DNA of 64,000 nucleotides, taken from Rhizoclosmatium globosum. Taxonomy: Eukaryota; Chytridiomycota; Chytridiomycetes; Chytridiales; Chytriomycetaceae. The translations under genes and the position numbers were made by a program. Each line of letters begins with the position of its first letter. Position 1 is the stretch's first letter. The stretch is from assembly GCA_002104985.1 (NCBI GenBank), contig MCGO01000010.1:248001-312000 (forward strand), given 5' to 3'. The notes beneath the pieces are model-generated. The model ran no database searches and had not been told where the DNA came from. It worked only from the letters and a program-made list of their open reading frames with translations. Shown here piece by piece: positions 1 to 64,000 of this stretch.

Positions 1-612
1 ACCAACCACCGATACTCAATCCCCGTCTCAAGTTGATGGCAGATATCCTTCGTGGAGAAGGTGACAAGAGCAAACGTAAAATTCAATCGCAATCAGCTCC
101 TGATTTACGTCATGTCGCCGCTGCGGCCAAGTCGAAATTTTCATCTGAGCCAACACTTGAGGAGCCAGGAACACCCGAATTCGTACTTGCTCCCATGACA
201 CCGACTATTTCTATTTCTGCGGTTGAGGACTTTGCGTTGGAGCCTCCGCACGAATTTAATGAGGTAGACAAGTCGTCGAGTGAACCTGTGGATACCAACG
301 ATGAATTTCGCGAACCTCCTCCATCGTCGGCTCCAGATGTAGTGCCGCCACTTGAACCTCCACGTAAATTGGCGAATTCAATTCAATCTTCTCCAGCAAA
401 GTCTAATCGTATTGAACTTCGCCATCCGATTATTATCAGCAGTCTCAGTGTTACGGAGTGTCGGGAAATTGTTGCTACTCAACCTTCGTTAGCTGGGACG
501 GTCTCTTTGGTGTTCCGTTAGGGTTTGTGAAGATGATGATGGGACGTGTACCGAAAAGGAAGCCAAAACCTCAGGAGTACTTCTCCAGCTGGGTTATCAA
601 TGGCGAGTGTAG
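1..612 (+). CDS. 3' part of an unrecognised acidic, Ser/Pro-rich protein (5' truncated by window edge)
   Basis: The reading frame is open from the left edge, so the true start lies outside the window; the first internal Met is at 36. The visible part is low complexity, rich in Ser, Pro and Glu, with several Pro-Pro clusters, and matches no domain I know. Unspliced, the frame stops at 521. A better model splices 458-521 (64 nt, GTGTCG...GTTAG) and continues in a sensible acidic frame to a TAG at 610-612, giving a C-terminus ending LLQLGYQWRV. Both endings are possible. The function is unknown. Confidence 0.45.
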
Positions 613-793
613 AAAGTCGTGTATCGTGGAGGAATCTGTGATTTAAAACAAAATATTAAATATTAACAAACCATGCTTGCCACTACAACCAATGTAAAAC
701 TATCAATCTTGATGCAATCGATTCCACTATCACTTACTCATACATCACAACATATCCAATAGACTACCGCATCTACCTGCCGCCAACTCTTCA

Positions 794-1969
794 ATGGAGA
801 CGCAAAGCCGCGCGGCATCGCTGTATGCAACAACACCCTTCACTCGCCAAACTAGCACTCACTCTCTTCACCCACATCAACAGATCTCCTCCGAAAACCT
901 GAAATCCCTTCTTGAAACCTTAACGCCAACAGCCTACACAGACGGCAGGACTACAACCCCTTCGCCCTGCCCCTGAAATTCGACTCCCCAGCCGCAGAAC
1001 TCGACGTCCTTGGTATCACATGCGCGCTTGGGTTTGGAAGCGGGTATAGGGAGGAGCTTATGGCGGCTTTGGAGCGGGGTCCGTTTGATACTGTTCGGTG
1101 AGGCTCCCCCCTTTTTTCGTGTTGAAGGGGTTTGGGTTTTCTGATGTATTTGTGGTAATGAAGGTTCGGTGTCATGTCCATGTACATTTCGCAGTCGGGG
1201 GGACTTACTGCATCTGGGATGAAGGAGTTGGGGTTGGGTGATGTTGCGGGGTTGTTTGGGGTTCCGTTGAATAGGGAGGTGCAGCATCCTACGCTTCCTG
1301 TTACGGTTTCGGAGCATCATGCGTTGCGGCCTTTTGCGGTTAAGATTCAGGAGGTGTTGAATGAGGTGGGGCGTGTTTTGGTGGGAAGTGGGTATAGCAG
1401 TCTTGGCGCGTTTTTGGTGAAGGTTTGTCAAGGTGGTGTGAAGGGGGAAGAGTTGGTGAAGGTGCTTGGGGATGCGTTCCCAGCTTGTTTGGGGACGTGG
1501 GAAGGGTTGGTGATGTTGGTTAGTTTCTCTACAGTGATTCATTCAGCTCTGGCCACTTATAATGTTCTTTTCTAGACGTTTTATTTAACACGAAGGCTCA
1601 ACGTCTCGCGTACTATGTGCACAAAAAGTTTCCCGAGCTTGTCAAGACCAGTCCTTTTACCACTGGTGCAGACCCAGCTATCGTTTCAAATCTAGTAAGA
1701 AAGGCGTTATTACTGTTCCAGAGGAGATTCAGCGAAAGTTGAACGATGGATACGATTTTGGTGCCGTTGTCGTGAATGACGAGGATGTGGAGGCTGAATA
1801 TAGTTTGCGAGCTGCTGGCGTTGCTGCGGTTGAAATGATGACTGAAGCTGCAGAAAAGATGGACGAGTGGAAAGGTGGTAAACTGAATGCGATGGGTTTG
1901 TGTGCCTGGTTGAGAGGCATCGAGAAGGTTGAAAAGAGATTGGTGAACAAGGCTACATTGTTTTACTGA
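794..1969 (+). CDS. Queuosine 5'-phosphate N-glycosylase/hydrolase-like protein (DUF2419, Qng1 family)
   Basis: Proteins of this family release queuine from queuosine nucleotides so that it can be reinserted into tRNA-Asp, -Asn, -His and -Tyr. The proposed exons are 794-822, 933-1097, 1164-1486, 1576-1694 and 1733-1969 (290 residues, one frame). Family-like segments are a GFGSGYREEL block, an LNEVGRVL block, an FNTKAQRLAYYVHKKF block and an ending CAWLRGIEKVEKRLVNKATLFY-like tail close to the usual family C-terminus. The last intron is only 38 nt. The 5' end is doubtful: the frame from Met 794 reads well to about 918 and then must shift, so either 823-932 is an intron or there is an indel near 920. 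The assignment comes from remembered family features, not a search. Confidence 0.55.
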
Positions 1970-2005
1970 GACCGTAATTGAAAAGTAAAATTCAATCGCA
2001 TTTAT

Positions 2006-2707
2006 CTAGTTTTTCCCGAAGTTGGCGAGGTAGTAAAACAACCCGATCATGAGTCCAATAAACAAATACTGCTGATGCATTGGAGACATGTTGGAGAATA
2101 TGTTGGGGATTCCAATGTTCTGACTTGAGCACCCAATCCAGCAACCCCAGATGATTTGTTTCCTCCAGCTGTGGCTCCCGATCCCAACACACGACCACCA
2201 GAACTTGGGAATCCAGATGATCCAGCGGCATGAGTTGTAACTAATCTTTCGACCTTGTTGATATCCGCACCAACAACTAAAGTTTGAAGAATGAGTTTAA
2301 TGTCGTATACGTGGCAATGCCGCATTAAACAACAAGGGATTACCTTCTTCGATCTTTCTACCTTCCTTAAAGAGCATAAAAGTGGGCATAGCTCTTACTC
2401 CATGAGTAGCAGCAATATCCTTCAGTTTCTTTGTCAGTGTTTGGCTAGTAGCAGCCTAACAACGCACCTTCTGGTCATCCACATCAACCTTCAAAAAGAC
2501 GCAGTTGGGGAACTTTGAAGAGAGGGCGTCGAAGCGAGGAGCCACCATCTTGCAGGGACCACACCAAGTGGCGGTAAAGTCCACAACAGCCAGCTTTGAG
2601 CCGCCAGTGTGCTTGTTGAACTAGGGTAGATAAGTAATTAAATGAAACAAAGGAAAGAGGCTAAGCAAACATACTTCGGACACGGAAGTGATAGTAATAA
2701 CAGTCAT
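2006..2707 (-). CDS. Thioredoxin with a C-terminal extension, possibly tail-anchored
   Basis: A thiol-disulphide oxidoreductase. The exons on the minus strand are 2675-2707, 2468-2620, 2344-2428, 2146-2276 and 2006-2119 (171 residues). The thioredoxin fold covers about residues 1-105, with the active site WCGPCK after VVDFTAT, the cis-Pro loop in RAMPTFMLF, and the final helix [12 protein letters not shown] Gly/Ser-rich linker follows. The final exon encodes a hydrophobic segment ([17 protein letters not shown]) at the very C-terminus, which would make the protein tail-anchored in a membrane. Reaching that exon requires removing 2120-2145, an intron of only 26 nt. Without this splice the protein ends in a short Cys-containing tail instead. 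The neighbour at 2767 is divergently transcribed. Confidence 0.85.
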
Positions 2708-2766
2708 TTTTTTGGGAGGTTGTTTTTCACCCACCAAACAGAACACCAACCAACCACCACTGACCC

Positions 2767-4018
2767 ATGTTCTCGTTTGCACTTCTTTCCCGCGGATTCG
2801 CCACCGCATCCTCAGCCGCCAGTGCTGCGAAGCCCAAGGCGACGAGTGCTACCGCCACAGCCGCGGATGCAGCAAGTACGTGTTGTCCGAGTTTGAGTTA
2901 TTCTGACACTTACGCCAACAACCAACCAACAAACCAATCAAAACACAGAAACCCTCGCACGCCGCAAACTCCGACTTCTCGGCGCGCCGTCCGTTTCGCC
3001 GCCAAAGCGACCACTTTCTGCCTTCTTTTTGTTTTCGGCGGACCGTCGCAAGGACTTGTCCGAATCGCCGTCGTTCAAGGCGCTCACCGGTCTGCCAAAG
3101 TCGGCCGCCATTGCGAAGGAACTCGGCTCGCTGTGGCGTCAGGCCGCGCCCTCCGTCAAGAAGGTGCTGACTTTTTGTTTGTTGTTGTTGTTGGTTGTGC
3201 GTCAAAACTTGTCCGAACTCACTTGTTGAAAAAACAGCCTTACGAAGACAAGGTCGCTCAGGCAAACAAAGACTACGAAGCTGCGGTGAAGAAGTTTGTT
3301 GCCGCTCGTACTCCTCAAGACTTGATTCTGGAGCAGAAGCAACATGCCCTCAAGAAGGCACTCAACAAATCAACTACGAAAGTCATTGCCGATCCTAGTG
3401 CTCCAAAGAGACCTCTCTCAGCTTACATGTTGTATTCTCAGAAGCAGCGTGATCTTAAGCGTGGAACTGGATCAGCAGTCAAAGACGTTTCCTTGTTTAG
3501 CAAAGAATGGAAAGCACTTTCTGCCGCGGACCAGAAGGTGAGCTGTCCAATTTCATTTGGAAACTTGATTATTACGCGTCACGTTCCGTGTTTTTGGATG
3601 GATTGACCTCTGACATCAACCATACAGCCATACCTCGATGAGGCCGCGAAACTTAAGGCCGCATACGATGCAGCGCAGAAGGCTTACTTGGCTGTGAGTG
3701 TGCTCTCTTCAATATTTTCACCAATTATTAACTTGTCCTCAGCGAACTGGAATCACCGAGATTAAAGCGTCCTTGACTAAAGACCTTGCCAGCGCAACAA
3801 AGGCTCCAAAGAAGACTGCAAAGAGAGCTTCCGCCAAGGTTGGCGTGAAGAAGGTTAGCACCAGACGCCCTGCCGTCAAGAAGCCTGCCAAGAAAGTCGT
3901 CACCAAGAAGACTGTTGCTGCAAAGAAAACTACTGTTGCCAAGAAGGCTGCTGCCGTCAAGAAGATTACTTCTGCCAAGAAGTCGCCTGTGGCCAAGAAG
4001 GCTGCTGCCAAGAAGTAA
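2767..4018 (+). CDS. Mitochondrial two-HMG-box DNA-packaging protein (Abf2/TFAM-like) with histone H1-like Lys-rich tail
   Basis: Abf2/TFAM proteins coat and bend mitochondrial DNA. The exons are 2767-2875, 2949-3163, 3238-3537, 3628-3693 and 3743-4018 (321 residues). The N-terminus (MFSFALLSRGFATASS) is a typical mitochondrial presequence without acidic residues. HMG box 1 spans about residues 53-126, from PPKRPLSAFFLFS. HMG box 2 spans about residues 163-235, from APKRPLSAYMLYS. The last 80 residues are repeats of Lys-Lys with Ala, Val and Thr, as in histone H1 tails. Yeast Abf2 has no such tail, so this is an unusual layout. The gene is divergent from the thioredoxin gene, with 59 bp between start codons. 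Confidence 0.85.
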
Positions 4019-4190
4019 ATTCATTTAGTTTTGTGAATAGCTGAGATTTGTGTGTATTTCTTATGTGTTTTGGATCTATACATATTTAGCCACGTGCGGG
4101 TTTAGTTTTTGGCATGATGAATAGGATTTACTTTTTGAGTTCTTTATTTGTTCTCGTTCACCACGCCACCATAACAGATTGACACAAATG

Positions 4191-5467
4191 GGCGATTCCG
4201 ACACGGACACCGACGAAGTGCTCTGTCTCGATTCGGACGGTGAGTACCGACCAGTGCCGAAAGTGAAACACACTCGCTCGTTCAAGAACCACGGACTTCA
4301 ACGCCATCGCCATCGCCCACTCAAAGTTCAAGACGACGCTGTGATTGTCGTGCACGGATCAGACTCGGAAAGCGAGCCCGAACAAAGGCGAAAGGCGTCA
4401 CCGTCAAAGACTGTGTCGTCATTAAACTCAGTCACACGCCCTCGAATCAATCTGCCAATCACACGCAATGCCCTCCGCCCGTGTCCAGCCTCAGTTGCTA
4501 TTGCCGCAGATGAACAACCGCGACCTCAGCCACACTACCGTAAACACAATCAACCCGCAACGTCAGCTTCCAAAGAAACTCTTGTCACAGAATCTTCAGA
4601 TTATCAATCAAGTCGAATCAACACAAACGAAAGAAGAGAAGGAAATCCAAAAAGTCAAGAGATTCAATCGCGTCTGAAATCTATCAAATCGATTTACATC
4701 CTTTCGAAAATGGCGCAAGCTCAGAGTCACATGATCTATTACCCACAACTGGTAAACGAAGCTTTCAAGAGGCTCATTTTCGTCCCCAGAGCCTCGAATC
4801 TCTGCAGAGTAATACCAATAATGAATCTGTGATAATTATCGATGAAGATCAAAGCACGATTCCGCATCCACATTCAAAACGACCCATCATCAAACTCCCA
4901 CACCCAAACTCACGCGTCAACAGCTGCAACCGCAAAAGAAACAACTATAACCCTCCAACCATAAACGCCAACCCTCTTTCCTTCAAACCATTCCCACCAA
5001 ACCAACCTCCAAAACCAACATCCGTATCACCCACGGCCTACTCAACCCTCAAACAGAATCTCATCACAGACTGGAACACATGGAACCCAGACACACCGAC
5101 GCGAAACACTCAGCTTCCACACTCTATACCCGTTTCGTTCTCGCGTACCGTGTATGACCGTGTTATTGGCGCGTATAAGGGACGGAGGGAGAGGAGGGAG
5201 AGTGTGAAATTAGGCGGTGTGATCAAGTTTATTGTGTACGCGTGGGAGAATGTGCGCAAAGATCTTTCGGAGAGGTTGAGTGACTCGGATGATTTTGTGG
5301 GAGGAGTGTTGGGGGTTGAGACGCTTGGTGCGAGGTGTGCTATTGCTGTGGAAGTGCTGGTGGGATGGATTCGTGAGGGACTTGTGGTGGACGTTGGTGA
5401 GGGGGTTGATGGAAGGATATTTGGGTTGCTTCCTTCCCTTCAAATTAAGGACCATAATATACTTTGA
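4191..5467 (+). CDS. Unrecognised protein with three SUMO-interacting motif candidates
   Basis: The exons are 4191-4561 and 4600-5467 (412 residues). The 38-nt intron (GTCAGC...TTCAG) restores one frame across an otherwise broken region. Three hydrophobic-acidic stretches fit SUMO-interacting motifs: VLCLDSDGE near residue 15, VIVVHGSDSESE near residue 59, and VIIIDEDQ about residue 200. A basic stretch (KRKKRRKSKKSR) could be a nuclear localisation signal. The C-terminal 110 residues are more ordered and look helical. No catalytic motif was seen. The next gene downstream is a RING ligase with six SIM-like repeats, so the pair may act in the same SUMO-dependent nuclear process. That link is inference from proximity and motifs only. 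Confidence 0.6.
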
Positions 5468-5920
5468 AAGACGTTGTGGCAGATCAAAAAAACAAACAAA
5501 AAACAAGAAATGCCACATGTTTGTGCGATCCTGGGGTTCTTACTTGGACTCAATCAATCAACTTCGCAACACCAGTCTATGAGAAGCACTCTAAAGAAGG
5601 AAATGATTACCGTGGGCATTTTCAAATTGTTGGAGCTGGGATTGCTATTTTGAAGCGATTGGCGTGTGATTGAAATGGAGAACCTACGAGAGTTTGGAAG
5701 CTGAACGCGTGATATTTAAATAATTCTTTATGATTTCTATTATTTGGGGAATTAATCTGCCTGAACCGAAGTATACAGGATGGACGCTGGTGAGCTTGCA
5801 CGACGGGCACAGCAGAGTAGCATGCGATACGCCCTGTTTGGAAGCGACAGTTAAGCATCATCAGCCGAAGAAAGCGGGCGATCGAGGCTGTCAGGATCTG
5901 CAGTTGAGGCTGTTGAGGGT
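5468..5920. other. Intergenic stretch, possibly holding an alternative last exon of the preceding gene
   Basis: It begins with an A-rich tract (about 5487-5510). A 70-codon open frame (5464-5673) reads like a protein end and could be an alternatively spliced last exon of the SIM-containing gene, for example from the GTGAGG near 5398. The rest (5674-5920) is presumably 5' UTR and promoter of the RING gene. No RNA gene was recognised. Confidence 0.3.
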
Positions 5921-7845
5921 ATGCAGCCTTCAGCAACTGTTCCCTCCAACGATCCAATCGCGGACTCTTCCGGCGACTTAAGCGATGAGATGCCGGCCCT
6001 TCTTTCTGATTCAGACTCCGATGCTCCGCCTTCCGCCGTTCGACCAACTCAGCGAGCAAATCCCCCGCCAATCCAACACCACCACCAACGACAACAACAC
6101 CAACAACCAAGTGACTCGGACGCGGACTCGTTCCCCGATTTGCTTTCGGACTCAAACTCAGACCAAGAACGCACACGACCCGTCCAACGGCCTCTGCTCC
6201 AGCAAATTACCCGCCTGGCCCAGGCTCCACAGCCAAACTCTGCCTTGCCGTCTCCAACTCAGCGACGCCATCAGCCTCGATTGCCTCCTGAACTTGTGTC
6301 CCGTCTGTCCCAGCTTTCTCAAAATCGCCGGATTGCTTCAATTGAAATGGTCAACGAACGCCTTCCTGTCCACCAATGGTCAGCTGCAGACGCGCCAGAT
6401 GGAAAGTCGGACTGCGGAATCTGTATTTCAGAATTCGAAGAACAGGATTCCGTGAGGACTTTGCCTTGCAAACATTTATTCCACTCAAATTGTGTGGATC
6501 AATGGTTGACACAAGGTTCTGTGACGTGTCCTTCCTGCAGACACCCTGCTCTTGATCTACCTCGCATTGAACCTCCATCTATAGGCGATATTCGACTGCT
6601 TTTGGATATCTTGGCACCGGGTAAGAAAGAGATTCCATCTTGAATTTATATCAACTCACTCCCTTTTCTTTCCCAGAACGACAAAGCCTTCTTTCAAGCT
6701 CAACCTATGGTTCATCACGAAGGCCGACGTCTCAATATATACCCCAACCATTTGCACCAACGTTTGGTGACTCCTTCTGGACGACGCAAAGTTCATTGGA
6801 GGCGAATCGGGCTAGTCCTTCTGTCAATCGATCACAAACACGGCATATTATACCTCGGAATGCATCCGAGTCTGACGATATGCCAATGCCAGGTCTTTAC
6901 TCAGATTCTGATTCTGACGATTCTGTTCTCCGAGATCGACTGGTTACGCGCCAACAACCTCAACGCCAACAGATACCACAAAGAGAAAACGCAGACGATA
7001 GCGACAGGATGCCGCCTCTCGTGGGATCTAGCGATGAATCAGATACACCACCACGATCACAGCCTCCTATCAATCGACCACAGCCTCGGGCAGCACAACA
7101 TCAAAATGCACCTCAAAGTGCATTCGATTCTGATGATATGCCTGAGCTCGTTGGATCCACAGATTCTGAAGGTCCTTCCATTCTCCGGAATCTTCCAGTT
7201 ACACGTCAAGAACCACAACGCCAACAACAACCACAAAGATCAAATTCAGAAAGCAGTGATTATATGCCTAGTCTTGTTATTTCCAGTGATGACTCCGATG
7301 TTTCTGAAATTCGACGACAACAGCTTGCGCAACGGTTCCTTTCCGAAACTCATTCACTTTTTCAAGCCCCAGCAGTAGCACCTCAAAGATCAAACACTAG
7401 TCGGAATAACGCGGGAAGTCAGTCGACGCACGAAGAGGCAGAACCAAATTGGAGGGTTATTGTTGAAGGAAACACGGAACGAATGGAACGTCAAGCAGAA
7501 CTTGATCTCGCAATACAGGCAGCGAGTAATTTGGTTACTGAATTTGGGATGGATGTGTTTGCGGATGTTATTAATCAACGGTTTTCGGTCGAGGAGGAAT
7601 CTGACATATCTGAGCCTCCATCAATTGATGACGCTGACTCTGGAAGTGAAGAACAATATGTGGACGCTCAAGAGACCTTGGCTACTGAGCGAAGGGAGTT
7701 ACAGATGATGACTGGTGCTGCAATCACAATGGTGCGTCAAATGGTCATGGACCGGCTGAATCATGCTGATGAAGATGACGGAAATGATGCTGACTTGGAA
7801 GATTCAGAGGGAGAGTGGACCACAGAAGAGGAAGAAGTGGATTGA
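5921..7845 (+). CDS. RING-H2 E3 ubiquitin ligase with six SIM-like repeats (STUbL-like)
   Basis: The exons are 5921-6620 and 6677-7845 (622 residues). A RING-H2 domain lies at about residues 165-208, with CGIC, CKHLFHSNC and CPSC. It is flanked by six copies of a short module made of Met/Phe-Pro, a hydrophobic pair and a Ser/Asp run: MPALLSDSDSD (24), FPDLLSDSNSD (71), MPMPGLYSDSDSD (about 297), MPPLVGSSDESD (about 337), MPELVGSTDSE (about 378) and MPSLVISSDDSD (about 420). Clusters of SIMs with a RING are the mark of SUMO-targeted ubiquitin ligases such as RNF4 and Arkadia. The C-terminus is strongly acidic. SUMO binding is inferred from motif form. The sequence between repeats is Gln/Pro-rich and probably disordered. 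Confidence 0.75.
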
Positions 7846-7968
7846 TTGACGAATGGATTCTGTATATCGTTTTGAATATTTCTTTTGTAAATATCCTTTC
7901 CCATCAGAATTAAAAAGTAAAAGCATGGACAAAAGAACGAAGTTACTCCAAACAAAACTTTCTGTGAA

Positions 7969-9559
7969 ATGGTTTGTTGTGTTTTCGCCCTACTCTCTCC
8001 ACCAACACTTCTAACGTTCGATCCAACAAAAAGGGAGGAGGAGATCTGAACTTGAAGAAGTCATGGCACCCGCAAACACTCAAGAACATTGAGCGCGTGT
8101 ACCTCCGCGAGCGAGCCGCCGACGAGGAGAAGAAGAAGATTGAGCAGAAGCGGAAAGAGATCGAGGAACAGCGCGCTCACTTGGAACTTCAGGCGCTTCA
8201 CGAGGCTTCGGGAAAAGTAAAGTGGGTCGTTTGGTTGGTTGGGTCTGTACAAGTATTAACACCCTCCCAAATCAAAAGGAAACGCACTGAGCGTCTCGAG
8301 TGGATCTATGCCGGCCCCGCTGCTGCCGAGGCGATGGAGGAAGAGCGCGAGGCCTATTTGCTCGGAAAGAAACGTATCGACAAGCTCGTTGAACAGGGAA
8401 AGACGGTCGATGAGGTTGGATGCGTAGTTCTCCCAAACACCTCCCACTAACACGTACACTTTAACAGATGTCCGCTCAGTCAACTTTCTCCGCAAATGAC
8501 GCTCTGACTTATGGCGCAAACGCAAACTCGGCGAGAGATATGCAGAATAAGATCCGTGAAGATCCCCTCCTTGCCATCAAACGGCGCGAACAGGCGTCCC
8601 TTCAAGCAATCATCAATAATCCAGTCAGACTCAAAGCTCTCAAAGAGTCGAAATCTTCGTCCTCAGACAAGAAGAAGAAGGGTAAAAAGGACAAGAAAGA
8701 GAAGAAGGAGAAGAAGAGCAAAAAGAGCAGCAGGCACAAGAGTGATGATGAAAGAGATGGGAGCAGGGATGGTGATAGGAAGCGGGAGAGGTCACCACCT
8801 TCAAGCAGTGAGTCTGACGAAGAGGACGATAGAGCATCGAAACGACATCGTGATGAAAGACGTAGTCCCGAAAGACCCAGCAGCAGCAGACGCAGTCCAG
8901 AAAGACCCTTAAGACGCGACAATGACGAAAAAATTCAGGAGAGAAGTCAAAGCGCTCACGTTGATTCTCGCCATAACTCAACTGGTTCACGTGAACGATC
9001 GCCATACCGCTCAGACAGACGACGTGAAGATGATAGGAATCCACGAGATGAAAGGAGTCGTGATTATCACAGGCGTGATGACAGTCGCGACTACAACAAC
9101 AGTTCTCGAAACTACCGTGGTGAAACTGAACGGCGCAATGATTACTATGACAACCGAAGCCGTCGAGACGACTTTGGCCGAGATCGAAGAGACGATGTAA
9201 CTCGATATGACAACAATTCTCGCAACGAAGTAAGAAAGTCAGAAGCTACCGATGAAGCTCCTTTGGAAGTCAAACGAAATACATTGGATGATGCACGTCA
9301 AAAGAGACTTGAAGCTATGATGCAGAACGCGAAGGAATCTGATATTGAACGACAAGCGCGTATCGCTGAAAGCCGTCGTAAAGAAATGGAAGAGGCAAAA
9401 CGCGAGACGGAGCTGCAAATGAATAAGCTGAAGGATGTTGGACGTACAAAGGGTGATGAAATTGAATTGGGTGGTATTTCAGGATTGAATACAGCAGATA
9501 TGATTCGCAGAAACAGACACACTGTCCAGCGTGGTGATGACTCTTTCTTGTCACGATGA
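7969..9559 (+). CDS. CWC25: Pre-mRNA splicing factor CWC25
   Basis: Cwc25 acts at the first catalytic step of splicing, next to the branch site. The exons are 7969-7971, 8034-8221, 8279-8414 and 8468-9559 (472 residues). The first exon is just the ATG. The N-terminus starts MGGGDLNLKKSWHPQT, the CIR-N-type signature of the family, followed by ERLEWIYAGP and EAYLLGKKRIDK. A second block (NKIREDPLLAIKRREQ, NNPVRLKALK) also fits. The middle is Lys-rich, then Arg/Asp/Ser-rich (RS/RD-like), and the C-terminus carries a coiled-coil with RLEAMMQNAKESDIERQARI. Its presence fits the intron-rich gene structure of the window. Confidence 0.9.
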
Positions 9560-9589
9560 AATAAACTTTTATTATTGGGTTGAATATAT

Positions 9590-11590
9590 TTATACTTCTG
9601 AACCAGCGGACATTACTCGTATGTCTGAATCACCTCTTTCCCGAGCGTCAATATTATCCTGAACAACCAGATCACCAGCAATCTTGAGAGAAGATCGTCT
9701 CTTCCCGGCTGAGACACTGTTCTTTAGACGTATTTGACCAACGATCCGACCTAGAGACGGCGGACGTCCTCCACCTCCACCTCCACTTCCAGGCCTCATT
9801 TCTTCGAAATCAGCGACAGAAATTTCTTTAGAAGAATTATAGGCAGAAATTCGTTTTGATGCCACGGAGACCTTATTGGAAGTGGACGTGCTCTTTGGTA
9901 TTGCAGCTGATTCGGTGTTACTTGTCTCAAGAATGGCCACTACGGGTCCCTGGTTAGCGAGAATCCGTAACTTTGGACCCTTGATTTTTAACGATGTTAT
10001 CACATCTAGAGAATTGGTTTGCGCTCGTTGCAACGTCTGTGATGGTTGAGCAACTGATTGAAAGTCTGCCGTAACTGCATCGATGTACTGGACGAGAGAA
10101 GTCGTCGTCAGCGTTTGAATTTGAGTGACAATTGATTTGGGCAGGGGATCTCGTTTGGTAATGTGACCAACTAATTTCATAGCTTCATCCAAACTGTTCT
10201 CGAAATACTCTTCAATCTACATATTTTCTCAAATTAATTCCCATCACTAGTTTTGTGTAATACCAGAAATATACCTCGTTCAAGTTATCAGTCAAACGCT
10301 CCAGCTCTTCTTCAACAATATCCAAATCAATTTGAGCGTTTCGCAAGTTTCTCTGCGTTTCTAAAAATTCACGCTCAAGTTGCTTCTCTCTTTTTCGAAG
10401 GCTTATCAAGTTTTGGATTTCGTGATGGAAAGCATAGTGTGGCAACTTGATCTCGGGCATAGTCCGAGGAACGAGAGTGTCCAAGTTTTTCCACGCATCA
10501 TCATATATTTCACCAGCTACTGCTTTCAGCAACATCTCTGTCCGTAACTCCCCTTTCTTTGCTTCAGCCATCAAATATTCAGCTCGGTTCTTGTTATGCT
10601 CCATCGTCATATCAATCAGTTTAGATGTGATATTATTTTCCTCAGCAATTTCAACGAGAAGATCAAGGTTTTCCTCTAAATATGCAGTATTTTGAGCTTG
10701 AGAAAGAGCACTCGCCTCTCGCGTATGATTAAGCTCTTGCTGGATACTTTCATTTTCCTTTTCAAAGTCAATTCCTTGAAGAATGTCTGAGATATCACGT
10801 TCGGGAACATCTATTTCATTTGGATCAAACAATGGTTCAAGTTCGTCTTCTTCTTCTTCTTCTTCTTCGGGAAGTGTATTTGTCCCTCCGGCTTCATTTC
10901 GTGTCTCTTGAGGATTGTTTGTTGAAGTATTGGATTGGTCATTTCCTTCACGTTTATCATCAACTTCCTCCACAGACACAATAAAATTATTCATTTTGAT
11001 GGCAGGAAGAGAAGTTGCGCCATCAGAATCTTTCTTCTCAGACTTCTTTGTTTTTGCTTTTCGACCCTTAATTACAGGGGCTCTCCGTAATTTTATATTT
11101 GCAGCAGCTACACTTTCACGCGGAATAGCTACAGCGTCATTGTTTCTCTGTATTCGCCCTGCAGTTGCTTGGTACACTTTTTTGTAAGGTCGATCCGCAA
11201 ATAACTTTCGGTCAATTTCCTCCAGCAACTCTGATTTAAAGATACCAAAAGAGAGTCTCGTGTCATTTGCAGAGGCTTCGTATACTGCTGCTTGATCTAG
11301 TAAGTCTTTTGGAATAGGCGTAGCAAGTACAGACTGCCGTTTTTCTGTGATTCTTGGTAATTCTGGAGCTGCAATAGTTTTGCGCGGGGCACGAGTGCTT
11401 TTACTTTTTAACTGAAGTGTATCTTTAAATTTAAATCGTTTTTAGCAGCAGCGTTTATGGAAGTTTTGGCCTTACTTGCGTTGTAGGAAGTTACTCGTCT
11501 TTCACGATTAGCAGTGGAGCGTCTATCGACAACTGAAGGGGCAACAAGAGAAACTCTGCGTTTACGCGTTCCTGAAGGCTTTTCAGACAT
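9590..11590 (-). CDS. Uncharacterised coiled-coil protein
   Basis: The exons on the minus strand are 11476-11590, 10275-11422 and 9590-10216 (629 residues, one frame). The N-terminus is basic and Ser/Arg-rich. A poly-Glu run (about 10849-10866) precedes a long region of heptad-like helices, including ENESIQQELNHTREAS and REFLETQRNLRNAQIDLDIV. The C-terminus is Ser/Gly/Arg-rich with a Gly tract. I do not recognise the family. The composition would suit a cytoskeletal or axonemal scaffold, but nothing in the sequence proves it. It lies 56 bp downstream of LSM8 on the same strand. Confidence 0.75.
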
Positions 11591-11646
11591 TGGTGACGAA
11601 TTTGAGTACAATATAGAATATGAACAATGGAAAAGCAATGTATTCC

Positions 11647-12073
11647 TTATTCAACAGCCCCCATCCCACGCATTGGTTCAGCATGTACTTGTTCCCAATC
11701 AATTTCATCGTCTCGTTCTGCATCCAGTTCTCCAACGACAGCCCTGTACAAATCAATGTAAGCGAACCCCAAGCACTTCACATTCGCAAGGACAACTCAC
11801 ACATCCGATCCTCGAATAATATACAGCCCCAAAGGTACATCTTCGGTAACATCGGTCTTTTGAATAATCCGTTCCACAGCCTTTTTCAGAATCAGTGTAC
11901 ATGTTTGGTCAAATCCCTTCAGCTCTCTGTTCGCCAAGTTCATTAGACATTGAATTTCGTAGTGTGCAAGTTTACCCCATGATAGTTCGTCCATCGTATG
12001 TCACCACAAAGACCTGCTCTGTTTTACGAAGTCGTTAGCGCAGTTCAAGCATAGAACCTCCTAGCAGAGCCAT
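11647..12073 (-). CDS. LSM8: U6 snRNA-associated Sm-like protein LSm8
   Basis: LSm8 is the subunit that makes the nuclear LSm2-8 ring, which binds the 3' end of U6 snRNA. The exons on the minus strand are 12058-12073, 11976-12018, 11801-11926 and 11647-11743 (93 residues, close to the usual 95). The Sm1 motif is EQVFVVTYDGRTIMGELKGFDQT, broken here by intron 2, and Sm2 is LGLYIIRGSDVAVVGELD. The tail WEQVHAEPMRGM matches the LSm8-specific end. The first intron is 39 nt with a clear GCTAAC branch site. The first coding exon has only 16 nt. Confidence 0.93.
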
Positions 12074-12217
12074 CTGGGATTGTCACAGGTCCCTATTGGA
12101 GACCCTTATAGAGGCAGCGAAGGAAAGAGAACGTACGGTTGATGAACGATTGAAGGCCCTCACTCATAATTGTTGGTCCGCTGAGAATGACTTTGGTTCG
12201 AAAAACAAAGATGCAAA

Positions 12218-14181
12218 ATGCAGCAACCACACAATAACCACACTAGTGCATTCCGACCATTCCGCAAAGATTCTAGTATTATTGATCATGGTTCAGATAT
12301 AATCAAAGCATATCGCGAAAAGCCTGTGCCGGCACCTTCCTCCTTGTCATCATCCTATTTTGACAGGAACATTGAGCTTCAAACATTCAGCTCCTCGAAT
12401 AAATCACCGCATGCATCAACGCCATCAAATGGAACTGGAACGCATTCGAATTCATCGCATCACGTCCGTTATTCATTCGCAAACACATTTCAAGAACGAA
12501 AGGACGGAAGCTTCGTCACGCTGCCGAATCGGTCCAGTTCCGCTCAAAGCACGGAATCCGCACAAACAATATCTTTACCTGATCTTCAGAAAACTTCTTT
12601 GATCCCACAAAGGCCCTCACAAGTTAGTAAAGGGACGCAAGAACCGAGGATATCTGGTGTTGTTGTGAAAGAGGAGCCAGCTGAAAATGAAGAAACTTCC
12701 TTTGGAATATTTAGACTCGTTTCAAGTACAGTCGGTAGTTTATTGGGAGTTACAGTAGTTTCACCGAAAGCAGATGTTGCATCTGCAGCCGAAGGTGATT
12801 ACTCTTTGATTATTTTCTCAGAATTGACGCATTAATAATGCTTTGATTAGCTGTTTTGATTTCACCGACACCACGAAAATCCACGAAATATCGACAACCA
12901 GTTCCCACCGTCAAGCCAAAAGGACCCCGTCGACCTCGTTCAATAATTAAAAAACAAGACGAAGCATCGAATACCTTGAAAATCGTCCAAGGTCCTTTCC
13001 GAGGGGCCGAAACACGGAAACTCCCGTCACATGTTGAGATGGCTAATAGGGTGACTGAAGTGCATCTAAACACACCTGAAGACGCAATTACAGACGAAAC
13101 ATTGGAAGAAACTCCTCCACGACTTGAGTTACCTCGAGCAATTCAGAGTTTTGAAAGTATACACCAATTCCATGAAGAAACCACGTCAACATTTGGATCA
13201 GGCTCTGATTCATTTCCTCTATCAACACACACTGTAGAACGATCGAAATCAGTGTGGGATCAGTTCTATGACTTGTATGACCTGGGCTATAACGTACAAG
13301 TCATTCCTGGAGAAACTCCAATGTTTTCAGTTTCATCAGGAGATCCTCAACAACGCCCAATTCTCGTCAAAACTTCTCAAGATTTGTCTCAGGAGAAGCT
13401 AGAGACAGAGGATTCCAACTTTCTGGTTGCTGATAGAAACAGTTCAACACGTTTTGAAGAAGAAGAAACAAGTTCATCAAAACGAGCCTCAAATAATTTC
13501 AAATTAGCTACTACTGAGGCTCAAATAGCAAGGACGACAGTATTCCATCCAGACGAAACAGTAATCAACGTAAATACTCTAACTTCCACGCTTCACCGTC
13601 CCTCCAAAATGCCATCAATCCACCAATCCAAGCTCTTCCAAACGTCCATCGTCCTCCTTTTCCTACACGGAATCGAAGCAATCCTCTCTCTCACAAGCGT
13701 GTCAGACTACGAATCCGCATTTGCATCCAACAACACACTCCACGGAACAGACAACGCGCTCCTTCCAATCGATCCATTTGTTGGAAGTCCTGGCATCCCG
13801 AAGCCGACTGATCCGTCGCTTCAGAACACGCAAACGACAACCGCGGCTGTGTTGGCAGGACTGGCGCTCGTGTTTTTGTTGATGCAGATTATCACAACGC
13901 GATCGCGTTCAGGAGAGACGAACAGGAAGTTTATTGGGGCGTGGGTTGTAGGTGGAATCGTAGCGGGCTTTGCGAGTGTGGTTGTGTCAGGGATGGTGGC
14001 GTTTGGGAATGAAGATGGAACCGATATGCGTTCACGGTCGTGTAGGTGGAGTGGAGATGGGTTTGGGGTGGTGTGTAAAAAAATTGAGGCGTTGGTGGCG
14101 TTTGGGATGATTGCGGGGTTGGGATGGATGATGGGTGCTGTGCTTGGGTTTTTGGTGCTTTGGGGTGTATGGAAGCTGTAA
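12218..14181 (+). CDS. Unrecognised protein: disordered N-terminal half plus multi-pass membrane C-terminus
   Basis: The exons are 12218-12794 and 12851-14181 (635 residues from the Met at 12218; further 5' exons are possible). Roughly the first 450 residues are Ser/Thr/Glu-rich with Pro/Arg/Lys clusters. From the codon at 13611 the character changes. The segments SIVLLFLHGIEAILSL, TTTAAVLAGLALVFLLM, FIGAWVVGGIVAGFASVVVSG and IAGLGWMMGAVLGFLVLWG form four likely membrane helices. The Met at 13611 could also start a separate membrane protein in the same frame, but no stop separates the halves. No family was recognised. Confidence 0.55.
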
Positions 14182-14384
14182 ATAAGTTATAATTAATTAT
14201 GTGATGTAAGGCGCGTGGAAATGACCTTGTTTTTTGAGTTCAAAACAATGGGGTGAAGCTTCTTTCTGTTCTTTTTTTGGAATCAAACAACAGTTGCCAC
14301 CCCGGAACCTGCGGCAAGTGATCGCGGCATCAAATTGACTGGAATCTTTACTATTACTCTATTCTGCAAAGTAACTATTGAACT

Positions 14385-15228
14385 ATGGGCCAACTCCTGT
14401 CTACCGCAGAAGTGCCACACGAAAAGGATGAAGCTGAGCTCAAAGATGAGACTCACTGTAAGGCTCCAAGCTACTTTAATATATATCGTCTAAAAATGAC
14501 GGTTCGACAGTTACCTTGAACGAAATTAAGAGATTGAAGCAAGAGTTTCAAAAGCAAGCGAACCCCGACTTTACCATATCCAAAGAACAATTTAAAAGCG
14601 TAACCAATCGTCTTTGATCTGTTGAAGAAGTGTAACTCTTCGCTTAGACATTAACGAAACATGTCCATTGTTGGTCAGTTGGGGCACAGTACATTTTCTT
14701 GGAGCGACTATTCGATGCGTTCGACACGGACCGAAATAAGTCAATAGACTTCAGAGAGTTTATTCAGGGACTGAGTGTGTTCATGAAGGGAAGTGCGGAA
14801 GAGAAAATGGAATGTAAGACAGCACCCAGAATTTCGTATGTATTAATCAACAAGTTTGAAATAAGTATCGTTCAGATTATACGATATTGATCACAGTGGA
14901 TCGATTGAGCCAAAAGAATTGATCAACATTATGGGTAAAATGGTAAGCAACATTGAAGACAAGGGTATAGTGGTCACTAACTGTACATATGGCTTCAAGT
15001 ACTCTGAATTCTATCACGAAGATCAGACACAGAAAATCAAGCAGGCGGTTGAGCAAATATTTGCTGATTTGGATATTAATGGCGATGGATCCTTGGTAAC
15101 TTTTCGTGACTCTGTAATACAATACTAAGCATCCATACTAGTCTTTACACGAGTATAAACTGATGGCCTTGAAGGAACCTATGCTGATTGATTTCCTTGA
15201 GCAGTTCTTGATTGTCACACCGGAATGA
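14385..15228 (+). CDS. Calaxin/EFCAB1-like EF-hand protein
   Basis: Calaxin is a calcium sensor that regulates outer dynein arms in cilia and flagella. The exons are 14385-14457, 14511-14599, 14648-14835, 14876-14942, 15000-15095 and 15142-15228 (199 residues; human calaxin has about 211). The EF-hand loops are DTDRNKSIDFRE, DIDHSGSIEPKE and DLDINGDGSLSL. The block FIQGLSVFMKGSAEEKM lines up with the calaxin signature GLSLFLRGSLEEKM. The N-terminus MGQLLST could be N-myristoylated, which calaxin itself lacks, so a related neuronal-calcium-sensor type is not excluded. The introns are short (40-57 nt) and carry CTAAC- or CTAAG-like branch sites. The retrotransposon begins 67 bp after the stop codon. 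Confidence 0.75.
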
Positions 15229-15295
15229 GTACATACAGTAAACAGATTTTAGTTTCTTTACTTTTATCGTTTCTTTCTCTTCTTTCTACATTTGG

Positions 15296-15451
15296 TTTTT
15301 GGAAGAAACGAAGTGAAACGTGTTTCTAAGGAAATGTGGAAGTGAATGAATAGATAGTTGTTCTTAACTTCTTTTCAAAAATGTCAAGCAGCGGAACCGC
15401 AGAGCGCGACGACAAGGTCGCACATCAAACTCGAGCCGCTGATCAGAAGAA
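15296..15451 (+). repeat. Split direct repeat A1 of the retrotransposon (left end)
   Basis: This 156-bp repeat is identical to A2 (20441-20596) except for one base (A at 15422, G at 20567). It includes the leader and the first 24 codons of ORF1 (ATG at 15381). The flank before it reads CTACATTTGG. Confidence 0.92.
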
Positions 15452-17126
15452 GAAGCCAATTCAAGAACGACTCCTTGGGAAAGTGCAGGCTGAGATTCCA
15501 GCAGGACCGCTCATGATCGCACCAAACCCACTCAACATTGTGTCCCTTGAACCAGCCGATGGAGACGACCTCCTTATCCCAGCGAAACGAAGCGCATCAG
15601 ATGAAATCATGATGCCTAGTTTGCCCTCAAAGATGCGGCTCTCAAATGAAACTGTATCTGCGCCACCTCCTCAACAACCTCCTCCTCAACTACCCCCTCG
15701 CATCAACAATCTGCCTCAATGGTTTACAAATGGAGTCGCAATGCAGTATCCAACAGTTAGCCACGATGACTGGCGTATGATCATGAACGAATGCCTTCGA
15801 CTTCGCAGCCTCACCAATAGCTTTGGAGGCGCAAACATCAACATTGACGCACCTGATCGCGAATCAACACTTGTCGGCCTTGTACTTTCCGAAGCCATTC
15901 AGAAACTCCAACGGTTTGTTGTATCGCAGCCACCACCAACTGTCCTCGCTACAACTTCGAATGTCCAACAAATCGAACACGACCCTCAATCAGACACCTT
16001 TGTACGCGTGAATGCTTCATCAATTACTGTCTTGAAGCAACTGGTTCCTCTCATCAAGCCAGAAACCTTTGTACCTCTTCGTTTCAAAAGTGACCTTGGA
16101 GTCCATCCATCATGGGCTTCGCGCAAAAGTGTAGCAACAGGAAAGTGGCAGGAGATTAAGGATGCGGTGCATGTGTGGCCAGCTCTGAATGAGCGCTTGG
16201 GAAGTTCAACCTCTTATGGATCAGATACATTGATTGCGATCTCTCCACTCACAAAAGCAGTGGATTTCCCCCTTCAACTTGTTTACTTACTATCCACCCA
16301 TGTTACTCCACTTGAATTCCTTACTGAAACTAGCCATTTGGACAAAATCAGCGAACTTCGATCCAAAGTCAAGGACTTCCCCAATATCGACGATGCCGTA
16401 AAGTCATACCTCCAACGTGACAAACGTCCCTTTACTATTACAACGCTACAGCAGTTTATCAGTGGGATGGAGAAAATGAAAGAGATCCTGGCGGTAGTTC
16501 TTTGGGATGACTATGGAGAAATCTGTTCCCCTGATATTGACTCCTACCTCCACCAAATTCACAAATGGTTCGAACACAACCCTAGTCTGCATCAGAAGGA
16601 TCAATTCTCGAACTTCATTCTATTCCATATGGAACATGCAAATATCTGTGCCGCGAAGAATCGGAAGCTATCGGAAGTAACTGAAGACCGTGCAGCCCTT
16701 CTATATCAGTACTTGCCCCACATCAATACATCTGAAGCAGTCCGTCATGTCAACTTTGCAAACTGGCAACACAAATATCCAATTCCAAATCCTCCAAATC
16801 CAAACCCACCAAACCCAAACCCAAACCATATCCCTGACCCTAACACCCAATCCAAATATTCGACCGTTCGTCCAAAGAGTACAAACGCAACTGTTTATCA
16901 ACGTCTGGGAAACAACAACGAACGTGCGATGCTATTCAAATCAATGCCATCATTTGACGATAACGGGATGTCCAAAGTTCTTTGCTTCAGTTTCAATTAT
17001 ACCAAAGCCTGCAAACAAGGATCAAACTGTCGTTTCCTTCACTGTTGCCATCCTTGTGTCAGAGACAGAGGAATCAAGGCTTTCCATGCTGCAAATATTG
17101 AACATCCAAATGAGTTCTTTCAATAA
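15381..17126 (+). CDS. Retrotransposon ORF1: Gag-like protein with a C-terminal CCCH zinc finger
   Basis: The protein has 581 residues and one exon. The N-terminal third is disordered and Pro-rich. The middle is largely helical without a recognised motif, as is usual for Gag proteins of this order. A Pro-Asn repeat follows at about 16781-16850. Near the C-terminus the spacing C-x8-C-x5-C-x3-H occurs in CFSFNYTKACKQGSNCRFLH, a CCCH zinc finger likely to bind RNA. The start codon lies inside repeat A1. The last 17 nt overlap the start of ORF2 (ATG at 17110) in a different frame. Confidence 0.8.
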   Translation: MSSSGTAERDDKVAHQTRAADQKKKPIQERLLGKVQAEIPAGPLMIAPNPLNIVSLEPADGDDLLIPAKRSASDEIMMPSLPSKMRLSNETVSAPPPQQPPPQLPPRINNLPQWFTNGVAMQYPTVSHDDWRMIMNECLRLRSLTNSFGGANINIDAPDRESTLVGLVLSEAIQKLQRFVVSQPPPTVLATTSNVQQIEHDPQSDTFVRVNASSITVLKQLVPLIKPETFVPLRFKSDLGVHPSWASRKSVATGKWQEIKDAVHVWPALNERLGSSTSYGSDTLIAISPLTKAVDFPLQLVYLLSTHVTPLEFLTETSHLDKISELRSKVKDFPNIDDAVKSYLQRDKRPFTITTLQQFISGMEKMKEILAVVLWDDYGEICSPDIDSYLHQIHKWFEHNPSLHQKDQFSNFILFHMEHANICAAKNRKLSEVTEDRAALLYQYLPHINTSEAVRHVNFANWQHKYPIPNPPNPNPPNPNPNHIPDPNTQSKYSTVRPKSTNATVYQRLGNNNERAMLFKSMPSFDDNGMSKVLCFSFNYTKACKQGSNCRFLHCCHPCVRDRGIKAFHAANIEHPNEFFQ

Positions 17127-19115
17127 AGCGATTGGTGAAGACGCGTTACAATATCTTGACCCAATTCTATTGCAATCTAAACCAACCAATCAACATTTGC
17201 CCAACCTTCTGTCCCCAACCATTCTTAAGATCCCAAAATATCTTGAACCACATCTTGAGGAACCAAAAAATATCTGGACTATTGAGCAACTTAATGCAAA
17301 CTGCAAGAAAATGTTCCCAAGATGGAGCCGAGGGCTAATTCAAACCCCAAACAAAGCTATCTGCCACCCGGCAGCAGAATCAACAATATATCAAAAGCCT
17401 ATTATAATTCCAAACACGTCTGCACCAAATTATTGGAAAATTATGACAGAGCTTTCCAGGTTTCCTGGATTCTCTCCAAGAACGCCAATAAATATCCCAA
17501 GATTTGCCGAATGTATGAAAACACACCCAAACCAATGTTTTGTACAATCTGTCATCTATTCCTTGTGTCACGGATTCCCTGCTGGAGACGGAGATCTGGA
17601 AAGACCAAAGCAACCAAGAATCCGCCAACAACATCCACTTACAGAAGATGATATGGCAATTGTAAGAAAGAATCGTGACAAAGAAGTGACAGCTGGCAGA
17701 CTGACTCAACTTACACATATTCCAAATTATTGCTCCACTGTTTCACTATTTGTGGACCGCAAAAAGACAAAACCACGTCTCATACATGATTTGTCCTTCC
17801 CAAGAGGTGACTCACCAAATGATCATGTGTCAGACAATGAAGTACATGTCCGATATGATACCATACAAGACTATATACCAACAATGCGAAAAGCACAAAC
17901 CCAATGCCCAAATGGATATGTTGCAGTACAGTGGAAAACAGATGTCCGGGGAGCTTTTCGTCTTATTCCCAACCACCCAATCAATTCATCCCTCCAAATT
18001 CAGCTTATTGATAGAATCCCTTATGCAGATCGTTCAAAATCTTTTGGAGGGCGTGAAGGACCTCATGACTGGACTTCAGTTGCTCACCTTTTGGCGTGGT
18101 ATGCAATTCAACATCTATCCCTGAATGTCTATGTGATGATGGATGATTTCTGGGGAACTTGCTATCAAGCACACGCTGACTTTGAAAAAGGAATGAAACC
18201 AAATGAGATGAACAAAATGAAAGATTTTCTCCACTCTCTTGGAATTGAGACAAGTGACGAGAAAGATGTATGGGGACAAAAAATTACAATTGTTGGCTTC
18301 GAAGTTGACATCCAAAACCAAACTATCTCACTTGACCCAAAGAAAATCAGTGAAATGCTTGTGTATCTCAAAAACTGGATAGACAATCCCCGACCACAAT
18401 ACCGACAACACTATGATGAACTTACAGGAAGCCTAAATTGGATCTGTAACGTCTACTTCTACACAAAGCCATTTATGAGTCCAATTTATAGTCAGACTGC
18501 TGGTCAATCACGGCATTCAGCAATCTGCCCAAATGAGCAGACTATTAATGCCTTAAGTTGGATCCATGATTACATCAAAACAGCTCCGCCACAAAGATTT
18601 CTCAACCTTGAAGCTTGGACAATCAATCAAGCAGATCTTCATGTATATGCTGATGCAACTCCATCTGGTTTTGGTATTTGGATCAGTGAATGGAATGAAG
18701 GCTGGTGGTTTCAACATTACAAACCATTTACATTTCTTGACAACACCCCCTTATTATCCATAATGTAGAGTTATATGCTCAACTTGTAGCTCTCTATATC
18801 ATATCCCATCGAATCACAAACATCAAAGTACTCCAGTTTACAGATAATCAACCTACATTTGAAAACTTGGATTCCCTTCATTCAACAAACCCTTTCAATC
18901 AAACTATTTTGCAAACTATTGTCACCATTGAAATCAAATCAAATATCTCACTCCGACCACAGTGGCTCTGTTCAGAAAAGAATTACATCACTGATTGTTT
19001 ATCCCGAAACAAAATCCAGGATATGCAGAAAGAATTTCCATTTGCCAAGTTCAGAGAACTTGAATATTGCAACTTACCAGAATTGAAGTCATATGAGAAT
19101 GTCTTTTCCAAATAA
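17110..19115 (+). CDS. Retrotransposon ORF2: reverse transcriptase and RNase H, with a frame break
   Basis: The RT shows the DIRS-order motifs RLIHDLSFPRGDSPND, WKTDVRGAFRLIP (motif A aspartate) and VYVMMDDFWG (motif C, MMDDF in place of the common YxDD). RNase H begins with HVYADATPSGFGIW and should run on through a conserved ELYAQ block. That block is in the -1 frame. The first frame ends at 18768, while the continuing frame is open to 19115. The switch fits the loss of one C in the run of five C at about 18747-18751. It could be real decay, a sequence error or, less likely, programmed slippage. The starting Met at 17110 overlaps ORF1. Confidence 0.85.
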
Positions 19116-19126
19116 ATCCTTTCTTC

Positions 19127-20182
19127 ATGAGTGACTGGTTCGATATCCATGAAACTGTACCCACCTGGCCAAACCACCACCGCAAACCCATTCGCGCATT
19201 CTCCTCCACAGAACTCAAAGATGCTACGCAGCATCTTATTAGAAGCTCTTCTGAAACCTCGACCAACAAAGGCCATCAAAATGCATGGAGCCTTTGGATC
19301 TTGTTCTGCAACCTTCACCCAGCACTGGTTTCCAATGACCTCCCCGACAATGCTTTGAAGGTTGCACAGTTTGCAACATGGATTACGTCGCAAGGTTACA
19401 AACCTGGAACAGTGGATCAGTATGTCGCAGGCATTGGAGCAGTCTACACTGAACTCGGATATACAAACTGGATAACCATCCGATTGCACCCGTCTTTGAA
19501 AAAGGTTCTAAAAGGCGGTCAAAAAGAATGGAACCGAAACCCAGCGAATGTATTGATTAAGCACAAGGATGTCCTGACGTTCTCAGAATTCTGTCGCCTT
19601 CTACAAACATGGGATCCGACAGATTGCCTGCATGACAACCTACTATTTCAGTCAATTTTAGTCTTTGGATTTGTGGCTCTTCATCGTCTGGCAGAGCTTG
19701 TTGATTCTGACATCTTGGAAGAAGCTCATCAAAACCGAAGCCACAGGATTCTTCTTTCGTCCATCTACTACAACAACCCAACCCAACCATCCTTCATTGA
19801 ATACTTCTTACCATATCACAAAGCCGATCCTCTATCCAAAGGTACAACTGGTCGCATTGTCTCAATGACTTTGTGGAACAACGCCAATCCTATTCCATTA
19901 CTCATGGCATACTTCACATCTCGAATTCAGTTACAAAACAGTCCATATTTATTCGTGACTTCAAACAATGTTATTCCAACACGAAAGTGGTTCATGACAC
20001 GACTTCACCAACGAACTCGTACTAACTTGGGAAGCAAATCCCTTCGAGCAGGAGGAGCAACAAATTGGGCACTGCAAGGAAAATCTGCCCGTGAAATACA
20101 AAATCTCGGAAGATGGTCCACTGATACCTGGAAAGTCTACATCACTAAGTGGACAGCCTTGCAACGTGCCCTAAATCAATAA
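19127..20182 (+). CDS. Retrotransposon tyrosine recombinase (YR)
   Basis: This 351-residue recombinase would insert the circular DNA form of the element. An N-terminal SAM-like core-binding region covers about residues 30-150. The catalytic domain carries Arg187 (FVALHRLAEL), the box II segment KSLR307AGGAT, Trp330 in NLGRW, and Tyr338 in WKVYITKW. Box II has Lys304 where HxxR would have His. The RAGGAT and LGRW blocks are typical of DIRS/Ngaro and Crypton recombinases. The frame is intact. It begins 12 bp after the stop of the RNase H frame, so expression may need reinitiation or its own start. Confidence 0.88.
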   Translation: MSDWFDIHETVPTWPNHHRKPIRAFSSTELKDATQHLIRSSSETSTNKGHQNAWSLWILFCNLHPALVSNDLPDNALKVAQFATWITSQGYKPGTVDQYVAGIGAVYTELGYTNWITIRLHPSLKKVLKGGQKEWNRNPANVLIKHKDVLTFSEFCRLLQTWDPTDCLHDNLLFQSILVFGFVALHRLAELVDSDILEEAHQNRSHRILLSSIYYNNPTQPSFIEYFLPYHKADPLSKGTTGRIVSMTLWNNANPIPLLMAYFTSRIQLQNSPYLFVTSNNVIPTRKWFMTRLHQRTRTNLGSKSLRAGGATNWALQGKSAREIQNLGRWSTDTWKVYITKWTALQRALNQ

Positions 20183-20268
20183 AAGAATATATCAAACAAT
20201 CAAATAAACAAACAACCAAACAATCCACACCAAACCAAACCAAAACATTGATTCACTAGGCGGTAGGC

Positions 20269-20443
20269 AAACTTGGACCAAGCGAATCCATCAATCGCCC
20301 AATGCGCCAAACAAAACATACGAGACATACAACCCATTCAAACATGCTCGTATGTACCAATCAAAAACCGTCTATAATTGAATTGATTTATTACAATAAA
20401 CACTTTAAAAACATACAACTGAGATGGTTGGAGCTGAACATTT
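20269..20443 (+). repeat. Split direct repeat B1
   Basis: This 175-bp repeat appears identical to B2 (20677-20851). It starts AAACTTGGACCAAGCG and ends GAGCTGAACATTT. Its last three bases are shared with the first three of A2. Confidence 0.92.
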
Positions 20444-20596
20444 TTGGAAGAAACGAAGTGAAACGTGTTTCTAAGGAAATGTGGAAGTGAATGAATAGAT
20501 AGTTGTTCTTAACTTCTTTTCAAAAATGTCAAGCAGCGGAACCGCAGAGCGCGACGACAAGGTCGCGCATCAAACTCGAGCCGCTGATCAGAAGAA
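20441..20596 (+). repeat. Split direct repeat A2
   Basis: This 156-bp copy of A1 carries a truncated copy of the ORF1 start (ATG at 20526) that runs into a stop in the A2-B2 spacer. It sits directly on B1, forming the internal B-A junction expected for circle-based integration. Confidence 0.92.
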
Positions 20597-20676
20597 CCCA
20601 CCCACCAAACCCCTTCTAACTCCAAATAACATATTTCTGTACCTTTTCCCACTGGGTTTTTAATGGCAGATAATGT

Positions 20677-20851
20677 AAACTTGGACCAAGCGAATCCATC
20701 AATCGCCCAATGCGCCAAACAAAACATACGAGACATACAACCCATTCAAACATGCTCGTATGTACCAATCAAAAACCGTCTATAATTGAATTGATTTATT
20801 ACAATAAACACTTTAAAAACATACAACTGAGATGGTTGGAGCTGAACATTT
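20677..20851 (+). repeat. Split direct repeat B2 (right end of the retrotransposon)
   Basis: Right terminal copy of the 175-bp B repeat. The flank after it reads GCTCTTTTTTCTAGC and leads within 32 bp to the TOM7 start codon. An 80-bp spacer (20597-20676) separates A2 from B2. Confidence 0.92.
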
Positions 20852-20883
20852 GCTCTTTTTTCTAGCAACCAACCACCTACCAA

Positions 20884-21093
20884 ATGGCCATCAGTGAGGA
20901 GACAAGAGACAGAATCACCAAGTTCTTCGGATTCGCGAAGAAGGCTCTCCACGTTGCTTTTATTCCACTTGTTCTTTACATTGGTTTGTCCTAGTAGTTT
21001 GTGTGTTGTTAGCGGCTAACAGTGTCCTCAGGATTCACCTCCAGCTCACCCCGCCCATCATTCTTGCGATTGATCTCGCCATTGGCTGCTTAA
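20884..21093 (+). CDS. TOM7: Mitochondrial import receptor subunit Tom7
   Basis: Tom7 is a small tail-anchored subunit of the outer-membrane TOM complex that modulates its assembly. The exons are 20884-20983 and 21032-21093 (53 residues; known Tom7 proteins have 55-60). The membrane segment is FIPLVLYIGF and the C-terminal RPSFLRLISPL matches the yeast NRPNFLNLLSPL pattern. The 48-nt intron carries a GGCTAAC branch site. The retrotransposon ends 32 bp upstream, so the promoter or 5' UTR must lie largely inside the element's right repeat or have been displaced. Confidence 0.92.
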
Positions 21094-21305
21094 GTGACAG
21101 AGGGATTGCATTAGATATTGGGGTACTGGAGGCAGGAGTTGGGGGAAGATTTGAATGGATTTGAGCATACTCTGGCAGCAGCACCGGCCTCTCTTTATCA
21201 ATCAATAAAACAAAGTGTATTTCAGATTCCGATCGCATTAATAGAGAAGCTGTTGAATGGGAGACATCCCAGCTGAGCTTTTTCTTTTTGGGAAGGAATG
21301 CACCA

Positions 21306-24300
21306 ATGATTCACCACAGCCTGTGCACTCGACAGCTCCACCACACTTCGCGGAGCAGTGGGGCACTCTCGGGCTTGTTAACGCGGGTGATACCGTCGTG
21401 GCTCAAGCCGAATTCAAAGCCCGAAACCGAGCCGGCGCCAGGCTCAGTCGCCGACGTTCGCGCCGATCTTCAAACGTTGTCGCTGCGCATCGACGAGCAC
21501 CGCGCCAGTCTCGCCGCGCTTCAAAGTAGTCAGCGAGACACTCTTGGCGCTGTGCGGGCCGCCCTCAAATCAACTATCTCCGCCGCTGAACGAATCCAGA
21601 AAGCCGCTCCATCGGACATGTCCCGTTTCCTGCTCGATGAAAGGTCCAATTCGGCTGATCTTGTCGACTTCAATGCTCTCAAGGAACAGTTCAAATACTC
21701 CCAGAGCTTGCTCAAGTCACTGACAAAAGATATTACCCTCCTGAAAGCTCATGTTGACTCGGCTAATACCACAAATTCAAAGCTTTGGAATTGCGTGGAA
21801 GACCTGGAATCAAGTTTATTCGATCTGGAAATCGTTAAAAAGCGCCTGAAAGAGGCTGAGAAACTTGAAGCACAACAGAAAGCTCGACTTGCATCAACAG
21901 CACAAACACCATCGTCAACAGCATCAGCTTTGCCTGATGTTAAACCGCTACGAACAGCTGCCTCAAAGCGAAAAAGGAAGGATAATCCCGTCTTCAATAC
22001 TCCAGCTGAAGACCTTACCGACACAATCATAGCATCTCTTGCATCATTGAAAATCCTGCCCAATCCGTTGGTCTCAACCTTAAACCCAAATGCTCATGTG
22101 TTTATCTTGAATACAAAGGAAGCTGCAAATAATTTCATCTCGACTGTTCAGCAAATATCGGCGAGGAACAACAATATCTTGAATGTAGTCGGAATGGACG
22201 TTGAATTCTGGCAAACTGAGCCAGCAACTATTCAGCTTGCATTTTCGGCCGAGGTTGTCGTGATTTTCCAGATTTATGGAATGTGTGGAGTGACAGGACA
22301 ACCAAAAGAGCCCCGAGTGAATCCAAATTCATTTCCTCGAGCTCTTGCAGCATTCCTTGAATCTGTTCATGTTCGAAAGACTGGAGTAGCTATTTACTCG
22401 GATTGCTTAAAGATTTTAACTTCATTGAATGTAGAGGTATGTATTCCATGTATCTCCCAATTCAGTCTGCTTACTACAAAATAGACCAAAAACTTAGCAG
22501 ATCCTGCGAAAATTGCAACTTCGATGAGCGTTGGATCGCGTTCGCGTAGCTTGGCCTCTATTTATTACTCGTGAGTTAATTCAGGATAGTATTGAATATC
22601 CTAATCCTGAACTTAGTTTCGTTGACCCATCTACGCCCTTCAAGAGTATTTCAAAAAGCGCAACTGGATTCAATTGGAGTGCTCCAGAGCTTGACACTGC
22701 CGCCATTGAATATGCTGCGAATGACGCATTAGCATCGCTCCTTTGTTATCGAGCAATGGTCAACGAGCCAAACGTGGCCACAGCACCTTGGGAGAAAAAC
22801 GCCAAATCACAAGCAGCAGAGTATAATGCAGCCGAAGAAGAAAGAAACTGGCAAGAATTCCAATCTGTCCGTGATGAATACAACTTGACAGCCAAAAGTC
22901 CCAAAAAACTTCGCCCTGGATCGCTTCCTTCCCTACAACCCTCAGAATCAGATATGATGAACTCGTTTGCCGAGATTCCATCGGATCTCAGCTTTTCTGA
23001 GGCTCCTGAAACGGAAAAGAAACCAACCACTCATCGACACAAGACCACGGTGACAAAAATCGTCCCAAAAGCTGCCGACGAAAACAGTGACTCTCCTTCA
23101 TCAGTAAAAGCAGAGATGATAAGAAAGTATACCTTACAGCACCACCAACCTCCCTTTAAGCCAACGAAAATCCAAGCTCTCCCCTTGGAGCTGGAGCAGG
23201 CCATGTTCCGTGCGCTACTCGCGTCTGGAGACTTGGAAAAGTATATCAAAGATGATAAACCTTTGTATCTCATGGCTGTTCTCAAGCACCTTGTTGGCGG
23301 AATTTGGGCAGCCACTGAAAAATATCTCTCGCCGTCATTACCGCCAGAAAAAATGGAGAAGATTCAAGCGATTCTTGCCATCAAATCACCTGAGGCAAGA
23401 CGACTTGTTGCTTTCGAAGTCACTGATATGGTGAGTAGAATTCACATCCACTATCTGAACAATATCTAACGATATCATCCTTCCGCAGTGGTTCAAAAAA
23501 ATGTATTTGATTGATTTCCATCGCAGCGGTCCCACAGGAGTCATCAACCGAAAACTCGCCATTGAAGCGCCAAAGTGGGAAGAAACAGCTAAAGTTGATA
23601 TGCTCGTCTCCGGCCTCGAAATGCTTTCTCCTTCAACAAACCCTGACACTTTGTACCCAACATCACAGCAACAACCTTCAAGTATGAAGAGCGAATTGAT
23701 TCAAGTCTGGAACCGAACAAACCCAACATCTCCCATCAAGTCTGTTGTACTCCCCATGACTCCGGAGTTTGAAGTTGCTCTGTTTAAGAGTGTTGTCGCG
23801 TCAGGAGACTTGCATGGGTACATCAACCAGTCAAGCCCCGAGTCCTCCTGTGTATACGCCTTTTTCCTCATGAAGGCAATAGTAAACAGATGGAACGACT
23901 CGGAAAAGTACCTCCCCACAAGTCCATCATCGGATACACTAAAGCTCTTGAACGTGAAGGGCGGGCTATTCGTGAAACGCGCTTTAGCAATTGACGCGAT
24001 TTGTGGGTTGCTGGAGCGAGGGTATCTATCAACCTTCACGTACATTGACAATAACATCCCAAGCATAACAATTGGGTCGTCGTGGAATGAAGATGCACTG
24101 GATATTTTGAAGGAAATGGGACCGGTGGAAGACGCAGAGATGCCGCAAATGTTTTTGGGGTCCAAGAAGATTACTGATATTTGGGAGGAGTATGATGGAT
24201 TGGATGGGGATAAGGTGCAGGAGTGGAAACTGGCAAACTTTAAATTCGCAGCGGATATTAGGAGGTTTGAAATCCTGATTGTGGCTTTTGACCGCATATT

Positions 24301-24514
24301 TGGAAAGGACGAGCAGAAATGGAATAAGTTCTTTGATGAATCTGCCAAATGGGATATGGTTTGGTTTGTGCCGGATGGTGTAAATGCCAGTAATGTGGAG
24401 GCAAGAATGAAAGCGATTGGAGGTATGGATGATGGAAAAAGGGGCAATCCAATGTCCCTCAGAAGGATTTATCGGATAATTAGCCGAAACAAACTTGCAT
24501 TCGACGTTCAATAA
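21306..24514 (+). CDS. Putative mitochondrial DEDD 3'-5' exonuclease (WRN-exo-like) with a duplicated C-terminal domain
   Basis: The exons are 21306-22436, 22485-22570, 22617-23430 and 23489-24514 (1018 residues). The N-terminus (MIHHSLCTRQLHHTSRSS) resembles a mitochondrial presequence. Helical coiled-coil follows to about residue 210. An exonuclease fold then shows ExoI VVGMDVEF (DxE), ExoII KTGVAIYSD and ExoIII YAANDALAS (Y-x3-D), which defines a DEDDy active site. The region beyond holds two related blocks of about 110 residues (23104-23430 and 23683-24012). They share the patterns xLPxxxExAxFxxxxASGDLxxYI and WxxxEKYL and are separated by a Ser/Pro linker. I do not recognise that domain. 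It is not RRP6 or EXOSC10, because no HRDC region is seen. Confidence 0.75.
23104..24012 (+). repeat. Tandem duplicated protein domain within the exonuclease gene
   Basis: Copy 1 (23104-23430) contains ALPLELEQAMFRALLASGD, YIKDDKP, GIWAATEKYL and a terminal ARRLVAFEV. Copy 2 (23683-24012) contains VLPMTPEFEVALFKSVVASG, YINQSSP, RWNDSEKYL and VKRALAIDAI. The similarity is seen in protein, not obviously in DNA, so the duplication is old. An intron falls between the copies at 23431-23488. Confidence 0.65.
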
Positions 24515-24584
24515 AGGAAACTGTGTTTATACTATTTATGATGAGAAAACAAGTAAACGATAAAAGAGATCAACAGAAAAAAAT

Positions 24585-27500
24585 CTAGCTGGTTTTAAAG
24601 GTGCTGCTTTTCTTGGTACGTCTAGTTTGAACTTCAAATACGCGCTTAACCTTTTTTGTGGAAATGTTTTCACGACCAATTTCAGAAAGTGGTGAATTTT
24701 GATCCAAAGAAGCTACAATGTGCTTTGGAGTCGCATCGTTACCATTGAATTGCAAGTACAAGTCCTGTTTGAATTGTGAGTACAAATCCAGGAAAAGAAC
24801 GTTTACGAATGATACTTACATAATCGTAGTACCCAGAAACGGATCCGTCTTTCTTTCTTTCCATAAGAGTGGAGTTATTTCGATTAGGAACTCCATCATT
24901 ATTCGATCCTTGACGATTCGATTTCTGTGACTGGTCCCTCTCCGGCTCAACAGCGTTTGTGGTTTGAATACGACGAATCAAGCCCTCAAGCGGATTGGTA
25001 AAGGATCCTCTCTGAGACAAGTGTCTGCTCAATTTCTGTGAATTATGTCTCTTCTTTTCCTCCTCAACACGCTCATTCACGACTTTGGTCAAGCGTGGGA
25101 TACCAATACGTGTCAAGGGAGGATTCACTCGTTCGCCACGTTCTCTCGCACTTTCGGCTTTGATTGCGTGTTTTGCGAGGAGGAGTTCGTCAATTTCGAT
25201 AATCAGGGAGGCCCAAGAGAAGTAGTATCGGTCTTCAGCGGCTTGCAACACCTTTTGGAAGGTTGAGTTGACCATACCAATGAACACGTTGATGAGGATG
25301 ATGTTGACGGCAAAGAAGAAACACATGAACAGAATGATCGCAAAGTTCACGGAAGTGGCGTTACGGAAGTCGTCTGTTGGTTGTCAAATAGTTAGTGAGA
25401 CGTGTCGAGTTCTTCTGTTATGAGGTTAAAAACAAACCGTAAGATCCCTGGGAAAAAAACAGTCTCAATCCCCAGATTAATCCACCGGGCAATAGTGATT
25501 TCCAATCTGTATCGTCAGAATTCGCCAGAGTTCCGATTGTTGTGCTATTATATGATGGGGCAGCAGCGTTCAAAGCACCAAAAGGAGCCATTTGCAACCA
25601 CAACGCAGAACCAAACCCAGCCAACACAATTGAAAGAATCATCAAGAATTGAGTCACGTTCTTGTTAACAATTGTAGTGAACACCGTGGTCAACGGACCC
25701 AGCTCTCTAAAACCGCGGAAGTAGTACAACATTTGAAGCCACCTATACTCGAAAGTCAGTCAATTCAGTCAATCCAAGGCAAAGAAGTTACCCAACAACG
25801 GCGTAAAGGGTCATTCCAACAGTTTCAACAGCATTCCATCTGGCCACTCGGAACACAACAATCACCAAGAAAATAACAAGATTCAGGTACTTCAAAAGAG
25901 TGTGGTTCCTGGAGAACCCAGTAAACACTTTCCGCTTGAGCAACCTTGCTTGAGTCAGCAATTCATACAACATGTACAAATTCGAAAAGAGCAAAAACAC
26001 TTCACAGACGAGTCGAAACACGGATTCAGGTGTGTCTGGGAACTTATAATTGTACAACCGCTCGTCATTGTTTGCATTAGGATCCATATAGTTGACACCA
26101 TTTGGAAGCAACGCCAGTGCAACAGAGAAAATAAACATGTACAGCAAGTTTGCGTAGAACCGGAACGTGAAGATTCTTTGTGCGTACAAAATCCATTTCG
26201 CTCGCAAAAGGGCTTTGAAGACGGGGATGTTTAGGATATCAATGTTTTGGTTCCGAATCGCCATTGCAAGTGCGCCGTCGGAGTGGTTCATGATTGTCGA
26301 ATCGTTGTATGTATCGATTTCTGAGAGACAGACACGGGTTCTGCGGGCGGATCCGTATGTCCAGATGGTTCGAGACTTGTAGTTCAAGATTGCTTCCACC
26401 ATGTTTGCCTGTGATCTGTGGACTGCCACGAGGAGAGGAGTCATTTTGTCTAGGTTTGATTGTGTGTCATCGACACGGTGGGGGTGGTATTGGTTCTCCT
26501 CAATTTTGATTGTTGGTGCAGCTTCTCCAAACTTCTTTGGGCGAATTCCAGATTCGAGCTGGTGGTAAATATGACCGACTTTGATTTCTTTTATAGACAC
26601 AACGCTCTCGTCCTCGGCTTTGTCCAGTTGTTGCATTGCAAGAAGTGCGTCTGAGGATGCGACTACTTCAGGGAGTTGGGCTTCCATTGCATCAACAGAG
26701 CTGAATTGATCAAGTGCTTTGGGAACATCGATTCCACGAGCGTTGCTGACGTATCCATACCAAGCGAGTACGTGGAGAACATTGTTTTCATTGTAATCTT
26801 TGGTATTTGGATCGATACCAACAGTATGGATAAGGTAATCGACGATTTTGTGGTGTCCCATAACTGCAGCAAACGCCAAAACGGTTTCGCCCATCTGAAT
26901 ATTGGTCGAATTTAGCTTGTTGAATACATGAGAAACGGATAGGGAGAGATCTAATCCCGAGCCCAAACCAATACCATACATTGCACACTCAAAAGTCACA
27001 GTGCTCCTCTTTCTGACACCCATCCAAGATAACCGACACAGGAATAAAATCGGATAAAACTCACGTAAAAGGAACCAATTCGCTCATCTCTGTCGAAAAA
27101 GGTACCACGAGCACGAGGCAGGAAGACATCCGCGCCCTTTTGGATCAGCAGCTTCAAGATGGTGGTATCATCGCCAAAGACAACGACGGCAAGGTGCGCA
27201 GGAGACTCGCCCCAATAGGCATGTTTTTCGTAAACAGTGTTGATGAGGAGATGGAGGCGATCAAAAGGTTTAAGTGTGTTTTCTGGGTTGTTTGGACTGT
27301 AAGGGCCTTCACTGAGAAGGTACTGTAGGAGATCCGTGTTCTTTTGGATGAGGGCATAGTGCTATTTGATTGGGGTGAGTGATTGAGAACAAGCAAATTG
27401 GTAGTTAGTTGCAGACGCACCAAGATCGTTTCACCCTCGGGCCCTCTCTCAGTCCAGATTGCGTCTTCAACCGCACGGGCTTCCCTGCAGAAAGCCGCCG

Positions 27501-27789
27501 TAGCCGCACGAGAGGCGGTGACCTTCGCAAGGGCGGCAGTCACACTTCCATTGTCCCTGTTTGAGTCGTAGTTTCTGATGAGCCATTCATCGAGACGCCG
27601 CCGCTTTTCGGACTTGACAAACGCCGCAACGCCACGTGCGCTTTTGTGTTCGGACACGGCGCTCCAAATCGACGTGGGCGTCGCAGCGAGAACGTCGTAG
27701 AGAACGTCTGGCGACACACTCTCTTCTTTGGTGGCACCGCGCCAGAGAAGCGCATTCACTGCGACTCCGAGATGGCGGTCAAGGTTCAT
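24585..27789 (-). CDS. TRPV-like ankyrin-repeat cation channel
   Basis: The exons on the minus strand are 27421-27789, 27065-27361, 25792-26987, 25438-25742, 24820-25373 and 24585-24764 (966 residues, one frame). Ankyrin-type repeats are GESPAHLAVVFGDDTTILKL, GETVLAFAAVMGHHKIVDYL, NNVLHVLAWYGY and MTPLLVAVHRSQANMVEAIL. The block IWTYG...LSEIDTY, followed by LLRAKWILYAQRIFTFRFYA before helix S1, copies the TRPV layout at the ankyrin-S1 boundary. Several membrane helices follow, and the last one reads FFFAVNIILINVFIGMVNSTF, the ion-transport S6 pattern. The C-terminus is basic and Ser-rich. Calcium entry at the plasma or flagellar membrane is the likely role, by family inference. Confidence 0.8.
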
Positions 27790-28139
27790 TGGCGAGAGAG
27801 AAGGTGGTGGTTCGTGAAAGTTGGTGTGGATTGTGATTTGGAGATGAAAAAGAAGACAGAAGATCAGATCACAGTGCGCACTGTCCTCATCTATTTATTA
27901 TACCAAAAGATCATTGATATGTGGTGTTAGCATGTTCGTTTTGTGGATCGAATGCGTGTCATTTACTACTCTAGTCTCTTATCTTGTGGTGATTCTACGA
28001 TTGATCCATGGAGAATTTAACCTCTTTAAATAGAATAATTAACGCAGTATGACTCCGCCAAGCGACGACGATACAAGATAAGGGAGGGCGCTCATAGTGA
28101 GTCATATACTATCTCCACACCCCAAAAACCACTACAAAA
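27790..28139. promoter_or_regulatory. Divergent intergenic region between the TRPV-like gene and the cNMP-domain D-LDH gene
   Basis: These 350 bp separate two start codons on opposite strands and so must hold both promoters. AT-rich patches occur at about 27888-27905 and 28018-28050. No defined operator or RNA gene was recognised. Confidence 0.4.
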
Positions 28140-29857
28140 ATGCCAGTACGTCCCTTTCTGGCTTTCCATCACAATTCAATTTGTAACAAAACCAACAAAC
28201 AAAACCAACCACGAATACTGCATAGATGACAGTCGGAACCCCAGAAACGCTCTCTGTCCTCGCCAACTCGTCGCTCTTCCCCGGTCTCACCGAGGCCCAG
28301 CTCCAGTCGATTGCCTCTGAGATGGAGCTCAGTGTGTTCAACAAGGGCGAGGTTCTCTACCGCGAAGGCGACAAGGCCTCGTACTTGTTCCTGATCACAG
28401 CCGGCCAAGTCGAAGTGTCCAAGCGAGTGGATTCCAACGACGAGACATCCGAGTCTGTCAAGCTGGTCACACTTGGACCAGGCGAGTACGTTGGCGAATC
28501 CATTGTGAGTGTCGCTGTTGTTTATTCCTTTTCTGATCTAATAACCAACCAACCAACCAACCAACCAACCAACCAACCAACCAACCAACCAAACCAGCTC
28601 TCTGGCCTCCCAATCAATGCCACAATTGTGTCCGCCGAAGACAACACGTCGGCCCTGCGCCTCGACCACGCCACCTTCGCGTCGCTGCTGAGTGAGCACC
28701 CAGCCTTGTCCGCATCGCTGCTCAAGGGTCTCTCGCACGAGCTCCGCACTTTCAGAAACGTCCTCACATCAACCCTCGCAAAACACGCTGCTGCCACAAA
28801 GAAGGCCGCCTCCTCAACAAAGAAGACGATCCAAATGTCGGTCTTTGACTTTATGCGCCACGAGAAGGAATCCTTTGAACAGGCCGTGTCAAACTTCGAA
28901 GCAACCCTCCCTGAAGATACCCAACTCGTTGTCCAGTACTTTGAGCCTAAGCTCGATATCAACACTGTCCGTCTTGCCGCCGGCTCCCAGGTCGTCTGCA
29001 TCTTTGTGAACGATACTGCCACCGCCGACGTTCTCACTGCCCTTTCCGCCATGGGTGTCAAGCTGCTCGCCCTCCGTTGCGCCGGATTCGACATGGTTGA
29101 CCTCAAGGCCGCAAAGGCCCTCAACATTGACATTGCCCGTGTCCCCGCCTACTCCCCCTACGCCGTCGCCGAATTCGCAGCAACCCTCGCAATGTCCTTG
29201 AACAGAAAAATCGTGCCCGCCTCTCAACGCGTCAAGACTGGAAACTTTTCTCTCGCCGGTCTCGTTGGTTTCGATTTCTACGGAAAGACTGTCGGTGTCA
29301 TTGGAACTGGAAAGATTGGACAATGTTTCATCAAGATTATGCTTGGTTTCGGGTGCAAGGTTGTCATGTATGATGCGTACCCTTCAAAAGAAGTTGCTAC
29401 TTGGGAGAACTGTACCTATGTCACTCTTGACGAGCTGTACGCTCAGTCTCGTGTCATTTCTCTGCATGCGCCATTGTTCCCTGAGACGATGCACATGATC
29501 AATGCCCAAAGTATTGCAAAGATGCAACGTGGTGTTATTCTCATCAACACTTCTCGTGGTGGTTTGGTCAACACTAAGGATCTTATTGATGGAATCAAGT
29601 CCGGACATGTCGCTGCTGCAGGTCTTGACGTGTACGAGAACGAAAAGTCTCTCTTCTTTGAGGACCACTCGCTCACCATTATGCAGGATGAGTACTACGC
29701 TCGTCTCATGACTTTCCCCAATGTAATTGTCACTGGACACCAGGCTTTCTTGAGTGAAGAGGCTCTTGAAGCTATCGGCCGTGTCACCATGCACAACGTC
29801 TTCCAAAAGATGGTTGAGGGCAAGACTGGCAAGGAATTGGACAATGTTGTCTTGTAA
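28140..29857 (+). CDS. Fusion of a cyclic-nucleotide-binding-type domain and a D-lactate dehydrogenase
   Basis: The exons are 28140-28145, 28226-28504 and 28598-29857 (514 residues). Residues about 12-140 form a CNB fold: SSLFPGLTEAQLQSIASEM, FNKGEVLYREGD, FLITAGQVEV, LGPGEYVGESIL and ALRLDHATFASLL. In the phosphate-binding cassette the Glu of GES is kept, but the usual Arg before A-x-[VI] is Asn (PINATIV), so cAMP binding is doubtful. Residues about 185-514 form a D-2-hydroxyacid dehydrogenase of LdhA type. They show the catalytic Arg in LALRCAGFDMVDL, the NAD fold GVIGTGKIGQ, AYSPYAVAEFA, the Glu in GLDVYENEKSLFFED and the His in TGHQAFLSEEAL. It should reduce pyruvate to D-lactate with NADH, possibly under control of the N-terminal domain. 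Confidence 0.88.
28541..28593 (+). repeat. Tetranucleotide microsatellite in an intron
   Basis: About twelve AACC units lie in intron 2 (28505-28597) of the D-LDH fusion gene, reaching almost to its AG acceptor. Similar short AACCAACC runs precede other genes here, for example at 1-9, 2746-2758 and 20866-20880. Confidence 0.85.
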
Positions 29858-29997
29858 TCATTCTTTCTTTCCTGCTGCGTTCTCTTTTTCTTCCTCTTTC
29901 TGGATTCCATGTGGTGAATCATGTATGCAATGTTTCAGTATTCTTCTCTCCTTCTTTTTTGTAATATCATACGAATAAACCATTGTAAAAGACAAAG

Positions 29998-32036
29998 TTA
30001 AGTGAATGCAAACACTTCAACATTCAAACAGTCAAACGTCTTGTCATGTGTCCCAGTCAATGGCCCATTCTCAAATGTTTTACACGTTCCCGTTGTCCCC
30101 ATTGATAAATCTTGATTGAGCCACAAACCCACGTCGGATCTACAATAATTGTCAGGTATCAAAGTGACTGGGGCAACAAAAATCTCGAAGCTTACCCTCC
30201 ACCTCCGACTGTAATTTCGTTGCGAGTGGCCATAATGAACATGGAAGCTTGGTACTGAATATAATCCCTTCGCGCGTTCATCTTTTCTTCTTCCTCTGGA
30301 GTAAATTCACCTGGAGTTGGTGTATCCAAGTTTTCCGTTCGTCCAATCCAAGGATACAGTTTCGCGAATGGCGATAATGTGAAAAGAAATGTCTCTCCTA
30401 CGAAACAGACAAGAATGAGGTGATCTCAAAAGAGAACAAAGAAATATACAAACCAGTTCCATAAAACTGATTCCGTCCCTTCTCATCATCCGGCCACCCT
30501 TCCGACAAATAAGCCCCAAATATACTCGTCTGTGTTTCAACAACAAGCATCAACGGCTTCCGCCCCATCGTCCGATTAAACAGCGTCGTGATATGATGCC
30601 CATGATCCCTCGTCGTGAACACAAGCTCCAAATCCATCATCCGCATACTCGGAGGAATCCAACTCCAAAACACAATCCAATGCTCCTCCTTTATAAACGC
30701 GCTTCCCTTGAAACTATTCGGGTCCGTCTTGCTCCCATCAAACTTGACTTCCTCGCTCTGCTTCAGCTTCGGAATCGCGCGTTGGTATCGATACTGTGAC
30801 TCGTGCAGATCGTCAATGAAACTAAGTGCAATAAGGGCAGTGTGTAAGTGATTTCCGGATCGGATGTCAGCTTCGTTCGTCATTTTCAAGTTCCACGCGG
30901 AGGTAAAGAACCGTTCGGTTGTGTATTCTGGGTTCGTGGAGGTTTCTTCAAAGAGTTTTGTGAGGTCTGCTAAGGTTGTGCATTTTAGGATTTCGGATTT
31001 TCGGGAGAGGATGAGGGCGACGCCGATGCGGAAGAGGGTTTTGTAGCCTTCGAGCATGAAGCTGTCGAGGATGCGCCAGACGGTTTGTTGGGGGAGTACG
31101 CCGATGTAGAAATCGGTTAGCCATCGCGTCCATAGTGGCTCTGAGGTTCCTGATTGTAGTTCGGTCATGTGGTGATGGACTTTGGAGTTGTTGCTGTGGA
31201 CAAGGTTGCTAAATGCTCGGCTCATGTAGTTGACGTCTTTTCGGTATGTGGCAAAAAACTTCCAGTCTTTTGTTTTTGGTTTCTTGGTAGACAAGTGAGG
31301 GCTTCCGGGGCTTCCTGGACTTGTAGCCCCAGCTTGACTGGTTGTAAAGGCTTGTTTCACAACAGATACCATTGCTCCTAACGCTGAAAGGAATACAAGT
31401 ACTTTAGAATTGCAGTTGACATAAAATTAACTCATCACCTTCATCTCGAGATTTCATGTGGTGGCATAACAGAGTTGTGAGAGTTGTGATAAACGGGCAA
31501 TATTCGAGGGATGGAAAGTCGTGAGCAAGCATACACAGAATATGATCTGCTAGCAAAGTTCCTTCCGGAGTCAATGCCAAAGAATTTTGATGCGAGCGTC
31601 CTCCAAACGTAGGTGGTAACGGTGCTGTCGGAACTGTTGCTCCATATGTCCTCTTCAACGCGACGTCAAAGTTCATTTCGTATTCTATGTTGATATCAGC
31701 CAACTCAACGGCCAGCATCTCATCAGGGTATATTACCATCCATTTTGTCTACTTTTAATATTTTGGCATACACGAAACCTGTATTTGATAATGCTGAGAG
31801 TGTGTTTTGGATGTTGTCTCCCACGAACCTCGCAACTCGTTGGGAATACCAGCACGGACCATTTTGAGAAGCTTCGTTTTCTCCACATCAGCTGCTTCGT
31901 AAAGTTTAATCGTTGCTGGTCCCAGCCAGGCATCCTCTGTTGTCTATATTGAAGCCAGGTTCAGTCAATTCCCAAATAGTCATCACATTATAATAGAAAC
32001 CTTGCTGACTTGCTCGTCAATCTTTAGCTTCGCCAT
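29998..32036 (-). CDS. TBC1D24-like protein (Rab-GAP TBC domain plus TLDc domain)
   Basis: TBC1D24/Skywalker proteins act in endosome and vesicle traffic. The exons on the minus strand are 32001-32036, 31829-31943, 31737-31778, 31439-31684, 30455-31383, 30196-30398 and 29998-30139 (570 residues; the human protein has about 559). The TBC domain starts VRAGIPNELRG and includes DFPSLEYCPFITTLTTLLCHHMKSRDEAL and a C-terminal WLTDFYIGVLPQQTVWRILD. It lacks an obvious catalytic Arg finger in IPxxxRG...R/Q form, as in TBC1D24. The TLDc domain runs from WSWIPPSMRMMDLELVFTT through GAYLSEGWP and FYGTGETFLFTL to CKTFENGPL near the end. The next gene starts 125 bp away on the other strand. Confidence 0.85.
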
Positions 32037-32160
32037 GTCAACCCAGACTTCCGCCATTTCATTAGCCATTGTCGTAGCGATTGTTCGTTGTTTGGGTTTG
32101 GGAAGAAGGAAAAGAAGGGATCGAACACTTCCGCAGCCCAACCAACCACGTCAACCACCA

Positions 32161-34987
32161 ATGCCGCCGCGGATCCAATCGGCGCTTCTTCTCTTTTGCA
32201 TCGGAGTTCTGATCATGATGGGTACATTCGCACGCCCTCGCCCTCAGCCGCGAGCTAACCCTCTCCCAAGGCGTCGTGTACCTGCACATCCCATCGGCCC
32301 CAATCCCGGTTCTGCACTCGCGCACGCGCCTCGACTTTCCCTTCCGCCTCAAATCACCCGTCAAAACAAGCGACGACGAGGCCGATTACGTCGTTCTCTT
32401 CTTCAAACCAGGAACCAGCGACGCCTTGCAGGTTGCCTGGGTGGCAAACAACCCCACCCTCCCCTCGGAACCAGGAAGCGACGAATCAACGGAATCGCCT
32501 CAAAAACGACTTCACAATCCCGTCGTGCAACTCTATGAAGCCCCAATTGCCTCGTTCCTCACCCCAGATGCTCTTGCCGCTCCTCCTTACCTCACTCCAA
32601 ACAGCCTTCCGGCAGTCCCACTCCGCTACTTGGGCGCCGAGAAAATCCCGGGAAAGCTGCATGTGATGTCAATCTCGAAATTCACATACCCAAACCCATC
32701 TCTCGCCCTCCTCTATTTCAAAATCGGGGGCGGAGGCGAATCTTACTCCTTCCACACAAAAGTCATTGAAATGTTCAGTAATAACGAAGCGGCTTCCGAG
32801 ATTCATCGTTCAGATTCCGGGTGTTTCAAAGACGGCATCCCTTGTGGATGTGTCAACTTTCTTTCATCTGACAAGGAGAGCTGTACGCATGACGGTGCGT
32901 TGAAGGCTTTCGAATTTGAAATGCCAGGGAATATGTGGATCAACAAATTTTTGTACACGTATCGGAAATCGTTGTTGTATTGGCGGCAGTTGGATGATTA
33001 CATGTTTCGAATGATTCCAACGGCGGACAGCAAAATACACGGAAAAATTGAGAGTGAATCGGTGAATGCGGGACCAATGCATGATAAACCAGGGTATGGC
33101 TCTGGTTTCAAGAGTTTGGCGTTGGTGGAAATGTTTGCAGAGTGAGTCTTTCGAATTCACTTGAATCCAGTACTTATGGAATCATATCAGGGAAGGTGCT
33201 CAAACTGTGCTTGACTTTCGATACAAAGCTGATGGTGATGATGACTTCTGGTTTTATATTTTCATCAACCATCGCGGAGTTGGACAAACGAATTGGACTC
33301 AGACTATCGTTCACAAAACCTTTGAATCACTTCGACAAGTGAATGATCTTCCAATTCAATTCGACGACTACTATTTCATCAACAATCCTGTTGTTTCCAC
33401 GGCTCGGAACGGTACCTGTGCTGTCTTTCTGTGGAAGGGAATTTTGCATGTGTTTGATTACGTTGGTTCAAAGAATCTTGTGAGTGGTGCGCCTCATGGA
33501 TTAACTTTGATGAAGTCAAGACTTGTCAAATCACTTCAAACCAATGTGCGAATGAGGGGAGCAGTTGTTGATGATGACGGACTGTTGATTGCCATGGTCA
33601 CAGATGTGAGAAACCAGTGTTTGAGTGGTGTACTGAGCTAAAGTTTCATTCTTAGACGGATAACGTAATTAGTCTTCAGCGAAACTTTACAGTCCGGCCG
33701 AGGCCTGAACCGCTTCCTGTGGACCCTGTTTACGAAACTCTCGCTCCTGATCTCGCTGCTCAAGAAGCAAAGGAGCGAAATGTCGCGACTCAAGAACAAC
33801 CCCAAGAACAATCTCAACAACAACAACAACCCAAGCCTCTCAATCCAGCTGAAGCTTTCTTCCGCGCACCTTTCGAAATTGGATTCCTATTCGACGCACA
33901 ACCCTCAGTCTCCAACATCGGAAGTGTTGCCAACCTGCAAAACCCAGAAACCCCACCACCTCCAAAACCAGTATTCACAACCACTCTCGTAGATACACTT
34001 GAACGAGGCCCCTGGCGCCTAGACAAACTCTGGTCCCCAGATTTTTTGAACGAAGTCTCCCTCAAAAAGGCATCAATAGTTTCCATCGCCCTTGTCCCAC
34101 CCCAATCAACACCAGACTCCCAACCACCCGCAAAACTAATCAGTCTCCTCTGGAGCAACGACGTTCTCACAGTTCTAAACCTCTCCGCCTCCCAAAAAGA
34201 TTCCTTCGTCCTGCGGTTCATGCAAGAAAAATGGGTCATGTTTATGGGAATGGCGTTTGTCGTGGCCATGTTTGTGCAGTATGAGATTGCATGGGCTGCG
34301 CGAGACGCGATGTTGAGAGCGTATTTTGCGCGTCCGTTTCCAGCGGCGGTTGTGGCGGGGGCTGTTGTGAGTCATCAGAGGGCTTTGGCGGCGACTGTGG
34401 CGCATGAGGAGGCTGTACGAGCGGCTTCGGTTGCTCATGATGCGATGGTGCAGAATGCTGCGTCGCGTGTTGCTGATGCCCAGGCTTCGTTTGTTGCAGC
34501 AAATGGAGGGAATCATGCGGCACCTGTGGATGAAAGTGGGTCGGCTCAGAGAGTTGCGGTAGCCGCTCACGATACTATGATGCAAGAGGCAGCGTCACGT
34601 ATTGCTGAAGCACAAGCATCAGTTGAACAAGCTTCCGTGAATCAGCCACCGACTATGGAAACCTCAGCAACGCATGAATCTATACATAGATCTGCTATGC
34701 AAGATGCTGCTCTTCGTGCAGCTGCAGCACAGGCACGGATGGCAGCAGCAGCGCAGGAACGTATCGCTGCTCATCAAGCCGCCATGCAGGCATCTTTGAA
34801 CGTGACGGCACCGTCACTGTCTCACGCAAATGAACCATCCACCCACGCAACTTCGACTTCGACAAGAGTGACTGTAACTGTGGAAGGAGGGATACGAAGA
34901 CGAACAACCACAACCACAACTGTGTCAGAGAATGGAGAAGTCTCGACAAGTTCTACAACTGTAGAATCTAGTGATTTCGCTGAATAA
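32161..34987 (+). CDS. Unrecognised type I membrane protein with signal peptide and Ala-rich cytosolic tail
   Basis: The exons are 32161-32205, 32255-33141, 33191-33605 and 33656-34987 (892 residues). The first splice (49 nt, GTTCTG to GCGAG) gives a clean signal peptide, SALLLFCIGLTLSQG. About 600 lumenal residues follow, with recurring beta-like strands (LWKGILHVFDYV, DGLLIAMVTD, LISLLWSNDVLTVL) that suggest a beta-propeller. One membrane helix lies at about residues 640-662 (WVMFMGMAFVVAMFVQYEIAW). The tail has loose repeats of an Ala-rich helix (AASRVADAQASF, AASRIAEAQASV, AALRAAAAQARM) and a Thr/Ser-rich end. A role in the ER or secretory pathway is inference from topology only. Confidence 0.7.
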
Positions 34988-35071
34988 AATTATGAGATTA
35001 GAATGTAGTTCGTTCGTGAAATCATGTAGTTCTTTTATGGGTACTTCAATGCCAAACAAACGAACACCGCT

Positions 35072-36859
35072 TCAATTTCCAAATCGAATCCTCTCGTCCC
35101 TATCACCAAAGTGATTAAACTCTACATGCCACCCTTTTCGCACCATGGCAGTCATGAGCAACATGAACGTCTCATCCACAACCTCACGTGTGTCCAAGAC
35201 GGCTTGAGAAAATTCCAGCTGCAACGTTGCAAAATCTGCGGTAGGTGAAAGATTTTGTACACGGTCTTGGAACACTTGTCGAGCTAAACATGAGTGATAG
35301 AAGGCTTTGAAATGGTCCATTGGTTTCGATGATTCAAGGAACCAGAGACACACTTTCCAGTCTTTTGGGGTGATTGGTTTAATTGGAACAAGCGATGGTG
35401 GTCCGGCGTTAGATTGAACCAGTGATTTGAGAGTTTCGATTGACTCTGACCCTTGTTGATACGACAAGAGGATCCGATAATCATCGGTCTGTCCATCAAA
35501 GAGTTTCTTCAAGTCTTTGGGTACGACTTTTGAAACATGACGAGCAAGAGATGGTTCCAGCAGCACATCTAAACCCAACACTGATTTATAGCCAAACACG
35601 AAAGTTTCGCGATCAGAGACTTGTTGGAGAGGCAGGATTAATGAATCTACTTGCTCATTCCACAGTTTTGACGCATTGAGAGGTTTTCGAACAGGATCAG
35701 AATGGGATTCCGAGACTTTCTTTGCGAGGTCACGTACAAGTCCCTGTATGGCCAATTCACCACGTTCAACGTTAAGAGTACGCGTTACGACAACGTGGTT
35801 AGATTGGTAGCAGCAGTACATATTGAAGACGGAGAGTGGCAAAAAGACTTGCAGGAGCGTAAGTGGAGAGGAGCAGGCACCAATAAAAAACGAGAGCCCA
35901 ATGCCGACAAGGGTTCCCAAAAGTCCAGCCATTGTAGACTGTGCACCACTCTTTGCAGTCACATCTCCCAAATTATCTTGCAGAGTAAAGCCCTTGTGAA
36001 TGGCAGCCCGTGACGCAGAAGAAGCGAGCCACCCAATATTCTTTCCGATATTTGAAATGGACGCGATTGGAACAAACAAGTGGGGCATGAGTGGAGTCAA
36101 GAGTTCAAGGAGTGAGGAGAATTGAATCAATGCGGCAGAGAGGAAGCGGAATCTCTTTGGTTGGTCGTCGAATTTCGTGGCTACGGATCCCGCGTAAAGG
36201 ACTCCTCCGAGGAGACCGAAACCGTCCTAATGTTTTTTTGGGGGAGGGAAGGAGGGAGATTCAGTGTGAGTCCAACATAACAGCCACATGACTCATAAGA
36301 AGGAGTATGTACTTTGATGATCCAGTTTGTGGTGGCAGCCAATCCAGCCGAGGCAGCTGCACCGAGACCTAGAGCGTGGAGGAGAGCCTGGGTTGACAGC
36401 GTACCAGTAACTAGAGTTGGTAGTTGGATCTTTACTTTAGTATACCCAATACGCCCTAAGATGATACGCACCAGTCCCTGAGACCGAGTGAGCAAACTGC
36501 CAAAGCGAGTATGGCAGATAGTCCGTTGAGACCGAGCGCGGATAGTTCTTTGGCAGAAATGTGACCATCAGCGCGTCCAACGTCTTCCGTGCGAACCCTG
36601 TCTTCTCCGCGGCGTCTACTTCCGAATTCGCAGGGTTCGAATTCAGCGGCGAAGAAGGCGCGCCGATCGAGTGCGCGCGTGTCGACAGTCGCCACGCCGC
36701 GTCAGACGAACCCGCAGACGACGTGGTCCACGTTTCGGTTTCGCCGGCCCGTCGGCGCTGCGAAATTGACACGGGTCGGTGCTGACTAAACAAGGCTGCG
36801 GGCTTGGTGTTCTTGCTGTATCTGGTGTTCAGGCGGCAGCAGTGCCAGATACGAATCAT
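35072..36859 (-). CDS. RUS family protein (DUF647, RUSF1-like)
   Basis: Named after plant ROOT UVB SENSITIVE proteins; their biochemical role is unclear. The exons on the minus strand are 36472-36859, 36313-36410 and 35072-36226 (546 residues). Family landmarks are FLPKNYPRSVSTDYLPYSLW, QALLHALGLG, NWIIKDGFGLLGGVLYAG, FDDQPKRFRFLSAAL and the strongest block, SNIGKNIGWLASSASRAAIH followed by DNLGDVTAKSGAQSTMAGLLG. Several hydrophobic helices follow. The N-terminal 60 residues are Arg/Ser-rich with few acids and could be a mitochondrial presequence. It lies 37 bp downstream of MPC2 on the same strand. Confidence 0.9.
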
Positions 36860-36896
36860 TCTTTTTTTAAGTCAATTTATTCTGTTATTCTACAAT

Positions 36897-37411
36897 CTAC
36901 ACTGGCCCGTATCCCAAAGTCCCTGCCAACTGCTCCGTCTTGGCTGGCTTTGCAATCGAATCAACCATCTTGCTTTGTTTGCGCTCATAGTCCCAAATTC
37001 GTAACAGCTGGTAAATTCCAGTAGCCCCCACAAACAGATTCACACTCATAAGATTGTAATTGACTGGAATGATCTGCGTTGAGTAACGTGCCCAAATAAG
37101 TCCTGTTGCTGCAAGTGTTGCCGACTGGGACACGGACAGTTTCTCAGCAGGTCTGTTCAAGTCTTTCAATCCAGCTGCAACGATTCCCCATTTGACGATC
37201 GGGCACCAAAACCATATTGTGAGAGGCCCTGTTTTGTGATCCCATTAGAAATTCAGTAAAGGGTATGATGTAAGGAGGTTCCACATGGGATTCACAATAC
37301 ACGATATCATCAAAGACGGCATCCTTTACCTTGTGGTCCATGCAAGAACTTGGAAAAGGCAGAGACTGTCGTTGACGTTGTGGCTGCGGATGTTGCTGCG
37401 CTGGAAGCCAT
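36897..37411 (-). CDS. MPC2: Mitochondrial pyruvate carrier subunit 2
   Basis: MPC2 pairs with MPC1 in the inner membrane to import pyruvate. The exons on the minus strand are 37330-37411 and 36897-37228 (137 residues). Diagnostic blocks are GPLTIWFWCPIVKWGIVAAG, DLNRPAEKLS, TGLIWARYSTQIIPVNYNL and NLFVGATGIYQLLRIW, in order and at the expected spacing. The two or three membrane helices are as in other MPC2 proteins. The regulator just downstream (37605-39088) resembles ERT1/AcuK, which controls non-fermentable carbon use, and a D-lactate dehydrogenase lies 8 kb away. This may be chance. Confidence 0.92.
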
Positions 37412-37604
37412 TTAATTTTTGATTTTCAGGCAAATCGTACGACATTTTTCCGTCCGAATCGATCCGAATAAGGACCCTTTAGACACTTCATATCTTGGAA
37501 AAACTGGCGCTAAGAACTCTGTTTCAATTATTATGTAATGACAGCTTATTTTAATGTGACACACAGAGATTATATGAATTGAAAAAAGACGATAACTAAA
37601 CCGG

Positions 37605-39088
37605 TTACTCCATTACAGGCAAAAAGTTACCAGCAATTATAATAGGAATGGAATACCGGTCCCTTCGAATAGTAAAACTGAAACAACAACTGACTCCCTC
37701 CCTCAAAGTCCGTTCCGCAGCCGAAACACCATCCTCATCTGGTTTCTTCAAAATACAACTCGTCAAAATCGCCTTCTGCCCTGCGTCGAACGCGATATTC
37801 CCATACTTTTCCCAATAATTCACAGCACTTTCTTCACTCATCAGTTCATAGATACTCAACCGCCCTTCCTTCAATTCCTCCATCGAAAGTCCAACCAATT
37901 CCGCAAACTCCTTATTGCACTTCCAAATCTCACCCGTTCTTCGCCATAGACAACTCGGAATTCCCATGGAACTAAACACACGGTCGTATTCAAGCAGCAT
38001 ACGTTCAAACGCTTCTTCGACAAGAACCAAGTCCATATCAGTCAGTCTCTGAGCAACCCACTGAAACCGAGGCCGAAACAGTCCCATCACATTCAAGATC
38101 CTCGTTCGGTTCTCTGGACTCATGTGTGTCTCCATCCACGAGTTCAGCTTCTTGTAGGAGTTGATGTAGTTGTACGGTTTCAGCAGACCAGCTTCAAATT
38201 TAGCGCTGATGACTTGGTTGAGACGATCTTCGTTTGTTCCGACAGTCATGGGGTCTGCAGCGGTTAGGACAAAACGTTCGGTGGAGGAGAGGGATTCGGG
38301 TTGGGCTGCAGCTGCTGCTTTTCGTGTTTCGGACGTAACACTGCTGTTGGAGACGCTACTTGCACGAGTCACTCGTTGATTTGCGGGTGCGGAAGAAGAT
38401 GGTATGTTGTTGTTGAGAGGGCTACTGTTGTTATTGTTGTTTGGTGTGCGATGGTTGTTGTTGGAGGCCGTTGCTGCTGCGGCAGCTGCAGCTGCAGCCA
38501 ACTGACTACTAATATCGACTGTTGGAGTCTCTAAAGACGCGAGGAATTCACTTATGATTGTTAATTCGTTGCCCATTGAATCCCCATTGAATAACGGAGG
38601 GAACATATTCCCAGGCCCAGGGCCTCCAGACGGAATTCCACTGCTAGTACCGTTTCCAAGAATCCCAGAATTTTGAAGATAAGCTGATTGATCGGGCTGA
38701 TTTGTTGTAAACGCTGTCATGGGGGCTGCATAGAGGTTCTGAATAGGCGTTTGTTGCGAGCTTCCGACGATAGGAGTCGCCGGAGACGCGGAGACTGAGT
38801 TTCCTCCATCAGGCTTCTTTGGTGGAACATCATCGCTACACAAGTGTGCTATTTTTCGACGTATACATCGTTGACATGGACGCCCATCATCTGTATTGGA
38901 GTTTAGAAACCGCCAATCACGCTATGAAGCTTCCGGTATAAGTAAATCAACTAACCACACGTCATGTGGCTTCTCCTGCAAAATACACATGCTTGCGACA
39001 CCTTTTTTCGTTTGGCCTTCTGTTTGGGTGGTTGTGGTTCAATTGGATCCAGCGGCGGCTGTGTAGATGAGTGGGCAGGATCGAACAT
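37605..39088 (-). CDS. Zn2Cys6-PAS transcription factor, ERT1/AcuK (RDS2) type
   Basis: These factors activate gluconeogenesis and ethanol- or acetate-use genes. The exons on the minus strand are 38956-39088 and 37605-38890 (472 residues). The zinc cluster is CVFCRRSHMTCDDGRPCQRC, followed by IRRKIAHLC, interrupted by a 65-nt intron after the third Cys. Low-complexity Asn, Ala and Ser tracts follow. The C-terminal half has the family block FERMLLEYDRVFSSMGIPSC, then a PAS fold (LWRRTGEIWKCNKEFAELVG, SIYELMSEESAVNYWEKYG) and an ending SIPIIIAGNFLPV. The start at 39088 gives MFDPAHSS; an upstream in-frame Met exists at 39199 but lies in a hydrophobic stretch that looks non-coding. Confidence 0.88.
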
Positions 39089-39420
39089 CGGAATCACTAA
39101 TCTGGCGAGGGTGAGGAGCGTTAGTTCGGACAAGAAGTTGAGAAGGAGGACAAAGAGCAGGTCGGTCGCTAAGTAGATAAGAGATGACAATGAACGCACC
39201 TTTGATGGGCTAGGTACTAGTGGTAGAAGGCAGTACGAAGGCTAGTTGGTTGGTTGGCGATTGGGAAGCACTCAGTTAGTCGGGGCAAAACGGCGGGAGG
39301 GCCCTTGGTCGGAACGGGTGGCTGCGGGATGAGAAGACGAAGACGGGGATGTCGGAGAGAAAAATCGGAAAACCCTCTTTTCTTTCCTTCTTCTTTCTCA
39401 AACAATCAATTTAATAATTA
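39089..39420. other. Intergenic region upstream of the ERT1-like gene
   Basis: It contains the promoter and 5' UTR of the Zn2Cys6 gene and the 3' flank of the RING gene at 39421-41277, both on the minus strand. A pyrimidine-rich patch lies at about 39380-39400. Nothing else was recognised. Confidence 0.35.
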
Positions 39421-41277
39421 TCACAAACTATCCTCCAGCTGTAATTCACGGCGACATGTAGGACAGTGTCTGGATACTTTGAGCCATTCGGATAAACAGG
39501 TCCGATGATAATTATGAGCACAACCAGGAAACTCCATTGCAGAATCTCCCATCGTAAAATCAGCCAAACAAATTGGACAGCAACTTTCAATGTTCCGCGT
39601 CGAGCTGATGATTTGAATGGGAATTTTGTTGATTTCCTCATCCGTTGTTCCAAGAGGTTGAATTGGCAAATTCATGTTCTGCGAAATTGCCATTATAGAT
39701 TCAATTAATGACAAAGAGATTCCATGATCGGCAAAGTCATCATCGGTGTCCACATCGAAACTCTCATTCATGGCTTGCTCCGAAAGTCGCATGAGATGTT
39801 GAGTCAACGTCTCAGCAGTATCTTCATTTGATTGATCCATGTTGTCACGCATTTCCCGGATTTCATTTGGATCGTTGGTGAATCCCATGAAGCGTCGCAA
39901 CATTCCCGAGTCAAATCCACTCATTCCCGCATTATACCTTCTAAGCAGTCTCTGAACCGGTGTTTCATCATCAATGCTCATATCACCAGCATTCAACTCT
40001 TCTGTGTGATCGCGATTCCCAAAGACAGTTTGATACCAGAGCTCCCCATCCTCAATCTCGTCTTCAGTTATATCTTCATCCTCTTCAACAGGTTGTCTTT
40101 CGTTTCGTAGGGGAGTTGGCGATTGTTGTTGTTCAGTTGACGAAATTCGCAGTCTTTCCAGCAGCGCATCTACTCCATTTTCGCTGGCCCTTCGTCTAAG
40201 AGCTGCTGAAGAAGGTGGGAGTGGGCGATGCGGCAAACTGGATCCACCAATACTGAGTGCTTCATTCAGACTGTATCTCACGTTATTCCGTGGAGGATTA
40301 GAGATGCGACCTGCGGCAGTCAATGAACCCATAGATGTTCTTGAAGGAGGTCTATTTGGTGGACTCGTGTTGCTTGCCCGTATTGGATGAATTTGAAAGA
40401 ATCCAAGGTCGGCATTGTTCACATTTGCAGGAGGATTGTTTGGAACAGGTGATGTACATTCAGGAGTTGAATCGTATGGCTGACAATCTCCATTTGGACT
40501 CTCGTATTTGATGGGGTTGTACACAGGAGTAGTTGTTGTTAAGTAATCCTGAATTTGTGAGATTCGAATTTGAGATGATTGAATAGCGGCATGCGTTGAT
40601 GATGATGTTGATGAAGATGCGGCGTTAGGATTTATCAGTGATGCAGTTGGTGCTACTGATATTCCATTTGCCTGGCATTCCATATGTACAGGACTCGATG
40701 ATTTTGAGGTGGATGACTTTCGAGGACTTGATTTACTCGTATGAGAGCTACTTTTTCTACTTTCACTACTGGGAGATCCCTGATCGTAGTTGGGGTTCCA
40801 ACTACTAAGAGTTGAGATTCTTGGAATCCTTTCCAATTGGGGCTTTTGAATCAGCTTTGAGCGCGATCCTGATATAGAAGGTAGGTTTCTTGCATGTCGT
40901 TCTGTGGGAATCCTTGAACTGCTAAGGTGTGGTTGACTTGATGGCGTTGAGAGTGTAGAACCAGCAAGTTCCGCGAACGAAGAATATTCCGATGATCTCT
41001 TCGAACTCCTTTCTCTTCGAGTTCTATCTTGTGAGACATTATTTCGGCTTTGAGATGGCACTGACGGACGCTGTACAGCCACGGGGTTGACAATGTCCAA
41101 GCGATCTTCCAGCTCCCTCGCCTCTGTCAAACTGTCAGCGCCAAGAGAACACATAATTGCGTTCAAAATACCTTCCATAAGTCGAGCTACTCGCTGTCTA
41201 GCACTCTCCAAAAGGTTTTCCAGATCGGGTTGATTTGTGTTCATTGTCTTTCTTTGAAACCAAGAAGTTAAGAACAT
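39421..41277 (-). CDS. RING-H2 E3 ubiquitin ligase (C-terminal RING)
   Basis: A single exon of 618 residues, or 607 if the Met at 41244 (MNTNQPDLENLLESARQR) is used. The N-terminus is helical. The middle is long, disordered and rich in Ser, Asn and Pro. The RING-H2 domain is at the C-terminus: CCPICLADFTMGDSAMEF, then GCAHNYHRTCLSEWL and CPTCRRELQ. This layout resembles yeast and fungal RING-H2 ligases such as Tul1/San1-type proteins only in general form. No transmembrane segment was seen, so a cytosolic or nuclear role is likely. Substrates are unknown. Confidence 0.82.
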   Translation of the reverse strand: MFLTSWFQRKTMNTNQPDLENLLESARQRVARLMEGILNAIMCSLGADSLTEARELEDRLDIVNPVAVQRPSVPSQSRNNVSQDRTRRERSSKRSSEYSSFAELAGSTLSTPSSQPHLSSSRIPTERHARNLPSISGSRSKLIQKPQLERIPRISTLSSWNPNYDQGSPSSESRKSSSHTSKSSPRKSSTSKSSSPVHMECQANGISVAPTASLINPNAASSSTSSSTHAAIQSSQIRISQIQDYLTTTTPVYNPIKYESPNGDCQPYDSTPECTSPVPNNPPANVNNADLGFFQIHPIRASNTSPPNRPPSRTSMGSLTAAGRISNPPRNNVRYSLNEALSIGGSSLPHRPLPPSSAALRRRASENGVDALLERLRISSTEQQQSPTPLRNERQPVEEDEDITEDEIEDGELWYQTVFGNRDHTEELNAGDMSIDDETPVQRLLRRYNAGMSGFDSGMLRRFMGFTNDPNEIREMRDNMDQSNEDTAETLTQHLMRLSEQAMNESFDVDTDDDFADHGISLSLIESIMAISQNMNLPIQPLGTTDEEINKIPIQIISSTRNIESCCPICLADFTMGDSAMEFPGCAHNYHRTCLSEWLKVSRHCPTCRRELQLEDSL

Positions 41278-41338
41278 GTCAGCATAGTTATTTTATTAAG
41301 GAGCTGACGCAAATGGGAGGAATCAAAACCAACGGAAA

Positions 41339-41860
41339 TTACTGAGCAACAGTTGTCTCTTCGCGACGTTCTGGGTGCTCCATAGAACAAAAACGGAACC
41401 AGCACATGGTGTTGCGACGGACTGAAACATTTGCAACTTCAGCCTTGACAGCGACTGGCTCAATGCCGCGACGGTTGAGTGTTTTCCGGCTTCCGTTTGG
41501 ACACAACGTGAAAAAGCAGTACGAATTGCGGCGGACAAGAGCAACTCCAACTTGGCCTTCAGTAGCACTAGGAATCATGGAAGCAATAGAATCACGACGT
41601 TCTGGATGTTCCATAGAACAGAATCTGAACCAACACATTGTGTTTCGGCGGACTGGAATAGTAGCTACTTGAGCCTCGGCAGCCACTGCAACTGGAATAA
41701 CAGAATCGCGACGTTCAGGGTGTTCCATGGAGCAAAATCGGAACCAACACATGGTATTGCGACGAGTTGGACTTGTGGCAACATTAGAATCCGCTGGCAA
41801 AGATGCTGGAAGAGCCAAAGTCAACTGGCAAATAGCAAGGAGAACAAATAAGAATTGCAT
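41339..41860 (-). CDS. Secreted multi-peptide precursor with four Cys-loop peptides between Arg-Arg sites
   Basis: A single exon of 173 residues. Residues 1-17 are a signal peptide (MQFLFVLLAICQLTLAL). The rest alternates spacers of 16-20 residues with dibasic-bounded units. Residues 35-49, 73-87 and 150-164 are the identical peptide NTMCWFRFCSMEHPE, each preceded and followed by Arg-Arg. Residues 112-129 are a variant, NSYCFFTLCPNGSRKTLN, also between Arg-Arg. Every unit has two Cys four residues apart (CxxxxC), so each could form a small disulphide ring. This is the layout of Kex2/furin-processed hormone or pheromone precursors. The function is unknown. The ring resembles urotensin II (CFWKYC) in form only; common descent is not implied. 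Confidence 0.85.
   Translation of the reverse strand: MQFLFVLLAICQLTLALPASLPADSNVATSPTRRNTMCWFRFCSMEHPERRDSVIPVAVAAEAQVATIPVRRNTMCWFRFCSMEHPERRDSIASMIPSATEGQVGVALVRRNSYCFFTLCPNGSRKTLNRRGIEPVAVKAEVANVSVRRNTMCWFRFCSMEHPERREETTVAQ
41363..41764 (-). repeat. Four tandem peptide-coding units in the secreted precursor
   Basis: The units including flanking Arg-Arg codons are at 41708-41764, 41594-41650, 41468-41533 (variant) and 41363-41419. Among the three identical units, codons for Arg, Asn, Thr, Cys, Phe, Ser, Glu, His and Pro differ at third positions (and AGA versus CGN for Arg), but no amino acid changes. The spacers are far less alike. Confidence 0.85.
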
Positions 41861-41923
41861 AGTTAGGCTGAGTGTGTTAGAAAGCTTTATGAATATCGTT
41901 TTGATGTGACTTTGGTGTCCCCA

Positions 41924-41931
41924 GCTTTATA
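41924..41931 (-). promoter_or_regulatory. Candidate TATA box of the secreted peptide precursor
   Basis: TATAAAGC on the minus strand, 64-71 bp upstream of the start codon at 41860. The position is plausible for a TATA box with a short 5' UTR. No experimental support is available. Confidence 0.35.
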
Positions 41932-42149
41932 GCAGTTTTGATTCCCAAAGCGGCATATGAAGGCGGTATTAAATGCCGTTAATAGGCCAATGGTACCTGA
42001 AATATAATTGTTTTCTGGTTGGTTGAAATGGGTCAATGGGTCATAATCCCCTTCAACCCTTCCTCAAACTTTTTCAACAAATCAATACCAGAAGTCTCAT
42101 TATCACGAGTTATATTCACAAGTCAACGAATAAATCACAAGTCACAAAA

Positions 42150-45100
42150 TCACAAAATCAAAACGAACTTCTTGGAAACAGTCAAGACACCGTTTCCAGA
42201 ACCCTCCAAAACAGTCCACTTTGGCAAGACAGCCTTTTCCAAAGAGTCCCATCCTGGAATGTACGCCAAATCATCAACATAACATCCCACCTTCATCGTC
42301 AATAACTTAGCACTTGCACCCAACTCATCAATACGGGTACGGTTCACCTTCACAGTAAATGTCTGTGGCTCATCAAAGTAACTCTTGTACGCAAACGCAG
42401 TTCCAACACGAGAGTCGAACTTTGAAGGACGAACAGAGTTGGTTCCTGGCCAGACGTTGTAAGGATAGATTCCACCCTTTTCATTCAATCTCCAAGCATT
42501 ATCATCGCCTTCGACACCACCAAAGAAGCAAATACGACTGTACTCGCTACGAACAGTCACAGACCAGGTGCTCTTTCCAATCTCCTGGAACTCCACAACA
42601 TCAAGAGCCTTAGCGAGTTCAGGGAAACGTGGTCCATGGATCTTGTTGGGGATTGGGTCAATGGAACACTTTGTTGTAACTTTGTTGACCGCTGAGCATT
42701 TGGTGGACTTTGGCTTCAAAACAGTTGGAACAAGGTATGGAAGAGCCAAGGTGTTGAAAGTGAGGTCGTAAGTTGTCTTTGGGTTGTTGACATCAGTTAC
42801 GTCCATTTCCATTTTGGGGATGATCTTCAAAGGGTGTTCACGGTCAAATGGAGCCACATCACTTGGAATGGTCAAGGGCTCGTACAGTTGATTGAGCAGA
42901 AGAAGAGAAGCGAGACCAAGAACAAAGAGAGACAACTGAGAAGTTCGAGCAATGGTATTAGGGGCAGTCAACACGTAAGGCAGGAGGGAAACGACGAGAA
43001 TGCTGGCAAACAGCGTAACCAATCCAATAACTCCCAATGCTGGAGTACCATCGATGATAGTTGGCTCAATTCCCATGAGAAGCTGGTTAATAGTGTGGAG
43101 TGTGCTGACAACGGGCATGACAGTGGCAGCACCAAAGACAGGGAACCAATTGGGAAGGTTAGAGCGCTTCTTCTTAGGTGGCTCGACCTTCTTGACTTCA
43201 GCAGCTTCACCCTCCGCAGAGGTAGCGTCAGCAGTCCCGGCCTTACGGTTCCTCAGCTTGTCATCTGTTTTGATTGGTGCAGCAGCCTTCTCTTCGTTCT
43301 TTCCGTCGCCCTGTTTCGATTCATTTCCGAACCAAGATCTCTCAAGCAACCAATCATGGCCAAATGCAAGACATCCGAACAGAACCCATACACCATGAGT
43401 GTAAAGCAATCCAATGTCATGTCTGGCGGAGATCGCAACAAGGGCAGTGACGGGAACCCAAGCAATCAAAGTGCCGACTTGAGAAACATGCCAGTTGAGC
43501 ATTTCTTGGTGTTCATTTGCGGGAGTAGCATTCACATCAGTGGTGGTGAATGGAGATCTGATAAAGTAAAACGGAGCCAAGGCACCGAAAGTACTGCTGG
43601 CAAACACAGCAGCTCTTGCAGCAATTGGATGACCATAGATGGCGAGGGGACGAATCTGAATGAAGTTTAGAAACGTGAATAAAAACCGTTTTTTGGAAAC
43701 AAACCTGTTCAATCGCGGCGATCACAGCAATTGGAGCAACAGAAGATAGAACTAGAGCAGCCAAAAACTGGAATGCAACCAGAGTGAAAGATACATTCTT
43801 GACTTCTCTGGCGTGAGCAGCAACGAAATTGTGAGTTCTTGAAATCCCCAAACTAATCAAGAGGATAACGAGACCAAACAACGAAGAGGCAGCAATGAAG
43901 TAGATGTGGAAAGGAATGACAGGCATGAACGCAAAGATCTCCATCCAGTAGACTCCCGGAGTCAAAGAATCAGATTCACTCCATTTTTCACCATTCATAA
44001 ATTTATCGTCTCGCAACAAGTTGACCACAGTCTTGACTGCACTGTCTCCCATATGCTGGAGCGAACTCACATATTGAGCGTTCCACTTGTCATTTTTGGT
44101 GTGGTAGTGATATCTGTCCTTGACAAAGGCAATGTCAATTCCAGCTTCACCGTTTTCGTTGTACACGTCATAGTCAGTGGTGCTTCGAACCATACCCAGA
44201 TTCATAACATCGTTTCCGATGACAGAACTGTAAGGCTGCAAAACGCTGTCGGCGTATGTTTTGAGCATGGTGTAATCACTTCCACGGTAGAGCATAGCTG
44301 GACCAGCTCTACCTCCACCCTCAAGGTTGATGGAGGCACGAACAGACTTGTAAAAATTGTGCTTTGTGAAATGACGAGCTCCCAATAGTCCACACTCTTC
44401 ACAGTTGTTGAGAACAAAAATGATGGAGTAAGGAAGAGGGTTCTCTTCGTCGGTGGAAAGAAGACGGATCATCTATATCACGATGTTAGTATCTATACTT
44501 GTTTCGCTGGTTTAACTTACTTCGAGGATAACCGCAACAGCGATACCGTCGTCGGAAGCACCAGGACTGCTAACGACAGCGTCATAGTGGGCACTGACCA
44601 ACAAAGATGGACACTCCTTTCCTCCCCTAAACTCACAAATACCTCTGAGCTTGACAATAATGTTGTCTAGAGCCAGTGAATAGGTCTTGTTCTATGAAGT
44701 CAAGAACCAGTTAGGACACAAATCTCCAAATCATCCAAAAGGGCAGCTTACTTGAGCCTGACGAGGGAAATCGAAAGGACCCGCCAATACAGACTTCTGG
44801 TCTCTTTCAATGTAGAGCCTCTTGTTTCCGTTCTTGGTTCCGTCCTTCCACTCATGAAGCATCGCAACAATCTCATCGGCAGTTTGGAAGTTAGCCTTCG
44901 AGGAGAAAGGTCTTGGGCCAAACTTTAAGATTTCCTCCAAGTGCAGCTGAAGAAGGACGAGTTAGATGTCGCGTTCAAGTTGAAAGACCCAATTTAAATA
45001 AACACACTTGAGCAACACGGGCATCGAACTTTGGCATGTGCTTTGGCGGGCCCCAGATTCGCTCAGTGATTCTAGTTACGATGAGCTCGGAGATGTCGAC

Positions 45101-45325
45101 CGTGTCCTTCTTTTGGCTTTCGTGCGGGGACGGGTACGGCGAGGGCAGGGCTCCTTGAAGGGACCGCATGTACACCACTCCAGAGGTGATTAGGAGAAGG
45201 AAGAAGAGCGCAAGAATCGATCCGGTCTGCTTAGGCTTCTTCTCAATTGGTCTGCCACGGCGACGGACGGCAGCCTGAGCTGCAACACCAACAAGCGGTG
45301 GTGGTTGTGTTGGTTGTTGGGACAT
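42150..45325 (-). CDS. M28 family metallopeptidase, ERMP1/Pff1-like membrane protein
   Basis: Relatives sit in the ER or vacuole membrane as predicted zinc aminopeptidases. The exons on the minus strand are 45008-45325, 44752-44946, 44521-44691, 43705-44472 and 42150-43655 (985 residues). After a basic N-terminus there is one helix (SILALFFLLLITSGVVYM). The peptidase domain has LLVSAHYDAVVSSPGASDDG (zinc His and Asp), NNCEECGLLGARHF (catalytic Glu pair), INLEGGG and DYDVY. A multi-pass region follows, with about eight helices, then a lumenal C-terminal domain with SRICFFGGVEGDDN-type strands. Human ERMP1 has about 904 residues with the same order. Confidence 0.88.
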
Positions 45326-45405
45326 TTGGGAAGGAGTAAAAAAGGGGGGAAAAACGCCACCACTATCTCTCGGAAACAGTCGGGGCTGGACGCCACCAGC
45401 CCAAT

Positions 45406-46891
45406 TTATTCGGTTTTTGCTTTCTGCTCTGTCTTTGCTTCCTGATTCTGTTGCATCAGAGAAGAGAGGATGGGGAGAACACGCTTCAAGGCCATGTCAC
45501 TGTACCGGAATCCAATGTCCCGTCCTGCTTCCAACAATACATCACTTGATGCCGCAATCACTAACACTTTTTCTGCAATGTCTTTTTTGACAAAGCCCAG
45601 TCTTGGTTCAAATACACCTCGCCTCGAAGCTTGTCCATCCATTTCCTGGAAATCTATGGCATCAAATAGCTCTAAACACAGCCGCGCACTTGCAGAGGTC
45701 GCCAACGCAAAGTAGAGAGCGGGTCCAACAAGTGGGATCCAATGAAGCAAAAAGAGAGGCAGAGCAAAGCCTACTATCACAGCATCGTGTTTCGCTAACC
45801 AATTTTGCTTTTGTTCGCGTGTCATTTTAGATCGAGACAGATATGGTTCCACCAGCTCTCTGGCTAAGGCTCGTAATTCCAGCACAGCTCGCATCAGGGG
45901 GCCTCGAACATATTTTCCAAGAGTTGGATGAACGAAGGAGAGGACAAATATGAGACCAGCGAATGGATAATTGACTTTAGCACCAATGTAAAAGAATGTG
46001 GCACTGGGCCAAGCCAATCGTCCAAGAATGGGTATAAAGCTGAGTGCCCAAACGAGCAAGAGAATCTTGATTCGGCTCCAGTATCGCGAAAAGAAGGCTT
46101 GCAAGTTTCCGTACCATACTTTTTTCTCGTTCTTTGGGTCAAATGATTCATTGATAACTTGGGTTGCGTTCTTGGTTAGGCGAAAGTTGGGGTTCTCAAT
46201 TTCTCCCATAAACAACGTGAGAGATTCGTGGAAGATACGGTCCATGGGTCCTGGGAAGTAGTAGCTAAACAATTGATGAATATTGGATGAATATTGGATG
46301 AATATTGGATGAATATTGGATGAATATTGGATGAATATTGGATGAATATTGGATGAGCAAAGCCACTACAACTCACCGAACAACATAGAGGCCAAGCTCG
46401 GGCATGGCTAACATAATACCAAAGAACCCTTTCCAAACATATCCAACAACCAAGTCAAAGTACTGGAGGAATTCGCTATTGTGGTGACTTGAATCCAAAG
46501 TCGCAGCCCAAGTGACACCCCAGACCACACGGCGCAGAATGCGGACCGGCAGTGTAGCCACCTGTCCCAGGATATAAACAATCACGATTGTGATGGCCAA
46601 GGTGGTGAAAACGTTCAATAAATGCTTGCGCGTGACTGGTGAGCGAAGAGCTCGAATTGTTCCATCAGCAGCAAGGAGCACACCAAAGGCAAACGATGAA
46701 AGGACCGTTCTGTTGTGATTTGCCCATCGATCTTCAAGGAGAGAGACAGCCTTTTCAGCAGCTTCCTGGAATGTTGGGATTGCTGTTGAAGCTGTTGAAG
46801 CATTGCTATTCGCTACACTTGATTGTCCTGTTGATGAAGAAGTATTCGACTTGTCCCTAGAGGAGCTGCTTGGTGGTGTTTCGGTGGTCAT
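45406..46891 (-). CDS. Multi-pass membrane protein, EI24/Lds-like
   Basis: The exons on the minus strand are 46377-46891 and 45406-46264 (457 residues). The first 50 residues are Ser/Thr-rich. Hydrophobic segments include SSFAFGVLLAADG, VFTTLAITIVIVYILG, GYVWKGFFGIMLAMPELG, ILLLVWALSFIPILGRLA, FAGLIFVLSFVHPTLG and AVIVGFALPLFLLHWIPLVG. The pattern IPILGRLA...WIPLVGPALYFALA is typical of EI24/CysZ-like proteins, which in yeast include Lds2 and Rrt8. The assignment is moderate. The intron holds an 11-bp minisatellite. Confidence 0.6.
46276..46355 (+). repeat. Intronic minisatellite, about seven copies of an 11-bp unit
   Basis: The unit ATGAATATTGG repeats without visible change through most of the 112-nt intron (46265-46376) of the membrane protein gene. 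On the coding strand it reads CCAATATTCAT. It makes this intron about twice as long as its neighbours. Confidence 0.9.
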
Positions 46892-47066
46892 ACTCAACTG
46901 TGTTTGTTTGAAGTTCTTGGTTGTTCAAGAAAAAGAGTCATTCCCACGATTCATGCCTCATTTTTCCTTGATTTCTCCGATCAAACTCGTGGAATAACGA
47001 TCGGTTGAATAATTTATCGGAAACATTTGTTTTCTTCTAAAAGTAATTAGTTGACAATCTTCCAGA

Positions 47067-47788
47067 ATGAGCTCACGTCCCAACATCCGTCGTCGCGTCC
47101 AAGACCCCAAAATTAATACAACCATCAATCCGCAACTCACAAAACGAAGCTCGAACCTTTCAGTCACGTCAGAGAGATCGCCAACTTCACCGTCTTCTCC
47201 ACGCAGAAGTGCGTTAAATCGTTCACGTTCTCCAAACGCAGTCAGCTCGTTCTGGGGCGAGGATTCTGGCAAAAAATATGATAGTCAAACGTCGGTGGCA
47301 TCGTCCACTGCAACGTTGAAACCTGACTGGATGAATGAAGAGGAGAAAGCAAACATCAAAGAATGGTACAGCGCGCAAAAATCATCGGTTCTTGAAAGAG
47401 ATTCAGTGGTTAAGCGTAGAAAGAATTTATGGGAGACTCAGCAGATAATGCCAGCTCCTGGAACTGTAAGGAAAAAGAATTGTGCCAACTTTTACAAACC
47501 ATTCAGCTTTTAGACATACTTCCAGCTTGTTGTTCAATCAGATCGTGTATTGCTGAGAGACTGGCCACGACAAAGGTTTTCCCAGGTATTTTTTTGATGT
47601 TTGCTTGATCGACCTTACATTCGTTCAAGAAATGGACTCGTGACGGCGGACTTAATCCAGGAGAGAAAGTGTTCAAGACGCAATATTTTATTGATGGAGA
47701 GGATCGTGACCAGTTGGTTTACATTTTTGGTAGAAAGCTGTATGATGAAGCCATCGAAGCTGCCAAAAACTCTGAGGGTGCTCAATAG
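47067..47788 (+). CDS. Uncharacterised basic protein
   Basis: The exons are 47067-47465, 47526-47585 and 47630-47788 (205 residues). The N-terminal 80 residues are Arg/Ser/Pro-rich with several SP sites. Then come a helical block (WMNEEEKANIKEWYSAQKSS) and an ordered C-terminus (KWTRDGGLNPGEKVFKTQ, FIDGEDRDQLVYIFGRKLYDEA). I do not recognise the family. Size and composition resemble small axonemal microtubule-associated proteins, but no diagnostic motif was seen. It is divergent from the EI24-like gene, with 175 bp between start codons. Confidence 0.7.
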
Positions 47789-47865
47789 AAGCTTTTATTT
47801 GTAGTTTTTTTAAGTTTTCAGCTGAGTAAAGTGACTTTTATTGGAGAATGTGAGACGACGAAAAG

Positions 47866-49345
47866 TCATTTCAAAGATGCTGCCAACATATCCCTAAGTT
47901 TCTGGGTTTTACGGTTCTTCCCAGCAACAAACACTTGCTCAATGTTTCTGTCGTCACCAAGGAACAAGAATCGTTGAAATATGTCCAAAGAAGAGTCCCC
48001 TTCAAATACATCTACTGGACTCCCTTCAACTTTAGGGTCAATAATTAACGCGTCAAAGTCTTTCCCAGGCAAAAAGTTCCCGACCGTATCGCCCAAGCTA
48101 AGGCATTCAGCACCACCAACAGTCGCCAAATGGAAAGCTTCAGCATATGACAATGCCTCGTACTGCTTGATAGAGCCAATTCCAGCTGTTGGAGACTCTA
48201 AGTCATCGCCATCACTTCCCTGACCAATCGACACCATTTTGGATGCCGTTATCGATTGACGTAAAGCATCCAACATGGAAGGAGAAAACCCACCAGCAAC
48301 ATCACTCCCCAATCCAACCTTCAGTCCTTCATCCAACATGCGTCTCACATTCAGTGCCCCAGAACTCAAAGAAAAGTTTGAGTTGGGACAATGAATGATT
48401 CCAACGCCTTTGTCCCGAAGTAATTCACGTTCTCCATAACTACACCAGATACAATGTGCCATGTAAGACCGTTCATGCAAAAGCCCGTGCTGGTTATATA
48501 CATCAGCGTAGCTCCCACACTCCGGATGCATTTCCCCAACCCACTTGATTTCATTCTTGTTTTCAGATAAATGCGATTGAACACGAATTTTAGGATCGTG
48601 TGATGCTGAAATCTCGCCCAACGATGTCATAAGTTTAGATGACGTGGATGGAACGAATCGTGGAGTGATAACAGGCTGAACAAGCGGGTCTCGTTTTCCA
48701 AGAACGTGAGCCACAAATTCTTTGGTGTCTTTGATGGATTGGGAGGTTGTTTCAACAAGGAAGTCGGGTGAATTCCGGTCCATGTTTACTTTTCCAATGA
48801 TTCCACGTTGGCCGACTTCGTGGACGATGTCGGCAAGTATTTTTGTGGATTCCAAGTGGATTGTGGCGAAATAGGAGGCTGTTGTTGTTCCGTTTGTAAG
48901 GAATCGAGCTACAGCTGTACGATATTGAGAGCGAGCGTAGACTGGATCTTTAAACTTTGCTTCGCTTGGAAACGTGTATTTATTGAGCCAGTCTGCAGGG
49001 ACTCGTTAGTGAGTTGAAAGGAGGAAGATGCAACCTACCAAGTAGAGGCAGTTCCATCCCTGTTCCCACAAATGAATACTGCGGAGCATGAACATGTCCA
49101 TCTACAAAGCCTGGAATGATAAGGCGATGTCCCAAATCAACCACATTGATAGAGGAGCTCTTTTTCAAGGTGGCTACCTGTGCGGCTTCAACCACCTTCT
49201 CAATCACCCCATTGGTACCCACAACAATGGCCCCTTTCTCTAGGACCTCAAGCTTTCCCAAAGCGAGAGAGTGGATAATCGTCCCAATGTATAGCGTAGA
49301 CTGTGAGTCCATTGTGGCGCCCCCATCTGCCTTTCTTTTCGACAT
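47866..49345 (-). CDS. Guanine deaminase
   Basis: It converts guanine to xanthine in purine breakdown. The exons on the minus strand are 49039-49345 and 47866-48992 (477 residues). The amidohydrolase landmarks are PGFVDGHVHAPQY (zinc HxH), FLTNGTTTASYF, HLSENKNEI, the His in MAHCIWC, and GLGSDVAGG (catalytic Asp). The C-terminal block GNFLPGKDFDALIIDP is typical of the family. The 46-nt intron has a CTCACTAAC branch region. Another Met at residue 12 (MDSQSTLY) could also start translation. An MFS carrier of the allantoate/nitrogen type lies 12 kb away. Confidence 0.93.
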
Positions 49346-49457
49346 TTCTTTTGACCGGAACGACCAAATCATATCTGCAGATACACGAAAAGGAAAGGGA
49401 AATGATGCGGCTTCTTTATATTCATTCTAAGGGGCCTGCCGATAAGATCCGTTGAAA

Positions 49458-50249
49458 TCAAAGCTTCATCATTTCATAGAGCTTATTGCAAGTATTCCAA
49501 TTCCTTGTCGTCGCAGCAATACCCAACGCCTTCTCAATTGCGTTATTCTCAACTTTTGTGCGTGCATATCCATTTGGAGTGTGCAAATATACCTCTCTTC
49601 TTGATGTCGTAACCGAATATGTATCTTTTAAAGTGATCAATTCATCAAGGTCCGCTTTCAGTTCTGAGGGAAAGGCTTCGATTGTACTGGATGCCATCGG
49701 AGATGCCAAGAAGGTGACATGAAGCCGTTTTGGATCCACACCTTTTCGGTTCAAATACGGGTTACCAGTTACTATACTTTGAATTTCCTCGAAAGTGCGT
49801 ATGGAAAGAGGAAGGTTTGAATAACCGAACTCGTCATCAATGTTTTCTTGGATGTGTTTCATCAAATCACTCATGGGAATTGCGTGTGATTCTGGGCGAG
49901 AGAAAACAACGTTTCCGGATTGAATATATGTCTTGACGTTCAGGAAGCCAAGTTTAGTAAAGAGTTGTGAGAGGGTGGCCATCTTCATGGGTTTGCTACC
50001 ACCGATGTTCACGCCCCGCAGAAGACATACGAGTACAATTGATGGTAAAGAAAGCATCGAGCCGGTTGTGGGCTCGTTTTCTATGGGGGGATCTGGCTGA
50101 CGTTGTGGAGATCGTTTACGTTTGCCAGTCTTGTCAAGGGGAGCACTGGAGGGCAAGTCCACACTTTCCACACTTTCCACAGTTTCTGCAGTTTCAATGG
50201 AGGCGGCTTCGTCAGTTTTTGACTTCTTCGTTGATCGGGTTTGCCGCAT
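49458..50249 (-). CDS. DUF1697 family protein
   Basis: A single exon of 263 residues from the Met at 50249 (MRQTRSTKKSK); an in-frame Met at 50288 would overlap the divergent neighbour. The first 70 residues are charged and disordered. The DUF1697 block is clear: VCLLRGVNIGGSKPMKMATL, LFTKLGFLNVKTYIQSGNVVF, NPYLNRKGVDPKRLHVTFLA and ARTKVENNAIEKALGIAATTRNWNTC. This family is common in bacteria and patchy in fungi, with no known activity. Its start is 14 bp from that of the next gene on the other strand. Confidence 0.85.
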   Translation of the reverse strand: MRQTRSTKKSKTDEAASIETAETVESVESVDLPSSAPLDKTGKRKRSPQRQPDPPIENEPTTGSMLSLPSIVLVCLLRGVNIGGSKPMKMATLSQLFTKLGFLNVKTYIQSGNVVFSRPESHAIPMSDLMKHIQENIDDEFGYSNLPLSIRTFEEIQSIVTGNPYLNRKGVDPKRLHVTFLASPMASSTIEAFPSELKADLDELITLKDTYSVTTSRREVYLHTPNGYARTKVENNAIEKALGIAATTRNWNTCNKLYEMMKL

Positions 50250-50263
50250 TCTTTTTCTGAAGA

Positions 50264-51025
50264 ATGGTTTTGACGGCGACTTCAGCAATCAGCCTTCCAC
50301 GCAGTCAACGGAAACTGAATCTACATAAGGCCCTCTCTGCCAATAGTCGCTTCTGTGTCCTATTGGTACAAGGCTTTCTATCAACCTTCACCGATTCAAA
50401 GAAAGCAAGTTATCTTCGTGAGAAGTGCAAAATCCTTGGATGTGACTTTATCACATATGACCATTCAGGACATGGTCCGAAACCATCGATACCTTTTAAT
50501 GAGTGTACGTTGACGACGTGGAAGGAGGACTTGCTTGAACTGGTGGACGGTTTAGGCGAGAAACCAATTGTAATGGTTGGCAGTTCGATGGGACTGCATC
50601 TCACCTTGCATGCTGCCAAAAAGTACCCAACCAAAATTAAAGGAATCATTGGTGTTGGCGGAGCATTTCGAATGGATCGCGTTGCTAAAGCGTTTCGGGA
50701 ATACGCTGGGAACGAAACCGTATGGAATCGACCTTCGCCATACAGTCCAACGGGATTCTATGAAATACACTTGAAGCTGGTTGAGTCGTTGGAAATGGTT
50801 GAAAATCAGCATCGACGAATCGGATTTGATGGACCGGTTGTGCTTGTGCATGGAATGAAGGACGATGTTGTTCCAACGGAAGATGCGTTCCAGGCATCTG
50901 AAGCCATAAGCAGTTCCGATGTTGAAGTACGGTTGTTGAAGGATGGAGACCACCGACTTTCAAGTGACGAGAGCCTTGCAGCTGTTGGACGAGCATTGCG
51001 AGATGTTCTTGATCAATTATCCTAA
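50264..51025 (+). CDS. Alpha/beta hydrolase, ABHD10-like
   Basis: A single exon of 253 residues. ABHD10 is a mitochondrial S-depalmitoylase and acyl-glucuronide esterase. The hydrolase features are the oxyanion region LLVQGFLS, DHSGHG, the nucleophile elbow GSSMG, HGMKDDVVP with the catalytic Asp, and GDHRLS with the catalytic His. The order and spacing match ABHD10, including SPYSPTGFYEI. The first 20 residues (MVLTATSAISLPRSQRKLNL) have basic residues and no acids, which suits a mitochondrial presequence. Both this gene and the DUF1697 gene must use promoters inside each other's coding or 5' regions, or share one. Confidence 0.82.
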   Translation: MVLTATSAISLPRSQRKLNLHKALSANSRFCVLLVQGFLSTFTDSKKASYLREKCKILGCDFITYDHSGHGPKPSIPFNECTLTTWKEDLLELVDGLGEKPIVMVGSSMGLHLTLHAAKKYPTKIKGIIGVGGAFRMDRVAKAFREYAGNETVWNRPSPYSPTGFYEIHLKLVESLEMVENQHRRIGFDGPVVLVHGMKDDVVPTEDAFQASEAISSSDVEVRLLKDGDHRLSSDESLAAVGRALRDVLDQLS

Positions 51026-51070
51026 TATTAACTATTACATTTATTGTGTTTGTATTAAACAAGAAGTCCA

Positions 51071-53983
51071 ATGTCGTCGTTTGTGACTTCAGTTCTCGGA
51101 TTTGTTGACGCCGCGGCCGTCGAAGTTGATTCAGCGACGGGTCTTCCAAGTGGCGTCGCGGGGCTTCTTCGGCACATTCACATTCAATTTGGCGATTTGA
51201 GAAGCGACGATGTTGACTTGGTTGTTGCGGCCCTCGAACGACGCATCAACGACGTCAAAGTAAGAAATTGTTTTAGTTGTTTGGACATTGTTTGCTTTAG
51301 ATTGCTTGTTTGGAGTGCCAGAGCCTCGTTCTTATTGGTCTGTTTGTAGGCTCAAACGGAAGACATTCTGCTTGCCCACGAGGATGAATGCCAGTCTCTC
51401 CTGGCTTCCGCTCTGGCTCAGGAACAGGATACGAGAGATCGTATCGTTGATCTCAAGACCCGTGTCAATCACGTTCAGCATCCTGTTGTATGTCCCACAC
51501 TTCCCTACCTCAACCATAAAATGGGCCTCTGACATCCATCCCTTCACTCGATCCAATAGACAGGTCTCCTTCATGTTCGAAAATCAGAATTAGAGCAAGA
51601 GAAAGAAGCACAGAGGGCTGCAGAGCGGGAAGAGCGCTTGACTCGCATTCATTCAGAAGTCAATGCCTTTACCGAATCAGCTGAAGCCTGTAAATTAATA
51701 TTGACTGAGTTTGGGGATCTTGTTGACGCCGTCGATACCTTGAACGATTTGGTGAGTTGATTGATCATGGAGCGACTCTGTCCTCGCTTCAACTATACTA
51801 ACTTTGCTTTCAGGAAATCAGCTTGGAAGGCATTGTCGATTGTGAGGAAGTAATTCCTCGTTCTTCGCTAGAAGATGTGTTCGAAAACGTCAAGACCATG
51901 ATTGTTCAACGCGTTGAGGATGCGTTTTCAAACGTGTTTGTAATCCAACCCCAAGAAGGATCCGTGACTATCACTACAAGATCGGCCGTGCGAGGTATAC
52001 CATATTTTTCTCGCATGTACAAAAACACTCACTTATACTTCACTCATTAAGTGTCCAACCCAGAGATTCCCGCTCAACCCATTTTCATTCAAACAGAGTC
52101 ACTGTTGAAAGTCATCAAAACACTCAATATTCACATTCCACTCTATTCAAATCTTTCCAGGAGCCTTATGAAATCAGTATTGAAGCCAGTAATTCTTAAT
52201 CCTGGTTGCACACTCATAATTTCCGACGAGAAACTTCGAGATCAAGATGAAATTAATATTGGAAAGTTGAATATTCGATTTGAGTCCAATCAAAATACTT
52301 CTGCAGGAATCTCGGATGGTATGTGTTTGGTATGACATTGTGCAAACCACTCATCCAATCCTCCAGGCCTTACCAAGTTGACTACAATCTTTCAATTCAT
52401 TTCTCAAAACTTTTTCTCGTCCACAACTCCCCCTCCTCACGACCTCGTCCAATCCACATGGTCCAACCTCGCCAGTACAATAATTGACCATTTATTAACT
52501 CCTCTGATTCCAACGACGCCCGAAACTCTGAAACAGTTCCCAACAACCGTTGCTAAGCCTTGTATCGAGTTTGAAGACGCGATGGAGGATTTGGCGTGGG
52601 TTCCATTGGCGAATGAAAACTGGAGGCATCTGAAAGGATATTGTGGAAGTGTAGAAACGCATTACTGTGTAGCTCGATGGGAAATGTTCATGGAAAAGGG
52701 CCGAGAGGCGATGCTGAAAGAAGACTTTGAGACTGTTGTCATTGGAGGAATAACAGAAAAGTTTGATATCAGTAAGTGCAGATGAAAGGCCCAACTCCAA
52801 GATTGATAATTAAACAGGCGACCTGGAGACTTTCCTCAAAGCTCATACGAAGCCACCGACTGTAAAGGCGAAAGAGATGCCGCTTTTGTATCCCCCAGGA
52901 TCGACTGGTGCTGAATTATTGGAAGGTCTCCTCGTTTTTCCTCGTTGCTCCATCAGCAGGCGAACTCATCAAGTGGTCAAACTTCTTGACGAAATTATTG
53001 AAGAAGGAACTGCAGAAGGCGTCTCTCCTTATTGTGCATCACGATTCTACCTTCTCACAAGGGATCTACTGACACTGCATTTGACCCTTACACCTATCAA
53101 GCACGGCCAACATCTGAAAAAACTTCCTCAAGCCTCTTTGATTTATCATAACGATTGTTTATTCCTTGCGGATCACTTGATTCGCACGGTTGGACCAACA
53201 GTTCGTGTTGGAGTGAGCACAAAGTTTGGTGACAAGAGACTTGTTTTGGAAAGCGAAGTGTCCTACATTGATTTAGCAGCACAGTTCAGGAACTCAGGAA
53301 TGGAAGTGTTCAATAACCAGCTCGTGAGTTTTTCCTTGTAAACAATGTCAATCTCACCTTCTTGCCAGATGGCTCAAAAAACTCACATTTTGGAGCTTAT
53401 CTCGTCTACTAATGGTCTTGGAATGGGAGACGACGCTCGCGCATTGGAGGTGCAAAAGATGCTCTCACAAGTTATGTACTCGACTCGCCAAGTGATCTCC
53501 GTGTGGGCCCCGCCAATGTCACCCGTCGCGTTTCACAAGAAACTTATTTGTGCTCTTGCAGGTTGGATAATATCTGCCGTCACAGTTGAAATCCTGAGTG
53601 CGATCGACATTGCTGACGAGGAGAGTCACCGACTCAACGAAATGATGCATAAATTGGAACGGTCCTGCACGTTGTTGTTTGTAGGAGATTCGGATGAACC
53701 GTCGTCAACCGAATATGAGGAAGGGCAGGCATTGCTGCGAAGGCATGTTGGAGTCGAGTTCACAAAGTACCGCAAGCTCAAAGAAATGATGGTTATGAGT
53801 TTCGCAGGGATTATGGATCTTTTCCGAGGTGGTAGAGGTGATGGTTTTCTGCATGATGAAGAGGAAGGAGGTTTGAATGAGTTTTCTGGTGAGGAGTTGT
53901 GTGGGCTGGTCAGGGCGCTGTTCTCGGACACACCGCTGCGACAAAAGAATCTGGCAGAAATCAGGGAGATGCGGGGAATGTAA
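51071..53983 (+). CDS. ZW10/Dsl1-type tethering and kinetochore protein
   Basis: ZW10 works in ER-Golgi tethering with RINT1 and NAG and at kinetochores in animals. The exons are 51071-51259, 51350-51487, 51561-51752, 51814-51994, 52052-52318, 52367-52771, 52818-53323 and 53369-53983 (830 residues; typical ZW10 has about 780). The N-terminus is coiled-coil (LLHVRKSELEQEKEAQRAAE). The conserved C-terminal half has ASRFYLLTRDLLTLHLTL, SLIYHNDCLFLADHLI, MEVFNNQL and QVISVWAPPMSPVAFHKKL, then the final LVRALFSDTPLRQKNLAEI. The frame is kept through all eight exons. Confidence 0.85.
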
Positions 53984-54133
53984 ATGTTTTGTATGCGTGC
54001 GACGCAGCTGTCAGCCAAGGAGATTGCAGAAAAAAAAGGAAATAGAATTTTTCCAGTCCATCCAGCCGAGGGCCCTTATTTTTAACTGTGTCTGAAAGAA
54101 CAGCCCAAAACGACAGCACGGATCCAGTCAGCG

Positions 54134-54553
54134 ATGCCTTCTCCTTGTCCCGCCCCTACTCCCAATGCCGCCTCGTGGTCGCCCAGCCAGCTGAAAGTGC
54201 ACAAGTCGAAATCGATGCCTGGATCAGCAGCGGCAGCCACAAGTCTCCCACCTGGCTTCGTCATCCCGATCATCCCACTCCAGTCAATCGGCAAAGACAA
54301 GCCGTTGGTCCCTCCAAAGCTCGTCTTGATGACAGGCTCCGAATTCGTACCATTGATGAGCAGGTCCGTCACAAAGTCCCCTCTTGCACCCGCCAAGAAG
54401 CGCAAACATGTTTCTGCATTGACGCATGTGCCTTCGCCCTTACATGCTGTCATTAGTGCTGAGAGTTTGAAGGAATCATCACCTCGGGAGTCGAGCGATA
54501 GTTTGGTGTTGAATTCTGTGATCGCTGTTGGACTTACACAACGCAGGAGATAA
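54134..54553 (+). CDS. Small disordered protein with an IPIIP motif (paralogue 1 of a tandem pair)
   Basis: A single exon of 139 residues. It is Pro/Ser-rich with a hydrophobic core GFVIPIIPLQSIGKDKPLVPPKLVL and a basic patch PAKKRKH. The core resembles that of the gene at 54853. No family was recognised. A long open frame also exists on the opposite strand (54082-54573); the plus strand is preferred because both genes share the same motif in this frame. Confidence 0.4.
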   Translation: MPSPCPAPTPNAASWSPSQLKVHKSKSMPGSAAAATSLPPGFVIPIIPLQSIGKDKPLVPPKLVLMTGSEFVPLMSRSVTKSPLAPAKKRKHVSALTHVPSPLHAVISAESLKESSPRESSDSLVLNSVIAVGLTQRRR

Positions 54554-54852
54554 GGAATCGGTTCTGGTAACACTATTCTCTCTACTTTCTCTTTATACTT
54601 ATAGACGTGTAAAATAAAACGGTGCTTGTGCTGGTTATAACTGTTGAACGTTTGATAATTGATAATTACAAATACTTTTCAAATTCATTCCCTCCTTTGA
54701 GAACGAGGCCTGCATCTTCTTGTTTCATTGAACCAGAGATCCAGTGATGAGATGGGGGTTCTTCCAAAAGCTTCAAGCCAGCAAAGCATCCCGAAAACGT
54801 GTCTTACCATTGCTGACTGACAAGCATTCAACAAGAGTTTCTTACAACCACC

Positions 54853-55242
54853 ATGGCATCTTTGGCTGTGCCTGACATTCAAATTATTCCAGCGACACCA
54901 GAGGACACATCTGCCCCTCCGAATGCACTTACATCAGGGTGCCTCCCAGCAATTGAAAACTTGACAGTGTCTACAGCTGTATCGCCCTTGGCGGTCCCTT
55001 CGATGCGCAGAAGAAAGAGCCGTGGTAACCACAAATCACAACCCAACAACCTGAACACCACTGGAATCACCATCGTGATTCCCATAATTCCCATTGACGA
55101 GTTTCTCACGCGACCTGGAAGCAACGCCATGATATTGCCACCAACAGTGAATTTGAAGAAAGGAACGATGAGACGGAAGATGATGGTTGTCTCTGTCCCA
55201 AAAGCTGTATCTGAGTCAGACACAACGAGTGAGAGCGCATAA
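54853..55242 (+). CDS. Small disordered protein with an IPIIP motif (paralogue 2 of a tandem pair)
   Basis: A single exon of 129 residues. It holds the core GITIVIPIIPIDEFLTRPG, then ILPPTVNLKKG and a basic RRRKSRG patch, and ends in a Ser/Thr/Glu tail. The arrangement of VIPIIP, PP-x-V-x-L and a basic-acidic tail parallels the gene 300 bp upstream. The N-terminal IQIIPATPEDTS may be a second, weaker copy. The function is unknown. A 170-codon frame on the opposite strand makes the strand choice uncertain. Confidence 0.4.
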   Translation: MASLAVPDIQIIPATPEDTSAPPNALTSGCLPAIENLTVSTAVSPLAVPSMRRRKSRGNHKSQPNNLNTTGITIVIPIIPIDEFLTRPGSNAMILPPTVNLKKGTMRRKMMVVSVPKAVSESDTTSESA

Positions 55243-55406
55243 GTTTTGATAAAGGTTACACGATCTTGCAGAGAGAGCCTCATGATTAATACATATTCCA
55301 AGTTATATAATGTCGAATGATTTGGTAATGCAGTCAGTGGGATGGGAGGGGCAGACGCCTTGGCCCACGCCAAAAAAAAACGTCCACTCAATTGTGAAAG
55401 TTGTCA

Positions 55407-56483
55407 ATGGGTTGCAACTTCTCACTGCTCAAGAAGCATTGTAAGACGACGTCAATACAGATCGTACCAGCTGTGAAGACGGATGATCCTGTGATTGTGT
55501 CTGAATCTGTTGCTGCCGAAGCTGCTGAGTGTGGCAATCTGCGTCGGACTGGCGTGACAGCGACACCTTCTCCTGCATCTAGCTGTTCAGTCGATACACC
55601 TCATCAAGGACAAGACTTTGGATCATTAGATCAACCAGTGTCTATGGCAGAACCTCTTCCTGCATCCACAGTCGCATTCTCAAGTAAAACACTCTTATCA
55701 ACCGAGAACCAATGCGAGTCACCAACTCAAACGATAAGTTCTTCTGGATCAGAACTGGATAGAGCTCCTGTCGAATCTGCACGCAGCGGCAGCGAGCCCG
55801 TCAGGTTCTTTCAAAACTCTTTGATTGAAAGTCCCGTATCTTCAGGCAAATCGCTGGAGGATTCAACGATTGACGCTCAAAAGAAAGCGATTGGAAGAGA
55901 TCCAGAGGGTATTGCTGAAATGGAACGACGGTTGGCGGCTTTGTTGAGTGAGGCATTCTTTGAAATCAATATTTTGCTCTGAATCATTGACGTTGCCTTT
56001 CTTCTTTATTCAGGAGCTGTAGACTTGGGAAGAGTGGCAAAGGAGTTGTCCATCATTCGAGAGGAGTCTGAATATTCTAGTTCAAGTGTTGATGTTCAGC
56101 AGCAAGTTCAGCAATTCCAGACACAGACAAGCATGCCTAATGATTTGACTGCAACTGATGTCGTAATTGTGGAACCAATTCAAGACGTTTCTGCTCGAAG
56201 AGACAGTGTCTCCACACTGATTCAAGGTCAAACGGATGAAATCGCGGACACCAAAGATTCACAAGATGAAAACATGAAAAAACTCCTTTCTCCTTCACGT
56301 AGTTTTTTGACACCTGTCTTGGCTAGTGGAATCACACCATCTTCATCAAGCTCGAGCTTGAATTCTGCAATGACAAGAAGAACTGTAAAGTTTGACGAAG
56401 CCAGTATCGGAAGGTCAAGGATGGATTCTGTCAAATCAATTGAGCGTCCATTTGGTCGAACTCAAACTCAAATGGACGCGTAG
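55407..56483 (+). CDS. Unrecognised, likely myristoylated and palmitoylated disordered protein
   Basis: The exons are 55407-55947 and 56014-56483 (336 residues). The N-terminus MGCNFSLLKKHCK fits an N-myristoylation signal with adjacent palmitoylation Cys and basic residues, so plasma-membrane attachment is likely. The body is Ser/Glu-rich and disordered. The C-terminal RRTVKFDEASIGRSRMDSVKS has a kinase-site look and resembles KKGVKFDAEASVED in the gene at 56668. Together with its neighbours it forms a run of four disordered-protein genes between 54.1 and 59.1 kb. Confidence 0.6.
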
Positions 56484-56667
56484 GAGTTCTTCATTGAAAC
56501 ATTGATGTTTTGATGCAAGCAATAAACACGGGATGGTGTCTTTGTGTCTCTGAAACAATTGAAATAGTTTTCTGAAACAGTGAACCCAAGCCAGACGGAA
56601 ATTTTTTGTTTGTCAGCTTGCGAAGACACAAAAAAAGGGCTTTTCAAAGTTGTGACATCTGGGATCA

Positions 56668-59063
56668 ATGGATGGCAACCAGGGAACCAGCAAGCGGCCA
56701 GTAAGTACACAGCACCCTTTTGGACACGTTACGAGTAGCAAGTGCCGGGTGAAAAGCGGGGTATAAGGCAATCCTGACAACCACCTAATTAGACGCTCTT
56801 CTCGCGGTTGTTCTCGCTCAAGGGCCGCGACGAGGCGGCAAGTCCCGTGCCAAACAACAACAACAATGCAAGCAACAGGGTTCATAGCGGTCGAACGCAG
56901 TCGCTTCCGGTGCCGCCAAAGCCGGACTTGACTCAAACAACTCCCGTTTCACTGGACTTTCTTCGGTCGCCGCCGCCGCCGCTTCGACCGCCGATCGCCG
57001 CCGATTCTTCGGACTTGACAGACGACTCGGTGTCGTTGTCGGAATCGATTGCGAAGGACTTGTTTGAGTCTGAGTTCTGGGCTTCATCGACTGTGCTGGC
57101 ACTGTCGCCCCCCGCAACTCCATCGCTGCTGAACCACCAACTGCACTCGGACTTTGGAGGAAGCGGTGGCGGTGGTGGTTTGCAGACAATCCCTACTATC
57201 TTGCCCTCGGTGCAGGACAGGAGCGTCAAGTCATTCTCATTGCCCCCTTCTCAGTTGAAAGCATCCCGTCCAAGCTCGCTTCAAATCCAAACATCCTCCC
57301 CTAAACCACGTCCCTCTGAATCCGCTGAGCTACCTCTTCCACCTGCTCCTCCATCAACTCAAGCACGGGTTATGTTGGCCCGTAAATGGGCCTCAAAAAG
57401 TTCAATTTCAAACCTGTATAGCCAAGGAGGTGGAGGGAATGGTGACTCAAAGTCGAGAATGTCTCCTGCTCTTGTGGCTCGATCGGCGAGTACAAGCTCC
57501 AGCATAGCGGCTCCAGTTGGGTCTCCTTTGGCTCAAACCACTAAACTGATGCCCCCGACATTTCCCAAAATTACCAACAGCAGCGGAAGCAGCGAAGAAG
57601 AAGAATCAACAGATGAATCGTCTTCAGAAGATGATAAACCATTAGCTGTTGCGATGCGAAACAAGGCTGAGAACACACCTTCATCCCCAACTACCAACCA
57701 ATTCCGCAATCCGTTGGGACATCCCACTGGACGAAATTCACCTCTGATACCCCCGTCAAACCGACATAATCCATCCCCATCACCCGCTCAGCCTCTTTTA
57801 CAAACGTATTTCGGAAGATCATACACTGAATCTGAAGCGGGAAGCAGCGACTCTCAAACTACGTTGACGATGCCAGGTTCACCTCCAAATGCTACACCGA
57901 AAAACTTCAGGAGTTTTGTTTCATCCATGTTTTCAAGTTCACCATCAACTCCAGTTGTACAGCGGAAACCGATAGAAACGGATGCACCAAGAGTCCAACG
58001 AAGCGGGTCTTCGTTAGGATTTCGATCTGCCTCACCTATAATACCAAATGGAATGGGGGGTCGTAGCAATAGCTCGTTAGGATTCCAAGAGTTGCAGCAT
58101 TTACCCCAATATCCACCACCAACTATGGCTAGCCCGCATTCGTGGTACCCACCTGGCGTCCCTCCCAATGTCATGGTGCGTTCAGCGTCCGAAAATCCAA
58201 ATGGCAGCGGGAGATCGTGGTCAGGAAGTGATTATGGCGGTTCAAACACTGCTCAATATCCACATGTTTATCAACCCCCCTACCAGCCGATTCAGTCTTA
58301 CAATCCCTATCAACCCAATCCAGCAATGTATCCACAGCGGTCTTATTCTGGGAGCGAATATGGCGGCAGTTCGCCACGAATGTGGAATGGCAGTGACTAT
58401 GGAGGCGGGCGTGTTTGGAGTGGAAGCGAACGTGGGTATGCGGTTTCTGAAGGTGGTGCGTCACAGCATTCCTATGGCCAGAACCGCTCCCAACCATTAC
58501 CTGGTGGAGCTCCTGGTCCGTACCCTATGATGACTCCAGCGCCAGTGGTTGGATCCCCACCCCCTATGGACTCCGCGCAATTATTGCAGTATATGCAGTA
58601 CCACCAAGAAATGGCGACACGTGCATATCAGTCATACCAACAACAACAACAACAAAAGCAGCAACAATTAACATCTCCAAAAATCTCTGCCTCCAAGACA
58701 AACGTCGCATCGTCGCCACTGGCAGGAGGAGAAAAGAGTAAACGATCGTCAAAGGCTTCGTCGTTGTCGTCAGTGGGCAAGAAACAGTCATCCATGAAGC
58801 TTTCAACTGTACATCAAGGAGGAAGTGAAACGGAATCAGAAGATGAAGGTGGAATGACTTCCACCCAGCCATTAACGCATCGCACGCATTCAACACCTAG
58901 TTTACGCAGCGGACCGCCACCGCCTTCGATTTTGCGTACGACTTCTGTAGGAGTGGCGACGAAGAAGGGAGTCAAGTTTGATGCAGAGGCATCTGTTGAG
59001 GATGGGAAGGGACCCATGACGAAGCGAAGGAAAGAGAAGAAGGTGCTTACTTCAGTCGCCTAA
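56668..59063 (+). CDS. Large low-complexity Ser/Pro/Gly/Gln-rich protein
   Basis: The exons are 56668-56700 and 56793-59063 (767 residues). Exon 1 encodes only MDGNQGTSKRP. The protein is almost wholly disordered. It has Pro tracts, an acidic SSEEEESTDESSSEDD patch, several Ser-Gly-Ser-Asp/Glu-Tyr-Gly-Gly units (SGSDYGGS, SGSEYGGS, NGSDYGGG), a Gln run and a basic C-terminus (TKRRKEKK). The motif KKGVKFDAEAS near the end resembles one in the preceding gene. No catalytic domain was seen; condensate-forming, cortical or RNA-binding roles are possible but unproven. Confidence 0.65.
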
Positions 59064-59376
59064 TTTACACAATTACATAACTATGTTAACTTAAAAGAGA
59101 AAGGAAGAGTAAAAGAATAATTATCCTGAATACCTATTACAGTGACCAAGCTAGAAGATGATTGAGCACGTTGAACTTTTATTTGTTATCAATTAGCCTA
59201 TTAACCTTGGTTTATGCGAGAAGAGTTCCCGGTGGCAAAGCGTCCGAAAACAGTTGTTAAAATTGAGTGCCCTCCATCGTTTCGTCCAGGGATTCCCAAA
59301 GCGACATTTACTCTTTCGCTCGAGGCAACCGTCGCTGCCACCAACCACCACAACCACAACCACCAAACGAAAGCCA

Positions 59377-61242
59377 ATGAGTCGCCGCGTCGTTGCCACC
59401 GTTGTCGAAGTTGTCGGACGCACGAGCTTCGCGTATCCGTCGTGCGGCGTCTGCGCAAAGAAACTTCCACCGGCCACGTCGCCTTCAACGCCAACTTTAA
59501 ACTCTTCCTCAAACGGAGCAAGTGCATCGGCGGCTCCGCGGCGTCGGCCACTCGAACTCGCTTCAAATTCAACAAACACAAACTCAATTCAACAGCCTCT
59601 GCATCAACCACAACTGAACCAAACACGCGTCCACGTCTGTTCAACCTGTCGTACGGCCGTGCAAGAGGACGAGGCCCGGTATCGCTTCAATGTGCGTCTG
59701 GCTGTGGCGGTTCAGGGGAAAGTCAAACATGGTACCTGTCATTTTTACCCTTGCAGAACCCCCTTTTCTCTCCTAGTCTAACTATCCTTCCATCTAGTCA
59801 CAGTATTTGGATCTTCTTTGGATCCGCTTTTTGGAATGTCTTGTTCCCAGCTTTCTCACACTCTTCGAAGGAATGCTGTCAACGACGCTGGAACTCAAAT
59901 GCCAACTATCGACTCCCGTAGAGTTATTCATGCTCTTGACCAAGTCGTGGCGAATCTTGTTGTTCTTCTTGTAGTCAAAAACTCAATGTTTGAGCAGTTG
60001 ACGGATCTGTCAGATGTGTTGGACAGGTCCTTGCAACTGAACGGTAGCGTGAAATCAACCAAACATTCCTCCACATCTTTCACGCGTCAAAAAGACTTTG
60101 TTGTGTCTTCGATAGAGTTTCCTGTTCCACCGTCCATCACCGTTGCCCATATTCTTGGCCTTGTGTCGCTTCCACCTATTCAATTTCCCAACACCATCAA
60201 TAGCCAACCACTCGATACATTCTCTGATGACTTATTGGATGGGCTGACACAAGAGAACATTTTTTCGCCATCTATGCCCACGAACGAAAATCTCTCCATT
60301 TCCTCCCGCTTTCTCTCTCCACCTACTACACCACCACGAAATCTTGCTGCAACCACTGTACAGTTGAATGAATTCGATGAAGATGAAGACGATGATGGCA
60401 AATTGGATTCCACCCCGCCTCTCCTCCCGCCATCTCCTTCTCATAACATTTCAGCCTATACTTTAGCAACGCCGCCCTTGGAAGCATTTGAAATTTCTTC
60501 TATTTCCACTCACGCCTTTTTTGGAATGCCATCGCCTCCTCCACAGAGAACCCCTTCAAACCATATCCCAAACACCACACCGTCTCGCACTACACCTTCG
60601 CGTACAACCGCTTCGCGTATGACTCCATCAAACTTCACCACATCTATTCTCGTTCCAGAATCGCCTCTTCTTTCAACAGACTCATCCCTCTTCACACAGT
60701 TAGCAACACTGAGTCTGTCGGACGACTCTTCAGTCACTCCAAAACCCAAACGCCAAAGCAGTCTCAAACTGACCCCCCAAAAGACTCCACAAACTCCTGA
60801 AATCGATACGTCAAGTCCATTCTTTGTTCCCGAGACACCACTCACTGCAGCTGCCGCTGCTGAATCTCCAGAATCAACCGCGACCCAGACGCCAACGAAA
60901 ACAATTGGCCAACGACATACTTTATCGACACCCGTATTCCGAAGTCCATCCACTCGGTTTATCCCGCACGTACGAAACGTAACTCCTGGGAAACGAACAG
61001 GTCCTGGGAGCGACGAGGATATTGATGATTTGGAAGCATATGTGCGCGGGATGCGGATCTCATCTAGTTCCTCTGTGAAACGGAGTCGGTTGTCGGGAGT
61101 CATTGCGGATGATAGTTCTGGTGGAATTGGAATTGTGGTTGGTGAGGATGAATTGGATGCAATGTTGAGTCAGAGCCAAGGAGGTTTATTTTCGCAAAGT
61201 CAACGAGTTAATGGGTGGAGGAGACCTGGGTTGGAGATGTGA
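59377..61242 (+). CDS. DDIAS-like protein with an RPA C-terminal-type zinc OB fold
   Basis: The exons are 59377-59731 and 59798-61242 (599 residues from MSRRVVATVVEVVG; an in-frame Met at 59254 exists). The N-terminal domain shows AYPSCGVCAKK, later VHVCSTCRTAV, then RYRFNVRLAVAV and VTVFGSSLDPLFGMS. This is the four-Cys OB fold (Rep_fac-A_C) found in RPA1 and in DDIAS/Noxin, which is linked to DNA damage and meiosis in animals. The rest is disordered and rich in Ser, Thr and Pro, with many TPxK/SPxx sites. The single-stranded DNA role is inferred from the fold. Confidence 0.68.
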
Positions 61243-61342
61243 ACGATGTCAGATATTCTTTTCTTTCGTTTTGGTTTGGGGTTTGTGTCAGTTCATCTAT
61301 CAAATTATAACAATTTCATAATGTAAAATTAAACTAGAAAGA

Positions 61343-63150
61343 ATGGCTCAACAAAACCGACATGACTTGTTTGTGATTTCGACGTCTGCGGTAAATAGCT
61401 CCGACGAATTATTACCCACTCCGGCTGCTCAATTACGGGAGTCGAGAGGGGAGGAAGACGCATTGGTACGGAAGATGGATTGGCGACTAGTTCCATTCCT
61501 CTCCTACTTGTACCTCTTCAACTTCCTCGATCGCGCAAATATTGGTATAGTCAACGTCTGTCTTCGAGCCACATATCTAACCTTATTCAGCAAACGCGCG
61601 CGCGGTCGGCTTCGATGGGTCGTTGGGACAGATGGAGCGGGACTTGGAGATGAAACCAGGCCAGTACAACTGGGCGCTATCAGCCTTTTTCATTGGTATG
61701 TACCACAAGGAGATGAATTGATGGATACTGATGATGCGGGTTCGCTTCTCCAGGATACATTCTGTTTGAAGTCCCGTCAAACATTGCACTCAAAATCGTG
61801 TCTCCAAGAATATGGGTAAGCGACGTGCATAGTAAATGTACAATTTATTCACAGATGTTTTTTTTATAAAGATTGCTCGAATTATGTTTTCATGGGGTGT
61901 CTGTGCAACGTGTTTGGCGTTTGTCCAAAACTTTGCTGGACTTGTTGCTATCCGTGTGTTACTCGGAATATGTGAAGCGGGTTTCTTTCCAGGAATTATG
62001 TTTTATCTGTCGTGTTGGTATACACCAAAGGAATTGACACTCAGGGCTGGAATTTTCCTTGCGGCAGCCACGGTGGCAGGCGCATTTGGAGGTTAGGTTC
62101 CATATTTGCTGGTTGCAGGATTAACTCAACTCGAATTAGGCGTACTTGCTTATTTTTTAGCGCAGGTTAATCTTGGATTCATCTCAAGCTGGAGGGCGAT
62201 TTTTTTATTTGAAGGGATTCCATCTGTCTTCAATTGTTTCCTGGTTCTATGGTTCCTCCCCAATTTTCCTCAGTCTGCAAGCTTCCTCAACGAAGCAGAG
62301 AGAATTTTGGCTTTATCACGACTGGAGAAGGAGGGAATCCGGTTGGATGAGCCTGAATTTGATAAGAAACAGCTCATGAGTGCCTTTAAGGAGCCCATAG
62401 TTTGCATCAGTACATTCATCTACTTAGGCGTTGTAACGAGCACGTATGGTTTCACATTCTTTTTGCCAAGTATTATCGCTAAGATGGGATATTCGGTGAG
62501 CCTTATTTTGCAGCTTCGCTTTTCTGAATATGCTCCAGTCCCTTTCAGCTCAATTATTTTCATCCATTCCATACGTGATTGCTTGCACATTTGTTTGTAT
62601 ACTATGCTATACCTCTTGTCGACTTCAAGATCGATCTGCTCACTTGATTAGCCTCTTGAGTTTACAAACGGTCGGATTCCTGGTCCTAGCATTCTATAGA
62701 GATGAAAAAGCACAGCAATATGTATTGTTCTTCACTCTCTGTGTGATTGCGACGACTGTTTACGCGTGTGTCCCAATTTCAATTGCGTGGATGCTCAACA
62801 ACACGAAAGGAGGGACGAAGAGTGCAGCTTCTGCTGCTATTATGGTCGGTATTCAAATATTTAAAATTTGAACTTTTTATATTAACCCTACATTGTTGAA
62901 GATTGGGATAGGAAATCTGGGGGGCGTTTTAGGGCCCCAAGTCTGTAAGTGATTTCCTGTAAAATTCTGGCATTAACTTTTCATTCAAGATCAACCATCT
63001 GACGCAAGTTCACTATACCGGCATGGCCACATAATTATGGCTGGATTCACTGTTTGGGCCTTATTTTGGACAATTATGTTGCGATTGCATCTTTCGTGTC
63101 TCAACAAAGGATCTGGAAGGAATACACGCGATGCAATATATCAGCTTTGA
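61343..63150 (+). CDS. MFS transporter of the anion:cation symporter (Dal5/Tna1-like) group
   Basis: The exons are 61343-61544, 61591-61695, 61754-61815, 61872-62091, 62119-62495, 62539-62844, 62902-62944 and 62990-63150 (491 residues). The family signatures are RKMDWRLVPFLSYLYLFNFLDRANIANA, QYNWALSAFFIGYILFEVPSNIAL, RVLLGICEAGFFPG and WRAIFLFEGIPSV. Twelve helices can be counted roughly. Typical substrates are allantoate, ureidosuccinate, nicotinate or vitamins; the sequence does not tell which. An in-frame TAG near 62095 is removed only if 62092-62118 is a 27-nt intron, so either this is an ultra-short intron or the gene is broken there. Confidence 0.82.
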
Positions 63151-63448
63151 ATAAAAGTCTTGTTTATTGGTATTATATCACAATTCAACCTATGCTTGAG
63201 GTCTTGCGAAAACTTGCGCATTGTTTGATTATAGCTTGCATTCTAAGTGCATCTTAATGAAGGTCAGTAATGTGCTGTTTCAAGGTCTACCCACCTTCTT
63301 CGCGTTGCATATATACGGTAAGATTCGACGGAACCACTTGGATTGAGCGGTACTCATATGGCGTTTGTTTGTTAAATCCGATAGGATATGTCATCGGTTT
63401 TCTGTTAAAGAAAGATGGTGTATTGTAAATCTACGAGTAGAACCAGCG

Positions 63449-63970
63449 TCAGCCGGATTCATTACAGAACCGAGAACGTACCTCCTCATTCCAAGCACCC
63501 AGGATGCGAAAGCATCGAACATTGTTTATTGTTTGGATAGTATCTGGTGTTTCAGAATTGGATTCGAGGTTCAAACAGTGCGACATAGGAGGTGAAATAA
63601 GATCCATATGGCTTTCAAAGATATGAAACAATTTTGAAGACTTTACACTTTCATCGAGAACATGAGGGGTCATGCTGCAGCCCTGTTGGTGATGAGACAA
63701 ATATCGTTCTGAACCGGGTAGGACGAATACCTTTGAAGCTCTAAATGGATTGAATCGATACATGGCTTCTCCACAACAGAGATATTTTCCACGCTGAGTG
63801 TCTGAGCCAGTATCTGAACTGTTGACGCCATGTGGGTATACAACGTTTTCAATATGACGTCGACATTTAGGGTATTCCGAGAATGGAAAGCGCTTCTTGC
63901 AGGCGACACAATCGGCATGATAGACGAGCCCCCAGACTCTCCAAAGAACTCCTTTCCATCCAATACCTTC
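63449..63970 (-). CDS. C-terminal exon of a zinc-site protein, possibly BTB/SANT regulator (KIAA1841/SANBR)-like; 5' part outside window
   Basis: The frame on the minus strand enters through a likely 3' splice site (TTTCAG, about 63971) and ends at a stop at 63449. It shows WKGVLWRVWGLVYHADCVACKKRF, KCRRH, then GKYLCCGEAMYRFNPF and HQQGCSMTPHVL. The spacing C-x2-C, C-x3-H, CC and GC-x-x-x-x-H suggests one or two bound zinc ions. The WRVWGLV...C..C..F layout recalls the C-terminal part of SANBR-type proteins, from memory only. The remaining exons lie past the right edge. It is convergent with the MFS gene. Confidence 0.5.
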   Translation of the reverse strand, partial: EGIGWKGVLWRVWGLVYHADCVACKKRFPFSEYPKCRRHIENVVYPHGVNSSDTGSDTQRGKYLCCGEAMYRFNPFRASKVFVLPGSERYLSHHQQGCSMTPHVLDESVKSSKLFHIFESHMDLISPPMSHCLNLESNSETPDTIQTINNVRCFRILGAWNEEVRSRFCNESG

Positions 63971-64000
63971 TGAAAGTAAGTCTACGATCCATTCATTAAA

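Follow-up and report, generated by a model that had tools for sequence, protein, structure and literature searches.

Two predicted KEX2-processed repeat protein genes in the chytrid Rhizoclosmatium globosum share a conserved two-cysteine peptide

A short open frame in which a two-cysteine peptide recurs between pairs of arginines raises the question of what such a gene would release, and to what end. The frame is located in a stretch of 64,000 nucleotides (the window) from the water-living fungus Rhizoclosmatium globosum, which agrees with the chytrid origin proposed in the first-pass annotation. Precursor gene A (41339..41860, minus strand) is a single open frame from ATG to stop that requires no intron and encodes 173 amino acids followed by the stop codon. 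Its hydrophobic N-terminus opens with MQFLFVLLAICQLTLALPAS, and the signal-peptide-like sequence MQFLFVLLAICQLTLAL (41810..41860, minus strand, approximately residues 1-17) reaches a best mean hydropathy of 2.8 over 10 residues; this putative signal peptide was called from hydropathy and by eye, with no prediction of its cleavage site. Four units with Arg-Arg on both sides are distributed along the chain, all on the minus strand and with coordinates derived from the frame. Three of these are NTMCWFRFCSMEHPE, namely unit 1 (41714..41758), unit 2 (41600..41644) and unit 4 (41369..41413), while unit 3 (41474..41527) is the variant NSYCFFTLCPNGSRKTLN, and C-x4-C is present in every unit. The spacers between units are Val/Ala/Pro-rich, mildly acidic and 16-20 residues long. 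The layout claimed earlier, a signal peptide and four Arg-Arg units with CxxxxC in each, three identical and one variant, is thus borne out on this frame, with the signal peptide judged by hydropathy and eye. The variant unit (41474-41527) also contains CFFTLCPNG, which resembles the vasopressin/oxytocin pattern, likely by chance; that pattern has an Asn before the second Cys, which CFFTLCPNG lacks.

Gene A has a paralogue, gene B, on the same contig (C2:241517-242434, plus strand), ~47 kb away and 5.6 kb beyond the window edge, which encodes 305 amino acids and seven identical NTMCWFRFCSMEHPE units. A search of the species' own genome with gene A returned 10 rows, which comprise gene A itself, a copy on contig C144, and eight rows of gene B on C2 and C186. 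For the C144 copy, 3,519 bases around the gene are identical, and the window and C144 agree at 99.5% over 9.1 kb; the second copy of gene B on C186 shows 98.0% identity over 8.9 kb. These second copies look like alleles, and redundant assembly may be another source of them. When residues 1-88 of gene B were searched against the genome (E up to 10) for a further precursor with another core, all 16 rows fell on the two known genes or on their second copies, and the same was true of all 14 rows returned by the variant unit and spacers (E up to 10). A scan of the window and further loci for repeat-rich dibasic frames likewise yielded genes A and B, their second copies, frames antisense to B and to the B copy, and one unrelated weak frame.

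The likeness between the two genes extends into the sequence before them, where they share blocks within ~140 bases of the ATG and the resemblance fades farther upstream. In the A/B alignment, the proximal promoter block common to both (41900..42000, minus strand) contains, by eye, what we take to be a CCAAT box (plus-strand positions 41987-41991) and, some 65 bp ahead of the ATG, a box resembling TATAAA (41924-41932). When a 101-base promoter query was compared with the genome, all four rows were A, B and their second copies, with gene B matching at 79% over 75 of the 101 bases.

Whether the repeats have been kept by selection or merely copied can be judged from their codons. The identical 15-mer occurs in 10 of the 11 reference units (four in A, seven in B), and these ten are encoded by 10 distinct DNA sequences with 0 amino-acid differences. 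Across the 45 pairs of identical units and 19 codons (RR included), mean pS is 0.61, ranging from 0.28 to 1.02, and pN is 0.007, a value that arises from the AGA/CGN arginine codon path alone, as amino-acid differences are nil. Within their 15-codon core the ten units vary at 12 columns, which takes a minimum of 14 changes, every one synonymous; were mutation neutral and independent, such a pattern would arise with a probability between 4.5e-12 and 5.2e-10, according to the transition bias assumed. The variant unit of gene A was excluded from these counts, and the selection test therefore concerns the ten identical units only. For these units, strong purifying selection is supported, and there is strong sequence evidence that the peptide rather than its DNA has been kept. 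Recent copying of units is rejected, since no two of the ten share a DNA sequence and pairwise pS runs from 0.28 to ~1. This dN/dS-type comparison upholds both the observation that the three identical units of gene A differ only synonymously and the view, expressed in the first-pass annotation, that selection on the peptide accounts for this rather than recent copying.

The conservation is not absolute. Both cysteines are retained in 11 of 11 reference units and in all seven units of B on C186, and one of those seven carries a single replacement, R to G, which together with the variant unit of A contradicts strict invariance. When the copies of B are compared with each other, 4 differences fall in the 399 bases that encode units and RR, three synonymous and one the Arg-to-Gly replacement in unit 6, and 14 differing positions fall in the remaining 519 bases (three in one 3-base gap, seven replacements and four synonymous), small numbers that prove nothing alone. 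When A and B are compared outside the units, 22 of 33 aligned positions are identical in the signal region, and 18 spacer pairs show 29-79% identity.

Evidence suggests that genes A and B belong to a known kind of gene, the KEX2-processed repeat protein (KEP), because both display the published hallmarks of KEPs that could be tested. KEPs are defined by an N-terminal signal peptide, three or more near-identical fragments produced by cleavage at KR/RR, and repeats that make up at least 15% of the length (PMC6339444). There are three near-identical RR-bounded fragments in gene A and seven in gene B, the repeats occupy 26% of A (45/173) and 34% of B (105/305), the hydropathy and position of the N-terminal segment fit a signal peptide when judged by eye, and a kexin for the cutting exists in the species. 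KEPs have already been described in chytrids, with 178 of them in 14 of 19 Chytridiomycota strains, in a survey built on annotated proteins whose main text does not mention the genus Rhizoclosmatium (Umemura, 2020; PMC7329392). The label "undescribed" given to the precursor at first therefore holds for its core, which has no relative in the searched collections, and not for its kind, which is known, also in chytrids (PMC7329392).

No relatives were found among ~5.8 billion proteins for gene A (E<=10; lengths about 95-303 aa) or for gene B (E<=1; lengths 168-534 aa). In contigs from other sources, 15 pattern matches in viruses and 85 in bacteria and archaea gave 0 confirmed relatives. There was also no match among proteins of R. 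hyalinum, which the protein collection includes at least partly, and the gene seems missing from the R. globosum annotation as well. The collection does include R. globosum proteins, as seen from a neighbouring gene whose product matches BCR33DRAFT_15366 of that species at 100% identity; because it returned neither precursor, the deposited annotation probably lacks both A and B within the lengths searched, and an annotation-based KEP survey would therefore miss them. This suggests that KEP surveys made from annotated proteins can miss real genes. A literature search, with most subscription journals outside its scope, found nothing uniting Rhizoclosmatium with Kex2 repeat peptides. NCBIfam matches (IraD, HP0838) fell far below their cut-offs. 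Against a PDB library from which short animal peptides of <20 residues were excluded, the precursor gave five rows, designed "Bagel" proteins and a "Cell surface protein", the best with E 2.3e-4 over residues 96-126 and with no stretch passing alone.

Several features of the surroundings were recorded in passing. A peptidase gene adjoins each precursor gene, which may be chance: beside A (42150-44472) there is a gene for which a Peptidase_M28 domain is seen in the R. hyalinum counterpart, P0002, with no Pfam match for the window frame 42153-43502 itself, and beside B (L009:4563-5555) there is a Peptidase_M3 gene. Long open frames run antisense to the repeats in both genes (window 41406-41851 and L009:3796-4446); opposite-strand coding was considered as the cause of conservation and rejected, as the antisense frames are probably a by-product of repeat codon use. 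Elsewhere in the window, two adjacent long frames (16747-20182) look by eye like the reverse transcriptase and tyrosine recombinase of a DIRS-like element, with no Pfam match for either, and a D-2-hydroxyacid dehydrogenase frame (28226-29857) carries an N-terminal cyclic-nucleotide-binding domain, an unusual-looking pairing.

The enzyme families that such a precursor would need are encoded in the genome. The Kex2-type processing put forward in the first-pass annotation finds its counterpart in a kexin family, with 24 rows for the proprotein-convertase P domain, all above the cut-off and second copies counted, and with one genome frame matching yeast kexin over 401 residues at E 1.2e-97. Another frame matches kexin at E 5e-53 and, by eye, has a C-terminal transmembrane segment and acidic tail, as does Kex2 at its own C-terminus. 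The S10 carboxypeptidases, which we take to be the family of Kex1, are represented by 43 rows, a figure that does not count genes, as many rows are exon pieces or second copies. From the architecture of the precursor we infer cleavage, ring closure and release as follows. The precursor chain would enter the secretory pathway through its putative signal peptide, a Golgi kexin would cut after Arg-Arg on each side of every unit, and a Kex1-like S10 carboxypeptidase would remove the C-terminal Arg-Arg. The two cysteines of CWFRFC would then oxidise to close a six-residue ring, and the Val/Ala/Pro-rich spacers would be discarded. The predicted product, NTM-c[CWFRFC]-SMEHPE, has a computed oxidised monoisotopic mass of 1914.731 ([M+2H]2+ 958.373) and would be made three times per A chain and seven times per B chain, together with one 18-residue variant loop from A, for which the computed oxidised mass is 2061.940. 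It is very likely that the oxidised 15-residue loop is released.

As to what the loop does, our inference is weaker: once released it would serve outside the cell as a signal of fixed sequence, passing from one cell of the species to another and perceived by a receptor on the cell surface. Agreement in every letter across so many separate copies is in keeping with a ligand that has a specific partner, and because the conservation points to such a partner, a signal is preferred to a wall component or a bulk antimicrobial. A signalling role is thus the best reading of the peptide, with mating, zoospore gathering and host contact as candidate uses, and the account as a whole, in which KEP pre-pro-peptides release a disulphide loop that acts as an intercellular signal, is on balance judged probable, if modestly so. 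Standing against it are the third unit of gene A, which is a quite different loop, the R-to-G unit in the copy of B, and the failure to find an orthologue beyond this genome in collections that include some R. hyalinum proteins. It is also weakened by findings in Coprinopsis cinerea, where six KEP knock-outs had no apparent phenotype (PMC9769878). Little is known of the pheromones used by most early-diverging fungi (PMC6339444), and the peptide offers an exact, cheaply made candidate signal molecule for a chytrid, for which synthesis is feasible at once.

It is unlikely, though a serious alternative, that the loop is instead a weapon or a host-directed effector, whether antimicrobial, cytolytic or aimed at the organisms of the substrate. 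Its small size, its disulphide loop and its aromatic and basic residues would suit such a use, and cytolytic activity is known for other peptides released by kexin, candidalysin among them (PMC9769878). The main peptide, however, is not cationic (one Arg, one His and two Glu). Ten identical units are also unlike the diversification that is often seen in weapon peptides, and synthetic KEP peptides of C. cinerea were without antibacterial activity (PMC9769878). The fragments could also be structural or surface-active wall peptides like the Rep1 repellents of Ustilago, whose precursor is likewise cut at such sites and whose peptides form fibrils (PMC9769878). We hold this to be very unlikely, since the units here are short paired-cysteine loops and number only four to seven per precursor. 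Moreover, 10 of the 11 units are identical, whereas structural repeats usually tolerate substitutions.

Two further readings concern the chemistry and the origin of the repeats. The layout of the precursor is the same as that of the ustiloxin precursor (PMC7329392), which allows the peptide to be seen as a backbone on which further modification would build a cyclic RiPP of the ustiloxin/epichloecyclin type, a slim prospect on several counts. No UstYa match (PF11807, DUF3328) was obtained in the species' own genome, where the control genomes were silent too, or by Pfam in 8 of the 35 window frames of >=200 aa and in two neighbours of gene B. The survey detected DUF3328 only in Ascomycota and Basidiomycota, and it reports higher Tyr in KEPs accompanied by DUF3328 genes, whereas the main unit here has no Tyr and the variant one (PMC7329392). 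A UstYa-dependent form of the cyclic peptide entertained in the first-pass annotation is therefore regarded as unlikely. It is scarcely credible that the repeats represent a derivative or mimic of an HMG box in place of a secreted peptide, as could be supposed from Pfam HMG_box scores of 41.5 bits on gene B (cut-off 25.4) and 22.5 bits, below the cut-off, on gene A. The score accumulates across the near-identical units, and no single stretch passes in either protein; a lone unit goes unmatched at E<=10, a two-unit piece reaches 14.2 bits, only about the first 20-30 of the 69 profile positions are aligned, and a signal-peptide-like segment precedes the region. HMG-box homology is accordingly rejected as a summed repeat artefact.

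If the loop is indeed a signal, its receptor may be sought among the rhodopsin-family GPCRs, which are candidates only. These gave 26 rows in the genome, 15 of them above the cut-off (two only after adding neighbouring pieces), and the best row has two internal stop codons. Compared with the PDB, one GPCR matched the neuropeptide FF receptor, opsins and the free fatty acid receptor at E ~0.002-0.003, a second matched adrenergic receptors and opsins with a best E of 3e-8 (among the best 60 of 72 matches), and a third matched the free fatty acid receptor at E 0.0025; urotensin and somatostatin receptors were not singled out by any of the three among the matches listed, which for one GPCR were the best 60 of 72. 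Six of the 15 rows above the cut-off are on contigs C43, C390 and C420, which look like copies of one region. On C43 (16278-43380) several kexin-type protease genes are found near two rhodopsin-family GPCR genes, with a similar layout on C390 and C420: the two GPCRs (C43:37758-40264) have a kexin P domain ~3 kb away, at C43:43123, the two GPCR rows on C390 are ~1.5 kb from a P domain, and the two on C420 are ~12 kb from the nearest. This proximity is a post-hoc observation and a lead only, and no KEP was flagged in the 20 kb of the C43 contig examined. A more specific proposal, which we consider rather unlikely, is that of a neuropeptide-like system in which a kexin-released C-aromatic-aromatic-basic-aromatic-C peptide acts on class A GPCRs, two of them encoded among the expanded kexin genes of C43, as an STE2-free pheromone or zoospore signal, arisen in parallel with animals or from a shared opisthokont stock. 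If true, a flagellated early-diverging fungus would signal with a disulphide-ringed peptide as animal peptide hormones do.

Compared with other KEPs, which in general have been likened to animal neuropeptide precursors (Le Marquer, 2019; PMC6339444), genes A and B show the signal-peptide-like N-terminus, three or more near-identical RR-bounded fragments, and a repeat content above 15% of the length. They differ in that spacers alternate with the units, each unit having its own RR pair, and in a core that has no relative in the searched collections and apparently lies outside the annotated protein set used by surveys. A second comparison is with the two-cysteine alpha-type pheromones of Ascomycota, which are also short secreted peptides from precursors cut at dibasic sites (PMC6339444). 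The core in A and B is unlike those quoted for that group, such as RFCHLPGQGCSK or ...PCW (PMC6339444), and the units begin directly after RR, without an XA/XP dipeptide. The Pfam domains MF_alpha and MF_alpha_N are absent from both genes at E<=0.1, and the STE2 and STE3 profiles found no match in the species' own genome, with the control genomes silent too; STE2 has been reported from Ascomycota only (PMC12842992).

The likeness in form to urotensin II that was noticed at the outset is real as a pattern of residue classes, with the ring C-W-F-R-F-C equal to urotensin II C-F-W-K-Y-C in ring size and in the order of residue classes (PMC4406059). It is best read as convergence, because a six-residue ring and the many animal peptides available for comparison allow a chance match. 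The precursors also differ in what they carry, as those of A and B hold many copies of the peptide, whereas the animal urotensin precursor holds one.
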